Origin: Bacteroidota bacterium
Lineage (GTDB): Bacteria; Bacteroidota; Ignavibacteria; Kryptoniales; JAKASW01
Direction: 5' to 3'
NCBI GenBank assembly: GCA_021789975.1
Contig: JAJYIT010000002.1
Coordinates: 124,001 to 188,000 of the forward strand
Length of the DNA: 64,000 nucleotides
The notes beneath the pieces are model-generated. The model was not told the DNA's origin. It saw only the letters and a program-made list of their open reading frames with translations, and did not search any database. The position numbers and the translations under genes were made by a program. Positions within the stretch are counted from its first letter, which is position 1, and every line of letters begins with the position of its first letter. Positions 1 to 64,000 of the stretch are shown here, one piece after another.

Positions 1-280
1 GGGTCACTGCATCGAACCGTGGATCGCTCGCAGCAGCTTTGGCCGCGGTTTCGGCAACGGCTTCACAGACAGGCAACCGCGCGTCTATAAATCCGATACA
101 ACCGCGCAGTTCTCCTTTTTCATGCAGCGTGACAAAGGCTCCCGCCTTTTCATTAAGAGCCTGGCTCCCCGAATGACTCGCAGAATACTTCCGCCCAGAC
201 ACTATTGCAACAACGGACTCGCGCGCGATCCTAAGGAGCTCGCGCTTATCATCCGCGCTCAGTCCAGTTTCTAGTGCCAT
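1..280 (-). CDS. amrA: AmmeMemoRadiSam system protein A (AMMECR1 domain), 3' part outside window
   Basis: The first 93 residues of an AMMECR1-domain protein are visible; the rest lies beyond the left edge. The family hallmark LRGCIGF is at residues 58-64, and the stretch AASDPRFDAV near residue 83 is the usual downstream block. The ATG at 278-280 overlaps the TAG of the upstream radical SAM gene by 10 bases, so the two are translationally coupled. In the AmmeMemoRadiSam set the AMMECR1 protein, a Memo-like protein and the radical SAM enzyme occur together; the Memo partner is not in this window and may follow downstream. The biochemical role in bacteria is not settled. The family call is firm, because the signature is short but very specific. 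Confidence 0.88.
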   Translation of the reverse strand, partial: MALETGLSADDKRELLRIARESVVAIVSGRKYSASHSGSQALNEKAGAFVTLHEKGELRGCIGFIDARLPVCEAVAETAAKAAASDPRFDAVT

Positions 281-1326
281 ATTCCCGGAATCGCTTCTCG
301 GCACCTTGGACAATTTCCGTCGACGATCAGGTTCCTATAAACTCTGAAGCCTTCTCGCTCAACGAGCGGCGCAGAGCAACGCGGACAATAAGTGTTTTCA
401 AGCTTCCCCACTCTCCCGGGCAAGTTACCTGCGTAGACAAATTTAAGACCCGCTTCCCTGCCGATGCGTGCGGCAGATGTGATCGCTCCGGCATTCGTGC
501 CCGACCTGTCCATCATCTTGTAGTCCTGGTGAAATGCCGTAACGTGCCAGGGTATCTCTGGTGAAACTGATGCGATAAACTCTGCAAGGCATTGCAGCTC
601 CCTTTCACTGTCATTGAAACCGGGGACAATCAAAGTGACTATCTCAACCCACAGACCTTTCTGTTTCAATAAACGAATCGTATCTAGCACGACTTCGAGA
701 CGGCCTCCCAATTGCCTGTACTTCTTTGCATCAAAACCTTTCAGGTCTACTTTGTAGAGGCTAACATAGGGAGCAATGTAATCGATGACTTCCGGTGTTG
801 CATTGCCGTTAGAAACATAAGCTCCGCGAATGCCATAGGGCTTTCCTAGTTTCAGCACTTCCACTGCCCATTCACTCGTTATCAGAGGCTCGTTGTAGGT
901 AGAGACAAGGACAGGGGACTTGTAAACAAGCGCGATCTCCACAATCTTCTCAGGCTCGATGAACTCGGGTTGGCCGAGCGCTGCAGGGTCTCTTATTGAC
1001 TGGCTCGTTATCCAATTCTGACAGTAGCTGCAATGGTAGTCGCATCCAAGCATGCCGAAACTCAAAGCGTTCGAACCTGGTAATGCGTGAAAGAAAGGCT
1101 TCTTCTCAATCGGATCGAGCTGTATTCCCGCCGCATACCCGTACGGAACTAAAAGCTTACCCCCCTGGTTGTATCTCACCTTACAGATGCCCTCACGTCC
1201 AGGTTTTATCTTACATCTATGTCCGCAGGCGTTGCACAACACCCAGTCGTTATCAAGTCTTTCATAAAGCTCACCCTCAATAGTGTGCTCCTGCAGAAGA
1301 CTCTTGAGAGTTAAAGTCTCAGCCAT
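271..1326 (-). CDS. amrS: AmmeMemoRadiSam system radical SAM enzyme
   Basis: A 351-residue radical SAM protein. Cys95, Cys99 and Cys102 (GCDYHCSYCQNW) form the CxxxCxxC motif that holds the 4Fe-4S cluster. Extra cysteines at the N terminus (31, 34, 38, 48) and paired CxxC motifs near the C terminus (CPRC twice) suggest further metal sites, as is usual for this family. The next gene encodes AMMECR1, which fixes the subfamily as AmrS rather than a pyruvate-formate-lyase activase. An upstream start at 1362 would be possible, but the ATG at 1326 is preceded by GGAGGA four bases away and was chosen. The chemistry and substrate of AmrS are unknown; the domain call is secure. Confidence 0.93.
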   Translation of the reverse strand: MAETLTLKSLLQEHTIEGELYERLDNDWVLCNACGHRCKIKPGREGICKVRYNQGGKLLVPYGYAAGIQLDPIEKKPFFHALPGSNALSFGMLGCDYHCSYCQNWITSQSIRDPAALGQPEFIEPEKIVEIALVYKSPVLVSTYNEPLITSEWAVEVLKLGKPYGIRGAYVSNGNATPEVIDYIAPYVSLYKVDLKGFDAKKYRQLGGRLEVVLDTIRLLKQKGLWVEIVTLIVPGFNDSERELQCLAEFIASVSPEIPWHVTAFHQDYKMMDRSGTNAGAITSAARIGREAGLKFVYAGNLPGRVGKLENTYCPRCSAPLVEREGFRVYRNLIVDGNCPRCREAIPGIWH

Positions 1327-1436
1327 TGCTTCCTCCGACTGATAAAAGTTTAGCTCATACATTGGAGAAAGTCAAATACAGCCCCTTCCGGGAAGTGCTC
1401 TAATTTGAATCTCACTTCAGAGAAGAAAAGTAAACG

Positions 1437-1513
1437 AACCGCAATGATCGCAAGGAGCGCGAAGCTCTGTATCGCTAAAAGATCTCTAACGCACCTTAGC
1501 GATCTCCGCGGTT
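1437..1513. repeat. 77-base imperfect palindrome in the amrS-trmH interval
   Basis: The outer arms AACCGC and GCGGTT are perfectly complementary. They are followed inward by a 3x3 mismatch, then GATCGC against GCGATC, then AAGG against CCTT and GCG against CGC, closing a loop of about 28 bases. The element lies in a 261-base gap with no credible gene, between the stop of trmH and the start of amrS. It looks like a REP- or MITE-like palindromic repeat related to the 'cgcaaag/gcggtt' intergenic repeats seen in many genomes. No second copy was noticed in this window, so its repetitive nature is inference. Confidence 0.5.
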
Positions 1514-1587
1514 TGGGCAAAACATAAATTGAGACACCACTTCCTTGCGCTCGATAGTGACCTCCCAGACCCGAAGCTTACTTCCGA

Positions 1588-2169
1588 TTATTTCTTGAGC
1601 CAGTTCTCAACGATCGTGAAGATTTCCGATTCGCTCAACCTGTGGGATTCCGGTCTTCCCTCGATTATCCTCTGCCGCAGTCCTTCGAAGAGGGTCACCG
1701 CACACGCTACAGACACATTCAGACTTTGGATCATTCCCCGCATCGGAATCTTGAACCGTAAGTCGGATTGCTTCGCGGCATCTTCCGAGACCCCGCGATG
1801 CTCATTTCCGAACACAACCGCTGTTTTCCGAGTAAAATCGACATCAAAAATGGAAACAGAATCCTCCGAAAGGACGCTAGCGGCAATGGTAAAACCGTCG
1901 TCATGTAAATTGCCGTAGCAGTCCTGGACTGATTTGAACTTCTCTCTTTCGACCCATTTCGTGGCGCTCGCAGAACTCTGTCTTCCAATCTTCGGAAATA
2001 TTTCTGACGTGTAAATGAGGCATACTTTTCTCACTCCAACGGCATCACAACTTCTAAGGATAGCACTCACGTTATGAGGATCGTGAATATTCTCAAGAAC
2101 AACCTTCAGGTCAGGTTGAGATTCCTTCACCACCTTTAATATCTTTTCTGTTCGTCGCTCCGATCTCAT
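1588..2169 (-). CDS. trmH: TrmH-family tRNA/rRNA 2'-O-ribose methyltransferase
   Basis: A 193-residue SPOUT (SpoU) methyltransferase. All three family motifs are present in order: NIHDPHNVSAILRSCDA near residues 27-43, VVFGNEHRGVSEDA near 116-129, and IPMRGMIQSLNVSVACA near 140-156, which form the knotted SAM-binding site. Size and motif wording fit tRNA guanosine-18 2'-O-methyltransferase (TrmH). A second SpoU-family gene, rlmB-like, lies at 26838, so this one is unlikely to be the 23S enzyme. The start ATG at 2167-2169 overlaps the TGA of the upstream permease gene by four bases (ATGA), indicating coupled translation. The family is certain; the exact tRNA target is inferred from similarity. 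Confidence 0.88.
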   Translation of the reverse strand: MRSERRTEKILKVVKESQPDLKVVLENIHDPHNVSAILRSCDAVGVRKVCLIYTSEIFPKIGRQSSASATKWVEREKFKSVQDCYGNLHDDGFTIAASVLSEDSVSIFDVDFTRKTAVVFGNEHRGVSEDAAKQSDLRFKIPMRGMIQSLNVSVACAVTLFEGLRQRIIEGRPESHRLSESEIFTIVENWLKK

Positions 2170-3092
2170 TCTCGCTTTAACTCCAGGAGTATTACTGCGG
2201 AAATTATTAGTAAGCCGCCGGCAACCTGCAAGATGCGCAGTCGCTCTCCGAGGAACAAATACGCAGTGGAGATGGCAACTACCGGCTCAAGATTCGAGAC
2301 AATTACAGCCGTAGACGGGAGAAGATACTTCAGGCCGACAAAAAAGAAGTAATACGGGACCAGCACTGAAGTTAGCGAGAAAATTGTGAGAGCACCTAAC
2401 TCACCGGGTCCGCTGATTGAGAATTCAGACCTGGTCAGAAAATTAAACAGGATCCAGAAGACGGCCGCTGTCGTAAAGGTAAAAGTCAATCCGGTCCAAA
2501 CCGAATATTTCTTAAGTGCGGTCTTCGCATACACATTGAAGAATGCAAAACAAATAGCTGAGAGCATCCCAAGTACTGCACCGGTAAATCGTATGTGGAC
2601 ATGCGAATCGAACAAGCCGAGCATTATACTGCATCCTGTAAGTGCAAGTATAATCGCGACCGTTTTCGCAACGCTTATCCGCTCTACTCTGGTTATCAGC
2701 ACGTAAATTGCGACAAGTACAGGAGCAGTATATTGCATGAGGATGGCAATCGCCACATCGGTTTTCTGAATTGCCATATAGTAGGTAAAGTTTGCACCCG
2801 CTACTCCTATTATACCCAGGAGCGCGAACCCACCAAGATCGCGCAAGTCCAACCTAAGCATTTTTCGATTTCGCACCGAGAAATAAATAAGAAGAATCGC
2901 TGCGGCAACTATCACTCTGGATTCGATCACCAATAGTGGAGTCACATCATGTTGGAAAAGGAACTTCGCCGCTGTGGCGGAGGATCCCCAGAAAGAAGCC
3001 GCAACAAATATACTTAGATAACCCTTCAGCCTGTCACTCAACTGACGCCTGCTGCCTCCAGCGAATGTAGATTGACGAATAAGAAAAGGCAC
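2166..3092 (-). CDS. EamA/DMT-superfamily permease
   Basis: A 308-residue integral membrane protein with about ten hydrophobic segments in two similar halves, the layout of the drug/metabolite transporter superfamily (EamA, RhaT-like). The motif ASFWGSSATAAKF in the first segment and LEPVVAISTAYLFLGERL near the C terminus are typical of EamA repeats. The substrate cannot be told. The longest reading frame begins with GTG at 3092 with no clear ribosome-binding site. A GGAGG about 13 bases before an in-frame TTG 17 codons later is an alternative start and would still keep all membrane segments. It is coupled to trmH by a four-base overlap. Confidence 0.85.
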   Translation of the reverse strand: MPFLIRQSTFAGGSRRQLSDRLKGYLSIFVAASFWGSSATAAKFLFQHDVTPLLVIESRVIVAAAILLIYFSVRNRKMLRLDLRDLGGFALLGIIGVAGANFTYYMAIQKTDVAIAILMQYTAPVLVAIYVLITRVERISVAKTVAIILALTGCSIMLGLFDSHVHIRFTGAVLGMLSAICFAFFNVYAKTALKKYSVWTGLTFTFTTAAVFWILFNFLTRSEFSISGPGELGALTIFSLTSVLVPYYFFFVGLKYLLPSTAVIVSNLEPVVAISTAYLFLGERLRILQVAGGLLIISAVILLELKRE

Positions 3093-3180
3093 GCAGCGTG
3101 TGGCACCACAACTTCATTTCTCATGCACGCCGTGTGCGCCGTTGGCAGACCTACCCTTAGATACCACTTGAATCAAGAAG

Positions 3181-3678
3181 TCATTTCCCGGTTTGCTCGT
3201 CCGTATTAGATGGCCCCCATTTAAGTACCTGAATTCTGACGCGCGCGATCCCCGATTGTATCATTCCAATATCTCTGCCGGCAGCTTCGGACAAATCTAT
3301 GATTCTTGATTTATCAACAGGCCCCCGATCATTCACGACTACTTCCACGCTTTTCCCATTTGACAAATTCGTGACGCGCAGAATAGTACCGAAAGGAAAT
3401 TCACGATTCGCCGCGGTCAGCGCATCTTTATTAAAAACTTGCCCGCTTGCGGTTAGATTCCCATTGAAGCCTTCGGAATAATATGATGCGACTCCAACGA
3501 TAGTAAGAAGAGGATGTCCCGCGGGGCCAGGGGGAGAATAGGTCGGAGGGCTTTCGGGACCAGACGTCGATGAGGTGAAACGCACGGCCGAAGAGCAGCT
3601 TGCCAGATACACAACAGAGGCAGCACATAAGAAGTATAGTGAGCGATGAGAACACCTGATCCGGCGGTTATTGTACAT
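3181..3678 (-). CDS. rlpA: RlpA-like septal ring / peptidoglycan lipoprotein
   Basis: A protein of about 165 residues starting at the ATG at 3678; a GTG 12 codons upstream is possible but gives a poorer signal sequence. The N terminus has basic residues, a hydrophobic stretch and a lipobox (LASC), so it should be a lipoprotein. The C-terminal half is a double-psi beta-barrel of the RlpA type: GVASYYSEGFNGNLTASG, then ALTAANREFPFGTILRVTN, then VVVNDRGP and IIDLSEAA. RlpA proteins bind or cleave peptidoglycan stripped of stem peptides at the division septum. No SPOR domain follows, so recruitment to the septum would need another signal. The family call is strong. Confidence 0.9.
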   Translation of the reverse strand: MYNNRRIRCSHRSLYFLCAASVVYLASCSSAVRFTSSTSGPESPPTYSPPGPAGHPLLTIVGVASYYSEGFNGNLTASGQVFNKDALTAANREFPFGTILRVTNLSNGKSVEVVVNDRGPVDKSRIIDLSEAAGRDIGMIQSGIARVRIQVLKWGPSNTDEQTGK

Positions 3679-3741
3679 TTGAAGTTCTATCCGCTTCGAT
3701 ATCCGGCAAATCACAACCCGCAGCGCCAGAGACCATCACAC

Positions 3742-4824
3742 TCAGACCAAATCCTGTCGGCCTCTTTTTCGCAGGATGCCAACTATCTCTTTGACCCGCT
3801 GAGATTTTTCACGGCTGCAGATTAAGACTGCGTCTTTCGTTTCGACAACTATCATATCGTTTACACCCACCAGCGCGAAAAGCTTTTCCTCGCACCAAAC
3901 ATAGTTATTGTTGCTCTCCACACCGACAATATCACCCTTGAAACAATTACCTGCTGAATCTCTATCACTTAGTCTATACGTCTCGTCCCAGGAACCTACG
4001 TCGCTCCAAACGAAGTTGCTTGGTATGGTAAGGACATTCTTTGCCCGCTCCATGACCGCGTAGTCCACGGATATAGACTCCACCCGAAGGTAGAACTCCT
4101 TCAACGTCTCGTTGAAAACTCTGGTCTTAAATGATTCCTTCAGAGGTACAAAAAAGTCCGAAAAGTGAGTCAGGTTCTTCTTCAATTCATCAAGGATAAC
4201 ATCTACGCGCCAAATGAACATGCCGCTGTTCCAAAGATAATCTCCACTCTCCAAATACCTGGCGGCTGTAACCTGATCGGGTTTTTCCTTGAATTCCAGG
4301 ACTCGTCGTCCTCCGTGAGTGCTTATCTCCGGATCTGTGTTGCTACTATCACAGTGGATGTAGCCGAATCCGGTTTCCGGATGCGTCGGCTTGATTCCCA
4401 AAGTGACGAGTGCGTGTTCCTTGTCGGCGAGCCTGATTGCTTCCTTAAGTTGACTGATGTAGTTCTCTTCATCGGATATCAAATGGTCCGATGGGAGCAC
4501 AACCATTACAGCGTCTTCGGTAGTTGCGGAAATGGCGGATGCAGCGACTGCAATGCACGGTGCCGTATTTCGTCCAAGCGGTTCGGCTATGACGTTCTCT
4601 CCAAGAATCCCAGGAAGCTGATTAACTGCTATATCGCGCTGAACATCGTTAGTGACAACAATGACATTTTCGGGTGAAACTATTCTAAGGATCCTCTGAT
4701 ATGTGCGCTGGTACAGAGACTTATCGCCGAAGAACTCCTGGAATTGCTTGGGCATTGTTTCCCGGCTTTTCGGCCAAAAACGAGATCCGACTCCGCCCGC
4801 CATTATCACAGCATAGACACGCAT
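3742..4824 (-). CDS. manC: Mannose-1-phosphate guanylyltransferase
   Basis: A 360-residue nucleotidyltransferase with the N-terminal signature MAGGVGSRFWPKSRETMPKQ (residues 8-27), which binds GTP and the metal, and later FKEKPD and the sugar-binding WNSGMFIW. It is predicted to make GDP-mannose from GTP and mannose-1-phosphate in the cytoplasm, feeding glycan synthesis. The length fits a single-domain ManC without the fused phosphomannose isomerase found in longer homologues. It lies 8 bases after alr on the same strand. Another nucleotidyltransferase, of the glucose-1-phosphate/GMPP type with a mutase-like tail, occurs at 22180, so the cell probably has two sugar-nucleotide routes. Confidence 0.9.
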   Translation of the reverse strand: MRVYAVIMAGGVGSRFWPKSRETMPKQFQEFFGDKSLYQRTYQRILRIVSPENVIVVTNDVQRDIAVNQLPGILGENVIAEPLGRNTAPCIAVAASAISATTEDAVMVVLPSDHLISDEENYISQLKEAIRLADKEHALVTLGIKPTHPETGFGYIHCDSSNTDPEISTHGGRRVLEFKEKPDQVTAARYLESGDYLWNSGMFIWRVDVILDELKKNLTHFSDFFVPLKESFKTRVFNETLKEFYLRVESISVDYAVMERAKNVLTIPSNFVWSDVGSWDETYRLSDRDSAGNCFKGDIVGVESNNNYVWCEEKLFALVGVNDMIVVETKDAVLICSREKSQRVKEIVGILRKRGRQDLV

Positions 4825-4832
4825 TGTGGTTC

Positions 4833-5999
4833 CTAGTCTGTTATGGAAGAATCAGTATTGAGATACACTCGCGGTACACGGCCGCTTATCATGCATAGAA
4901 TCTCATAGGGTATAGTTCCAATTTGTGACGCGAGATCCCACGCAGAGATTTCCAGGTCGCCGTTTCGACCCAAGAGAGTGACTTCGTCTCCCACTTGAAT
5001 CTCAAAATCGTCCGCCAGACCAACCATAATATGGTCCATCGTAACGGTCCCCACCACCGGAAACTTCCTTCCTCTTATGAGAACAGACGTTCTACCTGTC
5101 AGCAGCCTTGTGTATCCGTCCGCGTAGCCTATTGGAACAACAGCGATGCGTTCCGATTTCTTCGTGAAATACTTTCTGCCGTAGCTCACGCTCGTCCCCG
5201 GCTGGAATGTCTTCACCTGGACGATGTTAGATCTCAAAGCAAAGGCAGGTCTCACCTGTACCGATTGAGATGTTTCAAGGGAAGGATAGTAGCCATACGT
5301 CATGATCCCCGGCCTGACCATGTCAAAGTACGAACCGGGCAAGTCCAAGATTGCTCCGCTATTTGCCATGTGGAAGATCGGCGAGCCTGCCGCATTTTCG
5401 TTCTGCCCCTCAACAGGTCCCATCGCCCCAAGGTCCTTCATAGCTGCGACCACATTCTTAAAAGAGCCCAGTTGGCGCTTAGCGAATTCCTTGTTTGACT
5501 CATCTGAGGTCGCGAAGTGGGAGTAAACACCAACCAGAGTGACTGCCTTTAGATTGCGGATAGCTCTAAAGGCTTCGACAGCATTTCGAGGAAAAAAACC
5601 CAGCCTTCCCATGCCGGTATCCACCTTTAATTGAACTCGCGCTTTTTTCCCCACGCCGCTGGCAAAAGCGTCCAGCGCATACACCGTTTCCATCGAATTA
5701 ATAGTTGCATCAAGATCAAATCTGACATACGATTCCAGGTTCTCATCGGTGGGAGGAGAAAACACAAGAATCGGCAAATCCACGTACTGGCGAAGAGCAA
5801 CTCCTTCTTCGGCGAGGGCAACACCAAAATAGGTTGCTCCTGACTTTATCAGCGTCTTCGCTACTTGAACCAACCCATGCCCGTAGGCATTTGCTTTCAC
5901 GACACCCAATACCCTGACTTTCTGCCCTACCTTAGAAATAACTTGCTTTGTATTAGTATAAATCGCGGATAGGTCTACTTCTGCGCGAGTCGCTCTCAT
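4833..5999 (-). CDS. alr: Alanine racemase
   Basis: A 388-residue fold-type III PLP enzyme that interconverts L- and D-alanine for peptidoglycan. The PLP lysine is in VVKANAYGHG near residue 34. The second catalytic base, tyrosine, is in the family block VSYGRKYFTKKSERIAVVPI, followed by GYADGY. The C-terminal beta domain ends with the usual EILCMISGRVPRVY. It is a normal-length racemase, not the longer MurF-Alr fusion common in Bacteroidetes. It is the first gene of a short minus-strand pair with manC; about 170 bases of non-coding DNA separate it from ruvA. Confidence 0.95.
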   Translation of the reverse strand: MRATRAEVDLSAIYTNTKQVISKVGQKVRVLGVVKANAYGHGLVQVAKTLIKSGATYFGVALAEEGVALRQYVDLPILVFSPPTDENLESYVRFDLDATINSMETVYALDAFASGVGKKARVQLKVDTGMGRLGFFPRNAVEAFRAIRNLKAVTLVGVYSHFATSDESNKEFAKRQLGSFKNVVAAMKDLGAMGPVEGQNENAAGSPIFHMANSGAILDLPGSYFDMVRPGIMTYGYYPSLETSQSVQVRPAFALRSNIVQVKTFQPGTSVSYGRKYFTKKSERIAVVPIGYADGYTRLLTGRTSVLIRGRKFPVVGTVTMDHIMVGLADDFEIQVGDEVTLLGRNGDLEISAWDLASQIGTIPYEILCMISGRVPRVYLNTDSSITD

Positions 6000-6167
6000 T
6001 TTAAAAATATAATTGTGGCTAATAGATTTTCAAAAGTTGTTCTTGTCCAACTGGCGAAGGCAGGGACAATCTCCTCCGCATTTTCCACTAAGGAAGTCGC
6101 CCGGGTATGGAGTCCAGACCATCATGAGCCGGCGCGCACAGGTCGTGCATCCCGTTTGCACACGCGT

Positions 6168-6764
6168 TCACTTCACCTCTTTGAGCGCAGCCCTGACTAA
6201 TTCTTCTACCGTTCTGATCACACCAGCGTCTCTCTTCAGAGCCTCGCGAAGCGCTTTTTCACTCTGGAGACGCGAATACCCCAGCGCAAGGAGTGCGTCA
6301 ATCGCCGAGAATCTGGTATCTTCTCTCCCTTGGAGTTCGTCTGCAGCAACGGCGATCTCGACCTTCTCCAATTTATCACGAAGTTCCAACACGACCCTTT
6401 CAGCCGTCTTCCTGCCGATCCCGGGCATCGACATGAGTCCCTGGGAATTCCCGCTGGAAATAAATCCACACAAGTCGGCCACAGATGCTGACGAGAGCAA
6501 TCCGACAGCTGTCTTTGGACCTATCCCGTTCACGCTCGTAAGGAGCTTGAAGAGCCTTCTTTCATCTCGCGTGGAGAAACCGTACAGCTGCATGTCGTCC
6601 TCCCTGACTACGAGAACAGTGTAAAGGTAAACTTCCTGATTTACGGCACCAATCGCATCATAAGTGGACAACGGAACACTTACCTCGTATGAAACACCGC
6701 CGACGTCCACGACCAATGTTGTGGGATTCTTCTCTGCCAGCCGTCCTTTGAGCGCATAGATCAC
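6168..6764 (-). CDS. ruvA: Holliday junction branch migration protein RuvA
   Basis: A 198-residue protein with the three RuvA domains: an N-terminal OB fold (MIYALKGRLAEKNPT...), a central pair of helix-hairpin-helix motifs (LLTSVNGIGPKTAVGLL near residue 70-86 and MSMPGIGRKTAERVVLEL near 109-126), and a short C-terminal three-helix domain that contacts RuvB. It binds four-way junctions as a tetramer and guides the RuvB motor. It starts 10 bases after ruvC in the conserved order yebC-ruvC-ruvA. ruvB is not in the window. Identification is secure. Confidence 0.96.
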   Translation of the reverse strand: MIYALKGRLAEKNPTTLVVDVGGVSYEVSVPLSTYDAIGAVNQEVYLYTVLVVREDDMQLYGFSTRDERRLFKLLTSVNGIGPKTAVGLLSSASVADLCGFISSGNSQGLMSMPGIGRKTAERVVLELRDKLEKVEIAVAADELQGREDTRFSAIDALLALGYSRLQSEKALREALKRDAGVIRTVEELVRAALKEVK

Positions 6765-6774
6765 AAACCAACCC

Positions 6775-7341
6775 CTAACCGGATACCCTGGAAGGGAGAC
6801 GGTTCTTTACAACCAGGTGTCGATTCCTTGCAACGAAGTCTTTCCAATTCCTATATGTGGGGCCAGTCAATCCTGAACTCTGCAAATGGCATATAGCAAC
6901 CGCGCACGCATCAGCCTCATCCTCCCTGAGAGCAGCGGAGTCATCGGCATGTAATATGGACTTCACCATGTATTTGACTTGCGACTTTGATGCGTTTCCG
7001 TCGCCGGTAACCGCTTGCTTTACTTTTCGCGGAGAGTATTCCACCACTTGAATATTCTCGAGTGCCGCGCTGAGAACTGCAGCACTTCGTGCATATCCAA
7101 GCTTATAGGCACTCTGTGCGTTTTTCCCGTAGAATCCAGCCTCCACGGCAACCGACTCCACCACGAACTTGCCCAGGATAAATCTAACCCCTTCGAAGAT
7201 ACGCACCAATTTATCAGGCATCGAATTGAGATCTGTCAACGCTATCGTCCCGTAATCCAAAAGCGTTTTCTCGAACTTCTCAGCCCTGATGACGGCGTAT
7301 CCTGTCTTTCGAGAACCCGGGTCGATTCCAAGGACGATCAT
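6775..7341 (-). CDS. ruvC: Crossover junction endodeoxyribonuclease RuvC
   Basis: A 188-residue RNase H-fold resolvase that cuts Holliday junctions symmetrically. The four acidic catalytic residues are visible: Asp7 in GIDPGS, Glu67 in VAVEAGF, and Asp141 and Asp144 in DEADA. The length is slightly above the usual 160-175 because of a C-terminal tail. It lies 6 bases after yebC and 10 bases before ruvA, so the three are almost certainly co-transcribed. Confidence 0.96.
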   Translation of the reverse strand: MIVLGIDPGSRKTGYAVIRAEKFEKTLLDYGTIALTDLNSMPDKLVRIFEGVRFILGKFVVESVAVEAGFYGKNAQSAYKLGYARSAAVLSAALENIQVVEYSPRKVKQAVTGDGNASKSQVKYMVKSILHADDSAALREDEADACAVAICHLQSSGLTGPTYRNWKDFVARNRHLVVKNRLPSRVSG

Positions 7342-7347
7342 GCGAGA

Positions 7348-8097
7348 TCACTGGTTCAGGGAAGTCAGAACGCTGTCGTCGATGTCAAAATTTGCGTAAA
7401 CGTTTTGAACATCGTCATGATCCTCGAGGGCTTCCATGAGTCTCAGAACTTGCTCTGCCTCTTTACCTTCGACGCGAACTGTATTCTGTGGAAGTAGCTG
7501 AAGCGAGGCATTTGAGATCGCGACACTTTTTTCTTCAATTGCCTTCTTCACTGCCTCGAACGTCTCAGCAGACGTCGTTACATCGAAATAATCGTCTTCG
7601 GCTCGCATATCATCGGCGCCGGCATCCAGTATTATCGACATAAGATCGTCTTCGTTGACGCCCGACTTGGGAACTTCAATGGATCCTTTCTTTTGAAACA
7701 TCCATGCCACAGAACCGGTTTCTGCCAGCTTCCCGTTATTGCGATCCAGTATATGACGGATTTCAGCAACAGTTCTGTTCTTGTTATCGGTGACAAGCTC
7801 CACCATCAGTGCAACGCCGCCGGGACCATAACCTTCGTAAGTCAGCTCTTCATAAACGGCACCTGGAAGCTCTCCCGTACCGCGCTGAAGCGCTCGTTTA
7901 ATGTTATCCGCTGGCATGTTTGCTCCCTTGGCAGTTTGAATCGCAAGGCGAAGCCTCGGATTGCCGTTGGGATCGCCTCCCCCGTTTCTTGCGGCAATGG
8001 TTATTTCTTTGATCAGACGGCTGAAGAGCTTTCCGCGTTGTGCGTCAGTCCCTGCCTTCTTGTGTTTGATTTTTGCCCATTTGTTATGACCAGACAT
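7348..8097 (-). CDS. yebC: YebC/PmpR family DNA-binding regulator (translation factor-like)
   Basis: A 249-residue YebC/TACO1-family protein. The N terminus has the near-invariant MSGHNKWAKIKHKK followed by DAQRGKLFSRL, and the body contains GGDPNGNPRLR and NMPADNIKRAL. The family was first described as DNA-binding regulators, and members have more recently been linked to ribosomes and translation of proline-rich stretches; the sequence does not separate these roles. It opens the yebC-ruvC-ruvA gene run, a very common arrangement. Confidence 0.95.
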   Translation of the reverse strand: MSGHNKWAKIKHKKAGTDAQRGKLFSRLIKEITIAARNGGGDPNGNPRLRLAIQTAKGANMPADNIKRALQRGTGELPGAVYEELTYEGYGPGGVALMVELVTDNKNRTVAEIRHILDRNNGKLAETGSVAWMFQKKGSIEVPKSGVNEDDLMSIILDAGADDMRAEDDYFDVTTSAETFEAVKKAIEEKSVAISNASLQLLPQNTVRVEGKEAEQVLRLMEALEDHDDVQNVYANFDIDDSVLTSLNQ

Positions 8098-8133
8098 GTC
8101 TAATTCTCCTAGACTTTCTTCTTCAAAACCGCT

Positions 8134-9840
8134 TCAATTTGGGCGATAACTCGAAGAAGAGTTTCTAAAATCTTTTAACTGCAATTGATAATATACATTA
8201 CCTGCATAGTGATTTTCATCCACCGAGTACACAATGTCCAGCATCGTTCCCGGTTTTACTGTACTGTCACCATTTCTAAATTTTATCGCATCAAATGTTA
8301 CTCCGTTGACTTTCAGTTTCATCTTAAGGTGTGAGCTGCCCACAATCCGTGACTCCATCAAAAACACATTAGAAGTCCGGAAAACCGGTTTCGAGTTGTG
8401 AGGTCCAAATGGCTCAAACATCTTCAGCATCTTCATGAAACCCGCATCAACATCTTTGAGATCAAGGTCTGCATCGATTCCTATGAACGGTGTTTTCATA
8501 TCGTCTGTGATCGTTCTAGTCACCACTTGTTCAAACAGATCGACAAAACGATCAAGGTTTTCAGGGAGAAGGGCCAGGCCTGCAGCAACCTTGTGGCCGC
8601 CGAATTGAAGCAGGACATCCGAACATTCTTTGATCGCATTGAAGATATCATACCCGACAACGCTTCGTGCGCTTCCCCGCGTGATGCCATCTACCGTTGC
8701 AAGCATGATAGTAGGTTTGTAGAAAGTCTCCACAATCCTAGAGGCGACGATTCCAATGACGCCCGGGTGCCAAGATTCGCTATGCAAGACCAACGAGTTG
8801 CGCATCCCTACGGCCATGATGGAATCAGCCAAATCCTTCGCCTCGTTGTACGTTCTTTCGTCGAGCAATCGACGGTGCGCGTTCTCATTCTCAAGTACCT
8901 GCGCAAACTCAGTAGCAACCTCTTCGTTATCCGTTATCAGCAATTCCACAGCACGCTTCGCGTCTCCGAGCCGTCCGACCGAGTTGATCCTCGGAGCAAT
9001 ATTGAAGGAGACCTGTCCGGTGGTCAAACGCACCGGGTCGATTCGCGAGCTCTGGAGCAATGCCTTCACTCCCGCTCGTGGTCGACGCGCGATAGCGTTG
9101 AAGCCTCCCTGGACAAAGATACGGTTTTCACCCACAAGTGGGACAACATCGGCAGCTGCGGCAATTGCAACAAGATCCATGTACTCATCAGGCAACTCCT
9201 GTTTCCCAAGCCGAATGGAGATCGCCTTCGCAAACTTGTAAGCAACTCCGCATCCTGATAGGTACTTGAAAGGATAGTTGCAGCCGGGCTTGATTGGATC
9301 AAGGACAGCGACAGCGTCGGGACACGCTTCTACTTCGTGGTGGTCACAGATTATCGTATCTATACCTCTGGATGTCGCATACGCGACCTCTTTGCCGGCA
9401 GCGACTCCGCAATCCACGCTTATCATGAGTGAGTAGCCCCCCGCAGCAGCAAAGTCGACACCAGTCGTACTAATCCCGTACCCCTCTTTCAACCGATCGG
9501 GAATATAGTATTCAACATCGGCACCCAACTTTCTAAAGAACATATACATCAAAGCGGCTCCGGTAGTACCGTCGACATCATAGTCGCCGTAGACGAGCAT
9601 CTTCTCATTCCTCTCAAGGGCCGAGAAGACTCTGCGGACCGCACTCTCCATTCCATCCATCAGGAAAGGATCATGCTGATCCTCAAGGGTGGAATAGAAA
9701 AACTGATTCGCTTTTTCGCGAGATTCAAGTCCACGTTGTACCAGAAGTCGTGCGACCACCGGGATAATTCCGAGTTGACCAGCCAGGAGTAAAACGTTTT
9801 TCTCATCTGGAGTATTGTTCAGTTTCCAAGTGTAATTCAT
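8134..9840 (-). CDS. recJ: Single-stranded-DNA-specific exonuclease RecJ
   Basis: A 568-residue DHH-superfamily nuclease. Motif I GDYDVDG is at residues 85-91, and motif III DHH at 166-168 (ICDHHE) binds the two metal ions. SVDCGV lies between them. The DHHA1 domain carries ITRGSARSV and FGGHKVAAGLAL, and a C-terminal OB-like domain follows. RecJ degrades 5' single-stranded ends in RecF-pathway recombination and base-excision repair. It sits 36 bases upstream of yebC, so recJ-yebC-ruvC-ruvA form one repair-centred block. The start ATG at 9840 lies only about 30 bases from the 3' end of RNase P RNA. Confidence 0.95.
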   Translation of the reverse strand: MNYTWKLNNTPDEKNVLLLAGQLGIIPVVARLLVQRGLESREKANQFFYSTLEDQHDPFLMDGMESAVRRVFSALERNEKMLVYGDYDVDGTTGAALMYMFFRKLGADVEYYIPDRLKEGYGISTTGVDFAAAGGYSLMISVDCGVAAGKEVAYATSRGIDTIICDHHEVEACPDAVAVLDPIKPGCNYPFKYLSGCGVAYKFAKAISIRLGKQELPDEYMDLVAIAAAADVVPLVGENRIFVQGGFNAIARRPRAGVKALLQSSRIDPVRLTTGQVSFNIAPRINSVGRLGDAKRAVELLITDNEEVATEFAQVLENENAHRRLLDERTYNEAKDLADSIMAVGMRNSLVLHSESWHPGVIGIVASRIVETFYKPTIMLATVDGITRGSARSVVGYDIFNAIKECSDVLLQFGGHKVAAGLALLPENLDRFVDLFEQVVTRTITDDMKTPFIGIDADLDLKDVDAGFMKMLKMFEPFGPHNSKPVFRTSNVFLMESRIVGSSHLKMKLKVNGVTFDAIKFRNGDSTVKPGTMLDIVYSVDENHYAGNVYYQLQLKDFRNSSSSYRPN

Positions 9841-9872
9841 TAGTTGTGCAGATCTTTCTCAAGTCATCATCA

Positions 9873-10357
9873 AAATGGAGTGAGCCGATAAGCCGAATTC
9901 TGTCTTTCCGCACGAGGCGGAGAGGCAGCCATTTATCTAAGCGACCTACCCGGGAGTTTCAACAATTCTTGACCGGCACGAAGCCTGTCAAGAAAGTTAC
10001 TGACGAATCTGGCCGACTCGTTCTCCACAGGATGAAAGCATCCTATCGAGATCCTCCCCTATTTGGTCTTGCTCCACAGGGGGTTTGCCATGCGTCCCAG
10101 TGTCACCACCAGGACCGGTGGGCTCTTGCCCCGCCTTTTCACCCTTACCCCGTGAGACAATTCAAATTCAAGATTAGTCACTCTTAACATAGAGATATAT
10201 CTCACGGGGCGGTTTATTTTCTGTTGCACTTTCCGTCGGGTCGCCCCGCCTCCAGCGATCTTCATGACCGCCGGAGCCTGTTGCCATACGGAGTTCGGAC
10301 TTTCCTTCCCGACCGCACTGAAAATGCGGCCGGAACGGCTGCCTGGCTCGCTCCAAA
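9873..10357 (-). ncRNA. rnpB: RNase P RNA (bacterial class A)
   Basis: Read on the minus strand this contains every conserved block of the catalytic RNA of RNase P. They are GGAAAGTCCGAACTCC near the 5' end, GTGCAACAGAAAATAAACCG, GGTAAGGGTGAAAAGG, AGCAAGACCAAATAGGGG, and ACAGAATTCGGCTTATCGGC near the 3' end. Helix P1 pairs GGAGCGAGCC (10345-10354) with GGCTCACTCC (9877-9886) with a single mismatch, which sets the ends to within a few bases. At about 480 bases it is longer than most class A RNAs. Part of the extra length is a P12 hairpin with a perfect 10-bp stem (CCCCGTGAGA/TCTCACGGGG) closing an AT-rich loop of about 42 bases. Confidence 0.95.
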
Positions 10358-10578
10358 ACGATGCCGCTCGAAACTGCTTCCGAAAACAGTCCGTCCACTC
10401 ATCAAATTCGCAAAAAAGGTCTTCTTCTCCAAATGCCCGACGTAAGCCATTCACCATTGAGAAGTCACCTCGAAAGAAAGCATTGCGGAAATAACACAAT
10501 CGCCTCCGGACGGGTATCGCACCCTGCCTCATTAAGCCAACCACTTCAACTTCTCGGGGGTCGCCCCCCAAAAATCCA
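10358..10578 (-). other. Interval between zinc-ribbon gene and rnpB, with two GC-rich hairpins
   Basis: This 221-base stretch lies on the transcript between the stop of the zinc-ribbon gene and the 5' end of rnpB. Just after the stop, GGGGG-CGA-CCCCC forms a tight hairpin, preceded rather than followed by a T run, so it is not a standard terminator. Further on, GGGT-GCGAT-ACCC sits inside GG...CC with a 2x2 internal loop. An open reading frame crosses this region and rnpB, but it has no recognisable domain and overlaps the RNA. The rnpB promoter should be here, but no clear -35/-10 pair was identified. Confidence 0.3.
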
Positions 10579-11319
10579 TTAGCTGTCGTGAGAGGTTTCC
10601 TCGACAATCTCGTTGGGGACTAATATCCTTCCACAGTGATCACAGATGAATATCTTCTCCATCTGCCGAAGGTCAAGGAGCCTTTGGGGCGGCAGCACAT
10701 TGTAGCAACCTCCACAAGCATTACGGCGAACTACTGGAACGATCGCCTTTCCTTTGGTAGCTTTTCTTATCATCTCGTACCTGGAAAGCGTCTGCTTGTC
10801 AATCTTCTGAGCGGATTTTTCCCTCTCTTTGATGTACCGCTTTTCTTCGTCGTGTGTGAGGGAAACGAGTTCTTCAAGTTCAACTTTCTTGGAGGAGTAA
10901 GTCTCACTCTCCTGCTCAAGTTCTTGGCGGAGTTTCTCTAAATCTCTTGCCGACACACTCTCCTTTGCTTGAATTCCCTCAAGCTCCTTGTGAAGGTCCT
11001 GCAACTTTTCTTTCGCGTTGTCGATTTGTTTACTGAGGGCATCATATTCACGGTTGGTTTTGACTTTAATGCGCATCTCGGTATACTTGTCGATCCGCTT
11101 TCTTACATCGTCCAGTTCCTTGTCAATTTCTTTCTTCCTAACGACTGCCTTTTTCAGGTAATCATCGTTTTCTTTGATCTGATCTTTAAGCACCGCTATC
11201 TTCTTTTCGAGCTCGTTAACTTCAGCGGGTAGATCTCCTCTTTCTTCAAGCAGGCCATCGAGTTTAAGATCGACCTGCTGAAGCTGGTACAGAGTTTTAA
11301 GTTTATCCTTTACAACCAC
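10579..11319 (-). CDS. Zinc-ribbon, coiled-coil protein (C4-type zf-RING_7 family)
   Basis: A 246-residue protein. Roughly residues 1-190 are a long antiparallel coiled coil, rich in Glu, Lys and Leu heptads. The C terminus is a C4 zinc ribbon: CGGC followed about 20 residues later by CDHCGRIL. This is the conserved bacterial family often annotated 'C4-type zinc ribbon domain-containing protein', of unknown function. The architecture (hairpin coil plus zinc ribbon) suggests nucleic-acid or protein binding. It follows the Nif3-like gene by 19 bases on the same strand, a pairing common in many genomes. Confidence 0.85.
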   Translation of the reverse strand: MVVKDKLKTLYQLQQVDLKLDGLLEERGDLPAEVNELEKKIAVLKDQIKENDDYLKKAVVRKKEIDKELDDVRKRIDKYTEMRIKVKTNREYDALSKQIDNAKEKLQDLHKELEGIQAKESVSARDLEKLRQELEQESETYSSKKVELEELVSLTHDEEKRYIKEREKSAQKIDKQTLSRYEMIRKATKGKAIVPVVRRNACGGCYNVLPPQRLLDLRQMEKIFICDHCGRILVPNEIVEETSHDS

Positions 11320-11338
11320 CGCATTCTCCTAATCATTA

Positions 11339-12439
11339 TCAAAAAACCAGTGCATTCTCAAGTCGTTGTTCGCTTGACTCCACTTCCGCCTTACCTTCAA
11401 ATATTTTACCTATGAGCCGGTGCATCAGCTCCTGTACAAACCTTTCAGTTCCCTGATGTGTCGCATCCACAAGGACAGTAGAATGCAGTTGTGCTTCCCT
11501 GAAATCGTGGTGCTTGATGTCACCCGTTATAAATACGTCGGCGCGAGCTTTGACGGCATCGCTATAATAGGCGTAACCTGCACCGGCGCAAAGAGCAATT
11601 GTAGTCACTTTGTCATTCGGAAAGCGGGACAATTTCACAAAATCAAGTTGAAGCCTGTTCTTTAAACGGGTTAGAAACTCTCTAATGCCTTCCGGCTTCT
11701 CCAGCTCCCCCACCACCCCAAATCCAAGATTTGAAGAAAGGTTTCCGACTTGATAGATATCGTACGCAACCTCTTCATAAGGATGTGCATCAAGCATCGC
11801 GTTCAAAACAGCATTCAGCAAATGCTTCTCCACAACGAATTCGATTCTGGTTTCGTTAACAAATTCCAATTTCCCCATTTCACCAACAAACGGTGATGTA
11901 GCTTCGCCTGCCAGAAAAGTCCCACCGCCGTCAACGCTGAAAGAGCAATTGGAATAGTTACCAATTCTCCCTGCACCAGCAGCCGACATTTCTTGTCTGA
12001 CTAATTCAGCATGAGATTCGGGGACAAAAACAACAACTTTGAACAGCGTATCTCTCAGGGGAGAAAGAAATCGCAGTCTCTTAAGATTGAGTCGCTCAGC
12101 CAAGTCGAAATTAAGACCGCCTTTAACGACGTCAAGCGCGGTATGGATCGCGAAGACACTTAATTTTGAGCGAACGGCTTCAAGTAACGAATTCGGGTGG
12201 GAGATAGATGTTGTCAGGGACTTCACCGCTCTATATATAGGAGTGTGGTAAGTAACCAGGAGGTCTACTTGATTCCTGACGGCTTCGTTGATGACTTCCC
12301 GGTTTAATTCATAAGTCACGCTGATTCTTCCGCATTCGTCGTCGTAATTACCGGCAATCAATCCGACATTGTCCTTGTCCGCCATCAATTCGATCGGGAG
12401 ACTGGAGCCAATAAGACTGACTGCGTCACCGATTGTCAT
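11339..12439 (-). CDS. Nif3-like dinuclear metal centre protein
   Basis: A 366-residue NIF3/YqfO-type protein with the extra PII-like domain inserted in the middle (about residues 125-230), as in the longer Gram-positive type. Candidate metal ligands are His in TYHTPIY (residue about 65), His and Asp in IHTALDVV (about 98-104), GDIKHHDF and DATHQGTERF near the C terminus. The first metal motif reads YHTP where most members have HHP, so one ligand may differ. The molecular function is unproven; GTP cyclohydrolase I-like activity has been suggested for some relatives. It is coupled in layout to the zinc-ribbon gene downstream. Confidence 0.88.
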   Translation of the reverse strand: MTIGDAVSLIGSSLPIELMADKDNVGLIAGNYDDECGRISVTYELNREVINEAVRNQVDLLVTYHTPIYRAVKSLTTSISHPNSLLEAVRSKLSVFAIHTALDVVKGGLNFDLAERLNLKRLRFLSPLRDTLFKVVVFVPESHAELVRQEMSAAGAGRIGNYSNCSFSVDGGGTFLAGEATSPFVGEMGKLEFVNETRIEFVVEKHLLNAVLNAMLDAHPYEEVAYDIYQVGNLSSNLGFGVVGELEKPEGIREFLTRLKNRLQLDFVKLSRFPNDKVTTIALCAGAGYAYYSDAVKARADVFITGDIKHHDFREAQLHSTVLVDATHQGTERFVQELMHRLIGKIFEGKAEVESSEQRLENALVF

Positions 12440-12484
12440 CTGACAATAACCGATTCACCGTCATTCACGGACACCGCCAGGTAG

Positions 12485-12519
12485 AAAAAAAAAGTGTTCC
12501 GTTTAAATCCGGAACACTT
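12485..12519 (-). terminator. Rho-independent terminator downstream of the TonB-receptor operon
   Basis: On the minus strand AAGTGTTCCG and CGGAACACTT form a perfect 10-bp stem around an 8-base loop, followed directly by a run of nine T. It lies about 140 bases after the stop of the TonB-dependent receptor gene and ahead of the Nif3-like gene, so it should end the three-gene surface operon. Confidence 0.85.
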
Positions 12520-12655
12520 CATATATTCTTGCCCGCTAGCGAATTTCTGATTAAGAATTTCGTTGTTGGTAGTTCGTCTCTTAATATTGGCATCTTTTAA
12601 AAATTACGCTCGAAATATATCCAAGCGGCGCAACAATAGCAAGTGAGCTATTTTG

Positions 12656-14896
12656 TCAAATACTCCAGCCAAGTGAGATATTCCAAATTGTCGGAAGTTG
12701 ATAGACCACCTGCCCTGTAATATTGTTAATGTAAAAGACGTTCTTGACATCGTAGAGATTGATGATGGTACCCGTCGCTGTAAGAGGCACGCCGAGAGCT
12801 TCGAATCTGTAAGATGCACTCAGATCAAGGCTTTGATACCCCGGGAGTCGGGCAGTGTTTAGCTGACCAAACGCAACCTGTTTTGTCGGCGGCTGATTGG
12901 AATAATAAGGAAGGTCGTAAGGATCAAGCAGCAAGATTCCGTAGTATGCATCCACCGGTGTATACGGCAGCCCGCTTGTCAATTTCCACCTGGCTCTGAT
13001 CCAAACTCTGTCAGCGGGTTGCCAACCGGCAGAAACGCTGACCTGATTTCGCAGATCATATCGTGGATAGTAGGTTATGCCGTCGAATGTGCGCTTTGTG
13101 ATGCCGTAAGAGTAGCTCCCTTCGATGTAATATTTCTCGACGTCATATTTTGCGCTAAGATCCAATCCGTAAGCATTGCCGTCACCTGTTATGTAATCAG
13201 GTTCATAAGAATAGATTTTGTCGCGGTTTATGCCGAGCAAGCGAGAGAAATCTTTATAATAAGCCTCCACCTTGATAGAAGTGAGGATGTTTGGAGAGAC
13301 CCTAACTCCAATGATGTAGTGTGTCGCGGATTCGTCTCCATATGCTTCCGGGATTGGAGCAATCAGGTTGAAGGGCGAGAAGACCAAGTTTTCATCATTA
13401 AGATCCATAACCCCTTGATGATACACTCCGAATGCGCCATAGACTGATAAATCCGAGGTAATGTTGAAGGACCCGGAAAGTCGCGGCTCAGCAAGATATC
13501 CAATTCCGGATCCCGTAATCGCAGCGAACGTTCTCACGAGGTCAAACCTGAGACCTGTCTCGAGATGAAGCTGGCTGCCGATCTTGAAGAGGTAAGTGAC
13601 CCACGCATCGGGTTCCACTTGATTTTCGGACTCCTGAACTATGCTGCCGTAGGTATTTGTGAAAGTGTACGAGTATGTCGGGAAACTAAATCTAAAGCCA
13701 AGCTGGAGCTCGTTGCGTGCCATCGTATAGGAAACGAGGTTCACATAAATCGCAGGTGTCTCTATTTCCGAAAGCTGGTGGTAGAATCCCAGTGCCCCGT
13801 TCGGCAACTGCTCGCTCTTGTAAGCTGTGTACATTGCGGCGAACTGCATGTTGTATTGATCACCGAAAAGATAGTTTCCGGAAACTTCACCACAATTATC
13901 CATCCATCTGAAACTTGGTGAGCCGTAGAAGCCACCCGAGGAAGTAATATTATCCGCACTGGTTAGATACTCAGCGCTGATGTGTCCGGTGCCGTTGAAG
14001 TCTCCTGTCAATTTTGCAAAACCGTCATAGAAATTGAACGGCAGGTCGAGAGAATAAAACCTATTGAGAGCATTTTGATAAAGCGGTCGCCTGAAGAAAG
14101 CAATAAAGCTGCTGTTGCCTTTTGAGAGCGGCCCTGTAACTTCAATATCGGAGGCAAGTGGATCGAACGTTCCGCGTACGTTGTAATTACGATTGTTTCC
14201 GTCGATGGTTTGAATGTCAAAAACGGAAGAGAGTCTCCCACCATACTCTGCTTGAAATCCGCCGGCACTGAACTTAGCCGCCTTCACTATAAGCGGATCA
14301 ACGAAACTAAAAAGGCCAAAGGCATGCGAAAGGTTGTAGACGGGCATATCGTCGACCAGGACCTCATTTTGATCCGCACCGCCTCCTCTGACAAAGTACT
14401 GGCTCGATACTCCCGTTTCGGTAACAACTCCCGGAAGCTGAGTAACGTACTGGACGACATCATTCTTGAAGATGCCGACATTCTTCTGCATCGTGCCAGG
14501 CGTAATTACTGTCGTGCTTACCATCCCGGCCGGTCCGGCTGCTCTTTGTCCGGTAACGGTGACACCGGGAAGCGTTTTCGGAGCTTCATGAATTTCAAGT
14601 TGCAGAGTGATCCCGGGCCCGGTGATTTTTCTTATCCAGAATTCCTTCGTTTCATATCCCACTGCACTGACTCGCAGCGAGAGCCCGCTGGCTTCCACAT
14701 TTCTCAACACAAAGTAGCCGTTGATATCTGCCATCGTGCCAAAAGAAGTACCCACGACCAGTATAGTGGCATAAGGCACAGTCTCCCCGTTGGAACTGTC
14801 GACGACGGCTCCCTGGACGGTGACACGCCTACCCTGGGCCAGAATCTTCGGCGATAATATTGCAATAAGAACAACTATTTTGAAGAAAGTTTTCAA
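12656..14896 (-). CDS. TonB-dependent outer-membrane receptor with carboxypeptidase-like N-terminal domain
   Basis: A 746-residue outer-membrane receptor. A signal peptide (about residues 1-20, ending LAQ) is followed by a carboxypeptidase-regulatory-like beta-sandwich (about 25-105, with VPYATILVVGTSFGT and DINGYFVLRNV). Then comes the plug (about 125-230: VVQYVTQLPGVVT, YFVRGGGADQNEVLVDDMPV) and a beta-barrel that ends in an aromatic strand (WNISLGWSI). Such receptors import large or scarce nutrients with energy from TonB-ExbBD. There is no SusD partner; instead it follows a DUF4249-like lipoprotein gene with a 4-base overlap, a known Bacteroidota pairing. The substrate is unknown. Confidence 0.9.
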   Translation of the reverse strand: MKTFFKIVVLIAILSPKILAQGRRVTVQGAVVDSSNGETVPYATILVVGTSFGTMADINGYFVLRNVEASGLSLRVSAVGYETKEFWIRKITGPGITLQLEIHEAPKTLPGVTVTGQRAAGPAGMVSTTVITPGTMQKNVGIFKNDVVQYVTQLPGVVTETGVSSQYFVRGGGADQNEVLVDDMPVYNLSHAFGLFSFVDPLIVKAAKFSAGGFQAEYGGRLSSVFDIQTIDGNNRNYNVRGTFDPLASDIEVTGPLSKGNSSFIAFFRRPLYQNALNRFYSLDLPFNFYDGFAKLTGDFNGTGHISAEYLTSADNITSSGGFYGSPSFRWMDNCGEVSGNYLFGDQYNMQFAAMYTAYKSEQLPNGALGFYHQLSEIETPAIYVNLVSYTMARNELQLGFRFSFPTYSYTFTNTYGSIVQESENQVEPDAWVTYLFKIGSQLHLETGLRFDLVRTFAAITGSGIGYLAEPRLSGSFNITSDLSVYGAFGVYHQGVMDLNDENLVFSPFNLIAPIPEAYGDESATHYIIGVRVSPNILTSIKVEAYYKDFSRLLGINRDKIYSYEPDYITGDGNAYGLDLSAKYDVEKYYIEGSYSYGITKRTFDGITYYPRYDLRNQVSVSAGWQPADRVWIRARWKLTSGLPYTPVDAYYGILLLDPYDLPYYSNQPPTKQVAFGQLNTARLPGYQSLDLSASYRFEALGVPLTATGTIINLYDVKNVFYINNITGQVVYQLPTIWNISLGWSI

Positions 14897-15882
14897 TATA
14901 GAAATATCCTGGTGGTATCGACAGCAGCCCCGCCAACAATTCCCTCTCCGTTGATTACGTTGCTGTAGATAGGTCTATCGGTTCTCATAGCCAGCGGGTT
15001 GTACCATCTTCCCGATGTTATGTAAAATCTGTAGAGCGGATCGTCCAACTGGGTTACTACTACATCCACATAGAAATGCACTTCCGTCAGATTGCCGGCC
15101 ACCCGTCTCACCTCGTCGAACTGAGAAGAATAAACGAATCGATCTACGGTATATTGTACTCCGTACTGCATTGATTGGATGAATGGATCCGTTGGTGTAC
15201 TGCCGGAAGCATTTATGAAACCCGAGTGGAAAGCGCCGGTGCTGTCGAAGCCACGATACTCGATGAAGATCTGTGGAAAGTACGCGACAGAGCCCCCGAG
15301 GTTGATCCAGAAATAGGGGTTATAGTCTACACTATCCGGAAAGCGGAGAGCAGCGTAAGACTTTGAATCCGGAATTGTTACGAAGCTATATGGTACAGTA
15401 GCAAACGCGCAAACGGGAGGGTAACCGGATTTCTCGGCCACAATTCCGTAGAATCCGGCAGAAGAGATCATCATAGGTGAGTAATAATAGTAGGATGTAT
15501 CTCGATACGAAACGCTGTCTAATTCCTCTGTCCAGACAGTGTCGTAACCCGCGGTGTCGTAGGTTACAGTCTTCATAAGTAATCCAACTTCCGCACCGTG
15601 AACGCGGTTGTTTACACTTCCATCTATTGAGCCGGTAGTCGAAAAAAGTCTGACATACACGCCTTGCTTATTGGCGAAAAGTATAGAGTACATCGCAAGC
15701 TGAGGTTTGTAGTTTACGATAGGCTGGAAAGGCTGGTTGCAGCTTGTTAAGAAAACCGAACCGAAGACCAAAATGCCGAAAGCAAGAAAAAGGGTGATAG
15801 ATTGCCGCGGAATCAGCCACCCGTTGGCTTCCGACTTTTCACTTTTGGTTTTTGATCTCAACCTCTTCGTCTCCGGACTCAC
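14893..15882 (-). CDS. DUF4249-like surface lipoprotein
   Basis: A 329-residue protein. A charged N terminus (about 28 residues), a hydrophobic segment and a lipobox (LTSC, Cys near residue 48) indicate a lipoprotein. The rest is beta-rich and aromatic, with a C-terminal VINGEGIVGGAAVDTTRI that matches the end of DUF4249 proteins, which are Bacteroidota lipoproteins encoded next to TonB receptors. By position and overlaps (4 bases with both neighbours) it is the partner of the downstream receptor, perhaps as a surface ligand-binding or lid component. That role is inference, and the DUF4249 assignment rests on layout and the C-terminal motif. Confidence 0.7.
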   Translation of the reverse strand: MSPETKRLRSKTKSEKSEANGWLIPRQSITLFLAFGILVFGSVFLTSCNQPFQPIVNYKPQLAMYSILFANKQGVYVRLFSTTGSIDGSVNNRVHGAEVGLLMKTVTYDTAGYDTVWTEELDSVSYRDTSYYYYSPMMISSAGFYGIVAEKSGYPPVCAFATVPYSFVTIPDSKSYAALRFPDSVDYNPYFWINLGGSVAYFPQIFIEYRGFDSTGAFHSGFINASGSTPTDPFIQSMQYGVQYTVDRFVYSSQFDEVRRVAGNLTEVHFYVDVVVTQLDDPLYRFYITSGRWYNPLAMRTDRPIYSNVINGEGIVGGAAVDTTRIFLY

Positions 15883-18083
15883 TTGATCAATGCCATCTTT
15901 CTGGTAATAACATTGGGTCCGGATTCCAGCCGGTAGAAATACACACCGCTCGGAAATTTAGTTCCGTCGAACTCAATGGAATAGTCACCCGGATTCTGGA
16001 ATTGATTCACGAGCGTGGCAACTTTTCTGCCGAGGACATCAAAGACAGACAGCTCTACATACTGCTTACTGCTTAAGGCATATTCTATTTTGGTTGTCGG
16101 GTTAAACGGATTGGGATAGTTTTGACTCAAGGAGAAACTTCGTGGTGGTTCTTGAAGAGGGGTTGAAACAGCAGTGACAGGCCCAACGGTCCGAAATATA
16201 CCACTGTCGGTGGCAGCATATAAGATGCCCTGTTGGTCCATCGCCAGTGAAGAGACGTTCAAACTCAAAAGCCCATTATTCATGGTCCCCAACGTCTGTC
16301 CCTCGTCAGTTGAGACAAACACTCCTCCATCATGGGTCGCCACGAACATCGGGCTGATCTTTTGATTCTGATACGGGTATAATGATGGGGTCTCAGGTAA
16401 GAAGTAGAATGAGCCAATACTTGAAACTGTAATTCCTGCAACGTGTGTCCAATCATCACTGGAAATATCCGTTGTAAGAAAGACACCTGACGAGTCAGTG
16501 CCGGCGTAAATCGGCCCGCTGAAACTCGTATACACGGTGCTGTCCGTCTTGAATATCAGAGTCCTCTGAGCGAGCGCTCTCACCGAGTGGAACATTAAAG
16601 GTGAAGATATACCTGTTTGGGTCCAGAAGCTTCCGCCGTCAGTGGTCAAGAAAACCCCGTTGTTTGAAGTCCCGGCAAAAACTTGCGAATACCGAGCGAA
16701 CACGCTGTATACTGTGCTTATAGGAAACCCTATGTTCGCAAGGTGACTCCAGTTGTATCCCCCATCAGTGGAGACCAAAACTCCCGACGAAGTTCCGGCA
16801 TAAAGCGTACCGGCGTATCCTTGCGTTATGTCATAAGTCCACCATTGACTTCTCTCGAGCCAGGAAGTCCCGCTGTCACCTGAATAGAAGATACCCCCAG
16901 AAGTCGCAGCCAGCATACCCGATGAACCATTAAGTGTGTCGACACTGTAGACCTTTCCACCACTAAGGCCATCGCTTTCCATTTTCCAGAAGCCGGTATT
17001 TGATACTGGCAGGTAAATCCCGTCTTCTGTTCCGGCCAACAGAGTTCCGGATAGTCCGAAATTCACGGAGCTAACACTCGCCTGCGAAACGCCGCACTGC
17101 ACCCAACCTTTTTTCGGATCAGTCATTTCGAATAGACCCTGCCTCGTTGTACCGACATAGCTTACACCTTCCGGGTCGTAGTGAATGCTTGTTATCGTAG
17201 ATGAGGATAATCCGCTCCCGAGAACCACGTCCCACGCACCGGAATTCTCATCGTAGACATAAGCGCTACCACCGATAGTACAAACCACGTCACCGTTCGA
17301 TGAATTGGTGAGCGTGCCGATTTCTGAGTGGGGTAGTCCGACAATATTGATCACCCAATTCGAGTCTCCCGCCGCGGACGAATAGACTGCGCCTGGTGTA
17401 GCAATGAAGACATTGTTACGAGTCCCGACCGCAATGCCTTTCACGCTGTCCAGCGCCATCCCGAAGTAACTCCACGATTTCCCGAAGTCAGAAGAAATGT
17501 ATACGCCACCTCCGTAAGGAGTTGCGTTCCTCGGCTTGACAACCTGCAGTCCCGCGTACAGGTTTCCATTATGGTCTTCTGCAAGTGAAATGACTGCAAT
17601 GTTCCATGGAGAGACGTTTGAGGATCGCCAGCTTTGTCCCTTGTCTGAGGAGATCGATACCGTGTTGAATCCGCCAAAGCAGATACTGTTATCCCGAAGG
17701 ACCATGCCCGTAATCGCCCCCGAGGTCAACGAGCTCTTTGTCCAGGTCGCCCCGTTATTGCCAGATTCGAAAAGGCCATTCCATACTGAAGCGGCATATA
17801 GGTAGTCTGAAGAGTCAACAACCAGGCTTGAAACGGTCGACCAAATAACACCCGAGCCGACATTAGCCCAATTTGACCCGTCGTCGGTCGAGCGGTAAAT
17901 GCCCGAGAAAGGATCAGCGGCGAAGCATACTCCACGAGAGTTGACCGCAACAGAGGAGATCACGCCTGTGTATGGGCCCCGAACGGGAACCCAGCTCGTC
18001 TGAGCATTCACTATATTGCCGGGGAAAAAAACAGCCGTAAACATAACTGCTATCCAGAAATATGAGGAAACGGACAGCATCAC
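15879..18083 (-). CDS. BNR/Asp-box repeat protein with type IX secretion sorting domain
   Basis: A 734-residue secreted protein. It has an N-terminal signal peptide (about 1-27, ending NAQ) and then at least eight Asp-box units of the form S-x-D-x-G-x-x-W (STDDGSNW, SSDKGQSW, SSDFGKSW, SGDSGTSW, STDGGYNW, TTDGGSFW and others), which predict a beta-propeller of the sialidase/photosystem-stability-factor type. The last 85 residues are a type A T9SS sorting domain (QNYPNPFNPTTKIEY, GVYFYRLESG). It should be exported by the Por system and fixed to or released from the cell surface. It is the first gene of the operon with the DUF4249-like lipoprotein and TonB receptor (4-base overlap). No catalytic sialidase residues are evident. 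Confidence 0.88.
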   Translation of the reverse strand: MMLSVSSYFWIAVMFTAVFFPGNIVNAQTSWVPVRGPYTGVISSVAVNSRGVCFAADPFSGIYRSTDDGSNWANVGSGVIWSTVSSLVVDSSDYLYAASVWNGLFESGNNGATWTKSSLTSGAITGMVLRDNSICFGGFNTVSISSDKGQSWRSSNVSPWNIAVISLAEDHNGNLYAGLQVVKPRNATPYGGGVYISSDFGKSWSYFGMALDSVKGIAVGTRNNVFIATPGAVYSSAAGDSNWVINIVGLPHSEIGTLTNSSNGDVVCTIGGSAYVYDENSGAWDVVLGSGLSSSTITSIHYDPEGVSYVGTTRQGLFEMTDPKKGWVQCGVSQASVSSVNFGLSGTLLAGTEDGIYLPVSNTGFWKMESDGLSGGKVYSVDTLNGSSGMLAATSGGIFYSGDSGTSWLERSQWWTYDITQGYAGTLYAGTSSGVLVSTDGGYNWSHLANIGFPISTVYSVFARYSQVFAGTSNNGVFLTTDGGSFWTQTGISSPLMFHSVRALAQRTLIFKTDSTVYTSFSGPIYAGTDSSGVFLTTDISSDDWTHVAGITVSSIGSFYFLPETPSLYPYQNQKISPMFVATHDGGVFVSTDEGQTLGTMNNGLLSLNVSSLAMDQQGILYAATDSGIFRTVGPVTAVSTPLQEPPRSFSLSQNYPNPFNPTTKIEYALSSKQYVELSVFDVLGRKVATLVNQFQNPGDYSIEFDGTKFPSGVYFYRLESGPNVITRKMALIK

Positions 18084-18201
18084 CTACTAGTCCATTCAGA
18101 TCGCTTACCCGACATCTTAATGATTGATTATAAAGAATACCTAATCGACCTACAAGTCATCTTAGTATTTCCACTGATTGGGAAATAAAATAAATTGATA
18201 T

Positions 18202-18777
18202 ATGAAGTTGATACCCACAGACATTCTGCTCCGAGGCTACGCAATGGGATATTTTCCCATGGCAGACAGTGACGGCAGCATATCATGGTACTCTCCTGAT
18301 CCGAGAACCGTTATCCCAATCTCAGAGCGCAACATCCCGCGCTCCACGAAGCAATTGCTGAAGAAAGATAGATTCAGGATTGGGATCGATTACCGATTCG
18401 AGGAAGTAATAAGAGGATGTGCAAGCAGAGATGAAACCTGGATTAGCGAAGAAATAATTCAGAGCTATCTAGAACTGCACAAGCTGGGGTATGCGCACAG
18501 CGTAGAGACATTAAACTCCGGCTCACTCGTCGGTGGGTTGTACGGAGTCGCTCTTGGCTCAGCATTCTTTGGTGAATCGATGTTCAGCAGAGAAAGCGGG
18601 GCTTCAAAGGTCGCCCTTGCATATTTAATAATGCATCTCGCGTCGAAGAATTTTACTCTCCTTGACACTCAGTACATCACTCCGCATCTCCGGATGTTCG
18701 GAGCGGCTGAGATACCTAAAGACCAGTACCTGGCTCTTCTGAGTGACGCACTGATTCAGAAGGCGACCTTCGGCTAG
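18202..18777 (+). CDS. aat: Leucyl/phenylalanyl-tRNA--protein transferase
   Basis: A 191-residue Aat protein. It carries the family blocks GYFPMADSDGSISWYSPDPR (residues 16-35), WISEEIIQSYLELH, GYAHSVE, GGLYGVALGSAFFGESMFS and LLDTQYITPHLRMFGA. The enzyme adds Leu or Phe to the N-terminal Arg or Lys of proteins, making them N-degrons for ClpS/ClpAP. The protein is somewhat short of the E. coli length (234) mostly at the N terminus, as in many bacteria. It stands alone on the plus strand, divergent from the surface operon across 118 bases. Confidence 0.94.
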   Translation: MKLIPTDILLRGYAMGYFPMADSDGSISWYSPDPRTVIPISERNIPRSTKQLLKKDRFRIGIDYRFEEVIRGCASRDETWISEEIIQSYLELHKLGYAHSVETLNSGSLVGGLYGVALGSAFFGESMFSRESGASKVALAYLIMHLASKNFTLLDTQYITPHLRMFGAAEIPKDQYLALLSDALIQKATFG

Positions 18778-18867
18778 TGACTCTCGAAGAGCGTCTACCG
18801 ATTACGCGCATCCAGTTGATCGTTCCATCAAACCTGACACACTGTGGCCGGGCACCTGTCTTTCACA

Positions 18868-20154
18868 CTATTTCAACTTGTCGGAAAGGTAGAATCTTTC
18901 TCCGTTGATTATGCCTACCGCAGCTCCTCTAAACCTCCATCCTTTGAAACCCGTATTTCTGCTCTTGGATTTGAACTCGTTGAGGTTTACCGACCATTCG
19001 ACGTCGGGATCAATGATGGTCAGCTCCGCTTTGGATCCCGGTGCAAATGTCGGAAGATGTATTCCGAGTATCATCCTTGGATTTACCGATAGCAATTCCG
19101 CAAGCCTGCGAATCGCGATTCCGCCTTCATGGTAGAGTTTAGTCATCACTGCACCGACGGTCGTTTCAAGTCCGATCATCCCAAAGGGGGCGACATCAAA
19201 CTCGACTTCCTTCTCATGCGGTGCGTGTGGAGCATGGTCGCTCGCAATTGCATCGATTACGCCATTTCTAATGCCGTCCACCAATGCTACACAATCCCTC
19301 TTCGTTCTCAAAGGCGGATTCACTTTGTAATCCGAATCGTAATTTGAGAGCATGCTGTCATCCAAAAACAAATGATGCGGAGTTACCTCGCAGGTAAGCG
19401 ATACGCCGCGCCTTTTTGCATCGGAAATAATTGTTACAGAACCGAGGGTTGACACGTGAGCGGCGTGGTATTTTCCGCCGAAAGCCTCCAGGAGTTTAAT
19501 GTCCCTGCTGAGGGTCAGCTCTTCGGCTAGTCTGTGCTGAGTTTTATACCCAAATCGAATTGTATCCGGACTTTCGTTCACGGCACCAGACTTCGTGAGA
19601 TCGTGGTCCTCACAATGTTGTATGATAGGCTTGTTCAACATGGAGGAGTACTCTAGCGCAAGCCTCATCACCTGAGAGTTTGCCACTGCAGAGCCGTCGT
19701 CACTGAATGCTACGGCACCGGCCTCGGCGAGATCTTTCATTTCGGAGAGACGTTCACCTTTTCGCCCTTCAGTGATCGCGGCGATCTGAAAAACATTCAC
19801 AAGGCCCAAGTTTCTTGCACGATCCAAAACATACTTCACCACGTCGGCCGAGTCGACAACCGGATCGGTGTTAGGCATTGCCGCGATGCCCGTGAAACCG
19901 CCGTTTGCTGCGGAAGCAACACCGGAGGCTATGTCTTCCTTATATTCCTGTCCAGGCTCCCTCAGATGAGTATGCATGTCGAAGAGTCCCGGCAGAACAA
20001 ACTTTCCATTCAAGTCTATTTCGTAGTTGACCGGGTTACCGCCAAGCGAGCTTCCGATTTCCTGGATCATCCCATCCACTATGAGCATATTGAAGACTCC
20101 GTCCAGCTCCTCTGCCGGATTTACAACTCTCGCATTCTTCAAAAACAATTTCAT
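18868..20154 (-). CDS. pyrC: Dihydroorotase
   Basis: A 428-residue class I dihydroorotase that closes carbamoyl-aspartate to dihydroorotate. Metal ligands are visible in [10 protein letters not shown] (near residue 60), in HVSTLGS and in IASDHAPH. The order pyrR-pyrB-pyrC with a 4-base overlap to pyrB marks a de novo pyrimidine operon, so this copy is likely to be active; the non-catalytic PyrC-like proteins that pair with PyrB in some bacteria lack these His and Asp residues. Confidence 0.95.
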
Positions 20155-21074
20155 GACGATTTTGCTCCTGTTAAGAATAGAACCGCCATTCTGACGGCGA
20201 CTCCGTTTGTAACCTGATCAAGAATCAGCGACGTATTTCCATCCGCCACGTCGGCATCGAGTTCGACGCCTCGGTTGATCGGCCCTGGATGCATTATTAC
20301 AAGAGGGCGCTTCGCCCTCTCCAACCTATGGATGTTTATTCCCCAATAGAGGCGGTATTCTCGTATCGATGGGAAATTTCCTCCTGCTTCCCTTTCAAGC
20401 TGGATGCGCAACACATTCAAGACGTCGGCCCAACCGATCGCCTCATCGATATCGAAAAATGTCTTTACACCGAACTGATCGAGATAATCGGGTATTAAAG
20501 TCTTCGGTCCGCACACTGCGACATTGGCACCCAGTTTCGTGAGGCCGAAAATATTGGATCGCGCGACCCTGCTGTGGACGATATCACCTACAATGCAGAC
20601 GTTGAGTCCCTTCAGCTCCCCGAATTTCTCGCGCATTGTGTACATGTCGAGCAGGCCCTGCGTGGGATGTTCATTTATCCCATCGCCTGCGTTGATCACA
20701 GGCGACTTGAGTAACCTGGACAAAAAATGCGGTGCACCCGTCGACGAGTGGCGTATCACAACCACATCCGTTTTCATCGCCTCGATGTTTCTCGCCGTGT
20801 CCTTGAGTGTCTCTCCTTTGGAGACGCTGCTGCCGCTTGCCGCGAAACTTACCACGTCCGCGCTCAGCCTCCTTTCCGCGAGCTCAAATGAAATCCTGGT
20901 CCTTGTGGAGCTTTCAAAAAACAGGTTTACTACGGTTGTTCCCTGCAGAGTCGGTACCTTTTTTATCGGCCGTTCCAGGACTTCACGGAAGCTTCGTGCC
21001 GTATCCAGCACTTCCACTATCGACTCCGGGGACATTTCCCTCAGACCGAGAAGATTGTTCATTCCTTGTGTCAT
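20151..21074 (-). CDS. pyrB: Aspartate carbamoyltransferase, catalytic subunit
   Basis: A 307-residue ATCase catalytic chain. The carbamoyl-phosphate loop [19 protein letters not shown] is near residue 52, [11 protein letters not shown] near 135, and the C-terminal [12 protein letters not shown] is present. It joins carbamoyl phosphate and aspartate in pyrimidine synthesis. It lies 10 bases after pyrR and overlaps pyrC by 4 bases. No pyrI regulatory-chain gene is nearby, in line with PyrR-based control. Confidence 0.96.
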
Positions 21075-21084
21075 CGCCGCCCTT

Positions 21085-21642
21085 TCAAGCTTCTTCCGTT
21101 ACAAGAAGTATTTCGTCTACACCATCAACTTCAGCCACATGGACAATTATCGATTCGTTAACTGCAGTGGGCTGGTTTTTTCCGACGTAGTCGGCGCTAA
21201 TCGGTAATTCTCTGTGCCCACGGTCGACCATGACCGCAAGCTGGATGGTGTTCGGTCTTCCAATGTCTATCAGTGCATCGAGCGCAGACCGGATTGTTCT
21301 CCCGGTGAAAAGAACGTCATCAACCAGGACCACGTTCAAATCCGTGATATCGAAAGGTACCTCAGTTCTTTTCAGCTCCGGCAATTTGAGCTTTTGTCTG
21401 ACATCGTCCCGGTACAGAGTAATATCCAGGGTGCCCAGCGGAACTTTGAAATTTTCAATTTCAGAAACCTTCTCGGCAATGCGCTTTGCGAGAAAGTCTC
21501 CACGCGTCTTTATTCCGATTACACAAAGATTCTTCGCACCCTTGTTGTGTTCAATTATTTCATGTGAAAGCCTCACGAGCGAGCGAGACATCTGCTGCTG
21601 GTCAGCAATCTTTGATTTTACTTTCATATTCCTCCTGCTCAA
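21085..21642 (-). CDS. pyrR: Bifunctional pyr operon regulator / uracil phosphoribosyltransferase PyrR
   Basis: A 185-residue PyrR. The PRPP-binding motif [17 protein letters not shown] is near residue 104, and the type I phosphoribosyltransferase core [14 protein letters not shown] is near 39. The basic C-terminal half matches PyrR rather than plain Upp. PyrR binds a hairpin in pyr leader RNA when UMP or UTP is high and lowers expression; it may also make UMP from uracil. AGGAGG stands three bases before the ATG. A matching RNA element lies about 220 bases upstream (21861-21893). It is the first gene of pyrR-pyrB-pyrC. Confidence 0.95.
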
Positions 21643-22179
21643 TCTTCTTGGTGAACATCAAGAAAAAAGCTGAATCTAGAGCCATAAGTTTTGAAGAAAT
21701 CCAGTTCCAAAATCTCAAAGCAATGGTCCGCATGTTAACCGCGTGTTTTGAGGTTCAATTTTAAACTATAATCTTTCCCGAAGGCATCTACGCGGGAGAG
21801 ATTCGAACATATTCCTTCTACCTTTTTGATCCACGTGTGAGGCGATGTAGCAGAGGCAGGACCTTATCCACCTCACCGGATGGACTTAAAGGTTGACTCC
21901 AAGATAAACCAGTTCTACGAGATATCCAATTGTTTATGCAAGTGGGTAGCGAGCTACTTTTGCCGGTGGAATGACTCGATGAGACTATCCGTATCACACA
22001 GAACTCGGTAAGGAAGATGATGCTCATGCGAGCGCACAATCTCGTTCTCGAAACAACCACACGTCGGCAGCATCCGCTTTCCGTAAAGTTCGGGGGTGAT
22101 CGGATGGGCATTTACTTGATTTTAGCCCCCCCCAGGTTTATATTTGACCGAGTTTTCTTCAAGGAGCAATGGAAACCAG
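21643..22179. other. 537-base divergent intergenic region between pyrR and the GMPP/pseudo-mutase gene
   Basis: No credible protein-coding gene was seen. On the pyrR side it holds the PyrR-binding element (21861-21893). A further hairpin near 21777-21806 has arms TCTTTCCCG and CGGGAGAGA around a 12-base loop. A small TTCTTG...CAAGAA hairpin lies near 21650-21670, just before the pyrR ribosome-binding site. On the plus side AAGGAG at 22161-22166 precedes the ATG at 22180. A C-run (22128-22136) lies upstream. Promoters for both directions must be here but no convincing boxes were found. Confidence 0.4.
21861..21893 (-). promoter_or_regulatory. PyrR-binding RNA element (anti-antiterminator-type hairpin) in the pyr leader
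   Basis: On the minus strand the lower stem ACCTT/AAGGT is followed by a purine-rich internal bulge TAAG, an upper stem TCCATC/GGTGGA and the hexaloop CGGTGA. This matches the PyrR-binding rule of a CNGNGA hexaloop on a short stem above a purine bulge. Against ARUCCNGNGAGGYU only the first and last bases differ, and they change together (A-U to C-G). It lies 218 bases before the pyrR start. A clear downstream terminator was not found, so control by attenuation rather than translation is open. Confidence 0.7.
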
Positions 22180-24714
22180 ATGTTGAAGGCTGTGATCATG
22201 GCCGGCGGGTTTGGCACGCGACTTCGCCCGCTCACGAGCAGGATTCCAAAACCGATGGTACCGATCATGAATAAGCCCATGATCGAACATATTGTCAGAC
22301 TATTGGTCAAACACGGTATTACTGACATAGTGGTTCTTGTCTTCTACCATCCAAATGTCATAAAGAATTTTCTTGGCGACGGCACCCAGTTCGGCGCAAA
22401 TATCCAATATGTGAAAGCTGATGCCGACTATGGAACTGCGGGAAGCGTGAGAAATGCGTACGATCTCCTCAAAGGGTCGAGGATCCTAGTCATAAGCGGC
22501 GATGTCCTGACAGACTTTGACCTCAGCAAGATCGTTGAATATCATGTTGCGCAAAAATCCAAAGCGACGCTGGTGCTTACTCACGTTCCCGACCCGCTGC
22601 AATTTGGACTCGTCATAACAAGCGACGACGGCAGGATCGTGCGGTTCCTTGAGAAGCCCACCTGGGGTGAAGTCTTTAGTGACGCTGTGAATACCGGCAT
22701 ATATGTGCTGGAATCGGACGTTCTTGAAATGGTGCCCTTCCGGGAAGAGTATGATTTCAGCAAAGAACTTTTCCCACGAATGTTGGAAGAACACATGCCC
22801 CTGTTCGGCTACACTGCCGAGGGTTATTGGCGCGACGTCGGAAATCTAAACGAATACATCGAAGCACAACTCGATTGCCTTTATAACAAAGTCAGCGTTG
22901 CAATCAACGGACGGAAGCTACAATACAAAGGCTGTAACGTTTTTGCTCCCGCGGGATTCCAACCGCCGGAGAATATCAGGCTCAAAGGTACTGTCATAAT
23001 CGGCGAGAACGTGAGCATAGGCGATAACGTCGAGCTGAGCGACACCGTCGTCGGCGACAACTGTTCTATAGAATCATACTCTTCCGTCAACAGAAGCGTG
23101 TTATGGAACAACGTGATGGTCGGATCAAGATCCACGATAACCGGAGATGTCATCGGGAGCGGCACAATAATCGGAGAGCGGGTAATAATCGAAGAGAATG
23201 CTTTTATCAGCGATGAATGCATTGTCGGAAAGAGAGCGCACATCAGGCCTAATGTTAAGCTATGGCCAAAAAAAGTTGTAGACGCTGGAGCAACTCTTTC
23301 ACGAAGTCTCGTTTGGGAGGATAAGTGGCTCTCGACTCTTTTCACGGATGCCCGCGTAACCGGGACTTCAAACATCGAGATGAATCCGGAGTTCGCGGCA
23401 AAACTTGGAGCAGCATTTGGCTCACTGATCGGAAGCGGAAAGTACGCAATCTGCAGCCGGGACTCCGACACCGTAAGCCGTATGATAAACAGGTCGCTAA
23501 TAGTCGGGTTCATGTCGGCTGGAGCTAATGTGTACGATCTAAGGAACGAGCCCATCCCTATCGTGAGACACGAGTTGAGGAGCGGTAAAGCGGCAGGCGG
23601 AATCCATGTCCGCAAGAGTCCGCTGGATCCGGACTTGACGGACATTATTTTCCTCGGGAGTGACGGCAGGGACCTGGCACCATCCAGGGTCAGGGGCATC
23701 GAGAGATTGTTTTTCGGTGAGGAGATCGGCCGCGCACAACATGACGCGGTGGGAGACATCTATTTCCCCGAAAGAACGAATGAAAGTTATCGTGAGGACT
23801 TCATAAAGGCGCTGGACATCGACGGCATCCGCAAGAAGAAATTCAACATCGTCATTGATTATTCTCATGGAGTAGCATCAACTCTCTTCCCCACCATTGT
23901 CGGATCGTTGAATGCCAGTGTAGTTGCTCTTAACGCTTATCTTGATCCGAAGAAGCTTACGCGCACGCAGTTGAAGCTGGCAGATGATTTGAAACAGCTT
24001 CAGGATATCGTTAAATCCCTCAACTACGACTTCGGTTTCATGTTCGATGCCGGTGCAGAAAAAGTCTTCGTCGTAAACGAGAAGGGAGAATTTATCAACG
24101 AAGATCGCCTCCTCTCCCTTGTTACAAAACTGGTTCTCGTATCACACCCCGAGACAAAACGCATCGCCGTGCCATTCTCAGCCTCACGCGAAGTAGACCT
24201 CGTCGGGACAGAACACAATGTCGAGATTGTTAGAACCAAGGCGACCCACCAGGCATTAATGAACGCTGCTTACGAAGGCGATTTCGATTTTGTCGGAGGT
24301 ACGAAGGGAGGATTCATTTTCCCGAAGTTCCTATTCGCAAGCGATGCAATGTTTTCGGTGGCCAAGATACTCGAAATGACAGCAAGGACCGGTCTCACCT
24401 TCTCTGAGCTGGATGGGATAGTGCCCAAACTTCACATGGTAAAGAAAAACATCGATTGCCCGTGGAGTGAAAAAGGGAGTATAATGAGGAAACTGATCAG
24501 GCTCACCGAACATGAAAAACGGGAAACGGTGGACGGGATAAAGGTAAATTATGACGACGGCACGTGGGCACTACTGCTGCCGGACAAAGAGCGTGCACTC
24601 TTTCATATAAACGCAGAGTCGGTGGAGAAACCGGAGGCACAAAAGATTGCGGACCACTTCGAGGGCAAGATAGTCTCATGGTTAAACGAATGGGCGGCTG
24701 GCGACCGGCAATAA
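22180..24714 (+). CDS. Sugar-phosphate nucleotidyltransferase fused to a degenerate phosphomannomutase domain
   Basis: An 844-residue fusion. Residues about 1-235 are a nucleotidyltransferase with MAGGFGTRLRPLTSRIPKPM, DVLTDFDL and FLEKPTW. Residues about 250-370 are left-handed beta-helix hexapeptide repeats (IIGENVSIGDNVELSDTVVG and following). Residues about 385-844 have the alpha-D-phosphohexomutase layout, but every catalytic loop is changed. The serine loop TASHNP is replaced by HVRKSPLD (near 475), the metal loop DGDxDR reads DAGAEK, the sugar loop GGEQSGH reads GGTKGGF, and the phosphate loop RPSGTEP reads LPDKERA. The first half probably makes GDP-mannose or a related nucleotide sugar. 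The second half is likely regulatory or structural. The ATG at 22180 is preferred to an upstream TTG at 22144. The following gene is EIIA, 113 bases away. Confidence 0.82.
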   Translation: MLKAVIMAGGFGTRLRPLTSRIPKPMVPIMNKPMIEHIVRLLVKHGITDIVVLVFYHPNVIKNFLGDGTQFGANIQYVKADADYGTAGSVRNAYDLLKGSRILVISGDVLTDFDLSKIVEYHVAQKSKATLVLTHVPDPLQFGLVITSDDGRIVRFLEKPTWGEVFSDAVNTGIYVLESDVLEMVPFREEYDFSKELFPRMLEEHMPLFGYTAEGYWRDVGNLNEYIEAQLDCLYNKVSVAINGRKLQYKGCNVFAPAGFQPPENIRLKGTVIIGENVSIGDNVELSDTVVGDNCSIESYSSVNRSVLWNNVMVGSRSTITGDVIGSGTIIGERVIIEENAFISDECIVGKRAHIRPNVKLWPKKVVDAGATLSRSLVWEDKWLSTLFTDARVTGTSNIEMNPEFAAKLGAAFGSLIGSGKYAICSRDSDTVSRMINRSLIVGFMSAGANVYDLRNEPIPIVRHELRSGKAAGGIHVRKSPLDPDLTDIIFLGSDGRDLAPSRVRGIERLFFGEEIGRAQHDAVGDIYFPERTNESYREDFIKALDIDGIRKKKFNIVIDYSHGVASTLFPTIVGSLNASVVALNAYLDPKKLTRTQLKLADDLKQLQDIVKSLNYDFGFMFDAGAEKVFVVNEKGEFINEDRLLSLVTKLVLVSHPETKRIAVPFSASREVDLVGTEHNVEIVRTKATHQALMNAAYEGDFDFVGGTKGGFIFPKFLFASDAMFSVAKILEMTARTGLTFSELDGIVPKLHMVKKNIDCPWSEKGSIMRKLIRLTEHEKRETVDGIKVNYDDGTWALLLPDKERALFHINAESVEKPEAQKIADHFEGKIVSWLNEWAAGDRQ

Positions 24715-24827
24715 ATAATGTGAGTGCCGACTAACTCCAGCCGGTTGAAAAACCTCCAGGCAACCTGCCCGGCAGTCCTCAGGCATCTCAGCAAGAGTTT
24801 CTTGAACAAAACGGAGAAAATCTGATT

Positions 24828-25298
24828 ATGAAAATTAGCGACATACTTCAAGAAGAATTTGTTTCTACCAAGTTACCCGGCAAGACAAAAGACGAAGTCC
24901 TGAATTCAATTATCGAGTTGTTAGGGAATTCCAAGAAAATAAAAGACTTAGAAAAAGTAAGAGACGCAATATTTGAACGTGAGAAGATCATGTCGACTGG
25001 GGTCGGGAAAGGTTTCGCAATCCCTCACGGGAAAACAGATGCAGTTGCCGACATCGTTGCAGCATTTGCTGTTACAAGCGAACCTGTGGATTTTCAGTCT
25101 CTGGACGGAGAGCCGGTGCGGCTCCTGTTCCTCCTTGTCGGAAGGGATAACATGGTCGGTCCGCACATAAAGCTTCTCAGCAGGATTTCAAGACTCATGA
25201 ACAAAGACGAGTTCCGGAAAAAGCTCCTGACTGCCAAGAGTCCGTCAGAAGTCGTGCAGTTCTTTAAGGAAGAAGAGATAAGCTACTTCGATATCTAA
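24828..25298 (+). CDS. PTS EIIA component, PtsN (EIIA-Ntr) type
   Basis: A 156-residue PTS EIIA domain of the fructose/nitrogen class. The phosphorylated histidine is in GFAIPHGKTD (about residue 67), with the upstream block REKIMSTGVGKG and the downstream LLFLLVGRDN. Single-domain proteins of this class usually act as regulatory phosphate acceptors rather than in sugar uptake. No EIIB, EIIC, HPr or EI gene is near. GGAG stands about 10 bases before the ATG. It leads a tight run (EIIA, hypothetical, lgt, glutaredoxin-like, rlmB, pdxJ, trans-sulfuration enzyme, DUF2007). Confidence 0.88.
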   Translation: MKISDILQEEFVSTKLPGKTKDEVLNSIIELLGNSKKIKDLEKVRDAIFEREKIMSTGVGKGFAIPHGKTDAVADIVAAFAVTSEPVDFQSLDGEPVRLLFLLVGRDNMVGPHIKLLSRISRLMNKDEFRKKLLTAKSPSEVVQFFKEEEISYFDI

Positions 25299-25303
25299 GA
25301 TCA

Positions 25304-25741
25304 ATGGCTAAAAGACGACCTCCGAAAATACAGCGCGGCGATTCATCAGTTGAATTCAAGCTCCTCGTGGAGCCATTTGAAGACACACTCACGAAACGCT
25401 CCGGTATCGCTTTTCATTTCAGGACGGCGGAGGAGTTTCAAAATTTCCCCTATGAACTGGTCGTGGAGATCAAACAGGACGGTAAGAAACTGTTTTTCGA
25501 CATCGCGGGCCTTAGAACGCCGATGTCCGGCTTTCCACGCTCAGGACCCGCCATGTGCAGTTGCGAAATTGAAAATATGGAAAACGGCAACTACACGATT
25601 ATTGTGGATCGACGCGGAAAGCAAGTCAACCAATTCAAGATATCCATAAATAATGGAATAAGATTGCTCCGGTCGATCAACCAGCGGAAGTTTATCGACC
25701 TTTTCACCGACCGTAGCAAGTGGGCAATTCTAGAAGGTTAG
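25304..25741 (+). CDS. Uncharacterised 145-residue protein
   Basis: I do not recognise this family. The protein starts with a basic tail (MAKRRPPKIQRGD). It has alternating short hydrophobic stretches suggesting a beta-sandwich (about residues 15-110, e.g. YELVVEIKQDGKKLFFDIAG and NYTIIVDRRGKQVNQFKIS), and ends with a short amphipathic helix (RSINQRKFIDLFTDRSKW). There is no signal peptide or membrane segment. It has codon use like its neighbours and lies 5 bases after EIIA and just before lgt, so it is surely expressed with them. A Cys-Ser-Cys is at residues 85-87. Function unknown. Confidence 0.75.
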   Translation: MAKRRPPKIQRGDSSVEFKLLVEPFEDTLTKRSGIAFHFRTAEEFQNFPYELVVEIKQDGKKLFFDIAGLRTPMSGFPRSGPAMCSCEIENMENGNYTIIVDRRGKQVNQFKISINNGIRLLRSINQRKFIDLFTDRSKWAILEG

Positions 25742-25745
25742 CCTG

Positions 25746-26594
25746 TTGCTCAGTAGGTTACTAAGCGATACAGTGATGCCGGTACTCTTCAAGATCGGTC
25801 CTTTCAATGTCTACAGTTATGGGCTCATGATGGGAATCGGTTTTCTCGTCGCAAACTACTTCGCGGTGAAAGAATTCAAGCGGAGGGGACTCGGGGTGGA
25901 CTTCGCGAATCAGGTCACCATGCTTGCCGTCATTTTCGGAATTGGGGGCTCTAAGATTCTGTCACTGATGGAATACTGGGGAGATTTCCTGAAAGATCCA
26001 ATAGGTATGGCGTTTTCTCCAGGCGGATTAACATGGTACGGAGGCTTCCTCCTCGCAACCGCAGCAATCGCGTGGGCTGCCAAGCGCAAAGGTTTTAGAT
26101 TCCTGACAGTTGCAGATGCACTCGTGCCCGCACTTGCCATCGGATACGGTGTGGCCCGTCTGGGCTGCCATTTCTCGGGAGACGGCGATTACGGAATGCC
26201 TACGAAGCTCCCGTGGGGTGTCAATTACTCTAGTGGAATTGTACCACCTTCAATCGCATTCAGGGATTTCCCGGCGATTGCGGGCAGCTATCCCGGTGGG
26301 ATCGTTCCAATCGATACTCTGCTTCACCCCACCCCAATCTATGAATTTTTGGCGGGCGTATTCGTCTTCTGGATCCTTTGGAGAATGCGAACCAAGCTCA
26401 AGACAGCCGGTACGCTCTCTATGCTTTATCTCGTGCTTGCCGGTACCGAAAGGTTCCTGGTGGAATTTATCAGGCTGAACCCAAGGCTGCTCTTTGGACT
26501 GAGTGAGGCACAACTAGTTTCTGTTCCGCTCATCGTGATCGGATTTGTCGGCTATAATTATTTCACACAAAAGACGGAAGCACTCAGCACATGA
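25746..26594 (+). CDS. lgt: Prolipoprotein diacylglyceryl transferase
   Basis: An inner-membrane enzyme that moves diacylglyceryl from phosphatidylglycerol to the lipobox cysteine of lipoproteins. It has about seven hydrophobic segments, the N-terminal FNVYSYGLMMGIG, the central GLTWYGGF, and the family block GVARLGCHFSGDGDYG followed by LPWGV. The C terminus has RFLVEFIR. TTG at 25746 and ATG at 25776 are both possible starts; the latter (MPVLFKIGPF) matches usual Lgt N termini. The stop overlaps the next ATG by four bases. Lipoproteins predicted elsewhere in the window (RlpA, DUF4249-like) would be its substrates. Confidence 0.94.
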   Translation: MLSRLLSDTVMPVLFKIGPFNVYSYGLMMGIGFLVANYFAVKEFKRRGLGVDFANQVTMLAVIFGIGGSKILSLMEYWGDFLKDPIGMAFSPGGLTWYGGFLLATAAIAWAAKRKGFRFLTVADALVPALAIGYGVARLGCHFSGDGDYGMPTKLPWGVNYSSGIVPPSIAFRDFPAIAGSYPGGIVPIDTLLHPTPIYEFLAGVFVFWILWRMRTKLKTAGTLSMLYLVLAGTERFLVEFIRLNPRLLFGLSEAQLVSVPLIVIGFVGYNYFTQKTEALST

Positions 26595-26833
26595 TAAAGG
26601 TTTTGATATATAGAAAAGAGGGCTGCTCGCTTTGCGATGAGGCGGAGATCATACTCGAACGCCTGAAGCGAGACAAGAAGTTTTTCCTGGAAAAGATTAC
26701 ACTTGAACCGAACACGGACCTTTTCGAAAGGTTCGGGGACAAGGTGCCGGTAGTGTTTATTAACGAGAAGCTTCTGTTTGAGTTTAAACTGGATGAGAAG
26801 TCTTTTCTCAGGAAGCTCGCAGAGACGGAGTAA
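26591..26833 (+). CDS. Glutaredoxin-like small thioredoxin-fold protein
   Basis: An 80-residue protein with the redox motif CSLC at residues 12-15 after a first beta strand (MIKVLIYRKEG), the cis-proline segment KVPVVFINEKLL near residues 50-61 and a final helix. This is the short glutaredoxin-like family (DUF836-type). It should reduce disulfides or carry electrons in the cytoplasm; the partner is unknown. It overlaps lgt by four bases and ends 4 bases before the TTG start of rlmB. Confidence 0.85.
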   Translation: MIKVLIYRKEGCSLCDEAEIILERLKRDKKFFLEKITLEPNTDLFERFGDKVPVVFINEKLLFEFKLDEKSFLRKLAETE

Positions 26834-26837
26834 CCAA

Positions 26838-27665
26838 TTGACTGAAGAACGCATTATCGGGAGAAACGCGGTTGCCGAGGCGCTGAGGACGGGAGCTGAC
26901 ATCTCCAAAATTTATGTGTACCATTCTGCCCGGGGCGGCAGCCTCAATGAAATTTATACCCTTGCTAAGCGCCAGGGAGTTCCGATCGCGCGCGTCGATT
27001 CAAAGCAGTTCTCCGACATGACAATCGGACTGCAACGAAGTGAATCTGCTCAAGGGATCGTCGCAATAATTAGTAAGGTGAAGTTCCAGACTTTAGACAC
27101 AATACTCCAATCTGCATCCAGTAAGGACTATCCTCTGCTTCTCATGCTTGACCGCATCCAGGATCCCCAAAATTTCGGTGCAATCCTGCGAAGCGCGGCA
27201 TTCTTTCATGCTGATGGTGTGATCATTTCGAAAGAAAATCAGGCACCGGTAACCGAAACCGTAATAAAAGCATCTGCCGGAGGGGCATTTCATATAATGA
27301 TAGCAAGAGAAACAAATCTTCACCAGGTGCTGGTCCAGTTGAAGGAGAAGGGTTACTGGATAGCTACCAGCTCCGCCAACTCTCCGCTTGAAATAACGAA
27401 TGTCGATTTCAAAATCCCACTAGCGGTGATTGTCGGAAACGAAGGAAGCGGCGTTAAGAGGATCCTTCGAGAGAAATCGGACATCACTTTCTCCGTGCCA
27501 CGACTCGGTAAGATAGACTCACTTAACGTCTCAGTAGCAACAGGAATCATCTGTTACGAAATACAACGCCAGCGCTCAAGGTACGGAGTCATCGGTGCCC
27601 CTGAGAGTCCCTCGCCTTCGGCGGGGACCGCAGACAGGAGCGAAATCAAGGGAGATCCCTTATGA
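26838..27665 (+). CDS. rlmB: 23S rRNA (guanosine-2251) 2'-O-methyltransferase-like RlmB
   Basis: A 275-residue SpoU-family methyltransferase. It has the N-terminal L30e-like substrate-binding domain (IIGRNAVAEALRTG, then IARVDSKQFS) found in RlmB. The catalytic knot motifs follow: LDRIQDPQNFGAILRSA, IVGNEGSGV and VPRLGKIDSLNVSVATGI. The start is taken as TTG at 26838, because GGAG is 7 bases upstream; a longer frame from 26778 would overlap the previous gene. A tail of about 35 residues follows the last motif. The stop overlaps pdxJ by four bases. Confidence 0.9.
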   Translation: MTEERIIGRNAVAEALRTGADISKIYVYHSARGGSLNEIYTLAKRQGVPIARVDSKQFSDMTIGLQRSESAQGIVAIISKVKFQTLDTILQSASSKDYPLLLMLDRIQDPQNFGAILRSAAFFHADGVIISKENQAPVTETVIKASAGGAFHIMIARETNLHQVLVQLKEKGYWIATSSANSPLEITNVDFKIPLAVIVGNEGSGVKRILREKSDITFSVPRLGKIDSLNVSVATGIICYEIQRQRSRYGVIGAPESPSPSAGTADRSEIKGDPL

Positions 27666-28381
27666 AAAGACTTTCGGTGAACATAGATCATGTCGCGACC
27701 ATGAGACAGGCTCGCGGTGATAGAGAGCCGGACCCCGTGGCAGCAGCACTCCTTGCAGAAATTGCAGGGGCAAACGGAATCGTGGCACACCTCCGCGAGG
27801 ACCGAAGGCACATCCAGGACAACGACATATTTTTGCTCAGAAAACTCCTGAAGACAAAACTCGATCTGGAGATGGCGGCGACAGATGAGATCATCTCGAT
27901 CGCACTCGAAGTGGTCCCGGAACTTGTAACACTTGTCCCCGAGAAGAGACAGGAGTTGACTACCGAAGGAGGCATCGACGTCGTCTCACAGAGGGCGCGC
28001 CTGACTAAGGTCGTCGGCAAGTTCCACGAAAAGAAGATTCTGGTCAGCTTGTTCGTTGCACCAAATGAAGATCAAATCCGTGCCTCCAAGGATACCGGCG
28101 CCGACTTCGTCGAGCTCCACACAGGGGAATACGCAAATGCCGTCGGGAAGGACATCGGAGTTCAGCTCTCGAGGTTACAACTTGCTGCGAAGTTTGCAGC
28201 CGAATCAGGCTTGAAGATCAATGCCGGCCACGGGCTGACTTACAAAAATCTCGTTCCGGTTGCAATCATCCCGGAGATCGAGGAGTTTAGCATCGGCCAT
28301 GCGCTGATTGCACACGCTATTTTCGTCGGAATTGACAGGGCAGTCAAAGAGATGATTGAACTTCTCAGGGAGGTAAAATAG
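27662..28381 (+). CDS. pdxJ: Pyridoxine 5'-phosphate synthase
   Basis: A 239-residue TIM-barrel enzyme. It condenses 1-deoxyxylulose 5-phosphate with 3-amino-2-oxopropyl phosphate to give pyridoxine phosphate. Family motifs: NIDHVATMRQARGDREPDP (residues 7-25), HLREDRRHIQD, VSLFVAPN, ELHTGEYA and INAGHGLTY. It indicates DXP-dependent vitamin B6 synthesis. The next gene is a PLP enzyme whose GTG start overlaps the TAG of pdxJ by one base. Confidence 0.96.
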   Translation: MKRLSVNIDHVATMRQARGDREPDPVAAALLAEIAGANGIVAHLREDRRHIQDNDIFLLRKLLKTKLDLEMAATDEIISIALEVVPELVTLVPEKRQELTTEGGIDVVSQRARLTKVVGKFHEKKILVSLFVAPNEDQIRASKDTGADFVELHTGEYANAVGKDIGVQLSRLQLAAKFAAESGLKINAGHGLTYKNLVPVAIIPEIEEFSIGHALIAHAIFVGIDRAVKEMIELLREVK

Positions 28382-29544
28382 TGACGATCGCAAAGTCCAC
28401 TCGCGCGATACATGGTAGGAAGGACAAGCTCTATCGTGGCGCCAATTTCCCCATTTACGCCAGCACAACGTTCGGCGTGGAGAAGAGCGACGATTACGAT
28501 CGATATATCGCCGGTGACGACGATGAGTTCTATTTGTACACCAGGTACTCCAACCCCACGATCAGGAACGTTGAGGAGAAACTGGCCGCACTAGAGAACG
28601 CCGAAGATGCGCTCCTTTTTTCAAGCGGGATGGCGGCAATCACTACCACCATTCTCGCATTCATGCAGGAAGGAGATATCATCGTTGCACAGCGACAGCT
28701 CTACGGGATGGCATACCGGTTTCTCCGCGATTTCGTTCCGAGGCTGGGTATGGAGACTCAGTTTGTCGATGAGGACGAGCTGTACCAACTTCACAAGAAA
28801 TTCCCGCGGGTGAAAGCGGTTTATTTCGAGACTCCGATAAATCCAACGACTGATTGTGTATCGATAGAAAAAGTCGTGAAGTCGGCATCAAAGGCAGGAG
28901 CTCTGACGATTGTCGACAACACTTTTGCGTCGCCGATTAATCAGAATCCGCTGACCCTGGGGGTCGATGTGGTGGTTCACAGCGCCACGAAATATATCGG
29001 CGGCCACAGCGATATCATGGCAGGCGCTGCCATTTCTTCAAAGAAGAACATCAAACAGATTCGCGAAGCGATGAAGGCGTTCGGAGGCTGCATAAATCCG
29101 ATCGATGCGCATCTCCTTGATAGAAGTTTGAAAACACTCCAAGTACGGGTGGAGCGGCAAAATCAGACTGCACAGCGGCTTGCCGAATTCTTTTTGAGGC
29201 AGAGAAAAGTGACAAGAGTGTTTTATCCCGGAATACCTTCGTCCAGAAATTATAGAATTGCGAAGAAGCAGATGACAGGTTTCGGCGGCATGATCTGCAT
29301 CGAGATGAAGGATCTCAAATCGGCCAAAGAACTCTGTGACAATCTTAAGGTCGCACTAAATGCAACCAGTCTTGGCGGAGTCGAAACGCTCGTGAGCATC
29401 CCCGTCCTTACAAGTCACATAAAGATGAGCGAAGACGAGTTGAAATCAGCGAATGTTACAGGAGGAATGGTAAGAATCTCAGTCGGCCTCGAAGATCCCG
29501 ACGATCTTATTACCGATTTTAGGGATGCTCTGGAGGGAATTTAG
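28381..29544 (+). CDS. Cys/Met-metabolism PLP enzyme (cystathionine gamma-synthase/lyase family)
   Basis: A 387-residue fold-type I PLP enzyme. The PLP lysine lies in SATKYIGGHSDIMAG (near residue 203). The cofactor-binding blocks LFSSGMAAI (near 79) and DNTFASP (near 179) and the C-terminal LGGVETLVSIP are typical of the trans-sulfuration family. It could be cystathionine gamma-synthase, cystathionine gamma-lyase or methionine gamma-lyase; the sequence read by eye does not separate them. GTG start; one-base overlap with pdxJ and overlap with the next small gene. Confidence 0.87.
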   Translation: MTIAKSTRAIHGRKDKLYRGANFPIYASTTFGVEKSDDYDRYIAGDDDEFYLYTRYSNPTIRNVEEKLAALENAEDALLFSSGMAAITTTILAFMQEGDIIVAQRQLYGMAYRFLRDFVPRLGMETQFVDEDELYQLHKKFPRVKAVYFETPINPTTDCVSIEKVVKSASKAGALTIVDNTFASPINQNPLTLGVDVVVHSATKYIGGHSDIMAGAAISSKKNIKQIREAMKAFGGCINPIDAHLLDRSLKTLQVRVERQNQTAQRLAEFFLRQRKVTRVFYPGIPSSRNYRIAKKQMTGFGGMICIEMKDLKSAKELCDNLKVALNATSLGGVETLVSIPVLTSHIKMSEDELKSANVTGGMVRISVGLEDPDDLITDFRDALEGI

Positions 29545-29546
29545 TG

Positions 29547-29786
29547 ATGAGTAGCGGCCCTAGATCCAGAATGGTCAGGGTTTACTCCACTTCCAACAAG
29601 ACTGATATTTTAGCGGCAAAGATGGCACTGGAAAGCAGAGATATCGAGTATAGAACCACCGGCGAGTACCTAAGCGGCGTCTATCCGATAAGCGGCTTTG
29701 CCGATGTCGTCTTTTACGTGAACATGTCAGATGCGACAGAAGCGAGAAGGGCTCTCGCAGACCTTATACGGGGAAAAGACAAATAG
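29547..29786 (+). CDS. DUF2007-family small protein
   Basis: A 79-residue protein with a ferredoxin-like alpha-beta pattern: VRVYSTSNKTDILAAKMALES, then IEYRTTGEY, then ADVVFYVNMSDATEARRAL. This fits the DUF2007 family ('putative signal-transducing protein'), whose function is unknown. It has no signal peptide. A GTG at 29544 overlaps the previous stop, but the following ATG at 29547 is the simpler start. It is the last gene of the plus-strand run; convergent to it is the YyaL-type gene after 113 bases with nothing recognised. Confidence 0.75.
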   Translation: MSSGPRSRMVRVYSTSNKTDILAAKMALESRDIEYRTTGEYLSGVYPISGFADVVFYVNMSDATEARRALADLIRGKDK

Positions 29787-29899
29787 TCACACCCAATTCA
29801 ATCGGCGGTCAAATAGAAAGTGTTCAAGAACCAGTAGCAGAACTTAGTTAAGCAAAGCCGGCGGAACAATATTACTCCCATCTGGAACGTAGTCCGACA

Positions 29900-31744
29900 T
29901 CATCCGTTCAATCCCCGCTCCATACTGAGATGTAGTCTGACCGCGCGAGCGTAGTTAGCTACAAATATCCCCAGCTTCGCTGTAGAACCAGCAAACGCAT
30001 TAAGTGTTCTCGTGGCGCTTTTAAAATATTCTTTATTGTCGGTTAACAGGTACAACCTATCGAAGAGTAATGCCGCTGCGGAATTCCCCGACGGAGTTGG
30101 AGAATCTTCAATCGGTTTCCGCTTACTTGTAAGAAGCCCTGCCCCACTTTCTCCGAAAGGTCGGTCCAAAAATCCCCCCGTTTCTTTATCCTCGAACTTC
30201 TGGATGAGCGTGCTCGCGATGCGCTCGCACGTGTCGATGTACCTGTCGTTCCTCGTCAACTCGAAGAGATCAATCAGCGCCAAACCAAGATAAGAATGAT
30301 CATCAAGAAGACCGATATGAAAATCGGATCCTGAATTGAACGAGTGCGCAACTCTTCCCTTTTTGCCTACCATTTCATCGAGGACGAACCGAGCAGATCT
30401 TTTCGCGCTTTCAAGGTATTGAGGAGATTTCAGTGAGAGCGATGCCGCCACCAAACCGCTGATAGCCAGGGCGTTCCGATCCGCAAAGTAGGTCTTGTCA
30501 ACAAACGGCATCTTTCGATTCTTCTGGGCTTGAAGGAGCTTGATTTTAGCGGAATCAATCAGATCTCGACAATGCTCCCTAGAAATCCCGGCCACCTTGC
30601 CAGACTTGAGATCATCCATTGCAACTCTAAGCACATTGCGGTCGGCCAGCTCGGGCGTATCTCCCGGGACCTCGCGCAAGTCGAAAACATTTTCCGCGAC
30701 CGCAAATTCCTCCGGAGTGAGAAGAGATACGACTTCCGATTTCGTCCACGTCCAATAACTCCCATCGTCCTTCGGACCGACATCCGCATCCTGGTGAGCA
30801 AAAAAGCCGCCTGCTTCTGACTGCATCTCGCTCGTCATCCAATCTGCTATTCCGGAGGCTGTTTTGCGAAACGTTACGTCCAGGGTCTCGTCATAGAAAT
30901 CTGCGTAGACTTTGAGCATCATGGCATTGTCGTAAAGCATCTTCTCGAAGTGAGGCACGTGCCAATACCGATCCACAGAGTACCTATGAAGCCCACCCCC
31001 CAATTGATCAAACACTCCGCCCATAGATATTGATCGCAACGTAACATCGACCATCCCCTTGATTGTTGGGTCTACGCGGTGCTTATTCTCCTCAATCAGC
31101 AATTGGAGCAAACAGGGGTTGAAGAACTTTGGGCCGCTACCGAAGCCGCCGAATTTATCATCGAACCTTCTTCTTGCATCTTCGATTACATTTTCAACTA
31201 TCTCCTCCTCTATTCTGCCGGCACGAATAATCGCCGATTCATATTCACTCACACGCTCGAACAATTCATCGGCGCTTCTGTACACTTCAGCACGGTCTTT
31301 CGAGTACACCTCCGCAATGCGCGGCAACAAACTCAGCATCCCATGTCGTCCGCTTACGTCATGTTTTGGAAAGTACGTGCCGCCATAGAACACCTTCCCT
31401 TCCGAGGTAAGAAACCCTGTGAGCGGCCATCCCCCGGCCCCCGTGAGAGATCCAATCGAAGCCTGGTACCTCGAATCGACATCAGGCATTTGGTCACGAT
31501 CCACTTTCACCGGCACGAAAAGCCTGTTTATGATACCTGCGACTTCTTGGTCACTATAAGACTCTTCGTCCATTACGTGGCACCAGTGACACCACACTGC
31601 ACCGATGTCAAGTAAGATCGGTCTGTCCATTTGAGCCGCCATCTTGAATACTTCCTCGGAAAAAGACTGCCAGCGAACAGGCTGATCCGCAGCTTCTTCC
31701 AGATACGGACTTCCCGCATTCCTAAGATTGTTTTTCAATTCCAT
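29900..31744 (-). CDS. YyaL/DUF255 thioredoxin-domain protein
   Basis: About 614 residues. The N-terminal third is a thioredoxin-like domain of the DsbH/DUF255 type, with WCHWCHVMDEESY near residue 50, KVDRDQMPDVD and GAGGWPL. The remaining two thirds resemble the (alpha/alpha) barrel of six-hairpin glycosidases, with LHRYSVDRYWHVPHFEKMLY and ADRNALAISGL. The family includes bacterial YyaL and animal SPATA20; the activity is not established. It is shorter than the common 670-700 residues. A TTG at 31759 is possible, but the ATG at 31744 starts the conserved MELKNNLRNAGSPYL. Confidence 0.88.
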   Translation of the reverse strand: MELKNNLRNAGSPYLEEAADQPVRWQSFSEEVFKMAAQMDRPILLDIGAVWCHWCHVMDEESYSDQEVAGIINRLFVPVKVDRDQMPDVDSRYQASIGSLTGAGGWPLTGFLTSEGKVFYGGTYFPKHDVSGRHGMLSLLPRIAEVYSKDRAEVYRSADELFERVSEYESAIIRAGRIEEEIVENVIEDARRRFDDKFGGFGSGPKFFNPCLLQLLIEENKHRVDPTIKGMVDVTLRSISMGGVFDQLGGGLHRYSVDRYWHVPHFEKMLYDNAMMLKVYADFYDETLDVTFRKTASGIADWMTSEMQSEAGGFFAHQDADVGPKDDGSYWTWTKSEVVSLLTPEEFAVAENVFDLREVPGDTPELADRNVLRVAMDDLKSGKVAGISREHCRDLIDSAKIKLLQAQKNRKMPFVDKTYFADRNALAISGLVAASLSLKSPQYLESAKRSARFVLDEMVGKKGRVAHSFNSGSDFHIGLLDDHSYLGLALIDLFELTRNDRYIDTCERIASTLIQKFEDKETGGFLDRPFGESGAGLLTSKRKPIEDSPTPSGNSAAALLFDRLYLLTDNKEYFKSATRTLNAFAGSTAKLGIFVANYARAVRLHLSMERGLNG

Positions 31745-32034
31745 CAGATTAACTAACAATTCTTGATGTCATAAAATCCCAAAGAAGGCACTATACTGGA
31801 AAGTAACCTCCGAATGCCCCAGGATGGCATCGGCTCGTAATGCACAAACGATCAAGCGGGGCACGTGCGCAAATCCATATCGAAAGTGCCCCATCACTTA
31901 ACGCCAGGAGAATTTGATACTATATATTCAGTGATTTGAACTTGTGCGGCATTTTTTTCAGCCGGAAGCCGGAGCTTTCGATTTCTCAAAGCTCTCCCAA
32001 CTAACTCGAAACGATCCAGCCTCCGAGAGAGCAA

Positions 32035-33426
32035 TCAAGACGCAACTGCCGATCGCATTCGTTTCCTGGTAGAATTCCAGAAGATGAGCACGCCAACCAA
32101 AACGAAAACAATGGAGCCGCCCAGAGTTTTCACGAAGAACAACATCGGATTACCGCCGGCTTCGGGAGGGAAAAGCGCCAGCACAATTGCCGCGACCGTT
32201 GTGAACTCTCCGACAACCGCCGCGGATATTTTCAGCCTTTGTCGTCCTTTCCCTTCCTCTTTCGACTCTCGAATAAATGCGCGTGTGGCAGCCAGGAAGA
32301 TGTAGACATACGGGATGAAGTACACGATAATCGTGGCATCGACCAATACCAGATAAGCTTGCTCGGCTGTCGCACCTACAAAGCTCATTATAAGAAACAG
32401 TGTGGCGATGAGTCCCTGGAAGATGATGGCGACGTGAGGAGTCTTCCATTTCGGGTGAATCTTGCCGAAGCTCTTTGGAAGGTAATTATCAATTCCGGTA
32501 ACAAAAAGAATCCTGGCACTACCCGCTAGCCACGCTCCGGCCCCCCCGATCCCGGCAAGTGTTATCAGAAACGCACTAACATTTGCCAATCCACCGACGC
32601 CTACTTTAGCCTGAAGCTCTTGAATCGACTGGACAAGTCCTGTAACAAGGTTGACATCCTTCGAAGAAAGTCCGACCAAAAGCGATACCGTCCCTATCAA
32701 ATATACCAGTACTATTCCAATTCCCGATATATATGCTGCCCTGGAAATAGTCCTTCCCGAATCAACTATCTCATCTGACATCACCGCTGCAAGCTCAAAG
32801 CCTGCAAGCGCAAAGCACATAGATGACCAGAATGAAAGCGTGCCATAATCGACCCTGGACGGGAGAATATTAGCTAGTGTGAAATGAGTCTCAGACCTCC
32901 CGAGAAAAAGAATCACTCCAGCTAAACCCGCAATCAGGAGTATCGGGATAAATGTACCGATTGCACCTACGTTCTGGACCCACTTTCCTACTTTTACCCC
33001 GACAACATTGAAGCCAATCGCAATCCAGAGGACTACTAGACTGATTGATCCGATAAATAATTTATTCGACGCAAGCCCACTCGTTCCAGGCAAAATGAAC
33101 GCGGCAATAGCAGCGACTGAGATCAGCAGCGAAGGGTAGTATACCAGATTGTTTGCCCAATAACACCAACCCGCCACAAACCCGTGAAAGTCTCCGAACT
33201 CTATCTTCGCCCACTCATACACCCCTCCTTCAACAGGATATTTCCGGCTCAAATATATTACCGCTATCGCCTGTGGTATAAAAAAGAGAACAAGCGCAAG
33301 GATCCAAAGTGAAATGGAACTCGGACCCGTCGCAGCCGCGAGCGATATCCATCGGATACCGACTATCGCAACGATATTGAAAAGGACTATGTCGCTTACT
33401 TTAAGTGCACGGACGAGGTCTTTCAT
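32035..33426 (-). CDS. APC-superfamily amino acid permease
   Basis: A 463-residue membrane protein with about twelve hydrophobic segments. The first has the glycine-rich loop region of APC permeases (DIVLFNIVAIVGIRWI), followed by YPVEGGVYEWAKIEFGDFHGF and, in segment six, FALAGFELAAVMSDEI. It probably exchanges or imports an amino acid or amine; the substrate cannot be read. It stands 12 bases after the FkbM-like gene on the same strand. Downstream, 290 bases to the YyaL-type gene hold no recognised gene. Confidence 0.87.
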   Translation of the reverse strand: MKDLVRALKVSDIVLFNIVAIVGIRWISLAAATGPSSISLWILALVLFFIPQAIAVIYLSRKYPVEGGVYEWAKIEFGDFHGFVAGWCYWANNLVYYPSLLISVAAIAAFILPGTSGLASNKLFIGSISLVVLWIAIGFNVVGVKVGKWVQNVGAIGTFIPILLIAGLAGVILFLGRSETHFTLANILPSRVDYGTLSFWSSMCFALAGFELAAVMSDEIVDSGRTISRAAYISGIGIVLVYLIGTVSLLVGLSSKDVNLVTGLVQSIQELQAKVGVGGLANVSAFLITLAGIGGAGAWLAGSARILFVTGIDNYLPKSFGKIHPKWKTPHVAIIFQGLIATLFLIMSFVGATAEQAYLVLVDATIIVYFIPYVYIFLAATRAFIRESKEEGKGRQRLKISAAVVGEFTTVAAIVLALFPPEAGGNPMLFFVKTLGGSIVFVLVGVLIFWNSTRKRMRSAVAS

Positions 33427-33438
33427 ATCGTTGTTTCC

Positions 33439-34278
33439 TTATTCGAGTACAATTTCATAATCGGGCTCACCAGGGTTGTTTTGGAAATCGAGTCCCGGTC
33501 GAGGATAGCGGTAACTCGATCTTGAAGGAGATTGGCTAATAAGAGATCTATTGACGAAGGTTAGCTCAACCACGGAAGGAAAATCGTTTGTCCTGTCATA
33601 TGCCGCACCGTTATTGCCATGGATGTGAATGAGGTAGAAAAACTCGGAGAATCCCTGCATGCACTGATTGAAATCCTCGGTCCGCGTATCCAAATCATGA
33701 AATTCACCGACCAGGCAGTTTATGCGATTTTCATTTTTCACAATGTCTTCCCAGATTTCATACTCTGCACCTTCAATATCCATTTCTAGAAATACATCAT
33801 GCAAGTAACCTGTGGAGGAAAGAGACTCCAGTATTCTTGAGATGCTGATATCGACTTTCTCACTTCCGGCAGAGACTCTACGCTCCAAGTGAACGTGCTC
33901 TCCTTTAAAGAATGAAAAATAACTGGTGGAATTCTTCAGCTTGCGGTAGTACTTTCTGCGTTTCTGTCGGTTGATAATGACCGAGTACAAAATGAATTTC
34001 CACGTATACTTCAGTACTCTGCGAAAGAACCAAAGAGGATTTACCGTATGATCGACGCCGATTATCCTGGCAGTCGGATTCAGCTGCGCAAAATCCTTTT
34101 CGAATTCCCAGTTGTCCGACATTCCAAGGGATAGCAACACCCTCGTCCTTTTAATCTGGTCGGCAGGGACTATATATCCGCCATCTCCATCAGACCCGAG
34201 CCGCGTCAGGTCTTCGTACTTGAAAGGTCGAAGGATTTCCTTATTCAGCCTGATGAGCACCTCTCCTTTTGCTTTCAA
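33439..34278 (-). CDS. FkbM-like SAM-dependent methyltransferase
   Basis: A protein of up to 279 residues with a Rossmann methyltransferase core: GGYIVPADQ, LLSLGMSDNWEFEKDFA, ARIIGVDHT and FLEMDIEGAEYEIWE, the last being the FkbM/methyltransf_21 hallmark. Such proteins often O-methylate sugars in surface glycans, which fits the glycosyltransferase genes upstream. The start is unclear. TTG at 34278 has no ribosome-binding site and overlaps the GT9 gene by 38 bases; GTG at 34260 lies only two bases after AGGAG. Confidence 0.78.
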   Translation of the reverse strand: MKAKGEVLIRLNKEILRPFKYEDLTRLGSDGDGGYIVPADQIKRTRVLLSLGMSDNWEFEKDFAQLNPTARIIGVDHTVNPLWFFRRVLKYTWKFILYSVIINRQKRRKYYRKLKNSTSYFSFFKGEHVHLERRVSAGSEKVDISISRILESLSSTGYLHDVFLEMDIEGAEYEIWEDIVKNENRINCLVGEFHDLDTRTEDFNQCMQGFSEFFYLIHIHGNNGAAYDRTNDFPSVVELTFVNRSLISQSPSRSSYRYPRPGLDFQNNPGEPDYEIVLE

Positions 34279-35404
34279 ACGTATCCGGGCGAGTTTGCCC
34301 GGTTAGCGCTTCAACCGCGGCATCATAAACGATCTGTGGAAACAACTGCTCCATGCAATAGACCGGGCGGATATTTTTGCAAATTTCCCACTGATCAGGA
34401 ACCGGTGTTCTGTGTACGCAGCCTATACAAGGCAGATCGACTCGTACAAACTTAGATCGACCGGTGCAATCGAACGGCCCTGTATCGATAGGATCAGTCC
34501 GTCCAAACAGCATCACGACCGGCGTCCCGACGGCGTTCGCAAGATGCATTGTTCCGGTGTCCGGTCCTATCACAAGTCGGCATGCCTTCAATACTCCCAA
34601 TACCTGGCGCAGATTTGTTTTGCCTGCCAGGGTTACCGCAGGAAATTTCATTTTGGACCTAATTGTGTCGATCATTTCTCGTTCAGATCCAATCCCTTCA
34701 AAAATTATATCGACCTTAAGATCGCGAATAAGCAAATCTGCCACCTCGGCAAAATACTCAACCTTCCAATCTTTGTCGGAATTTGGACTGCTGCATGCCG
34801 GGTGAATGCAAACAAGATTAGCGAAACTCTCGATTCCGGACGAAGCAAGTATGTCCCGGCCCAGCATCATCTCCTCGTTGCTGACAGCGAGCTCAGTCGC
34901 AGGAGGAGTCATCTGCGTTGTCCACCCATTCACCGTCTCAAGTTCCGCGAGAGCAGCGTGCACACCGTGCGGTCGCGGGACAAAATAATCCAGCAAAAAT
35001 CCGAGACTGTTCTGAAAACCGACCAGAAATTTCCCTCCCGTCAGCGTAGCCATGGCCGCGTAGTGAGAATTTACTTCCTGTATTACCACCACATCGTATC
35101 TTCGTTTCCGCAGTCCGAGGAAAAATCTCGAATGCGAAGCCACTGAATAATCGGCCGGAATTGGAAAGACATCATCGACAAGAGGAACGTCTTTCATAAG
35201 AGGTACACTTTTATTGCTGGCGGCAAAGTCCAGGACGGCATCCGGAAAATTATCCCGCAATCTTCTCAGTACGGGTGTGACAAAGACGGTATCGCCCACC
35301 AATCCATTCCTCACGATGAGGATTTTGCGGACGTTCTGATGATCCCGCACAAAATGAAGAAATTTGTTCTTTCGAGCCTGTGACAAGTTTGGCAGAATTC
35401 TCAA
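34241..35404 (-). CDS. Glycosyltransferase family 9 (heptosyltransferase-like)
   Basis: A 387-residue GT-B enzyme of the ADP-heptose:LPS heptosyltransferase family. It has KILIVRNGLVGDTVFVTPVL near residue 27, VCIHPACSSPNSDKDW, LVIGPDTGTMHLANAVGTPVV and LFGRTDP. A cysteine-rich segment (CIGC, then C near 345-365) is common in this family. It probably adds a heptose or other sugar to the inner core of lipopolysaccharide or a related glycan on the cytoplasmic face. Four-base overlap with the MsbA-like exporter gene upstream. Confidence 0.9.
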   Translation of the reverse strand: MRILPNLSQARKNKFLHFVRDHQNVRKILIVRNGLVGDTVFVTPVLRRLRDNFPDAVLDFAASNKSVPLMKDVPLVDDVFPIPADYSVASHSRFFLGLRKRRYDVVVIQEVNSHYAAMATLTGGKFLVGFQNSLGFLLDYFVPRPHGVHAALAELETVNGWTTQMTPPATELAVSNEEMMLGRDILASSGIESFANLVCIHPACSSPNSDKDWKVEYFAEVADLLIRDLKVDIIFEGIGSEREMIDTIRSKMKFPAVTLAGKTNLRQVLGVLKACRLVIGPDTGTMHLANAVGTPVVMLFGRTDPIDTGPFDCTGRSKFVRVDLPCIGCVHRTPVPDQWEICKNIRPVYCMEQLFPQIVYDAAVEALTGQTRPDTFESKRRGAHQAE

Positions 35405-37281
35405 TCGCTGAATTGCATTTCGTAAAGCCTCTTGTAGATTCCACCCTTCTGACGGACGAGTTCCTGGTGTTTCCCCCGTTGGACTATTTGGCCACCTTCC
35501 ACGACAATTATCTTGTCGGCATTCTTAATCGTGGAGAGTCGGTGCGCTATCACGATAGAAGTTCTGTTCTGCATCAGCCTTTCTATCGCTTCCTGCACGA
35601 GTAGTTCTGATTCTGAGTCGAGGGCAGAAGTCGCTTCATCAAAGATCATTACTGGTGGGTTCTTCAGAAGTGCACGCGCAATCGAAATCCTCTGGCGCTG
35701 CCCGCCTGACAATTTTGTACCGCGCTCTCCGATCGCCGTATCGTACCCCTGCGGCAATTGCATGATAAACTCATGGGCGTTTGCGGCCCGCGCAGCCTCA
35801 ATTATTCGGTCTGCCGGGTAATCCGCTAGTCCGTAAGCAATGTTGTTCCTGACAGTGTCGTTGAAGAGAATAGTCTCCTGTGAAACTATCCCGATTTGGT
35901 TTCTCAGGGTGCTGATAGAAACGTTCCGCAGGTTCACACCATCTATAAATATATTTCCTTCTGTCGGATCGTAGAATCGTGGTATCAAGTCTATGATTGT
36001 CGTTTTGCCTCCGCCAGACGGTCCGACTATCGCGAGGATCTCACCCTTGGCTGCCGAAAAATTGACTCCCCTTAGGACGGTTGCTCCGTCTGTTCTCGAC
36101 GACCTGCCGATCCTGGATGATGGATATTTGAACCATACGTTCTCGAACTTTATCTCCTGCTTGAAATCACTTACTAAAGCAGCACCCGGAATCTCGGGTA
36201 TACTTCCCTTCTCATCAAGAAGCTCGAAGACTCTCTTGCCTGCGGCCGACGACTCATAAATCCGAGTACTGACCGTCGTCAGCTCTTTAATGGCAGGCAT
36301 CATTTGAAAAATCGCAAATAGAAAGGTTATGAACTCCGCCGGCTTCAATGCTTGCGATTGAAGTACCTGCATGCCTCCGAAGTATATGATGACTCCGGCA
36401 GTGAGGATTGAAAGAAACTCTGTGATCGGGTTTGAGAGATTTCTTATCCGCGTCATCTTCAGCATCGACTTGAAATAATTGTGAGTCTTGCTTTCGAACT
36501 TGTCAATCTCGTATTTCTCCATGCCGAACGAGTGTACCACCTTGATACCGCTTATCGTCTCCTGCAAGAGCGAGGTCAGGTCGGCAATGAGTCTCTGGGA
36601 AAGATCCCCCTGCCTGTGAAGGCGCATTCCCAGCCGGCTTATCGCTATCAGCATGAATGGAGCAACCAGGAACGAGAGCAGCGTGAGCTTCCAGCTCAGG
36701 ATCAATGCAATTGTGAGGTAGACCGCGATAAGAAGTGGTTCCCTAATGAGTGTAACGAAGCTGGCAGTCACACCCCCGTTTATTACGAATACGTCGTTCG
36801 TAATTCTGGATATAAGCGAGCCGGTTCTTTCGCTGGTAAAATACCCGATGGACAAATCTTGAATCTTTCGGTATAAGCTGTTCCGGATATCGCGCATCGA
36901 CCCCTGCTCCACGAAAGCCATGAAGTAGGATTGGGCATAGCCAAAAAGGTTGCGCAGCAGGAAGGCTGCCACTATTACGATGCAAATTCGTATTAACGCC
37001 TCGGATTTCGTTCCGCTGAAAATGAATTCGTTCATGAAGTCCGATGCAATGATTCGTGCCCTGTCCAGAAACCCAGCGGAGCCTGGCAAAGAAGCGGCAT
37101 GTGGAGCGCCCTGGCTAAAAAATGTGTTCAGCAGGGGCACAATCAGGTAGATCGAGACCCCAGAAAATAGCGAGTAAAAAACTGTGGCCAGAACCGACTC
37201 ACCGAGCGGGCGTTTGTAAGGTCTGACGTATCGCAGGAGTCTCAGATAAATTCTAAACGGTTTCTCTTTTGTCCCTGACAT
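35401..37281 (-). CDS. ABC exporter, MsbA-like (permease fused to ATPase)
   Basis: A 626-residue half-transporter. The six-helix type IV exporter domain covers about residues 1-345. The ATPase has Walker A VGPSGGGKTTI, the Q-loop IGIVSQETILF, the signature LSGGQRQR, Walker B VMIFDEATSALD and the switch AHRLSTI. The layout matches MsbA, the homodimeric flippase of lipid A-core, and the adjacent GT9 and WaaE-like GT2 genes support that job. A drug exporter cannot be excluded. Overlaps GT2 by 29 bases and GT9 by 4. Confidence 0.88.
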   Translation of the reverse strand: MSGTKEKPFRIYLRLLRYVRPYKRPLGESVLATVFYSLFSGVSIYLIVPLLNTFFSQGAPHAASLPGSAGFLDRARIIASDFMNEFIFSGTKSEALIRICIVIVAAFLLRNLFGYAQSYFMAFVEQGSMRDIRNSLYRKIQDLSIGYFTSERTGSLISRITNDVFVINGGVTASFVTLIREPLLIAVYLTIALILSWKLTLLSFLVAPFMLIAISRLGMRLHRQGDLSQRLIADLTSLLQETISGIKVVHSFGMEKYEIDKFESKTHNYFKSMLKMTRIRNLSNPITEFLSILTAGVIIYFGGMQVLQSQALKPAEFITFLFAIFQMMPAIKELTTVSTRIYESSAAGKRVFELLDEKGSIPEIPGAALVSDFKQEIKFENVWFKYPSSRIGRSSRTDGATVLRGVNFSAAKGEILAIVGPSGGGKTTIIDLIPRFYDPTEGNIFIDGVNLRNVSISTLRNQIGIVSQETILFNDTVRNNIAYGLADYPADRIIEAARAANAHEFIMQLPQGYDTAIGERGTKLSGGQRQRISIARALLKNPPVMIFDEATSALDSESELLVQEAIERLMQNRTSIVIAHRLSTIKNADKIIVVEGGQIVQRGKHQELVRQKGGIYKRLYEMQFSD

Positions 37282-38011
37282 TCTGTATTTCCCAGATCTT
37301 CATATATACTTGTGCTTTGGTCATCGCATGAATAACTGAAACCATCAACCCGTGTACACCGTCGGTGAAACCGCGGCGCACAACGAAGTGGTGAAAGAAT
37401 TCCCAGACCGGCTTGAAAAACACTTTCATGCCGGTCATTCTTTTTCTTGTGGCTTTCTCCTCGGCCTCGAGTGTGGAATATTCTTCGATCTTCTTAAGGG
37501 TATCTGTAATCGTTCGGTGCGTATAGTGGATGAGCTCCGAGCTAAGATGAGCCGTCTTTCCATCCACTTCAAACCCCTCATGGATCATTCTCGCGGTGAG
37601 CCTGGCATTTGATTTCCTGAAAAGCCTCATCTGATAGTCCGGAGACCACCCGCAGCTCCTTATTACTTTGCCGAGAAAGTAGTTTCGACGCGGAATATAG
37701 AACCCATCCACGATGGAAAAATCCAGGTTCGAGATCTCCTGATGAAGCTCAGGTGAGACTCGCTCGTCGGCGTCAATGCTCAACACCCACTCGTTCCTTG
37801 CTTCATCCATTGAAAACTTCTTTTGCGCGGCGTAACCTTCCCATTTTTTTGTAACTACCCTATCGGTAAACTTCCTGGCAATCTCCACCGTCCGGTCCTT
37901 GCTTTCGGAGTTTACAACGACTATCTCATCGGCCCACTTCACACTTTCCAGGCACTCGGCGATATTTGCCTCTTCTTCACCGGCGATAATAACGACGGAG
38001 ATCTTTTCCAT
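37253..38011 (-). CDS. Glycosyltransferase family 2, WaaE/KdtX-like
   Basis: A 252-residue GT-A enzyme. It has the N-terminal VVIIAGEEEANIAECLESVKWADEIVVVNS form and the DxD-type motif SIDADERVS near residue 92, then NYFLGKVIRSCGWSPDYQMRLF. This wording is close to WaaE/KdtX beta-1,4-glucosyltransferases of LPS core synthesis. It heads the envelope cluster GT2-ABC-GT9-FkbM. ATG start at 38011; leuS lies 104 bases upstream on the same strand. Confidence 0.88.
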   Translation of the reverse strand: MEKISVVIIAGEEEANIAECLESVKWADEIVVVNSESKDRTVEIARKFTDRVVTKKWEGYAAQKKFSMDEARNEWVLSIDADERVSPELHQEISNLDFSIVDGFYIPRRNYFLGKVIRSCGWSPDYQMRLFRKSNARLTARMIHEGFEVDGKTAHLSSELIHYTHRTITDTLKKIEEYSTLEAEEKATRKRMTGMKVFFKPVWEFFHHFVVRRGFTDGVHGLMVSVIHAMTKAQVYMKIWEIQNVRDKRETV

Positions 38012-38115
38012 GCTTCACTCTCCTATACATAGCAGAACCGGCAACTGCCCCAATTCAGTGATCGATGTTGTGCAGCCGTCAATCCCGAAAAGACCTTCAT
38101 AGTTGCCGGCCCGGA

Positions 38116-40632
38116 TCACTTCACGACGAAGTTTACGAGTCTGTTCCTGACCACCACTGCCTTGACAATCTGTTTCCCATCAAGGTATTTCTTAACGTTA
38201 GGCTCTTCTGCCGCCAGTGATTTGACTCGCTGCTCATCCGAATCAACCGGGACGACCAGTTTTGACCTAATCTTACCGTTGACCTGGATGACGACCGTGG
38301 CAGTGTCTTCGACAATGGCATCGACATCGAACTGAACCCAACGCTTGTTCCTGAAAATCGACGGCTTTCCACCAATCATTACGTTCAGTTCCTCTGAAAT
38401 ATGCGGAGCAAATGGGGAAAGAAGGATGTTGAAACTTCTCAGGACAAAATTCTTCACAGAGCCGTCTATTTTCGCCTGACTTTCCATGGGGCCCGCACTT
38501 CCAGCAGATGAGACAACTTGTTCCCCGGCGAGAGTATCGGTGTAATAATTCAGAAACTCCATCATAGCCGCTATTGCAGTATTGAATCGGAAATTCTCTG
38601 TATCTTCCGTTACCTTCTTCATCAATTGGTTTATTTTGCGATAAACATCCTGTTCCGCCCTGTTGAAATCCTTGATGGAAAGGTGCTCTGTCTCCGATTT
38701 TTCCACTCGTCCCGCTTCCGCCTCGTACAACTCAAAGACTCTGTTCAAGAATCGGAAGACGCCCGTAATTCCTTTGTCGCTCCAATCGCCACCTTCGTTG
38801 TACGGTCCCATGAACATTAGAAACATCCGAAAAGTATCGCCGCCGTACTTCTGAACGAATTGGTCGGGGTTGACCACGTTTCCGCGGGACTTAGACATCT
38901 TCGCGCCCTGATTCGTGATCGTGCCCTGGTGCACCAGGCTCTGGAACGGCTCATCGAAATTGAGATAGCCGCCGTCCTTAAGAGCTTTGATGATAAAGCG
39001 TGCATAAAGCAGGTGCATAGTCGCATGCTCGGCTCCTCCGACATACTTATCTACGGGCAGCCATTGGGAAACCAAATCCTTGTCGAAAGGAGCAGAGTCG
39101 AGATGTGGCGTCATGTACCTCAAAAAGTACCAGGAGGAATCAACAAATGTATCCATAGTGTCGACGTCGCGCTTCGCCGGCTTTCCACATCTCGGGCAAT
39201 GAACGTTGACGAACTTTTCCGACCTTGCGAGAGGGGACTCGCCTGTCGGCTTAAACTCCACGTCGTACGGTAGCAGCACGGGTAAATCTTTTTCATCTAC
39301 CGGGACTTCTCCGCAAGACTCGCAATGAATAATCGGAATCGGAGCACCCCAATATCTTTGACGGGAAAGAAGCCAGTCACGTATCCGATAATTTACTTTC
39401 CGTCGCCCCAAGCCTTTCTTTTCAAGCTCGTTCGCGATTCCATCCCAGACCTTAGTGCTCTCCATGCCGGTGAATGGTCCGCTGCTCACACCTAATCCTT
39501 CATCGACAAAAGCAGCTTCGAGTGGCTCCTTCAATTTACCATCTCGCGGCTGTACCACCACGCGTATAGGAAGACTGTACTTCACGGCAAACTCAAAATC
39601 GCGCTCATCGTGCGCAGGCACTGCCATTACCGCTCCCGTACCATAAGTACCGAGCACATAATCGGCGATCCAAATTGGAATCTTTTCGCCGTTGATTGGA
39701 TTCACTGCGAAAGCGCCGGTAGGTACACCTGTCTTCTCTTTTGTGGTAGAGGTTCGTTCTATTTCATTTTCATGCGCGACAAAATCGACGTATTCGTTGA
39801 CCTTTGCCTTGCACTCGTCTGTAGTAACTTCCCGGACAAGTGGATGTTCGGGGGCCAAAACGACATAGGTTGCACCGAATAGTGTATCGGGCCTTGTGGT
39901 GAAGACCGAAATTCGAGAATCGCTGTCGGCAATTCTAAATTCTATCTCAACGCCCTCACTCCTGCCGATCCAATTTTTCTGCATCAGTTTTGTTCGTTCC
40001 GGCCAGTCGATCCGGTCAAGTCCCTCCAGAAGAGCATCTGCATAGGCTGTAATCCTGAAAAACCACTGAGTCATCGCTTTTCTGACAACCGGTGTGCCAC
40101 ATCGCTCGCATATCCCGTCGACGACCTGTTCGTTTGCGAGCACGGTCTGATCCTTGGGGCACCAATTCACCGGTGCGTTGGCCCGGTAGGCGAGACCTTT
40201 TTTGTAAAGCTGGAGAAAGACCCACTGTGTCCATCTGTAGTATTCGGGTTTCGATGTGTCGACTTCATGATCAAAATCATACATCGCGCCCATCGTCTTA
40301 AGTTGCTCTCTGATATCGGCTATATTCTTGTCGGTGCTGTCCTGAGGATGAACTCCCGTTTTGATGGCATAATTTTCTGCTGGAAGACCGAAAGCATCGT
40401 ACCCCATCGGTTCAAACACATTGAAACCATTCAGAAGCTTGAACCTTGCCCACGTGTCCGTCGGACCAAAGTTATACCAGTGGCCGATGTGCAGTTTATC
40501 GGCGCTGGGATAAAGAAACATCACGAGGCAATAGAGCTTGTTCTCTAACAGCGTCATATCGACGCGGTATGTTTTGTTATCTTCCCAGAACTTTTGCCAT
40601 TTCTTTTCGATTGCAGTGAAGTCGTATTTCAT
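38116..40632 (-). CDS. leuS: Leucine--tRNA ligase
   Basis: An 838-residue class Ia synthetase. The HIGH motif is at residues 48-51 (LHIGH) and KMSKS near residue 580 (GAKMSKSRGN). The CP1 editing domain lies between, with TTRPDTLFGATYV and the conserved AVPAHDERD. Zinc-type CxxC pairs (CERC, CESC, CPRC) are present. A normal bacterial LeuRS in length. The start ATG overlaps the stop of the recombinase-like gene by 4 bases, so the two are translated together. Confidence 0.97.
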   Translation of the reverse strand: MKYDFTAIEKKWQKFWEDNKTYRVDMTLLENKLYCLVMFLYPSADKLHIGHWYNFGPTDTWARFKLLNGFNVFEPMGYDAFGLPAENYAIKTGVHPQDSTDKNIADIREQLKTMGAMYDFDHEVDTSKPEYYRWTQWVFLQLYKKGLAYRANAPVNWCPKDQTVLANEQVVDGICERCGTPVVRKAMTQWFFRITAYADALLEGLDRIDWPERTKLMQKNWIGRSEGVEIEFRIADSDSRISVFTTRPDTLFGATYVVLAPEHPLVREVTTDECKAKVNEYVDFVAHENEIERTSTTKEKTGVPTGAFAVNPINGEKIPIWIADYVLGTYGTGAVMAVPAHDERDFEFAVKYSLPIRVVVQPRDGKLKEPLEAAFVDEGLGVSSGPFTGMESTKVWDGIANELEKKGLGRRKVNYRIRDWLLSRQRYWGAPIPIIHCESCGEVPVDEKDLPVLLPYDVEFKPTGESPLARSEKFVNVHCPRCGKPAKRDVDTMDTFVDSSWYFLRYMTPHLDSAPFDKDLVSQWLPVDKYVGGAEHATMHLLYARFIIKALKDGGYLNFDEPFQSLVHQGTITNQGAKMSKSRGNVVNPDQFVQKYGGDTFRMFLMFMGPYNEGGDWSDKGITGVFRFLNRVFELYEAEAGRVEKSETEHLSIKDFNRAEQDVYRKINQLMKKVTEDTENFRFNTAIAAMMEFLNYYTDTLAGEQVVSSAGSAGPMESQAKIDGSVKNFVLRSFNILLSPFAPHISEELNVMIGGKPSIFRNKRWVQFDVDAIVEDTATVVIQVNGKIRSKLVVPVDSDEQRVKSLAAEEPNVKKYLDGKQIVKAVVVRNRLVNFVVK

Positions 40633-41528
40633 CTTATTCCGGCGATAGCTTTCGAGTTTGTTATGATTTTCTTGAATGGGACATTGCTCTTGAAACGCAT
40701 AAACTCTCTTATCTCTTCGAGAGTCCTCCCCTGGTTCATCAATTTCACGGCGCAGTAGGTACGGAGTGAATCAAGCCGCAATCTCTTCTCTGCACCCAAT
40801 CTCAGGTGTTTTTGCATCGCTGCACGAACGCCGCGAAGCGATAAACGAACCGTCGTCACCTTCCCTGCTCTAACCGTTCCGAACAGCGGGTGATCACCCA
40901 AGACAGGTCCCCTTGCATTCACGTATTCTGAGAGCACCTGGCTTGCTTGTCGCGTCAGGGTAATTACCTCGAATCTCCCCCTTGCGGCTTTCGGTCTCAC
41001 CCACAACTCGACCTTCTTATTGTTTGACTTCAGATCTCCGATATCGGCATTGATGAGCTCCGAAATTGTCGCACCACTTTCCAGAATCAGCGTTAGAAAT
41101 GCGTGGTCGCGTTTACCGATGATCGTCGAGCGATCGATACCGGATACTGCTCGCATGATCTCTGAAAGCTTTGCACCAAACACTTTGTATGTCTGTGCCG
41201 TCCCGTGAAAACTCCAAGCAGGGTTCTTTGAAAGAACCTTAGACTCGACGAGAAACTCACAGAACCGACGCGAACCGGTCAGATAAGTATTCACGGTATT
41301 AGTCCGGAGCTTCTCCTGATTTAGCAGCCACAGCCTGAACTGACTGAAGTCACCCGGGGTGAAACTAAACGGGACCGAGTCTGCATATGCTATGAGGCGG
41401 TCGACAGCTTTCAGATAGACATGTTTGGTAGTTCCGCTGTCGAATTTCATGGACGTTCCGAACTCTTTCACCAAATTTCTGAGCCTGTCTTGTGGAATGT
41501 TAACCGGGAGAAAATCGTCCGCTGTCAT
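40629..41528 (-). CDS. Tyrosine-recombinase fold protein lacking the catalytic residues
   Basis: A 299-residue protein with the XerC/D layout: a SAM-like N-terminal DNA-binding domain (about 1-110) and a C-terminal catalytic-type domain (about 130-299) with GKRDHAFLTLILESG and KVELWVRPK. The residues needed for strand exchange are not there. The first Arg (GLRVSEL) is replaced by Thr in GATISEL (about residue 154). HTLRH becomes DSLRT with only Arg kept. The LGH His and the nucleophilic Tyr are replaced by hydrophobic residues in the tail (EFMRFK..., KIITN). It probably binds DNA or another partner without cutting. Coupled to leuS by a 4-base overlap; no other mobile-element sign. Confidence 0.8.
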   Translation of the reverse strand: MTADDFLPVNIPQDRLRNLVKEFGTSMKFDSGTTKHVYLKAVDRLIAYADSVPFSFTPGDFSQFRLWLLNQEKLRTNTVNTYLTGSRRFCEFLVESKVLSKNPAWSFHGTAQTYKVFGAKLSEIMRAVSGIDRSTIIGKRDHAFLTLILESGATISELINADIGDLKSNNKKVELWVRPKAARGRFEVITLTRQASQVLSEYVNARGPVLGDHPLFGTVRAGKVTTVRLSLRGVRAAMQKHLRLGAEKRLRLDSLRTYCAVKLMNQGRTLEEIREFMRFKSNVPFKKIITNSKAIAGIR

Positions 41529-41986
41529 TTTTCATTGAATTTAACGCGGATTCGAGTCATATCCAATGGCGGCAAGAAGCGGCGCGTAACGCCTCACTGG
41601 CAATGTTGTGTTTAGCTCCAATGGTTTATCCAAACGCCAAGATCGCCATCCTCGCAAAGGAAATTGGTAATAAGACGAGCACGTTGCGCACCTGGCAGGC
41701 ATAGCGGTTAACACATGAGGTGGTGAGGTCCCTTCTGCCTTGCAGTTGTAGTTTCCTGTCTCGTGATGCTCGGTACCAAATCACTATGGGAAGGGAGGAA
41801 TTCAGAGAACGCAATAAGAAATAATGATTCCAACCGCATGTCTCGCAGACATTCTCACTGTTTCTTAGTCGTTAAGACAGATTTATGCTTTCGCCGGAGA
41901 AAGTAAACTTCTAAGAGCACAATTATTGAAACAATAGCCCACCTTATGTATTTTGAAATATACTTCTTAAACACTTGAAGAGTGAA
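41529..41986. other. 458-base intergenic region without recognised gene
   Basis: It separates the divergent recombinase-like gene (minus) and the SDR gene (plus). Short open frames exist on both strands but none has a ribosome-binding site and a recognisable product. A direct repeat TCCAATGG occurs at about 41561 and 41616. The right end is AT-rich (TATTTTGAAATATAC near 41950) and probably carries the SDR promoter. No tRNA, terminator or att-like site could be supported. Confidence 0.3.
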
Positions 41987-42745
41987 ATGATAGATTTTAC
42001 CAACCAGGCAATCTTAATCACCGGTGGATCAAGAGGCATTGGGGCTGCCACCGCCTTGCTGTTCGCCAAAGCAGGAGCGAGTGTAGCCATAACTTATCAA
42101 GGGAATGATGCCAAAGCCAAAGATCTTGTCAACGAAATCAAGAAACTGGGAACGAAGGTGATTGCCCTCAAAGGCGACAACGGTAAAAGTGAGATCGTCA
42201 GGAAGATGGTGCACGATGTGCAACAGGAATTCGGGCGGGTAGATGTGCTCGTCAATAACGCAGGCATATGGACCTACGGCGAGATTGATTCGATGAAGGA
42301 AAGTGTATGGGATGCGACCATGGAGACTAATTTGAAGAGCACTTTCCTGTTTTGTCACTTTGTCGTGCCGGTCATGAAGAAGCAGGGCGGCGGCTCAATT
42401 GTCAATATTTCTTCTACTGCCGGTCAGCGCGGAGAAGCTTTCCACTCGCACTATGCCGCATCCAAGGGAGCAATTATATCGTTCACGAAAAGCCTCTGCA
42501 GCGAGCTAGGGCCTTTCAATATTCGAGTGAATTGTGTTGCCCCCGGATGGGTTGACACAGATATGAGTGCTGAAGCGCTTAAAGACAAGAAGTACAAGGA
42601 CGAAGTCATAATCGGAACCCCCTTAAGAAGGATCCCAACAGCAGAGGACATCGCAGGACCGATCGTGTTTCTTGCGTCGCCTCTCGCCAGGCACATATCA
42701 GGCGAAATACTGAACGTTAACGGCGGCTCGGTGCTCGTAGGCTGA
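41987..42745 (+). CDS. SDR-family oxidoreductase (FabG-like)
   Basis: A 252-residue classical short-chain dehydrogenase. The NAD(P) loop is GGSRGIGAA near residue 13. NNAG, the catalytic Ser in NISSTAG, and YAASKGA (Tyr and Lys) are present, followed by the C-terminal NVNGG. It could be a 3-oxoacyl-ACP reductase or another SDR alcohol/sugar dehydrogenase; context (an MDR dehydrogenase next, then threonine synthase) does not fix the substrate. ATG at 41987 is preferred over a TTG four codons upstream. Confidence 0.88.
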   Translation: MIDFTNQAILITGGSRGIGAATALLFAKAGASVAITYQGNDAKAKDLVNEIKKLGTKVIALKGDNGKSEIVRKMVHDVQQEFGRVDVLVNNAGIWTYGEIDSMKESVWDATMETNLKSTFLFCHFVVPVMKKQGGGSIVNISSTAGQRGEAFHSHYAASKGAIISFTKSLCSELGPFNIRVNCVAPGWVDTDMSAEALKDKKYKDEVIIGTPLRRIPTAEDIAGPIVFLASPLARHISGEILNVNGGSVLVG

Positions 42746-42766
42746 GTTGTTTCCGAAGGACTATCA

Positions 42767-43798
42767 TTGACAAAAGCTATCAGGCTTCACGAGCACGGCG
42801 GAGTTGACAAGGTCGTTATTGACGACGTTGCAGACCCGTCCCCGGGGTCCAACCAGGTGGTCGTAAGGATCGCTGCAACCTCGATCAACCATCTTGATAT
42901 CTGGGTAAGAAACGGAATGAGGAACGTGTCACTTCCTCTCCCAATGACACTCGGGTCAGATGGCGCGGGAACGGTGTATGAGATAGGTAGCGAGATATCA
43001 GATCTAAAGGTAGGCGACAGAGTCATGATTTCTCCAGGAAAATCATGCGGACGGTGCGAAAAATGTTCGAGCGGGCGCGACAACCTGTGTAGAGATTATA
43101 AGATACTTGGAGAGCACTGCGATGGAACGGACGCAGAATATGTATGCGCCGACCGCAGCAACATTGTCAGGTTGCCGGACAACGTCACGTTCGAAGATGC
43201 GGCCGCGTCATCCCTGGTGTTCATCACCGCCTATCAAATGCTCGTAGAAAAGGCAAGAGTCCAACCCATCGAGACGGTGCTGGTGCTTGGTGCCGGCAGC
43301 GGAGTGGGCACTGCGGCCATTCAAATTGCGAAACTTTACGGCGCGCGCGTGATAGCTGTTGCAGGCTCGGATGAGAAGCTGGACAAAGCGAAGGCGCTTG
43401 GCGCAGATGAAGGTATAAATTACAATTCTGAAAAAATCTATGAAACGGTCAAGCGTTTGACTGACAGAAGAGGTGCTGACGTAGTATTTGAAAACACGGG
43501 CAGACTTACCTGGACGGACAGCATTCTGTCTGCTGCGTACGGAGGAAGAATTGTCGCCTGTGGAGCAACTACCGGCCATGACGCAGTAACCGACCTTCGG
43601 TATGTGTTCTATCGCCAGCTCACAATCTACGGGAGCACAATGGGCAGCAAAAGCTTGCTCTTCAATATGCTCGATCTCATGAGCAGGAATAAATTCAAGG
43701 CGGTCATTAACACCGTTCTGCCGTTTACTGACGTGCGAAAGGGACATGAAATCATCGAAACTCGACAACAATTCGGAAAGGTTCTGCTGAAATTCTGA
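42767..43798 (+). CDS. Zinc-type MDR alcohol dehydrogenase / quinone oxidoreductase-like protein
   Basis: A 343-residue medium-chain dehydrogenase. The structural zinc site has four cysteines in CGRCEKCSSGRDNLC (near residue 86). The NAD(P) site is VLGAGSGVGTAAIQIAK, and GSDGAGTVYEIG precedes. The usual catalytic zinc Cys at the start of the fold reads NHLDIWVRNG, as in the quinone-reductase-like branch, so the catalytic zinc may be missing. TTG start at 42767 with AAGGA seven bases upstream. Substrate unknown. Confidence 0.85.
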   Translation: MTKAIRLHEHGGVDKVVIDDVADPSPGSNQVVVRIAATSINHLDIWVRNGMRNVSLPLPMTLGSDGAGTVYEIGSEISDLKVGDRVMISPGKSCGRCEKCSSGRDNLCRDYKILGEHCDGTDAEYVCADRSNIVRLPDNVTFEDAAASSLVFITAYQMLVEKARVQPIETVLVLGAGSGVGTAAIQIAKLYGARVIAVAGSDEKLDKAKALGADEGINYNSEKIYETVKRLTDRRGADVVFENTGRLTWTDSILSAAYGGRIVACGATTGHDAVTDLRYVFYRQLTIYGSTMGSKSLLFNMLDLMSRNKFKAVINTVLPFTDVRKGHEIIETRQQFGKVLLKF

Positions 43799-43799
43799 T

Positions 43800-44852
43800 A
43801 TGAAATACACTGGTGTGATTGAGCGGTACAGGGAGTATATGCCATTGTCTAGAGACGTTATGCCGATAACTCTACTGGAGGGTAACACTCCGCTATTGGA
43901 AGCAGACAATTTGAAGAAAGAGCTTAAGGCTCCATGCAAAGTTTTCCTGAAGTTCGAAGGGACCAACCCGACCGGCTCATTCAAAGACCGGGGAATGACC
44001 GTCGCAATTACAAAATCTGTGGAAGACGGAGCCGAGGCCGTAATCTGTGCCTCTACTGGAAACACATCCGCATCGGCAGCGGCATATGCCGCGAAAGCGG
44101 GACTGAAGGCTTTCGTCATACTTCCGAAAGGCAAGATCGCAATCGGGAAGCTGGCACAGGCGCTGATCTATGGAGCGAAGGTAATCGAGATTGATGGCAA
44201 CTTTGACGATGCATTGCGGATTGTCCGTGAGATAGGAGAGAAGACAAGAGTAGTGATCGTCAACTCGATCAACCCGTACAGAATCGAGGGCCAGAAGACG
44301 GCATCGTTCGAAATCGTAGAAACCCTCGGTAAAGCGCCGACCCATCATTCTCTTCCCGTCGGAAACGCGGGCAACATAACCGCCTATTGGAAGGGGTACA
44401 AAGAGTGGTCGACTAAACACGGCTCCTCCCTTCCAAAAATGCTCGGCTTCCAGGCCGAAGGAGCGGCGCCGATCGTCCTTGGCAGAGTGGTTGATCATCC
44501 GGAGACGGTAGCAACCGCAATACGAATCGGGAACCCGGCAAGTTGGAAACAGGCTGTGAACGCCCTGGACGAGTCAACGGGTCAGATCAACATCGTCCAA
44601 GATTCAGAAATCCTCTCTGCCCAGAAACTGATCGCCGGTGCGGAAGGAATTTTCTGCGAGCCTGCTTCCGCATCTTCCGTTGCCGGTTTGAGAAAACTCA
44701 TCTCCCATGACTACTTCTCGGCAAAAGATGTAGTCGTTTGTACGCTTACGGGCAACGGGCTCAAGGATCCGGACACAGCTTCGCGAGACATAGCACCTCC
44801 GCTTACCTCAAAACCGGAATTGTCCGAAGTGCTGAAACTGATTCAAGATTAG
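43800..44852 (+). CDS. thrC: Threonine synthase
   Basis: A 350-residue fold-type II PLP enzyme. It turns O-phosphohomoserine into threonine. The PLP lysine is in PTGSFKDRGMTVA (near residue 60). CASTGNTSASAAAYAAKAG binds the cofactor phosphate, and SLPVGNAGNITAYW is the glycine-rich loop. It is the short class of the enzyme, without the N-terminal extension. It is followed 27 bases later by aspartate kinase, linking both ends of the threonine pathway. Confidence 0.93.
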   Translation: MKYTGVIERYREYMPLSRDVMPITLLEGNTPLLEADNLKKELKAPCKVFLKFEGTNPTGSFKDRGMTVAITKSVEDGAEAVICASTGNTSASAAAYAAKAGLKAFVILPKGKIAIGKLAQALIYGAKVIEIDGNFDDALRIVREIGEKTRVVIVNSINPYRIEGQKTASFEIVETLGKAPTHHSLPVGNAGNITAYWKGYKEWSTKHGSSLPKMLGFQAEGAAPIVLGRVVDHPETVATAIRIGNPASWKQAVNALDESTGQINIVQDSEILSAQKLIAGAEGIFCEPASASSVAGLRKLISHDYFSAKDVVVCTLTGNGLKDPDTASRDIAPPLTSKPELSEVLKLIQD

Positions 44853-44879
44853 AAATTCAAAATTTGGAAATCCGATAAC

Positions 44880-46112
44880 ATGCTAATCGTACAGAAGTTC
44901 GGCGGGACCTCCGTCGGGACAATAGATAGGATAAGAAATGTTGCTGAGCGGGTTGCCAGAGCAAAGTCGCAGGGACACGATGTCGTAGTAGTTGTTAGCG
45001 CGATGGCGGGCGAAACCAACAGGCTTCTCGATTTAGCTAAGGCCGCGGTAAGCGACCCGAATCCACGGGAGCTGGATGTTCTGGTTTCTACCGGGGAGCA
45101 GGTCTCAAGCGCACTCCTATCGATGACACTTCTTTCCAAGGGCTACAAAGCCAGGTCGCTTCAAAATCACCAGGTGCACCTTGTTACGGACTCTTCATTC
45201 ACTAAAGCTCACATCAAGAGGATCGATGCACAGCAGCTACGCGGAGTTCTCAAGGAAGGTGCGATAGCCGTGGTAGCAGGCTTTCAGGGCATCGATGAGC
45301 AGGGCAACATCACGACGCTCGGACGCGGCGGATCAGACACGACCGCAGTCGCGATCGCCGCTTCACTCAAGCCCTTCGCCAAAAACAATCTAGTCTGTGA
45401 GATATACACGGATGTCGACGGTGTATACACCGCTGATCCAAACATCGTGAAAGACGCAAGGAAGCTCAAGCGAATAAGCTTTGAGGAAATGTTCGAACTT
45501 GCAAGCTCCGGCGCAAAAGTACTTCAGACCAGGAGCGTGCTCTTCGGAATGAAATTCGACATACCGATTCATGTTAGAAGCAGTTTCAACGACAGTGAGG
45601 GAACGATGGTAGTGAACGAGACGAACGACATGGAAAGTGTCGTCGTAACAGGAATTTCGTACGATAAGAATGAAGCGAAGATCACGGTGCTGCACGTGTC
45701 GGATCAACCGGGAATAGCTCAGAGCATATTCTCCCCGCTGGCGGACGCTGAGATCGTCGTCGACATGATAATTCAGACAGCCAGTAATGAAGGCTACACA
45801 GACATGAGCTTCACAGTTCCAAGAGCCGAATTCAGGCACGCGATGCAGATCCTGCAGGAGCTGGTAAAGCAAAAAAAAGCGACTTATGTTGTCGGGGACG
45901 AAAAAGTCGCAAAGGTGTCGATTGTCGGTGTAGGTATGAGGACCCATTCGGGAGTTGCCGCTAACATGTTCAAAGCGTTAGCCAAAGCGGGAATAAATAT
46001 CCAAATGATCTCGACGAGTGAGATAAAGATATCCGTCATCATCAGCGAAGCCGACATGAAAAGAGCTGTCGAAGTGTTACATAAGGAGTTTGGTCTGCAG
46101 AATGAAGCGTAA
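44880..46112 (+). CDS. lysC: Aspartate kinase
   Basis: A 410-residue monofunctional aspartokinase, the first step to Lys, Thr and Met. The kinase domain has [15 protein letters not shown] (residues 3-17), [22 protein letters not shown] and [12 protein letters not shown]. Two ACT domains follow (from about residue 265), with [20 protein letters not shown] and the IKISVII block, so end-product feedback by Lys and/or Thr is expected. The alternative internal start for a short beta subunit was not examined. The 3' end overlaps the upstream region of argC by 11 bases. Confidence 0.95.
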
Positions 46113-47133
46113 ATATCGGGCTGCCATATACGGCGTTTCTGGTTATGCCGGTTACGAACTTTACAGAATCTTGAAGCGACATCCTGAAGTGGAAATCGAA
46201 TATGTCACGGCAGACTCATCTGCCGGGAAGAGACTGAGCGATATATACCCCACGTCTGACGAGACAACCATCTTGAGGAACGAACAAGTGGATGTGGAAG
46301 ACGTAGACGCGGTTTTCCTTTCACTTCCTCACGGTGCGGCAAAGTCGGTTGTAGAGAAAATCTCCGCCGTTTCGACGACGGCGAAGATAATCGATCTCAG
46401 CGCGGACTACCGTTTCGACGAGGCAGAGGAATACGAAAAGTGGTACGGTCAGAAGCACACGAGTCCCGATTTCCTGGACGATTTCGTATATGGGCTGACT
46501 GAGCTGAATCGGGAGGCAATATACAAATCCAGATTTGTTGCTAACCCGGGCTGCTATCCGACTGCCACTATTCTCGGTGTATTTCCACTGCTAAAGACAA
46601 AATTGATAGATCTTACCTCCCCCGTAATCATTGACGCCAAATCCGGTGTAACCGGTGCGGGTAGAAAACCAGAAGTAAGGCTCCTCTTTGCAGAAGTGAA
46701 TGAGAATCTCTCTCCGTACAATATCGGCTACATACATCGACACACAGGGGAAATTGAGCAGGAGCTGAACAAGGTCGCCGGGACCAACGTCAGTGTAATT
46801 TTCTCGCCTCACCTCGTCCCGATCACACGCGGGATGTTGAGCACTATCTACGTGAAAATTCCGGCAGTCCTATCGACAGAGGATCTCACCGAAATCTTCC
46901 AGAAAAGCTACCGCGATGAGCCCCTTGTAAAAGTGCTGAGAAACAATTCAATCGCTACTTTTCAGCATACGATAAACACCAATATGTGCGTAATGTCGGT
47001 TAAGAAAGTGGAGAATTCGCCTTATGCGATTGTCGTATCTTCCATCGACAACCTTGGCAAGGGTGCTGCAGGACAAGCCGTTCAGAATTTCAATGTCATG
47101 TTCGGAATCGAGGAAACGGAAGGATTGATTTGA
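46102..47133 (+). CDS. argC: N-acetyl-gamma-glutamyl-phosphate reductase-like protein
   Basis: A 343-residue NADP-dependent semialdehyde dehydrogenase-type enzyme. The Rossmann start is [17 protein letters not shown], the catalytic Cys is in NPGCYPTA (near residue 148), and [10 protein letters not shown] follows. It reduces acetylglutamyl phosphate (arginine) or the equivalent carrier-bound aminoadipyl phosphate in lysine synthesis. ATG at 46102 is chosen; AAGGAG lies 13 bases upstream, and a TTG at 46090 is too close to it. It overlaps argB by four bases. Confidence 0.9.
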
Positions 47134-47897
47134 AGATTGTCCTGAAGATCGGAGGAAATGAAATAGATGATCCTTCCTTCCTACAAGAATTGGCAGATCT
47201 GGTTGCACAAGCCAGGGCTGCAGGTCACGTGATGGTACTCGTACATGGAGGGGGAAAAGAAATCACAGGGTTGCTTGAGAAGCTTGGATTAGACATTAAG
47301 TTCGTCAGCGGAATGCGATACACGGACTCCCCTACCCTCGATGCAGTTGAAATGGTTTTGTCGGGACTCATCAACAAGAGGCTTGTGAAGGCGCTTCTGA
47401 GAAAAGGCATAGATTGCATTGGCTTAAGCGGCGTCGACGGGAGGATACTTATCGCAGAAAGAATTCTCCGCGATGGGAATGATATCGGACTGGTCGGCAA
47501 AGTTGTCGATGTCAATTTATCAGTATTGACTGCGATGGTTGAAAAATTTGCGGTTGTCCTTTCCCCGCTTGCCGTTGATGCAGCTTCAACGACATCGCTT
47601 AATGTGAATGCCGATTATGCAGCGGCTGCCGTCAGTTCGGCTCTTCGGTCCGATTTGATTATATTTCTTTCTAATGTACCAGGCGTGCTCAAGAACGGAA
47701 CTGTCATCCATAGGATAGACGAATTGGAATTCATTGACTTGAGGAAGACCGGAGTTGTCAGCGGCGGGATGGTCCCGAAGATTGAGGCAGCTTTAGCCGC
47801 TTTGAAGGGTGGCACCACGAGAGCAATCGTGACCGATAACAAAGGAGCAATTAATGTCATCTCCGGGCTGCCGGGAGGTACGCAGATAGTAGCATGA
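47130..47897 (+). CDS. argB: Acetylglutamate kinase-like protein
   Basis: A 255-residue amino-acid kinase. LKIGGNEID is at the N terminus, HGGGKEITGLLEKLG near residue 30, FVSGMRYTDSPT near 55, and GGMVPKIEAALAAL near the C terminus. It phosphorylates N-acetylglutamate or a related N-protected substrate; the pair with argC is consistent with arginine synthesis, but the LysZ-type alternative is not excluded by sequence. There is no N-terminal helix for arginine feedback, as the protein starts directly at the first strand. TTG start overlapping argC; the stop overlaps the next gene. Confidence 0.88.
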   Translation: MKIVLKIGGNEIDDPSFLQELADLVAQARAAGHVMVLVHGGGKEITGLLEKLGLDIKFVSGMRYTDSPTLDAVEMVLSGLINKRLVKALLRKGIDCIGLSGVDGRILIAERILRDGNDIGLVGKVVDVNLSVLTAMVEKFAVVLSPLAVDAASTTSLNVNADYAAAAVSSALRSDLIIFLSNVPGVLKNGTVIHRIDELEFIDLRKTGVVSGGMVPKIEAALAALKGGTTRAIVTDNKGAINVISGLPGGTQIVA

Positions 47898-48454
47898 GAG
47901 TTGAGACGAAGAGCTACCTTAGCCTGCTTGCGCTGGCAGCAGTGTGGGATCTCCTGTTTACTTTTCCACCGATCCTTATTCACTTCGGCATAAACGCCGA
48001 CATCATCTACAAGTTTTTCAGTCCGGTCTGCGACCAGATCGACGCAAGAAGCTTCCACATCTTCGGCTACAAGCTCGCCGTCTGTTCGCGGTGTGCCTCT
48101 ATCTATTACGGCTTCACTTTCGGATTGGTCATATATCCATTGTTTCGATCTATGAAGGAGGTCACCATACCGAACCTTCTTTACATTATGGTCCCGCTCG
48201 CAGCACTTGGTGCCGATTGGGCAGTTGACTATACAAGTTTGGCACGAAACACTTTTGTCACTCGTTCCATAACGGGTGGCGTTTTCGGAATTTCGATTGC
48301 TTTTTTTGTGCTTCCGGCAATTATTGAACTCATGAGAGAATTCTCTAATCAGAACAACGTTGGCGGATCCGGCACCATAGTCGGAATCCAGGATCGTGAA
48401 ATCACTTTGAAAGTTGCTGAAGAATCGGAAAGGAGCCTGCGGCATGAGAGATAG
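47894..48454 (+). CDS. DUF2085 membrane protein
   Basis: A 186-residue protein with four or five hydrophobic segments. The motif SPVCDQIDARSFHIFGYKLAVCSRCASIYYGF (shown here in two parts: CDQIDARSFHIFG and CSRCASIYYG) is diagnostic of DUF2085, with a Cys pair that may bind a metal or be redox-active. Function is unknown. It overlaps argB by four bases and the next membrane-protein gene by eleven, so it is co-expressed with them. Confidence 0.83.
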   Translation: MRVETKSYLSLLALAAVWDLLFTFPPILIHFGINADIIYKFFSPVCDQIDARSFHIFGYKLAVCSRCASIYYGFTFGLVIYPLFRSMKEVTIPNLLYIMVPLAALGADWAVDYTSLARNTFVTRSITGGVFGISIAFFVLPAIIELMREFSNQNNVGGSGTIVGIQDREITLKVAEESERSLRHER

Positions 48455-49004
48455 CTCGGCATATTTTCGTCCTGCATTATTTGCAGGGCTGATACTGGCA
48501 ATCATAAACTTCTCACCGGGTTTGAATCTCATAAACTGTTTTTGCTGCGCTGGCCTTTTTATTGGAGGAGTGCTGGCGGTAATTTTCTACAGGATGGACC
48601 TCCCCGAAGGTCACACCATCATGAATATCGATGGTTTCTACCTGGGATTGTGGACAGGCATTTTCGCTGCGGGCTTTGAGACAATCTTAGATATAACCAT
48701 CGGTCCCTTCATAGCGAATATCAAATTGCGAATGATAAAGAATTTGATCCACGGTCTCTTCAGTGGGCTTCAATCCACTCCTTCCATGAACCAGCAGTTG
48801 TCGAACCTGATGGATCAACTGACACAGGCAATCGCAGCCGCGAAGCATCCGGGATTGATCGACACTCTGCTGAGCTTTTTCATGATAGTGGTGGTTTATT
48901 CTATTTTCACAATCTTCGGTGCGCTGCTGACGAGCGCCTTTCTGCAGAGACGGAACAGACCGTTGCCGCCGCCGACAAATCCCCAACCGCCTGCGAACAT
49001 GTAG
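48444..49004 (+). CDS. Uncharacterised multi-pass membrane protein
   Basis: A protein of 186 residues with about four hydrophobic segments, a Cys-Cys pair in the second (NCFCCAGLFIGG), a cytosolic or periplasmic amphipathic part (about 95-135, rich in Gln and Leu) and a proline-rich C terminus (RPLPPPTNPQPP). The middle resembles DUF4199/DUF5518-like membrane proteins in layout only. ATG at 48444 has AGGAG eight bases upstream; a longer frame from 48414 lacks one. It follows and overlaps the DUF2085 gene. Function unknown. Confidence 0.75.
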   Translation: MRDSSAYFRPALFAGLILAIINFSPGLNLINCFCCAGLFIGGVLAVIFYRMDLPEGHTIMNIDGFYLGLWTGIFAAGFETILDITIGPFIANIKLRMIKNLIHGLFSGLQSTPSMNQQLSNLMDQLTQAIAAAKHPGLIDTLLSFFMIVVVYSIFTIFGALLTSAFLQRRNRPLPPPTNPQPPANM

Positions 49005-49054
49005 AAAGAGTAGTGTCCCCCTTAGTAGAGAACCCCAGCGAAGGTTAATGGTTG

Positions 49055-49095
49055 AAGGTTTTCTTCCGCGAGGATAACAATGTGGAGGAAACCTT
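49055..49095. terminator. Hairpin between convergent genes, possible bidirectional terminator
   Basis: AAGGTTTTCTTC (49055-49066) pairs over twelve positions, two of them G-T, with GGAGGAAACCTT (49084-49095). It lies between the plus-strand membrane gene (ends 49004) and the minus-strand T9SS gene (ends 49126). A T run after the stem is weak on both strands, so termination is likely but not shown. Confidence 0.4.
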
Positions 49096-49125
49096 CTTCA
49101 CTGCCACTTTCGCAAAGTGCCCAGC

Positions 49126-50517
49126 CTACTTCAATAACAACAACTTCTTCACCAGCACATTGCCGCCGGCGTCGAGCCGGTAGAAATATACTCCGCTCGC
49201 TAGCCTCGATCCATCGAAGGTTGCATCGTGATGACTGGCCGGCTCCATGGCGTCGACCAGTGTCTCCACGTGCTGGCCAAGCATGTTGTATATTTCAAGT
49301 GCCACGTGTACCACTTTCGGCAAATCATACGTGATTGTAGTCGTCGGATTGAACGGATTCGGGTAATTCTGGTAAAAGGCAAAGACCTTTGGTACGGATG
49401 AGGCTCCGGCGCTGTTGACAATCGCCGTTGGTCTTCCGTAGTCGCCGACGCAATACGCAGGATCCATGACCCACTCGGAAGTGTTACCCGATTGATCCTC
49501 AACATCGATCTTCAAATCTATGGCAGCCGAATCAAGTTGAGAAGTGGGAGAGAGATCCCCGAAATAAGACAATTCGCCAGAGGTATCATGCCCGGATCTG
49601 GTCATTGGAATTGACAGCCAATTTGAGTCACCGTGTACTCTGTAAAAGACATCTATGGAATCGTTGGGTAGTGGAACAGTTTGGGACGCGAGAACGGTAC
49701 TGCCACTAAGAAATTCGATAAAGGTAGCTATTCGATCGAACGACAAAATCAAAGATCCCTTTTCGTGCGGCGATAAAGAATCGACACAAAGACTCTTGCT
49801 GTTGAGAATCTGGATTACGGGAAGTCTCGGAGGGTTTGGATCAGGGTTCCGCAAATCAAATGTACAACTGAGTCTCGCCTCGCCTCGAACTCCCCTGATA
49901 AAGTAATCGTGCGTGACAACCTGGTCCGTATATTTGCCTGGAGCGACATTTATTCCGTCGGACGGAAAGTTTCCCATGCTGTCCGAAGTAATTATCTCAT
50001 TGCGCCCATTGTAAATGGTGTATATAGAACTGTCGGTGGTCTGGGTGAGGGCTTCGTTAAATCCACCAAAGAAACCGACAGTTAGGAAAATATTCGAACT
50101 GCTATGAAGGTTGTTTAATGAAAGGATCCTTGGAGAGAAAGGCGGATTTCCAAAGGCCGCAAGCCCACCGTTAGGGAAGAGTGTGTTGGACGGCGGGTTG
50201 CCATACCACGAATATCCGATGCTGTCGTGAAACATAGTTGCTGTAGGTGTACCAAACCATGCATCGGGCGAGGTCGATGAATAATTGGGGCTATTGTCAG
50301 CCTCAAATGAAATTCCAGAAGTGAGTCGTTCATTTGTTGCCGATGTAACATATAGCTTTCCAGCCCAGTCTCCATGAAAAACTTTAAGTAGCGGCGATGG
50401 GTCTCCCTTGACCATAACTGAAACCAAAAGGAGTGGCATAAGTTGTTTGGTAGAAGCAAAGCATCTCTCCGAATTCTCCCTCAGGGGGCATTGGGAAGTT
50501 TGCGAAGACATTTTCAA
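49126..50517 (-). CDS. T9SS type A sorting-domain protein, C-terminal part of a broken or two-frame gene
   Basis: A 463-residue frame starting with TTG at 50517. It contains beta-rich repeats and, in the middle, RGVRGEARLSCTFDLRNPDPNPP, split here as GVRGEARLSCTF and DLRNPDPNPP. This wording resembles the region after the catalytic domain of secreted subtilisin-like (S8) proteins in the group. It ends with a complete T9SS sorting domain (FYQNYPNPFNPTTTITYDL, GVYFYRLDAG). It has no signal peptide of its own; that lies in the preceding, overlapping frame (50514-51005). The junction is at a run of seven T, so the two are probably one gene. No catalytic Asp-His-Ser motif is seen in either part. 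Confidence 0.7.
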   Translation of the reverse strand: MKMSSQTSQCPLRENSERCFASTKQLMPLLLVSVMVKGDPSPLLKVFHGDWAGKLYVTSATNERLTSGISFEADNSPNYSSTSPDAWFGTPTATMFHDSIGYSWYGNPPSNTLFPNGGLAAFGNPPFSPRILSLNNLHSSSNIFLTVGFFGGFNEALTQTTDSSIYTIYNGRNEIITSDSMGNFPSDGINVAPGKYTDQVVTHDYFIRGVRGEARLSCTFDLRNPDPNPPRLPVIQILNSKSLCVDSLSPHEKGSLILSFDRIATFIEFLSGSTVLASQTVPLPNDSIDVFYRVHGDSNWLSIPMTRSGHDTSGELSYFGDLSPTSQLDSAAIDLKIDVEDQSGNTSEWVMDPAYCVGDYGRPTAIVNSAGASSVPKVFAFYQNYPNPFNPTTTITYDLPKVVHVALEIYNMLGQHVETLVDAMEPASHHDATFDGSRLASGVYFYRLDAGGNVLVKKLLLLK

Positions 50518-51005
50518 AAAAAGTATGGGGACCGATTGGTGAGACTTATGTTCCTGTTCAGTCCTGCAATCGAGTCAAACTGAACGTCATGGACGTTGCT
50601 CCGATCGTTTGCGAATTGAGCGCCAGTAAACCAAAAGTGCTGGGAGAAATCTGAGCAATATATCCTATCCGGTACCGGCGGAAAGAGAACAGTCCCGCTA
50701 AGGTATGCAGAAAGCTGAGTCGGACTTGATGGGTTTCTCATCTGCCGAAGAAACAGCGGCTCACCTTTGAATTCGACAATGATGTTTACCTGTTTTGTCA
50801 TGTCGATTTGATCCACCTGGGCCCTGCCGTTGCGGGGTATAAGGACAGTCGCCATCACACCGGGTTTCTGTCCGATGATCGTCCTGTGGATATTTCCGTT
50901 AGAAGTGGGCGGAACCCTGCTCTCGATTACTTGTGCTTGTGGCGTACCAAAACTTAGGATAATTGCCCCCGCTATGAATGCTACCGCCCCTAATCCTGTA
51001 CCCAT
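50514..51005 (-). CDS. Secreted N-terminal fragment with signal peptide (peptidase inhibitor I9-like)
   Basis: A 163-residue frame with a clear signal peptide (MGTGLGAVAFIAGAIILSFG, cleavage near AQ-VIES). It then has a segment QVNIIVEFKGEPLFL of the kind found in the N-terminal propeptide (inhibitor I9-like) of S8 proteins. The frame stops in TTTTTTTGA directly at the start of the T9SS-bearing frame. With one T fewer, reading continues for about 37 codons before another stop. AGGTG precedes the ATG at 51005. It most likely is the 5' part of a decayed or frameshifted secreted protein rather than a gene on its own. Confidence 0.6.
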   Translation of the reverse strand: MGTGLGAVAFIAGAIILSFGTPQAQVIESRVPPTSNGNIHRTIIGQKPGVMATVLIPRNGRAQVDQIDMTKQVNIIVEFKGEPLFLRQMRNPSSPTQLSAYLSGTVLFPPVPDRIYCSDFSQHFWFTGAQFANDRSNVHDVQFDSIAGLNRNISLTNRSPYFF

Positions 51006-51267
51006 ATGTATCACCTACAGTTGAGGAAATCAAATCATTATCTCCGTGGAGTGGTGGAACCAAAGTCAATAATCCTCAGAGTGTCCCGGAATGAGCCGCT
51101 CTTTACCGGTGACACAAGGTAGAGACAAGCTGTGCTCCCCTCGCAAGCCACCGAAGCTCCCCTTTTATACGATGCTATGAGATACTATTCGCCTATTTTG
51201 CCGTTCTTAAGAGTGCTTCTCTGCTCTGCAAGAATGCCGGGTCCGGTGCAAGCAAACCGCCGGGAGT

Positions 51268-51818
51268 TCAATCCCCGGTGGTTGCTCGTCCAGTTTTTTG
51301 CACTGGCGACGCAGTTTTGTCAATTATCCTCGAGTACCCCTTTCCAAAATTCGCGTAGAACTGGAGTTTGACATTACTTCCCTCTTTAAACCGCTTCACC
51401 TCTTGCTCGAATGAACCGTGTGTCGCGGTGATCTTCGCTGAGAGAATTAAGGTATCGCCTTCGAAGCTGCCTTTATACTGCGGGCGCTCTCCGAAATTGT
51501 TAAAGATCGACAAAACAAACCGAGACTTTTCCGCATCGTAATCCAGAAGCCCAATTGACTTATAAGATCCCAACTCAGGATTTTCTTCCGAACCACGGAT
51601 GACGACGAACATTGAATCGAGTGGCCACCGAGCCCGAACAGTCCCGGTACCAACCGATGGATTTTTGCCGACTGTCACCTCAGTTTTAGTTTTGTAGCTC
51701 CCCACGATGAAGGACAGTTTTGCCAATTCCGGAGTGAAAACAGGCTTCATATTTGTGCAAAAGACTCGCATGGCGCGAAAACGGGAAGGGCAATTGTCAG
51801 GGCAACGATTTTGTTCAT
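51268..51818 (-). pseudogene. DUF1579-like secreted protein with a frameshift after the signal peptide
   Basis: A signal peptide starts at the ATG at 51818 (MNKIVALTIALPVFAPCESF, then AQ) with GGAAG upstream, but the frame stops at 51747. The next frame begins at once (MKPVFTPELAKLSFIVGSY) and runs to 51268. The body resembles DUF1579: a start motif about a size-limited 'FIVGSY', GTGTVRARWPLDSMFVV, GLLDYDAEKSRFVLSIFNNFG and a beta-rich end. Adding one A in the ACAAAT region near 51753 would join both parts as FAQ-NMKPVF. Either the gene is truly frameshifted or the sequence has one base missing. Confidence 0.65.
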
Positions 51819-52072
51819 CAAGCTTCCGGTTTTTTTCCTTCCGATCAATTTTTGCATCTACTCTTGAAGATGCGAGCGGTCAGCATACGGGCATGAAACG
51901 CGCGCAGTCCAACCGGAAGCTTCTGCGCTTTTCACTTTCGTAACTTCCTATTTTCCCGACTTCACGGCTTCATTCCCGTTTCGATGTCCCTGATCATCCC
52001 GTTCATAGCTTCCGCTTTTTCCCGGCTCGGCGAATCCCCGTATCATCTTTTCAACCTGAATAAACCGGCTCC
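51819..52072. other. 254-base interval with no recognised gene
   Basis: It lies downstream of the AtuA-related gene on the same strand. A short minus-strand frame of about 26 codons (ending IRDIETGMKP) lacks a start and could be the tail of a lost gene. No hairpin with a T run was seen. Confidence 0.25.
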
Positions 52073-52408
52073 CTACTCGACAATGAGCTCATCCGGCACA
52101 TCTATCTCCATCCTTAGCAGCGCCGTGCTCATTGTCTTTCCCTGGGCATCGTTCCTGAGAGATACTGTTCCACCACCGGCTAAAGCTTCATGCAAGAGAA
52201 AATTAAGTGCGTACAAATTCGGCAGATCGAAGCGTTCCACCTTGCCTATGCATATTCCTGCAAAGTGTCTCTTAACAGCATCTGCCGTTACCCTTTCTTT
52301 CAGGACCGGATAATACTCCGGCTTCCTGGCGATGAGACCGATGTTTGATGCGTCGCCTTTGTCGCCACTGCGGGAGTGGGCAAGTCTTAGCAATTGGATT
52401 TTTTTCAT
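52073..52408 (-). CDS. AtuA-related protein (C-terminal AtuA-like domain as separate gene)
   Basis: A 111-residue protein of the AtuA C-terminal-domain family. RLAHSRSGDKGDASNIGLIA is at residues 8-27, FAGICIGKVERFDLPNLYALNFLLHEAL follows in two conserved pieces (VERFDLPNLYALNFLL), and GGTVSLRNDAQGKT is near residue 78. In Pseudomonas AtuA this domain is fused to the DUF1446 domain; here it is a separate gene 55 bases after it. Function is linked to acyclic terpene or related acyl-CoA breakdown in those species, but no other atu genes are here. Confidence 0.82.
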   Translation of the reverse strand: MKKIQLLRLAHSRSGDKGDASNIGLIARKPEYYPVLKERVTADAVKRHFAGICIGKVERFDLPNLYALNFLLHEALAGGGTVSLRNDAQGKTMSTALLRMEIDVPDELIVE

Positions 52409-52463
52409 GAATTTTGAATTTTAGATTTTGAGTCATTCATAATTGAGAGTGAGAATTTGTTAT

Positions 52464-53831
52464 TCACAATTCCGCGACCTCTACCACCGGCTTCACTGCC
52501 GTTTTCTTGATGAGCGCCGGCCAATATGCCACAACATCCTGAGCCTTCGGTCTACCTGCCCCGAAGCCTGTGACCGTTGGAGGTCCGGTCAGCACAAGGG
52601 GTACCAGTTGTCTGCCGAAAGCTTCCACGGCTTCCCGGTTCTTGCTCCTCACAGCCACCCGCAGAAGTATTTCGTTCGGATCTACCGGAACCGGACTCAG
52701 CGGACCATGACACGAATTGTATCCGAGAAATTCCGTATGGAATTCATCATACGCAAAACCGAGATCCTTTAATCGCTGCCGCATTATACTGTCTGCAGCC
52801 TGGGCCTTTTCTAAAGCTTCAGGCCAGCCGTAAGTCAGGGTCCCTATCGCATAATAGCCGTCGGAATATGCCATCGAGACTTTGTAGAACTCTGTCGGCG
52901 GCATTCCCTTTATGTCGGACACTTTCACTCGATTCTCACCTGCCTGCTCGAGACGGATGCTCGTAAAGTCCGCGATTACCTCCGGAGTAATATATTCACT
53001 CGGGTCACCGATCTCATAGAGCAGCTGCTCTTTAATGGTGTCGACGGAGACGAGCCCACCCGTACCATCATGCTTTGTAATATAGACCACGCCATCGTAA
53101 TGGGCCTCGGCGATTGGGAATCCGATATTTGTGAGGTCCGGAACACTCTTCCAGTTTTTCTGGAAATTTCCTCCGGAAGACTGGCCGCCACATTCGAGTA
53201 TGTGTCCCGCGACAATACCGGAAGCGAGCTTGCTGTAATCGTCCTCTTTCCATCCGAACTCGTAGATCATCGGTGCCAGGGTCAGCCCGGTATCTGTTGC
53301 TCTCCCGGTAAGAACTATGTCCGCTCCCTGTCTCAACGCCTCCGCAATTGGGAAGGCACCGAAGTAGACGTTCGCACTCTGCAAGCGTCCACGTATGGAA
53401 TGGAGCGCATCGCCGGTTTCCATGTTCCGAAGTTCGTTGCCCTTGCTCACAAGTTCACCAATATCATCGAAAATGTCATCCCCATACACGATTCCGACGC
53501 TCAACTTCTTCAAGCCGATTCTTTTCGCCACCTCAAATATCGCGTTGCGGCACGCCTGCGGATTAACGCCGCCCCCGTTCGTAATCACCTTGATGTTCTT
53601 TTCAACTACGGTCGGCAAAATCTGCTCGATCACTTGAATCAAATCCTTCGCATAACCCATCCTCGGATCGCGTGATCTCTGTTTCTGAAGAATGGACATT
53701 GTGACTTCGGCAAGGTAGTCCATGACAAGAAAATCAACCGGACCCTTGGTGACCTGCCAATAAGGTGCTTGTGGCAAGTCTCCCCAGTACCCCTGCCCTG
53801 AAGCTATGCGGATATGATCACGCTGTTTCAA
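52464..53831 (-). CDS. DUF1446 / AtuA-like protein
   Basis: A 455-residue DUF1446 protein. It has the N-terminal [15 protein letters not shown], the block [33 protein letters not shown] and [22 protein letters not shown]. This is the AtuA main domain; its precise activity is unproven. The start TTG at 53831 has GGAGG seven bases upstream. The C-terminal AtuA-like domain is encoded separately just downstream (52073-52408). No acyl-CoA carboxylase or dehydrogenase genes accompany it here. Confidence 0.86.
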
Positions 53832-53961
53832 ATGCTGCCTCCACTATAATCAGGATTTTGAAATTCGCCAATTCAATTTAGTAAACCCCTCTAAATTGAT
53901 AAAGGCCGCCGTTTTGACTATATTATCTGACAAACATTATGAAAGATTTTGTCCAAGTAGA

Positions 53962-55773
53962 ATGAGTCTCCCGCCGCAGTTTATTCGCAACTTCTGCATC
54001 ATTGCACATATAGATCACGGAAAATCAACACTCGCAGACAGACTCCTTGAGCGCACCGGCACTATCACAGAGCGCGAGATGGTTGACCAGATCCTCGATG
54101 ATCTGCCCCTCGAACGCGAGCGAGGCATAACCATTAAGAGCCATGCGATCCAGATGAAACACATGGCTCCCGACGGAAATGAATACACTCTCAACCTGAT
54201 TGACACTCCGGGCCACGTCGACTTTTCGTATGAAGTATCACGCTCGCTGGCTGCTTGCGAAGGTGCGATACTCGTGGTAGACGCGTCCCAGGGAGTTGAG
54301 GCCCAGACGATCAGCAATGTCTACATGGCAGTGGATGCAGGTCTAGAAATTGTGCCTGTAATAAACAAGATAGATCTTCCAAGCGCGATGGTCGACGAAG
54401 TCACGAAGCAGTTAGTCGATTTGATTGGCTGCAAAGAAGAAGAAATACTTTTGGCAAGCGCCAAAACAAAAGTAGGGATTGACGAGATCTTGGAGGCAAT
54501 TGTCGACCGTGTTCCACCTCCTGCGGGAAATTTTGAAGGACCACTGAGAGCACTCATTTTTGACGCGAAGTACGACTCATATCGAGGTGTGGTGACTTAC
54601 GTCCGTATTGTAGACGGTGTGTTGAAGACAAATGACAAGGTCCTATTTCATAAGACCGGGAAGAGTTTCCTCGCAGAAGAAATCGGGATATTGCAGATGG
54701 ATCGTGTTCCTGCCGGAGAACTCGAGGCAGGAAATGTTGGGTACCTGATTGCAGGAGTAAAGGAGCTCACCGAAACGAGAGTCGGTGACACCGTTATGCT
54801 TGCCGACAACCCGGCAGATTCACCTCTTCCCGGATACAGGGAAGTAAAGTCGATGGTATTCAGCGGACTCTACCCTGCGCAGAGCGAGCACTTCGAGGAA
54901 CTCAGAGACGCGCTCGCAAAATACAAGTTGAACGACGCTGCATTTCTTTACGAACCGGAGACTTCAACCGCGCTTGGATTCGGGTTCAGATGCGGTTTCC
55001 TCGGTCTGCTCCATATGGAAATCGTTCAGGAAAGACTTGAACGAGAATTCGGTCAGACAATCATAACTACCGTCCCAAACGTGGAATACAAAGTAATAAA
55101 GACGGCGGGCGAAGTGGTCCTGGTCGACAATCCGGCGGAAATGCCTCCTCCGACCCAGATTGACCATATCGAAGAGCCATACGTGACAGCTCAAATAATT
55201 TGTCCCTCCGAGTATATCGGGAATGTAATGAAACTGTGCATGGACAGACGCGGTATCTACAAGAACACCACTTACATAGATCCTAAACGCGCGGATGTGC
55301 GCTTCGAGCTGCCCCTTGCAGAAATCGTGTTCGACTTTTTCGACAGGCTCAAGTCGCTGACGAGGGGCTATGCATCGTTCGACTACGAGTACCTTGAGAA
55401 TCGGGAATCGGACCTTGTCAAACTTGACATACTTCTCAATGCCGAAGTGGTGGACGCACTATCCTCGGTGGTCCACCGTGATAAGGCGTACGATTGGGGA
55501 CGAAGACTGAGCGCACGTCTCAGAAAACTCATCCCGAGACAGTTATTTGAAGTAGTGATTCAGGCAGCAATCGGCAGCAAAGTCATCGCACGCGAAACTA
55601 TTTCGCCGATCAGAAAGAATGTCCTCGCGAAATGCTACGGCGGCGATATAAGCAGAAAGAGAAAACTTCTCGAAAAGCAGAAGGAGGGCAAGAAACGCAT
55701 GAAGCAAATTGGGAGAGTTGAAGTCCCCCAGGAGGCGTTCCTCGCAGTCCTCTCACTCAACGAAGAAGAATGA
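53962..55773 (+). CDS. lepA: Elongation factor 4 (LepA)
   Basis: A 603-residue translational GTPase that acts on stalled or initiating ribosomes. G1 is AHIDHGKST, the switch-I block is [10 protein letters not shown]3 DTPGH, G4 NKID, and the LepA-specific C-terminal domain has [20 protein letters not shown]. The ATG at 53962 ([11 protein letters not shown]) matches the usual LepA N terminus; a longer frame from 53896 adds 22 residues with no family match. It is divergent from the AtuA-like gene and precedes signal peptidase genes, as in the common lepA-lepB order. Confidence 0.96.
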
Positions 55774-55810
55774 TTAGAGACATAAGGTAACAACCATTGG
55801 AGAAAAAGAA

Positions 55811-56728
55811 TTGGCCCAGCCTACAGTAGCCAGAACCTCAGCCCAATCCAACACAAAAACAAAAACCGCTAAGAAGAAGAAAGGCTTCAGGGACTCGTTC
55901 GAAGGGTTGTTGTTTGCGATCATTGCTGCCCTCCTCTTGAAAACTTTCGTTGTTGAGGCATACCGAATACCCACCGGTTCGATGGAGAACACGCTCCTCG
56001 TCGGAGATTTTCTTCTCGTCAACAAATTCATTTACGGCGCCAAGAGTCCTCAATATATCCCGTTCACGGATATAAAGATCCCCTATTTCACGCTCCCACC
56101 ACTCAGACATCCACACACCGGTGATGTCGTTGTGTTCGAGTGGCCAGGAGATCGCGACGAAGTAAAATCTCCATCGCCTACCAATTACATAAAGAGGTGC
56201 ATCGGTACACCGGGTGATACAGTTCAGGTGATCAACCGTGTCGTCTATGTCGACGGCAAGTTACTCCCGTTTCCGGCAGGTGTTAAGTTCGACACCTATA
56301 ACGTCTTGCCGAAAGGCTACCCGAATCCGCAAATCTTTCCAGAAGGTTCCGATTGGAACGAAGACAACTATGGTCCGATAGTGGTACCCTGGAAAGGAGA
56401 GATAGTGCACCTCTCTCAAAACAATTATATGAAGTGGAAGATTTTCATAGAGCGCGAAGGCCATTCGTGCAACAGAAGCGGGAACACCATCTACGTTGAC
56501 AGCAAACCGACAGCAGAGTACAGGGTGGAACACAGTTACTACTTCATGATGGGTGATAATCGTGAAAATAGTCTCGACAGCCGGTTCTGGGGTTTCGTAC
56601 CGTTCCAGAACGTCGTCGGCGAAGCAATGATTGTCTACTGGTCGTGGAATCCTGAAATTCCGATCTATGATATCTTCGCCAAAATCGGAAGCGTCAGGTG
56701 GGGAAGAATTGGAATGCTGATACATTAA
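55811..56728 (+). CDS. lepB: Signal peptidase I (first of two tandem copies)
   Basis: A 305-residue membrane protease that removes signal peptides. A basic N-terminal tail is followed by one membrane segment (LLFAIIAALLLKTFVVEAY). The catalytic Ser is in PTGSMENTL (near residue 58), the general-base Lys in NYIKRCIGTPGD (near 125) and the C-terminal box GDNRENSLDSRFWG. TTG start at 55811 with GGAG nine bases upstream. It lies 37 bases after lepA; the second copy starts 13 bases downstream. Confidence 0.95.
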   Translation: MAQPTVARTSAQSNTKTKTAKKKKGFRDSFEGLLFAIIAALLLKTFVVEAYRIPTGSMENTLLVGDFLLVNKFIYGAKSPQYIPFTDIKIPYFTLPPLRHPHTGDVVVFEWPGDRDEVKSPSPTNYIKRCIGTPGDTVQVINRVVYVDGKLLPFPAGVKFDTYNVLPKGYPNPQIFPEGSDWNEDNYGPIVVPWKGEIVHLSQNNYMKWKIFIEREGHSCNRSGNTIYVDSKPTAEYRVEHSYYFMMGDNRENSLDSRFWGFVPFQNVVGEAMIVYWSWNPEIPIYDIFAKIGSVRWGRIGMLIH

Positions 56729-56741
56729 AAAAAGACTCAAC

Positions 56742-57584
56742 ATGCTCAAACAAATAAGAAGCTTCTGGGTGCCTGTCGTTGTGGCGCTTATGATTGTGAC
56801 TTTTGTGGTGCAGGGGTACGGAGTAGAGTCCGGCTCGATGGAAAACACGGTGATGACGGGAGACTATGTCTTCGCGAACAAGTTCATCTATGGGTCCAAG
56901 ACTCCACGATATGTTCCTTTCACAGACATCAGGATCCCGATAATTCAGCTTCCTGCGATTCGCAACCCGCAGCGCGGTGACATTGTTGTCTTCGACTGGC
57001 CGGGCAATCGCGACGAAGTTCGTCCTTCGAAACCATGGAATTATGTCAAACGGTGCGTCGGCTTGCCGGGAGATACAATTAGTATTGTTAACAGGATGTT
57101 GTATGTCAACGGTCGCCTCCTACCCTATCCGGAGGGAGTGAAGTTCGAGCCCTTCCCTCTTCTCCCGAAAGGATACTCGAATCCGGACATTTTCCCGGAA
57201 GGATATGGTTTCAACGAAGATAATTACGGACCAGTCGTTGTTCCAGAAAGAGGTCAAATAGTAACTCTGGATAGAAGAGACTTTCTGAAATGGAAGATAT
57301 TTATCGAACGCGAAGGTCACTCCTGCAGCTTAGAGGGAAATTCTGTACTCGTTGATAAGAAACCCACAACGAGCTACGAGGTCGAGCACAATTACTATTT
57401 CATGATGGGTGACAACAGGGAGAACAGCCTCGACAGCAGGTTCTGGGGATTCGTTCCGAGACAAAGCATCCTCGGTAAGGCGATGATCGTATACTGGTCG
57501 TGGAATCCGAAGATTCCCTTTTACGACTTTCCTGACAAAATTGCCAGCGTGAAGTGGAACAGAATCGGATTGATTCTCCACTAG
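56742..57584 (+). CDS. lepB: Signal peptidase I (second tandem copy)
   Basis: A 280-residue paralogue of the preceding gene. It has one N-terminal membrane segment (FWVPVVVALMIVTFVVQGY), Ser in ESGSMENTV, Lys in NYVKRCVGLPGD and GDNRENSLDSRFWG. Both catalytic residues are intact. Long shared stretches, including an insertion after the Lys box in both copies (EDNYGP, FIEREGHSC), show a lineage-specific tandem duplication. The second copy lacks the basic N-terminal extension. Overlaps hemW by 31 bases. Confidence 0.94.
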   Translation: MLKQIRSFWVPVVVALMIVTFVVQGYGVESGSMENTVMTGDYVFANKFIYGSKTPRYVPFTDIRIPIIQLPAIRNPQRGDIVVFDWPGNRDEVRPSKPWNYVKRCVGLPGDTISIVNRMLYVNGRLLPYPEGVKFEPFPLLPKGYSNPDIFPEGYGFNEDNYGPVVVPERGQIVTLDRRDFLKWKIFIEREGHSCSLEGNSVLVDKKPTTSYEVEHNYYFMMGDNRENSLDSRFWGFVPRQSILGKAMIVYWSWNPKIPFYDFPDKIASVKWNRIGLILH

Positions 57585-58735
57585 GAATCTACGTCCACAT
57601 TCCCTTTTGTGAGAAGAAGTGCTTCTACTGCGATTTCTATTCGATTGAGAATCACTCTCAGCGTGACGAATTTATTGCATCGCTCGTCTCGGAAATAGGA
57701 CATTTCTCTTCTACACATCCGAAACTCAAGGCGGATACTATCTTCCTCGGAGGCGGCACTCCTTCCTTTCTTAAACCTCAAGAGGTCGAGCAATTATTGA
57801 AAGCCCTCCACGAAGCTTTCGATATTTCTGATCAGGTTGAGTTCACAATGGAATGCAATCCAGGCACCGTGGACACTGCGCACTTATCGGAGTACCGTCA
57901 ACTGGGAGTCAACCGGATCAGTTTCGGTGTACAGTCTTTCTTTGACGATGAGTTGAAGTTCCTGCAGCGGATACACACCTCGCAGGAAGCTGTGGAAGCG
58001 TTTGATAAAGCCCGAAAAGTTGGATTTGAGAACATCAACATTGATTTGATGTACGCACTTCCTGATCAACCGGTAGAACGACATCTTACCAACCTTGGTA
58101 GAGCAATCCTTTTGAATCCGACACACTTGTCGATTTACGCCTTGATCGTGGAACAGGGCACCTCGCTCTATTCCGCTGTCGCCGGAGGAGAAATACAGCC
58201 AGCAGATGACGAAACAGAAGCGGCGATGTACGAAGCAACGATGAGTTTTCTCACCGGGACAGGATATACTCACTACGAAGTGTCAAACTACTCGAAGCCG
58301 GGTCGCGAGTGTCGCCACAATTTGAAATACTGGAACAGTCAGGACTACATAGGATTCGGACCGAGCGCGCATTCACATCTCGAAAAAGACAGATGGTGGA
58401 ACGTCTCAAGCTTGAAGGACTACATCAGCCGAACGCACGACAAAGTCCTGCCGATAGCATCACGTGAAACGCTTACTCAATCACAAATCCTGGATGAATT
58501 TGTATTTCTCAATCTCCGGCAAGGCAAGCTCGATCTAAATCAATTGCATGCTAAATTCATGTTCGATCCCGACGCTGAATTTGTGTCGAAAGCGCTGGAA
58601 GCAGGATACTTCAAAAGAAGTGACGGGATACTCTATCTTTCAAACAAAGGGTTTACAGTCTGCGACGAGATTGCCAAGGAAATACTAACCAAGGCCATCG
58701 AAGGTCGATATCTCGCGATCACTGCTGGAGAGTGA
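57554..58735 (+). CDS. hemW: Radical SAM heme chaperone HemW
   Basis: A 393-residue protein with YVHIPFCEKKCFYCDFYS near residue 13, in which three Cys (CxxxCxxC) bind the 4Fe-4S cluster. GGGTPSFL, RISFGVQSF and HYEVSNYSKPG follow. The wording and length are those of HemW, which inserts heme into proteins, rather than HemN coproporphyrinogen dehydrogenase, but the two are often confused. GTG start at 57554, overlapping the second lepB. Confidence 0.9.
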   Translation: MEQNRIDSPLGIYVHIPFCEKKCFYCDFYSIENHSQRDEFIASLVSEIGHFSSTHPKLKADTIFLGGGTPSFLKPQEVEQLLKALHEAFDISDQVEFTMECNPGTVDTAHLSEYRQLGVNRISFGVQSFFDDELKFLQRIHTSQEAVEAFDKARKVGFENINIDLMYALPDQPVERHLTNLGRAILLNPTHLSIYALIVEQGTSLYSAVAGGEIQPADDETEAAMYEATMSFLTGTGYTHYEVSNYSKPGRECRHNLKYWNSQDYIGFGPSAHSHLEKDRWWNVSSLKDYISRTHDKVLPIASRETLTQSQILDEFVFLNLRQGKLDLNQLHAKFMFDPDAEFVSKALEAGYFKRSDGILYLSNKGFTVCDEIAKEILTKAIEGRYLAITAGE

Positions 58736-58932
58736 TTCAGCCTGTTCATCCGGTCACAATTACAATTTTCTTGGAAAGCAATTTGAACGTGGGAAGTGGC
58801 TTCCCTTATCCCTTTCGGCAGTCAGATCGTGAGTCCCTTTTAGTTGGTTACAGAGCGTGTCTTCGGTACGAGGACTTCGCCAAGTACAATTGCCGTAAGA
58901 AGAAAAGAGAGCACCTGATTCAAACCGGCAGT

Positions 58933-59370
58933 TCACATTTCCTGATGGGAATCACGCGCCCTCAGTTGATACCTTTTTACTTCGGAGAAATCAGCAAGAA
59001 GCGATTGCAAACCGACAAACGATTGAGGTGTCAACATCAAAAAGCTATCGACGATGCGCTGCTTCACTGAAGCATTGAGCAAATCGGCTAACTTCGTCAC
59101 TAAGGCACGAAAACGTATGAAGGGCTCATCTATCTCGCTAAGCAGTTTCAATCGGGAGGCCTCATCAGGTACCTCGTGAGCGAGAACTCTTCTCACTTTC
59201 TGAATGCTCATGGCAGTGAACGCAAGGTCGTTAAACAATGGGAATTCGCCGCGTGCTTCACAGGTATTGTACATTTGGATAAGCAATTCCTTATTTGCCA
59301 AGTCCTTGCCGACTGTAGATTCGACAGAGTCCATGTAGCTCTTTCCGTCCACGCGATTTCTCAATCCCAA
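58933..59370 (-). CDS. Uncharacterised helical protein, possibly frameshifted at the N terminus
   Basis: A 145-residue, mostly helical protein (e.g. VPDEASRLKLLSEIDEPFIRFRALV and a leucine-rich C terminus). I do not recognise the family. The first codon is TTG at 59370 without a ribosome-binding site. In another frame directly upstream, an ATG at 59468 opens a 35-codon frame (MSKAMRAASKVNRDSIFVDV...) that ends here; a one-base shift near GAGAATTCC (about 59391) would fuse REVSE to FQKAKKLGLRNRV. The gap 58736-58932 to hemW holds a GGGAAG-TGG-CTTCCC hairpin at 58791-58805 but no gene. Confidence 0.5.
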   Translation of the reverse strand: MGLRNRVDGKSYMDSVESTVGKDLANKELLIQMYNTCEARGEFPLFNDLAFTAMSIQKVRRVLAHEVPDEASRLKLLSEIDEPFIRFRALVTKLADLLNASVKQRIVDSFLMLTPQSFVGLQSLLADFSEVKRYQLRARDSHQEM

Positions 59371-59487
59371 CTTTTTAGCCTTCTGGAATTCTCCGAGACC
59401 TCTCTGATCACGTCGACAAATATGGAATCACGATTCACCTTACTGGCGGCGCGCATCGCCTTCGACATGGCATAACACCAATTCAAT

Positions 59488-60645
59488 TCACAGGGACAGT
59501 TTGTACCGCTTCATCTGTGCCATGACGAAATCTCGTATCGCGGAATCTTTCGGTTGTGGTACGATTCTCTTTCCGCGGGTGATAACAGGATGAAGGAGCG
59601 GCACCTCGCCTTTTTGTTTCTTCGTCATTGCCGGAACGGTACGCCTCACACCGGAATTTCGGTTCATGTAGACCTGCTTTTCGCCTGAGAGTTTTCCGCG
59701 TTTCGAAACCGGTTTGCCTTCCACCTCGATAATATCCATGGCAAAATCAAGCACCGGAGCGCTGCTGATGGAAGTCCCGACCCCATATGCGTCGACTACT
59801 TCGTTGAGTCTTCCAATTGACACCTCATCAACGCCGCCGCTGGCAAAAATTTTGACCTCTTGGTAACCTCGGATATCCAGTTCCCATCTCACCTCTTTGC
59901 AAATAGCCAGGAAGTCACCTCGCCGTGAGCTGGGAGTATCTAATCTTACTGCGAAGAGCTTCTCCCCCAATGCTTCGGCTACACGCACCGATTCAAATTT
60001 TTCGTCATAGAAGGTATCAACCAGAACTGTCCTCTTCACGACAGGATCAATCACTTCATCGAACGCCACGGCTGCATCTACCGTGTCGCCAAAGATTAAG
60101 ATCATTGCGTGCGGCATCGTACCGCTTGGCGGTAAACCCAAAGATTCTGCGCCCAACAAGGTAGCGACTCCGTCGCAACCTCCTATGTACGCATTCCTAT
60201 CAATCATCGGCGTAATTGCCGGATGCATTCGTCGAGCTCCAAAGTGAACCACTTGTTTATTTCCTGCGGCTATCCGAACTCTGGCAGACTTGGTTGCGAT
60301 CCCCGATGCCTGGCATAAAAGGCCGAGCAACGCCGTCTCGTGAACCGCAAAATCCTGGTAAGTACCTTCTATCGTCATCACCGGCTCGTTGGGGTAGAAG
60401 ACGGACCCCTCGGCCATAGCTTTAACGGTCAGCGGCAAATTGTACAACAATGACAGTGCATCGTCGAGGCCTGCAAGTATCCCCCATCGGTAGTTTCCAG
60501 GCAGGTGCTTGACGATGAATTCAACTTTGACTTTCTTTCTAAGAGATCTGGCATCCAGGACTTCCAGGGCTCTTTGGAAATAAACATCGGTAACTTTGCC
60601 CTGTAGTATTTCTTCAGCTGTAGCAATATGAAAATGATTGTTCAT
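59488..60645 (-). CDS. pncB: Nicotinate phosphoribosyltransferase
   Basis: A 385-residue type II phosphoribosyltransferase of the shorter, archaeal-type PncB family. It has NYRWGILAGLDDAL, the active-site HFGARRMHPAIT (near residue 133), GTMPHAMILIFGD, VDTFYDEKFE and FASGGVDE. It makes nicotinate mononucleotide for NAD salvage. The ATG is at 60645. The small membrane-protein gene upstream lies 25 bases away on the same strand. Confidence 0.9.
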   Translation of the reverse strand: MNNHFHIATAEEILQGKVTDVYFQRALEVLDARSLRKKVKVEFIVKHLPGNYRWGILAGLDDALSLLYNLPLTVKAMAEGSVFYPNEPVMTIEGTYQDFAVHETALLGLLCQASGIATKSARVRIAAGNKQVVHFGARRMHPAITPMIDRNAYIGGCDGVATLLGAESLGLPPSGTMPHAMILIFGDTVDAAVAFDEVIDPVVKRTVLVDTFYDEKFESVRVAEALGEKLFAVRLDTPSSRRGDFLAICKEVRWELDIRGYQEVKIFASGGVDEVSIGRLNEVVDAYGVGTSISSAPVLDFAMDIIEVEGKPVSKRGKLSGEKQVYMNRNSGVRRTVPAMTKKQKGEVPLLHPVITRGKRIVPQPKDSAIRDFVMAQMKRYKLSL

Positions 60646-60670
60646 GAGTCAGTCTTTCTTTGGAAATCCG

Positions 60671-60847
60671 CTACCTTTTTTGACCGGAAGTCGCTGAGGG
60701 AGGTTGGCTGGTGTGCTTGTTTGTGATACTCTCGGACGAGAAGTTTCCGACGAACTTGAGAATGATAAGGGCAAGAAGCGCGATCAGATAAATTCTCAGA
60801 AAGAAAAGCGCAACCTTGACGGTGCGGGTCATTTGTATTCTAGGCAT
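60671..60847 (-). CDS. Small single-pass membrane protein (58 residues)
   Basis: An ATG frame of 58 codons on the minus strand, too short to be noticed in most gene calls. It begins MPRIQMTRTVKV, then has one strongly hydrophobic segment (ALFFLRIYLIALLALIIL, residues 13-30) and a polar tail with SSESITNKHTSQPPSATSG. Ala/Leu/Ile content and basic residues before the segment suggest N-in topology. It lies 27 bases after the MgtE-N/CBS gene and 25 before pncB, same strand. An AGG overlaps the ATG; a second Met at residue 6 is an alternative. Family unknown. Confidence 0.5.
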   Translation of the reverse strand: MPRIQMTRTVKVALFFLRIYLIALLALIILKFVGNFSSESITNKHTSQPPSATSGQKR

Positions 60848-60874
60848 CCTGAGTATCCAACATGGTCACCGAGT

Positions 60875-62152
60875 TCAAGATCCCTTCATTACTTCGTTGT
60901 AGTAGGCCACACCAAGCAAGTGATCCTTTGCGTCTACAATCGGGAGCATTCGATATCTGTACTTTTCAAACATCGCCGCAACATCTTCCCTCAGATCATC
61001 GTCATCCGCGCTTACCGGAGGAGAAACCATAATCTCATCAACCTTCGAATTGTCTTCCGTAAGAATAATATCACGCAAGTCTACCACACCTACGAGCTGG
61101 TTTTCGTCATTGATAACATAGATATAAGAAAGAGCATCGGCACTCTTTCCGGAAGCCCTCACTCCGGAAATCGTCTCCCTAATCGATGCCCCTTTCCTAG
61201 TCGTTACATACTCATTCGAGATAAATGAACGAGCTTTGACTTCTTCCTGCTCCAGCATCGCTTTTATCTTCACTACCTCGTCTGCCGAAAGCAGCTTCAA
61301 CATTTCGGTCACGTTGTCGTGCGGCAAAACTGAAAACAGGGTGGCGAGCTGTGGTACGGAGAGTTCTTGAAGAATGCTCTTTGCACGTTCCTTTCGAAGA
61401 TTTGCTATTATTTGCCTTTGAGCACGCGGTTCGGCCTCTATCAACGCCTCTGCCGCTTTCTCCGAATCAAGGGCAGACAGAACGGCTTGCTGCTCTTCCC
61501 TGTCAAGTTCCTCCAGTGCGTCGGCAACATCTTCACTCGGAAGCTCCTTGATCTGTTTTCTGGTGATCGACAGTTGGACCGCGTCTTTGGTCAGAGCTTC
61601 CTCAATCGACAATGGCTGGACGTATTTCCAGTTTATGAGGTTGTCCTTGATCCATCTCATCTTACCCAGTCCCCACTTACGAAGGAAGCCATTGAAGGAA
61701 GTGTCCACGTGAACAAGGAGCATCCTGCCCGTCGAATACAGCAGGTGCACATCATTTACGACTTCGGTTCGTCGTCCGTCCAGATCGAAAATCGTTTTGC
61801 CCATCAGATGTTCATTGACCATTATCCAGCCAGGCTGATCGACAAACGGAGGAAACGGTTTTCCAGGTTCCAACTTCGTGACAAAAACGTAGTCGTCATC
61901 GATCTTGGTAACCTGCGGCCACGGAACAAACTCATTAGGTTTTCCCCATCCATGCTCAATAAGAATTCCGGCAGCTTCCGGGTAGGGCTCAGAGTTCTTA
62001 AACACAAGGTCACTTACTTTGCCAATCTTATCTCTAACCTGACCGATACAAATGTTTCGTTTGAACAGCTCGGAAAAGAAGAACAGATGGTATTCCGTCG
62101 CACCGGCAGGTCCGTTTGGCATTCTCAATGTTGGTGTCGTCGCTGTATTCAC
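60875..62152 (-). CDS. PRC-barrel, MgtE-N and CBS domain protein (no membrane channel)
   Basis: A 425-residue soluble protein. Two PRC-barrel-like segments (about residues 30-165: GQVRDKIGKVSDLVF, GKTIFDLDGRRTEVV) are followed by a MgtE N-terminal superhelix (about 205-290: LPSEDVADALEELDREEQ, then DALLPHDNVTEM-like repeats). A CBS pair comes last (about 300-425: DALSYIYVINDENQLVGVVDL and YRMLPIVDAKDHLLGV). The five-helix Mg2+ channel of MgtE is absent. In MgtE the N and CBS domains sense Mg2+ and gate the pore, so here it may gate or regulate the adjacent Nramp transporter. That role is inference from gene order. Confidence 0.84.
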   Translation of the reverse strand: MNTATTPTLRMPNGPAGATEYHLFFFSELFKRNICIGQVRDKIGKVSDLVFKNSEPYPEAAGILIEHGWGKPNEFVPWPQVTKIDDDYVFVTKLEPGKPFPPFVDQPGWIMVNEHLMGKTIFDLDGRRTEVVNDVHLLYSTGRMLLVHVDTSFNGFLRKWGLGKMRWIKDNLINWKYVQPLSIEEALTKDAVQLSITRKQIKELPSEDVADALEELDREEQQAVLSALDSEKAAEALIEAEPRAQRQIIANLRKERAKSILQELSVPQLATLFSVLPHDNVTEMLKLLSADEVVKIKAMLEQEEVKARSFISNEYVTTRKGASIRETISGVRASGKSADALSYIYVINDENQLVGVVDLRDIILTEDNSKVDEIMVSPPVSADDDDLREDVAAMFEKYRYRMLPIVDAKDHLLGVAYYNEVMKGS

Positions 62153-62268
62153 GATATTAACCTTAACTGTCTAGTCCATTGCAATTGCTCTTGCACAGGG
62201 GCGTTACCAGGTAAACGCCAAAGAGAACCCTCGTAGACAAAATGCTATACAAACTCATCCTCATGTGC

Positions 62269-63582
62269 CTAAGCCAATATATTGGGGAACAGGATTGTAA
62301 GACCAAACACGGTTGACATTATTATGACGAACGCAGTTATGCTCCAGTTCGCAATGTTCTGCCATCTGGTATTTACATAATCCCCCATCAGGCTCTTGTC
62401 ATTGAGCAGAAGTATAAGGAAAACCAAAGATGACGGGAGAAGCGTCACGGCAACAACCTGAACGAACATGGTTATCTGAATCAACGGCGCTCCAGGGAGG
62501 AGGACAACCAGACCTGCGCTTGCAATCGTTATGAGGTAAACGACATAGAACCAGGGTGCGTCTTTGATACTCTTGTTCAACGAGTGTGCCCAACCGAAGA
62601 CCTCGCCCACGGCCCAGGATGTGGAGAGCGATATACACAGCGCACCGAGAAAGCCGGCATCAAAAAGCCCGATTGCAAATAGCCTTCTGGCCCACTCTCC
62701 GTCTCCGTGCGGAAGCAGAGGTACAATCGCTTCCGCCGTTTGTTTCGCGTCCTGTACTAAGATCGGCGGATTATGATAGTACATGGCAGCACCCGTGGCA
62801 ATTATGATAAAGATAGCCACTAGACCCGTCAGCAACGAGCCCGTAAAAGTGTCTATCTTTCCGAATTTTATGTCGTGCACATCCATCCCTTTATCGACCA
62901 CAGAACTTTGCTGGAAAAATATTTGCCACGGGGTTATCGTCGTTCCGATATTCGCCATTATAATGAAAAGTAAAGCAGGAGTGAATCCGCCTGCAAATTC
63001 AGGCATGTAGAAACCCTGCCATACTTTGCTCCAGCCTCCTGCAACATTGCCCGTCTTCATCGCCCATAGAGCAGCGGGCACGTAAACAAAGTTAAAGATA
63101 CAAAAGAACAGAGTAAGCTTCTCAAATGTCCAGTACTTACCGGTCATGACTACACCCAGGAGAACTGCAGTCACGAACACATAAGTCACAATGGGGGGTA
63201 TACCGAAAAGGCTCATGGCGGCAGTCATCCCGATATACTCGGTCACAAGAGTCAACCAGTTTACGATAGCCAGATCAAAGATAGAGAACCATCCCCAGAA
63301 TGGGCCGAAAGCATCGAAGATCGCCTCGGCATGGCCCCGTTTCGTAACCGCCCCGAGTCGGACAGTCATTTCCTGAACAAAGTATGCCATCGGCACGAGG
63401 ATGAGAAACACCCACAGGAGATTGAATCCGTACTGTGACCCGGTAACTGCGTAAGTCGAGATACCCCCCGCATCGTTGTCCGCAACCATCGTAATGATCC
63501 CCGGTCCGACGACTGCCAGGAGTATGAGAGTTCTTCGCCTAACTCGGGTAAGCCTGTGTATGAGTTTGCTTATCCAATACAT
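62269..63582 (-). CDS. Nramp-family divalent metal transporter
   Basis: A 437-residue membrane protein with about eleven hydrophobic segments. The first has the metal-binding DNDAGG motif (ADNDAGGIST, the usual DPGN-like site of Nramp in this branch). The sixth-segment region reads FIIMANIGTTITPW, where canonical Nramp has MPHN. It lacks the canonical Mn/Fe Met-His, so the ion may differ from Mn2+ (Nramp-related Mg2+ or other divalent transporters occur). The start ATG is at 63582. The MgtE-N/CBS gene follows after 116 bases on the same strand. Confidence 0.85.
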   Translation of the reverse strand: MYWISKLIHRLTRVRRRTLILLAVVGPGIITMVADNDAGGISTYAVTGSQYGFNLLWVFLILVPMAYFVQEMTVRLGAVTKRGHAEAIFDAFGPFWGWFSIFDLAIVNWLTLVTEYIGMTAAMSLFGIPPIVTYVFVTAVLLGVVMTGKYWTFEKLTLFFCIFNFVYVPAALWAMKTGNVAGGWSKVWQGFYMPEFAGGFTPALLFIIMANIGTTITPWQIFFQQSSVVDKGMDVHDIKFGKIDTFTGSLLTGLVAIFIIIATGAAMYYHNPPILVQDAKQTAEAIVPLLPHGDGEWARRLFAIGLFDAGFLGALCISLSTSWAVGEVFGWAHSLNKSIKDAPWFYVVYLITIASAGLVVLLPGAPLIQITMFVQVVAVTLLPSSLVFLILLLNDKSLMGDYVNTRWQNIANWSITAFVIIMSTVFGLTILFPNILA

Positions 63583-63695
63583 GACTCTCCAGATTGTTAC
63601 ATTATGAGATTAACGAGATCACTCCGACATCAAAATCATCTCTTACCAAGAGCAACCCTCTTGAAGCAACAATTTAACTCTTGTCAAGAAAAATT

Positions 63696-64000
63696 CTATG
63701 AATTCTTGCCGTCAAATGCAAGTTCCACTCTTCTTGCAACGGTCGACGAAGCCCCGAGATTTCCACCAACATAATCTCCGGCGACTCTCCCTGCTTTCCT
63801 TCGCACATCTGTAAACTCCATCATCTTCAGGAGAATCCGATATGCCTCGGCCTGATTCCTGACAAAGAATAGCGCTCCGTTCTTGTGCAACTGCAGAGCT
63901 TCATCGGATTTCTCAATGCGCGGTCCTGTTATGATTGGAACACCGTAAACTGCAGGTTCAAGGACGCTATGCACTCCTGACCCGAATCCGCCACCAACAT
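63696..64000 (-). CDS. waaA: 3-deoxy-D-manno-octulosonic acid (Kdo) transferase, C-terminal part
   Basis: The last 101 codons of a Kdo transferase; the 5' part lies beyond the right edge. The GT-B C-terminal block GGGFGSGVHSVLEPAVYGVP is followed by FGPRIE-type GPRIEKSDEAL and the final helix. It transfers Kdo to lipid A precursor and supports an LPS-bearing outer membrane. The 113-base gap to the Nramp gene includes a TTGACA that could be a -35 box, but no fitting -10 was found. Confidence 0.92.
   Translation of the reverse strand, partial: VGGGFGSGVHSVLEPAVYGVPIITGPRIEKSDEALQLHKNGALFFVRNQAEAYRILLKMMEFTDVRRKAGRVAGDYVGGNLGASSTVARRVELAFDGKNS

Follow-up and report, generated by a model that had tools for sequence, protein, structure and literature searches.

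The window that we analysed, a stretch of 64,000 nucleotides from a Bacteroidota contig (JAJYIT010000002.1, positions 124,001 to 188,000), encodes a homologue of the tyrosine recombinases (P0001) with a replaced active site, immediately followed by leuS and then by genes for a glycosyltransferase and an ABC transporter; a candidate promoter precedes the recombinase gene (Table 1).

Table 1. Features of the recombinase-leuS locus, in window coordinates.
Feature	Coordinates	Strand	Basis or remark
Catalytically dead tyrosine recombinase homologue (P0001)	40629..41528	-	ORF, 299 aa, ATG start
Codon 154, Thr of GATISEL, Arg-I position	41067..41069	-	Alignment to intact XerC/XerD
Codon 180, Lys, beta-hairpin Lys, retained	40989..40991	-	Alignment to intact XerC/XerD
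Codon 253, Asp at the His-II position of HxxRH	40770..40772	-	Alignment; invariant in genus
Codon 256, Arg, Arg-II, retained	40761..40763	-	Alignment; invariant in genus
Codon 257, Thr where the RH pair has His	40758..40760	-	Alignment; invariant in genus
Codon 279, Phe at the His-III position	40692..40694	-	Alignment; invariant in genus
Codon 288, Ile at the Tyr nucleophile position	40665..40667	-	Alignment; I or L in genus
leuS, leucyl-tRNA synthetase	38116..40632	-	Start overlaps recombinase stop as ATGA (40629-40632)
Glycosyltransferase family 2, third in conserved gene order	37253..38011	-	Pfam; order matches Ignavibacteria locus L126
ABC transporter, MsbA-like layout, fourth in conserved gene order	35401..37281	-	Pfam; order matches L126
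Candidate Bacteroidota-type promoter, TTG-N20-TAAATTC	41537..41566	-	No other upstream block is conserved in the 13 genus loci

The Pfam scan of the window protein placed the Phage_integrase domain (PF00589; 38.3 bits against a cut-off of 27.1) on residues 135-280, recovered an N-terminal SAM-like domain (PF13495) likewise above its cut-off, and detected no zinc-finger family. An AlphaFold run that took in 36 family members gave a model of the protein (pLDDT 87.8, pTM 0.67) whose best matches in the PDB, as retrieved with Foldseek, were Cre-DNA complexes (TM 0.72). Together these results identify the core-binding and catalytic domains and the C-clamp of the tyrosine recombinase superfamily, in keeping with the XerC/XerD fold landmarks on which the original prediction was built. 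Public domain models place the family in the phage-integrase and XerC/XerD families; the best NCBIfam matches of the window protein are XerC and XerD (TIGR02224 and TIGR02225), whose two-domain fold and length it shares, at 61.7 and 57.5 bits versus equivalog cut-offs of 335 and 330. A direct phmmer search of the PDB sequences with the window protein found no match, and XerD was reached there only with a profile of the family. The profile also matched chain 14 of PDB 9i5v (labelled RaiA), which we rejected as a family member, it being an XerC-RaiA fusion with His-Arg-His and Tyr motifs; this chain of 401 residues, with the XerC-like domain first, is in itself a fusion of a recombinase to a hibernation factor (RaiA, the ribosome-associated inhibitor). 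We found no publication on the dead family in a search of the open literature.

When aligned with intact XerC and XerD of related genomes and of the same genome (L002 and L001, respectively), which read R/K/H/R/H/H/Y, the window protein reads T154/K180/D253/R256/T257/F279/I288. The first Arg, both His positions and the Tyr are indeed replaced, as had been noted from the sequence (T154, D253/T257, F279 and I288), to which we add that the hairpin Lys and Arg-II are retained; the R-K-H-R-H/W-Y set of a competent enzyme is absent. Within the genus the Arg-I position is occupied by A, S, T or K, and no substitute nucleophile is seen at the Tyr position. Catalytic inactivity is thus well supported by the residues present. 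The protein is basic (pI 10.3, net charge +23), and R87, R140, K180, R206, R228, R232, R235 and R278 are basic residues conserved in more than 90% of the family; however, basicity does not differ significantly between the family and intact recombinases (p=0.11), and we accordingly rejected charge as a marker of an altered mode of DNA engagement. The tails C-terminal to the Tyr position are short or variable in the family, given which the exchange helix used in synapsis, as well as oligomerisation on DNA, may have been lost.

Profile scores do not separate dead from intact enzymes (175-218 bits for intact plasmid recombinases, 180 for an intact one encoded in the window's own genome); hence, we read the catalytic residues directly. 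In nine families, a class-wide profile search recovered the gene from 51 of the 52 genomes sampled, with a nearly all-or-none presence by taxonomic family (f1 13/13, f2 7/7, f5 5/5, f8 5/6, f13 6/6, f16 4/4, f17 7/7, f24 3/3 and f27 1/1), and only XerC/D-level scores in the remaining families of the class. Orthologues occur in all 13 genomes of the window's genus and all seven of the sister family, and named loci come from Kryptonia, Kapaibacterium, Ignavibacteria, Rhodothermus, Salinibacter and Salinivenus, to which a search at the level of the phylum adds further Rhodothermia-type families. No relative of the dead family emerged from a scan of viral contigs, and phage matches, judged on identity, reached at most 29.7%. 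Rather than the sporadic presence and variable insertion site of a mobile-element integrase, the gene shows the same neighbours in 13/13 genus genomes; this synteny, which extends to 6/6 readable loci of the sister family, supports vertical inheritance and agrees with the earlier suggestion that the gene is not mobile.

In a tree built with the seven catalytic columns masked, which is unrooted and has long branches, a single branch (UFBoot 94, SH-aLRT 90) separates the dead sequences from the intact ones, with one change in 97% of the bootstrap trees; the window protein, with its replaced Arg-I, lies on the dead side. Common ancestry of the dead family is well supported by this sequence comparison. 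The intact enzymes closest to this family are encoded on small plasmids of Streptococcus (pSMQ308), Staphylococcus and Flavobacterium and, in the window's own genome, at a locus on contig C44. The plasmid enzymes have the GLxxxE, QGKGRxxK and SLRHTA motifs in common with the dead family, but are plasmid-borne and retain the complete R/K/H/R/H/H/Y set; the four best-scoring ones, whose residues we read, are intact. The C44 locus (~5.2-7.2 kb) holds two adjacent tyrosine recombinase genes (L022/L003), the first of which has an intact R/K/H/R/H/H/Y set and is, at 33% identity, closer to the family than any other intact recombinase of this genome. The window's genus sits on a very long branch, and its grouping with Kryptonium of the sister family was neither recovered in the gene tree nor rejected (AU p=0.36), likely owing to long-branch effects. 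As far as an unrooted, long-branch tree can suggest, the simplest account would be a single ancestral loss of Arg-I following the capture of a plasmid-type recombinase.

Because intact XerC and XerD are present, dimer resolution in this organism does not rest on the dead recombinase. Their presence is nonetheless compatible with a role for it as a non-catalytic partner or antagonist of the XerC/XerD-dif system that would control dimer resolution by occupying or bridging dif-like half-sites or by entering mixed complexes. The fold is identical, and the Arg-I mutants Cre R173A and Flpe R191A, though catalytically defective, still bind and synapse their DNA sites (PMC4381057). Nevertheless, we regard such a role as unlikely: the family is closer to plasmid recombinases than to XerC/D, with the window protein standing apart from the XerC and XerD of its own genome in the tree; many Bacteroidota families that possess XerC/D are without the dead family; and its short, variable tails do not carry the HPR motif of XerC/XerD tails.

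The gene neighborhood bears on a second alternative. In every genome of the genus leuS lies directly downstream of the recombinase gene, and the four-base overlap predicted for the window recurs in 12 of the 13; the exception (L020 in genome G011), which is also the sole genus orthologue with a C-terminal extension, has leuS after a gap of 35 bp. The sister family, which includes Kryptonium, has the recombinase gene 29-94 bp before leuS in all six genomes whose locus was readable, and several Ignavibacteria loci preserve the whole window order of recombinase, leuS, glycosyltransferase 2 and ABC transporter. No ortholog with an intact catalytic set was found at the leuS locus in the comparison that had been proposed as a check. 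Upstream of the recombinase gene, the search for an autoregulatory operator returned only a promoter-like block of ~45 bp as conserved among the 13 genus loci. The candidate promoter within it, recognised by its fit to the known Bacteroidetes consensus, lies ~8 nt before the recombinase ATG and presumably serves both genes; as this is the only conserved upstream block and leuS comes directly after, it is probably this promoter, together with coupling, on which leuS depends. In the window's genus the recombinase thus probably heads the leuS operon, co-transcribed and translationally coupled with leuS.

The tie to leuS, on which the original prediction laid weight, stands for Kryptonia and part of Ignavibacteria but not for the family at large, which is much older and broader and has other neighbors elsewhere. 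In Kapabacteria and Rhodothermia these include a cell-wall amidase as well as genes that, from their sequences, we take to be dusB, an E2-type acyltransferase and secA. We consequently rejected leuS linkage as a clue to the function of the whole family, to which leuS is not the key. In two Kapabacteria loci (L092 and L127) the dead recombinase gene overlaps the next gene by four bases, a coupling unlike that with leuS; this gene codes for an N-acetylmuramoyl-L-alanine amidase in L092 (Pfam), and its L127 counterpart is homologous. This distribution also makes it improbable that the recombinase has exchanged DNA for RNA and become an RNA-binding or translation-linked regulator of leuS and its neighbors, for which the ATGA coupling, the recurrence of leuS directly downstream in part of Ignavibacteria as well as in the sister family, and the capacity of a basic protein encoded beside leuS to act on RNA could be adduced; moreover, both the predicted fold and the conserved helices belong to a DNA clamp.

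The replacements themselves vary by lineage around a constant element. Among 99 distinct family sequences Arg-I is never R (S76/T14/A5/K2/Q1/N1), while the hairpin position is K in 92/99 and the Tyr is kept in 81/99. At one extreme Arg-I alone is missing, as in L186 and L187 (S/K/H/R/H/H/Y); at the other, the f50 lineage has lost nearly every catalytic residue. Between these, nearly all Rhodothermia-type members examined also have Arg-II replaced by Thr, most members from Kapabacteria and Ignavibacteria have Phe or Tyr at His-II and Ile or Leu at His-III, Kryptonium has Tyr at His-II, Lys at Arg-II and Leu at His-III, and the window's genus, beyond Arg-I, has D/T/F/I at His-II, the RH His, His-III and Tyr. 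Three phylum-level relatives (L177 N/A/G/R/L/P/F, L178 S/K/Q/T/H/P/D and L190 A/K/H/T/H/H/S) display further, independent losses. The frequent retention of the Tyr and the loss of Arg-I alone in L186 and L187 might suggest that at least the less altered lineages remain active recombinases with a non-canonical active site. We consider this highly improbable: replacement of Arg-I blocks recombination by Cre and Flp (PMC4381057), Arg-II too is lost in nearly all of the Rhodothermia-type members examined, and the window's genus has neither Arg-I, nor either His, nor the Tyr or a stand-in for it at that position.

Orthologues with an open frame of conserved length are found in 13/13 genus genomes, where they are 47-69% identical to the window protein and repeat its catalytic replacements in every case, with D253, R256, T257 and F279 invariant. 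The dN/dS ratio, for which the original prediction had asked, is 0.032-0.037 in the closest genus pairs (Nei-Gojobori), with no sign of decay. Given this recurrence, the conserved length and a dN/dS of ~0.03, the replaced set is not a matter of chance or sequencing error, and strong purifying selection on the recombinase in the window's genus is well supported. Entropy within the genus is lowest in RLDSLRTYC, which is the rebuilt HxxRH motif, and in TxSRRFCEF (TGSRRFCEF) of the core-binding helix; that rebuilt motifs are the most conserved, at such a dN/dS, is the pattern of a new constrained function rather than of drift after loss. A decaying pseudogene, which the loss of catalytic residues in all lineages and the very long branch of the window's genus might otherwise bring to mind, is contradicted by these selection data, by the conserved promoter and by the fact that what were once catalytic motifs now rank with the most conserved parts of the protein.

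The reading that we favor, and hold to be probable, is that these proteins constitute a family of domesticated tyrosine recombinases, unnamed and inherited vertically, which lost DNA cleavage before several Bacteroidota classes diverged and were kept as DNA-binding proteins with an architectural or regulatory role. A plasmid-type recombinase would have been captured by the chromosome, losing Arg-I first and further catalytic residues later by lineage, while the two-domain C-clamp that holds DNA was retained; this clamp would engage a chromosomal site, by binding or by bridging, and its remodelled pocket (RLDSLRTYC, MRFKSN) would grip the backbone rather than cut it. DNA binding by the family is likely by analogy: Cre R173A, Flpe R191A and TnsF all bind DNA, making a dead clamp that still does so mechanistically plausible. 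TnsF, the target selector of Tn6022-type Tn7 transposons (Faure et al. 2023, PMC10293859), is a tyrosine recombinase derived from an active mobile-element enzyme, inactivated and kept for sequence-specific DNA binding, and the window family would resemble it in kind as a dead recombinase serving as a DNA binder. However, TnsF is transposon-encoded and combines N-terminal zinc fingers (~199 aa), tandem core-binding domains and a partial catalytic domain with a TniQ partner (PMC10293859), whereas the window protein is a compact, full-length two-domain recombinase with a full catalytic domain, encoded on the chromosome among leuS, glycosyltransferase, ABC transporter and short-chain dehydrogenase genes.

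A more specific form of this domesticated DNA-binding role, in which the family clamps or bridges defined chromosomal sites as a chromosome-organising or site-marking protein in several Bacteroidota classes, can be put forward only tentatively; if true, a dead recombinase would fill a chromosome-organising role normally played by unrelated proteins. Most known cases of a catalytically dead recombinase that serves in DNA binding, TnsF among them, come from mobile elements; here, a family of the host chromosome has lost the chemistry yet preserved the recombinase fold while several bacterial classes diverged. It is a candidate for a new DNA-organising or regulatory factor in Bacteroidota, and its stepwise series of losses, from Arg-I alone to lineage-specific sets, lends itself to the study of how an enzyme becomes a binding protein. 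The streptococcal XerD-like protein (XerDL), which adjoins scpAB, is a chromosomal Xer paralogue with incomplete catalytic residues that is not known to take part in dif recombination; by its description, it differs from the window family in phylum and neighbors.

Elsewhere in the window's own genome, short phage-integrase fragments (80 aa at C8:28610-28774, and 122 aa with an internal TGA at C83:86532-86720) are probable remnants of mobile elements. Within the window, the divergent short-chain dehydrogenase gene has upstream of it, at 41923-41936, an exact TATTGTTTCAATAA (near-palindromic TTATTGAAACAATA); most genus relatives also carry TATTGTTTCAATAA ahead of this gene, of which it is likely the operator or promoter.
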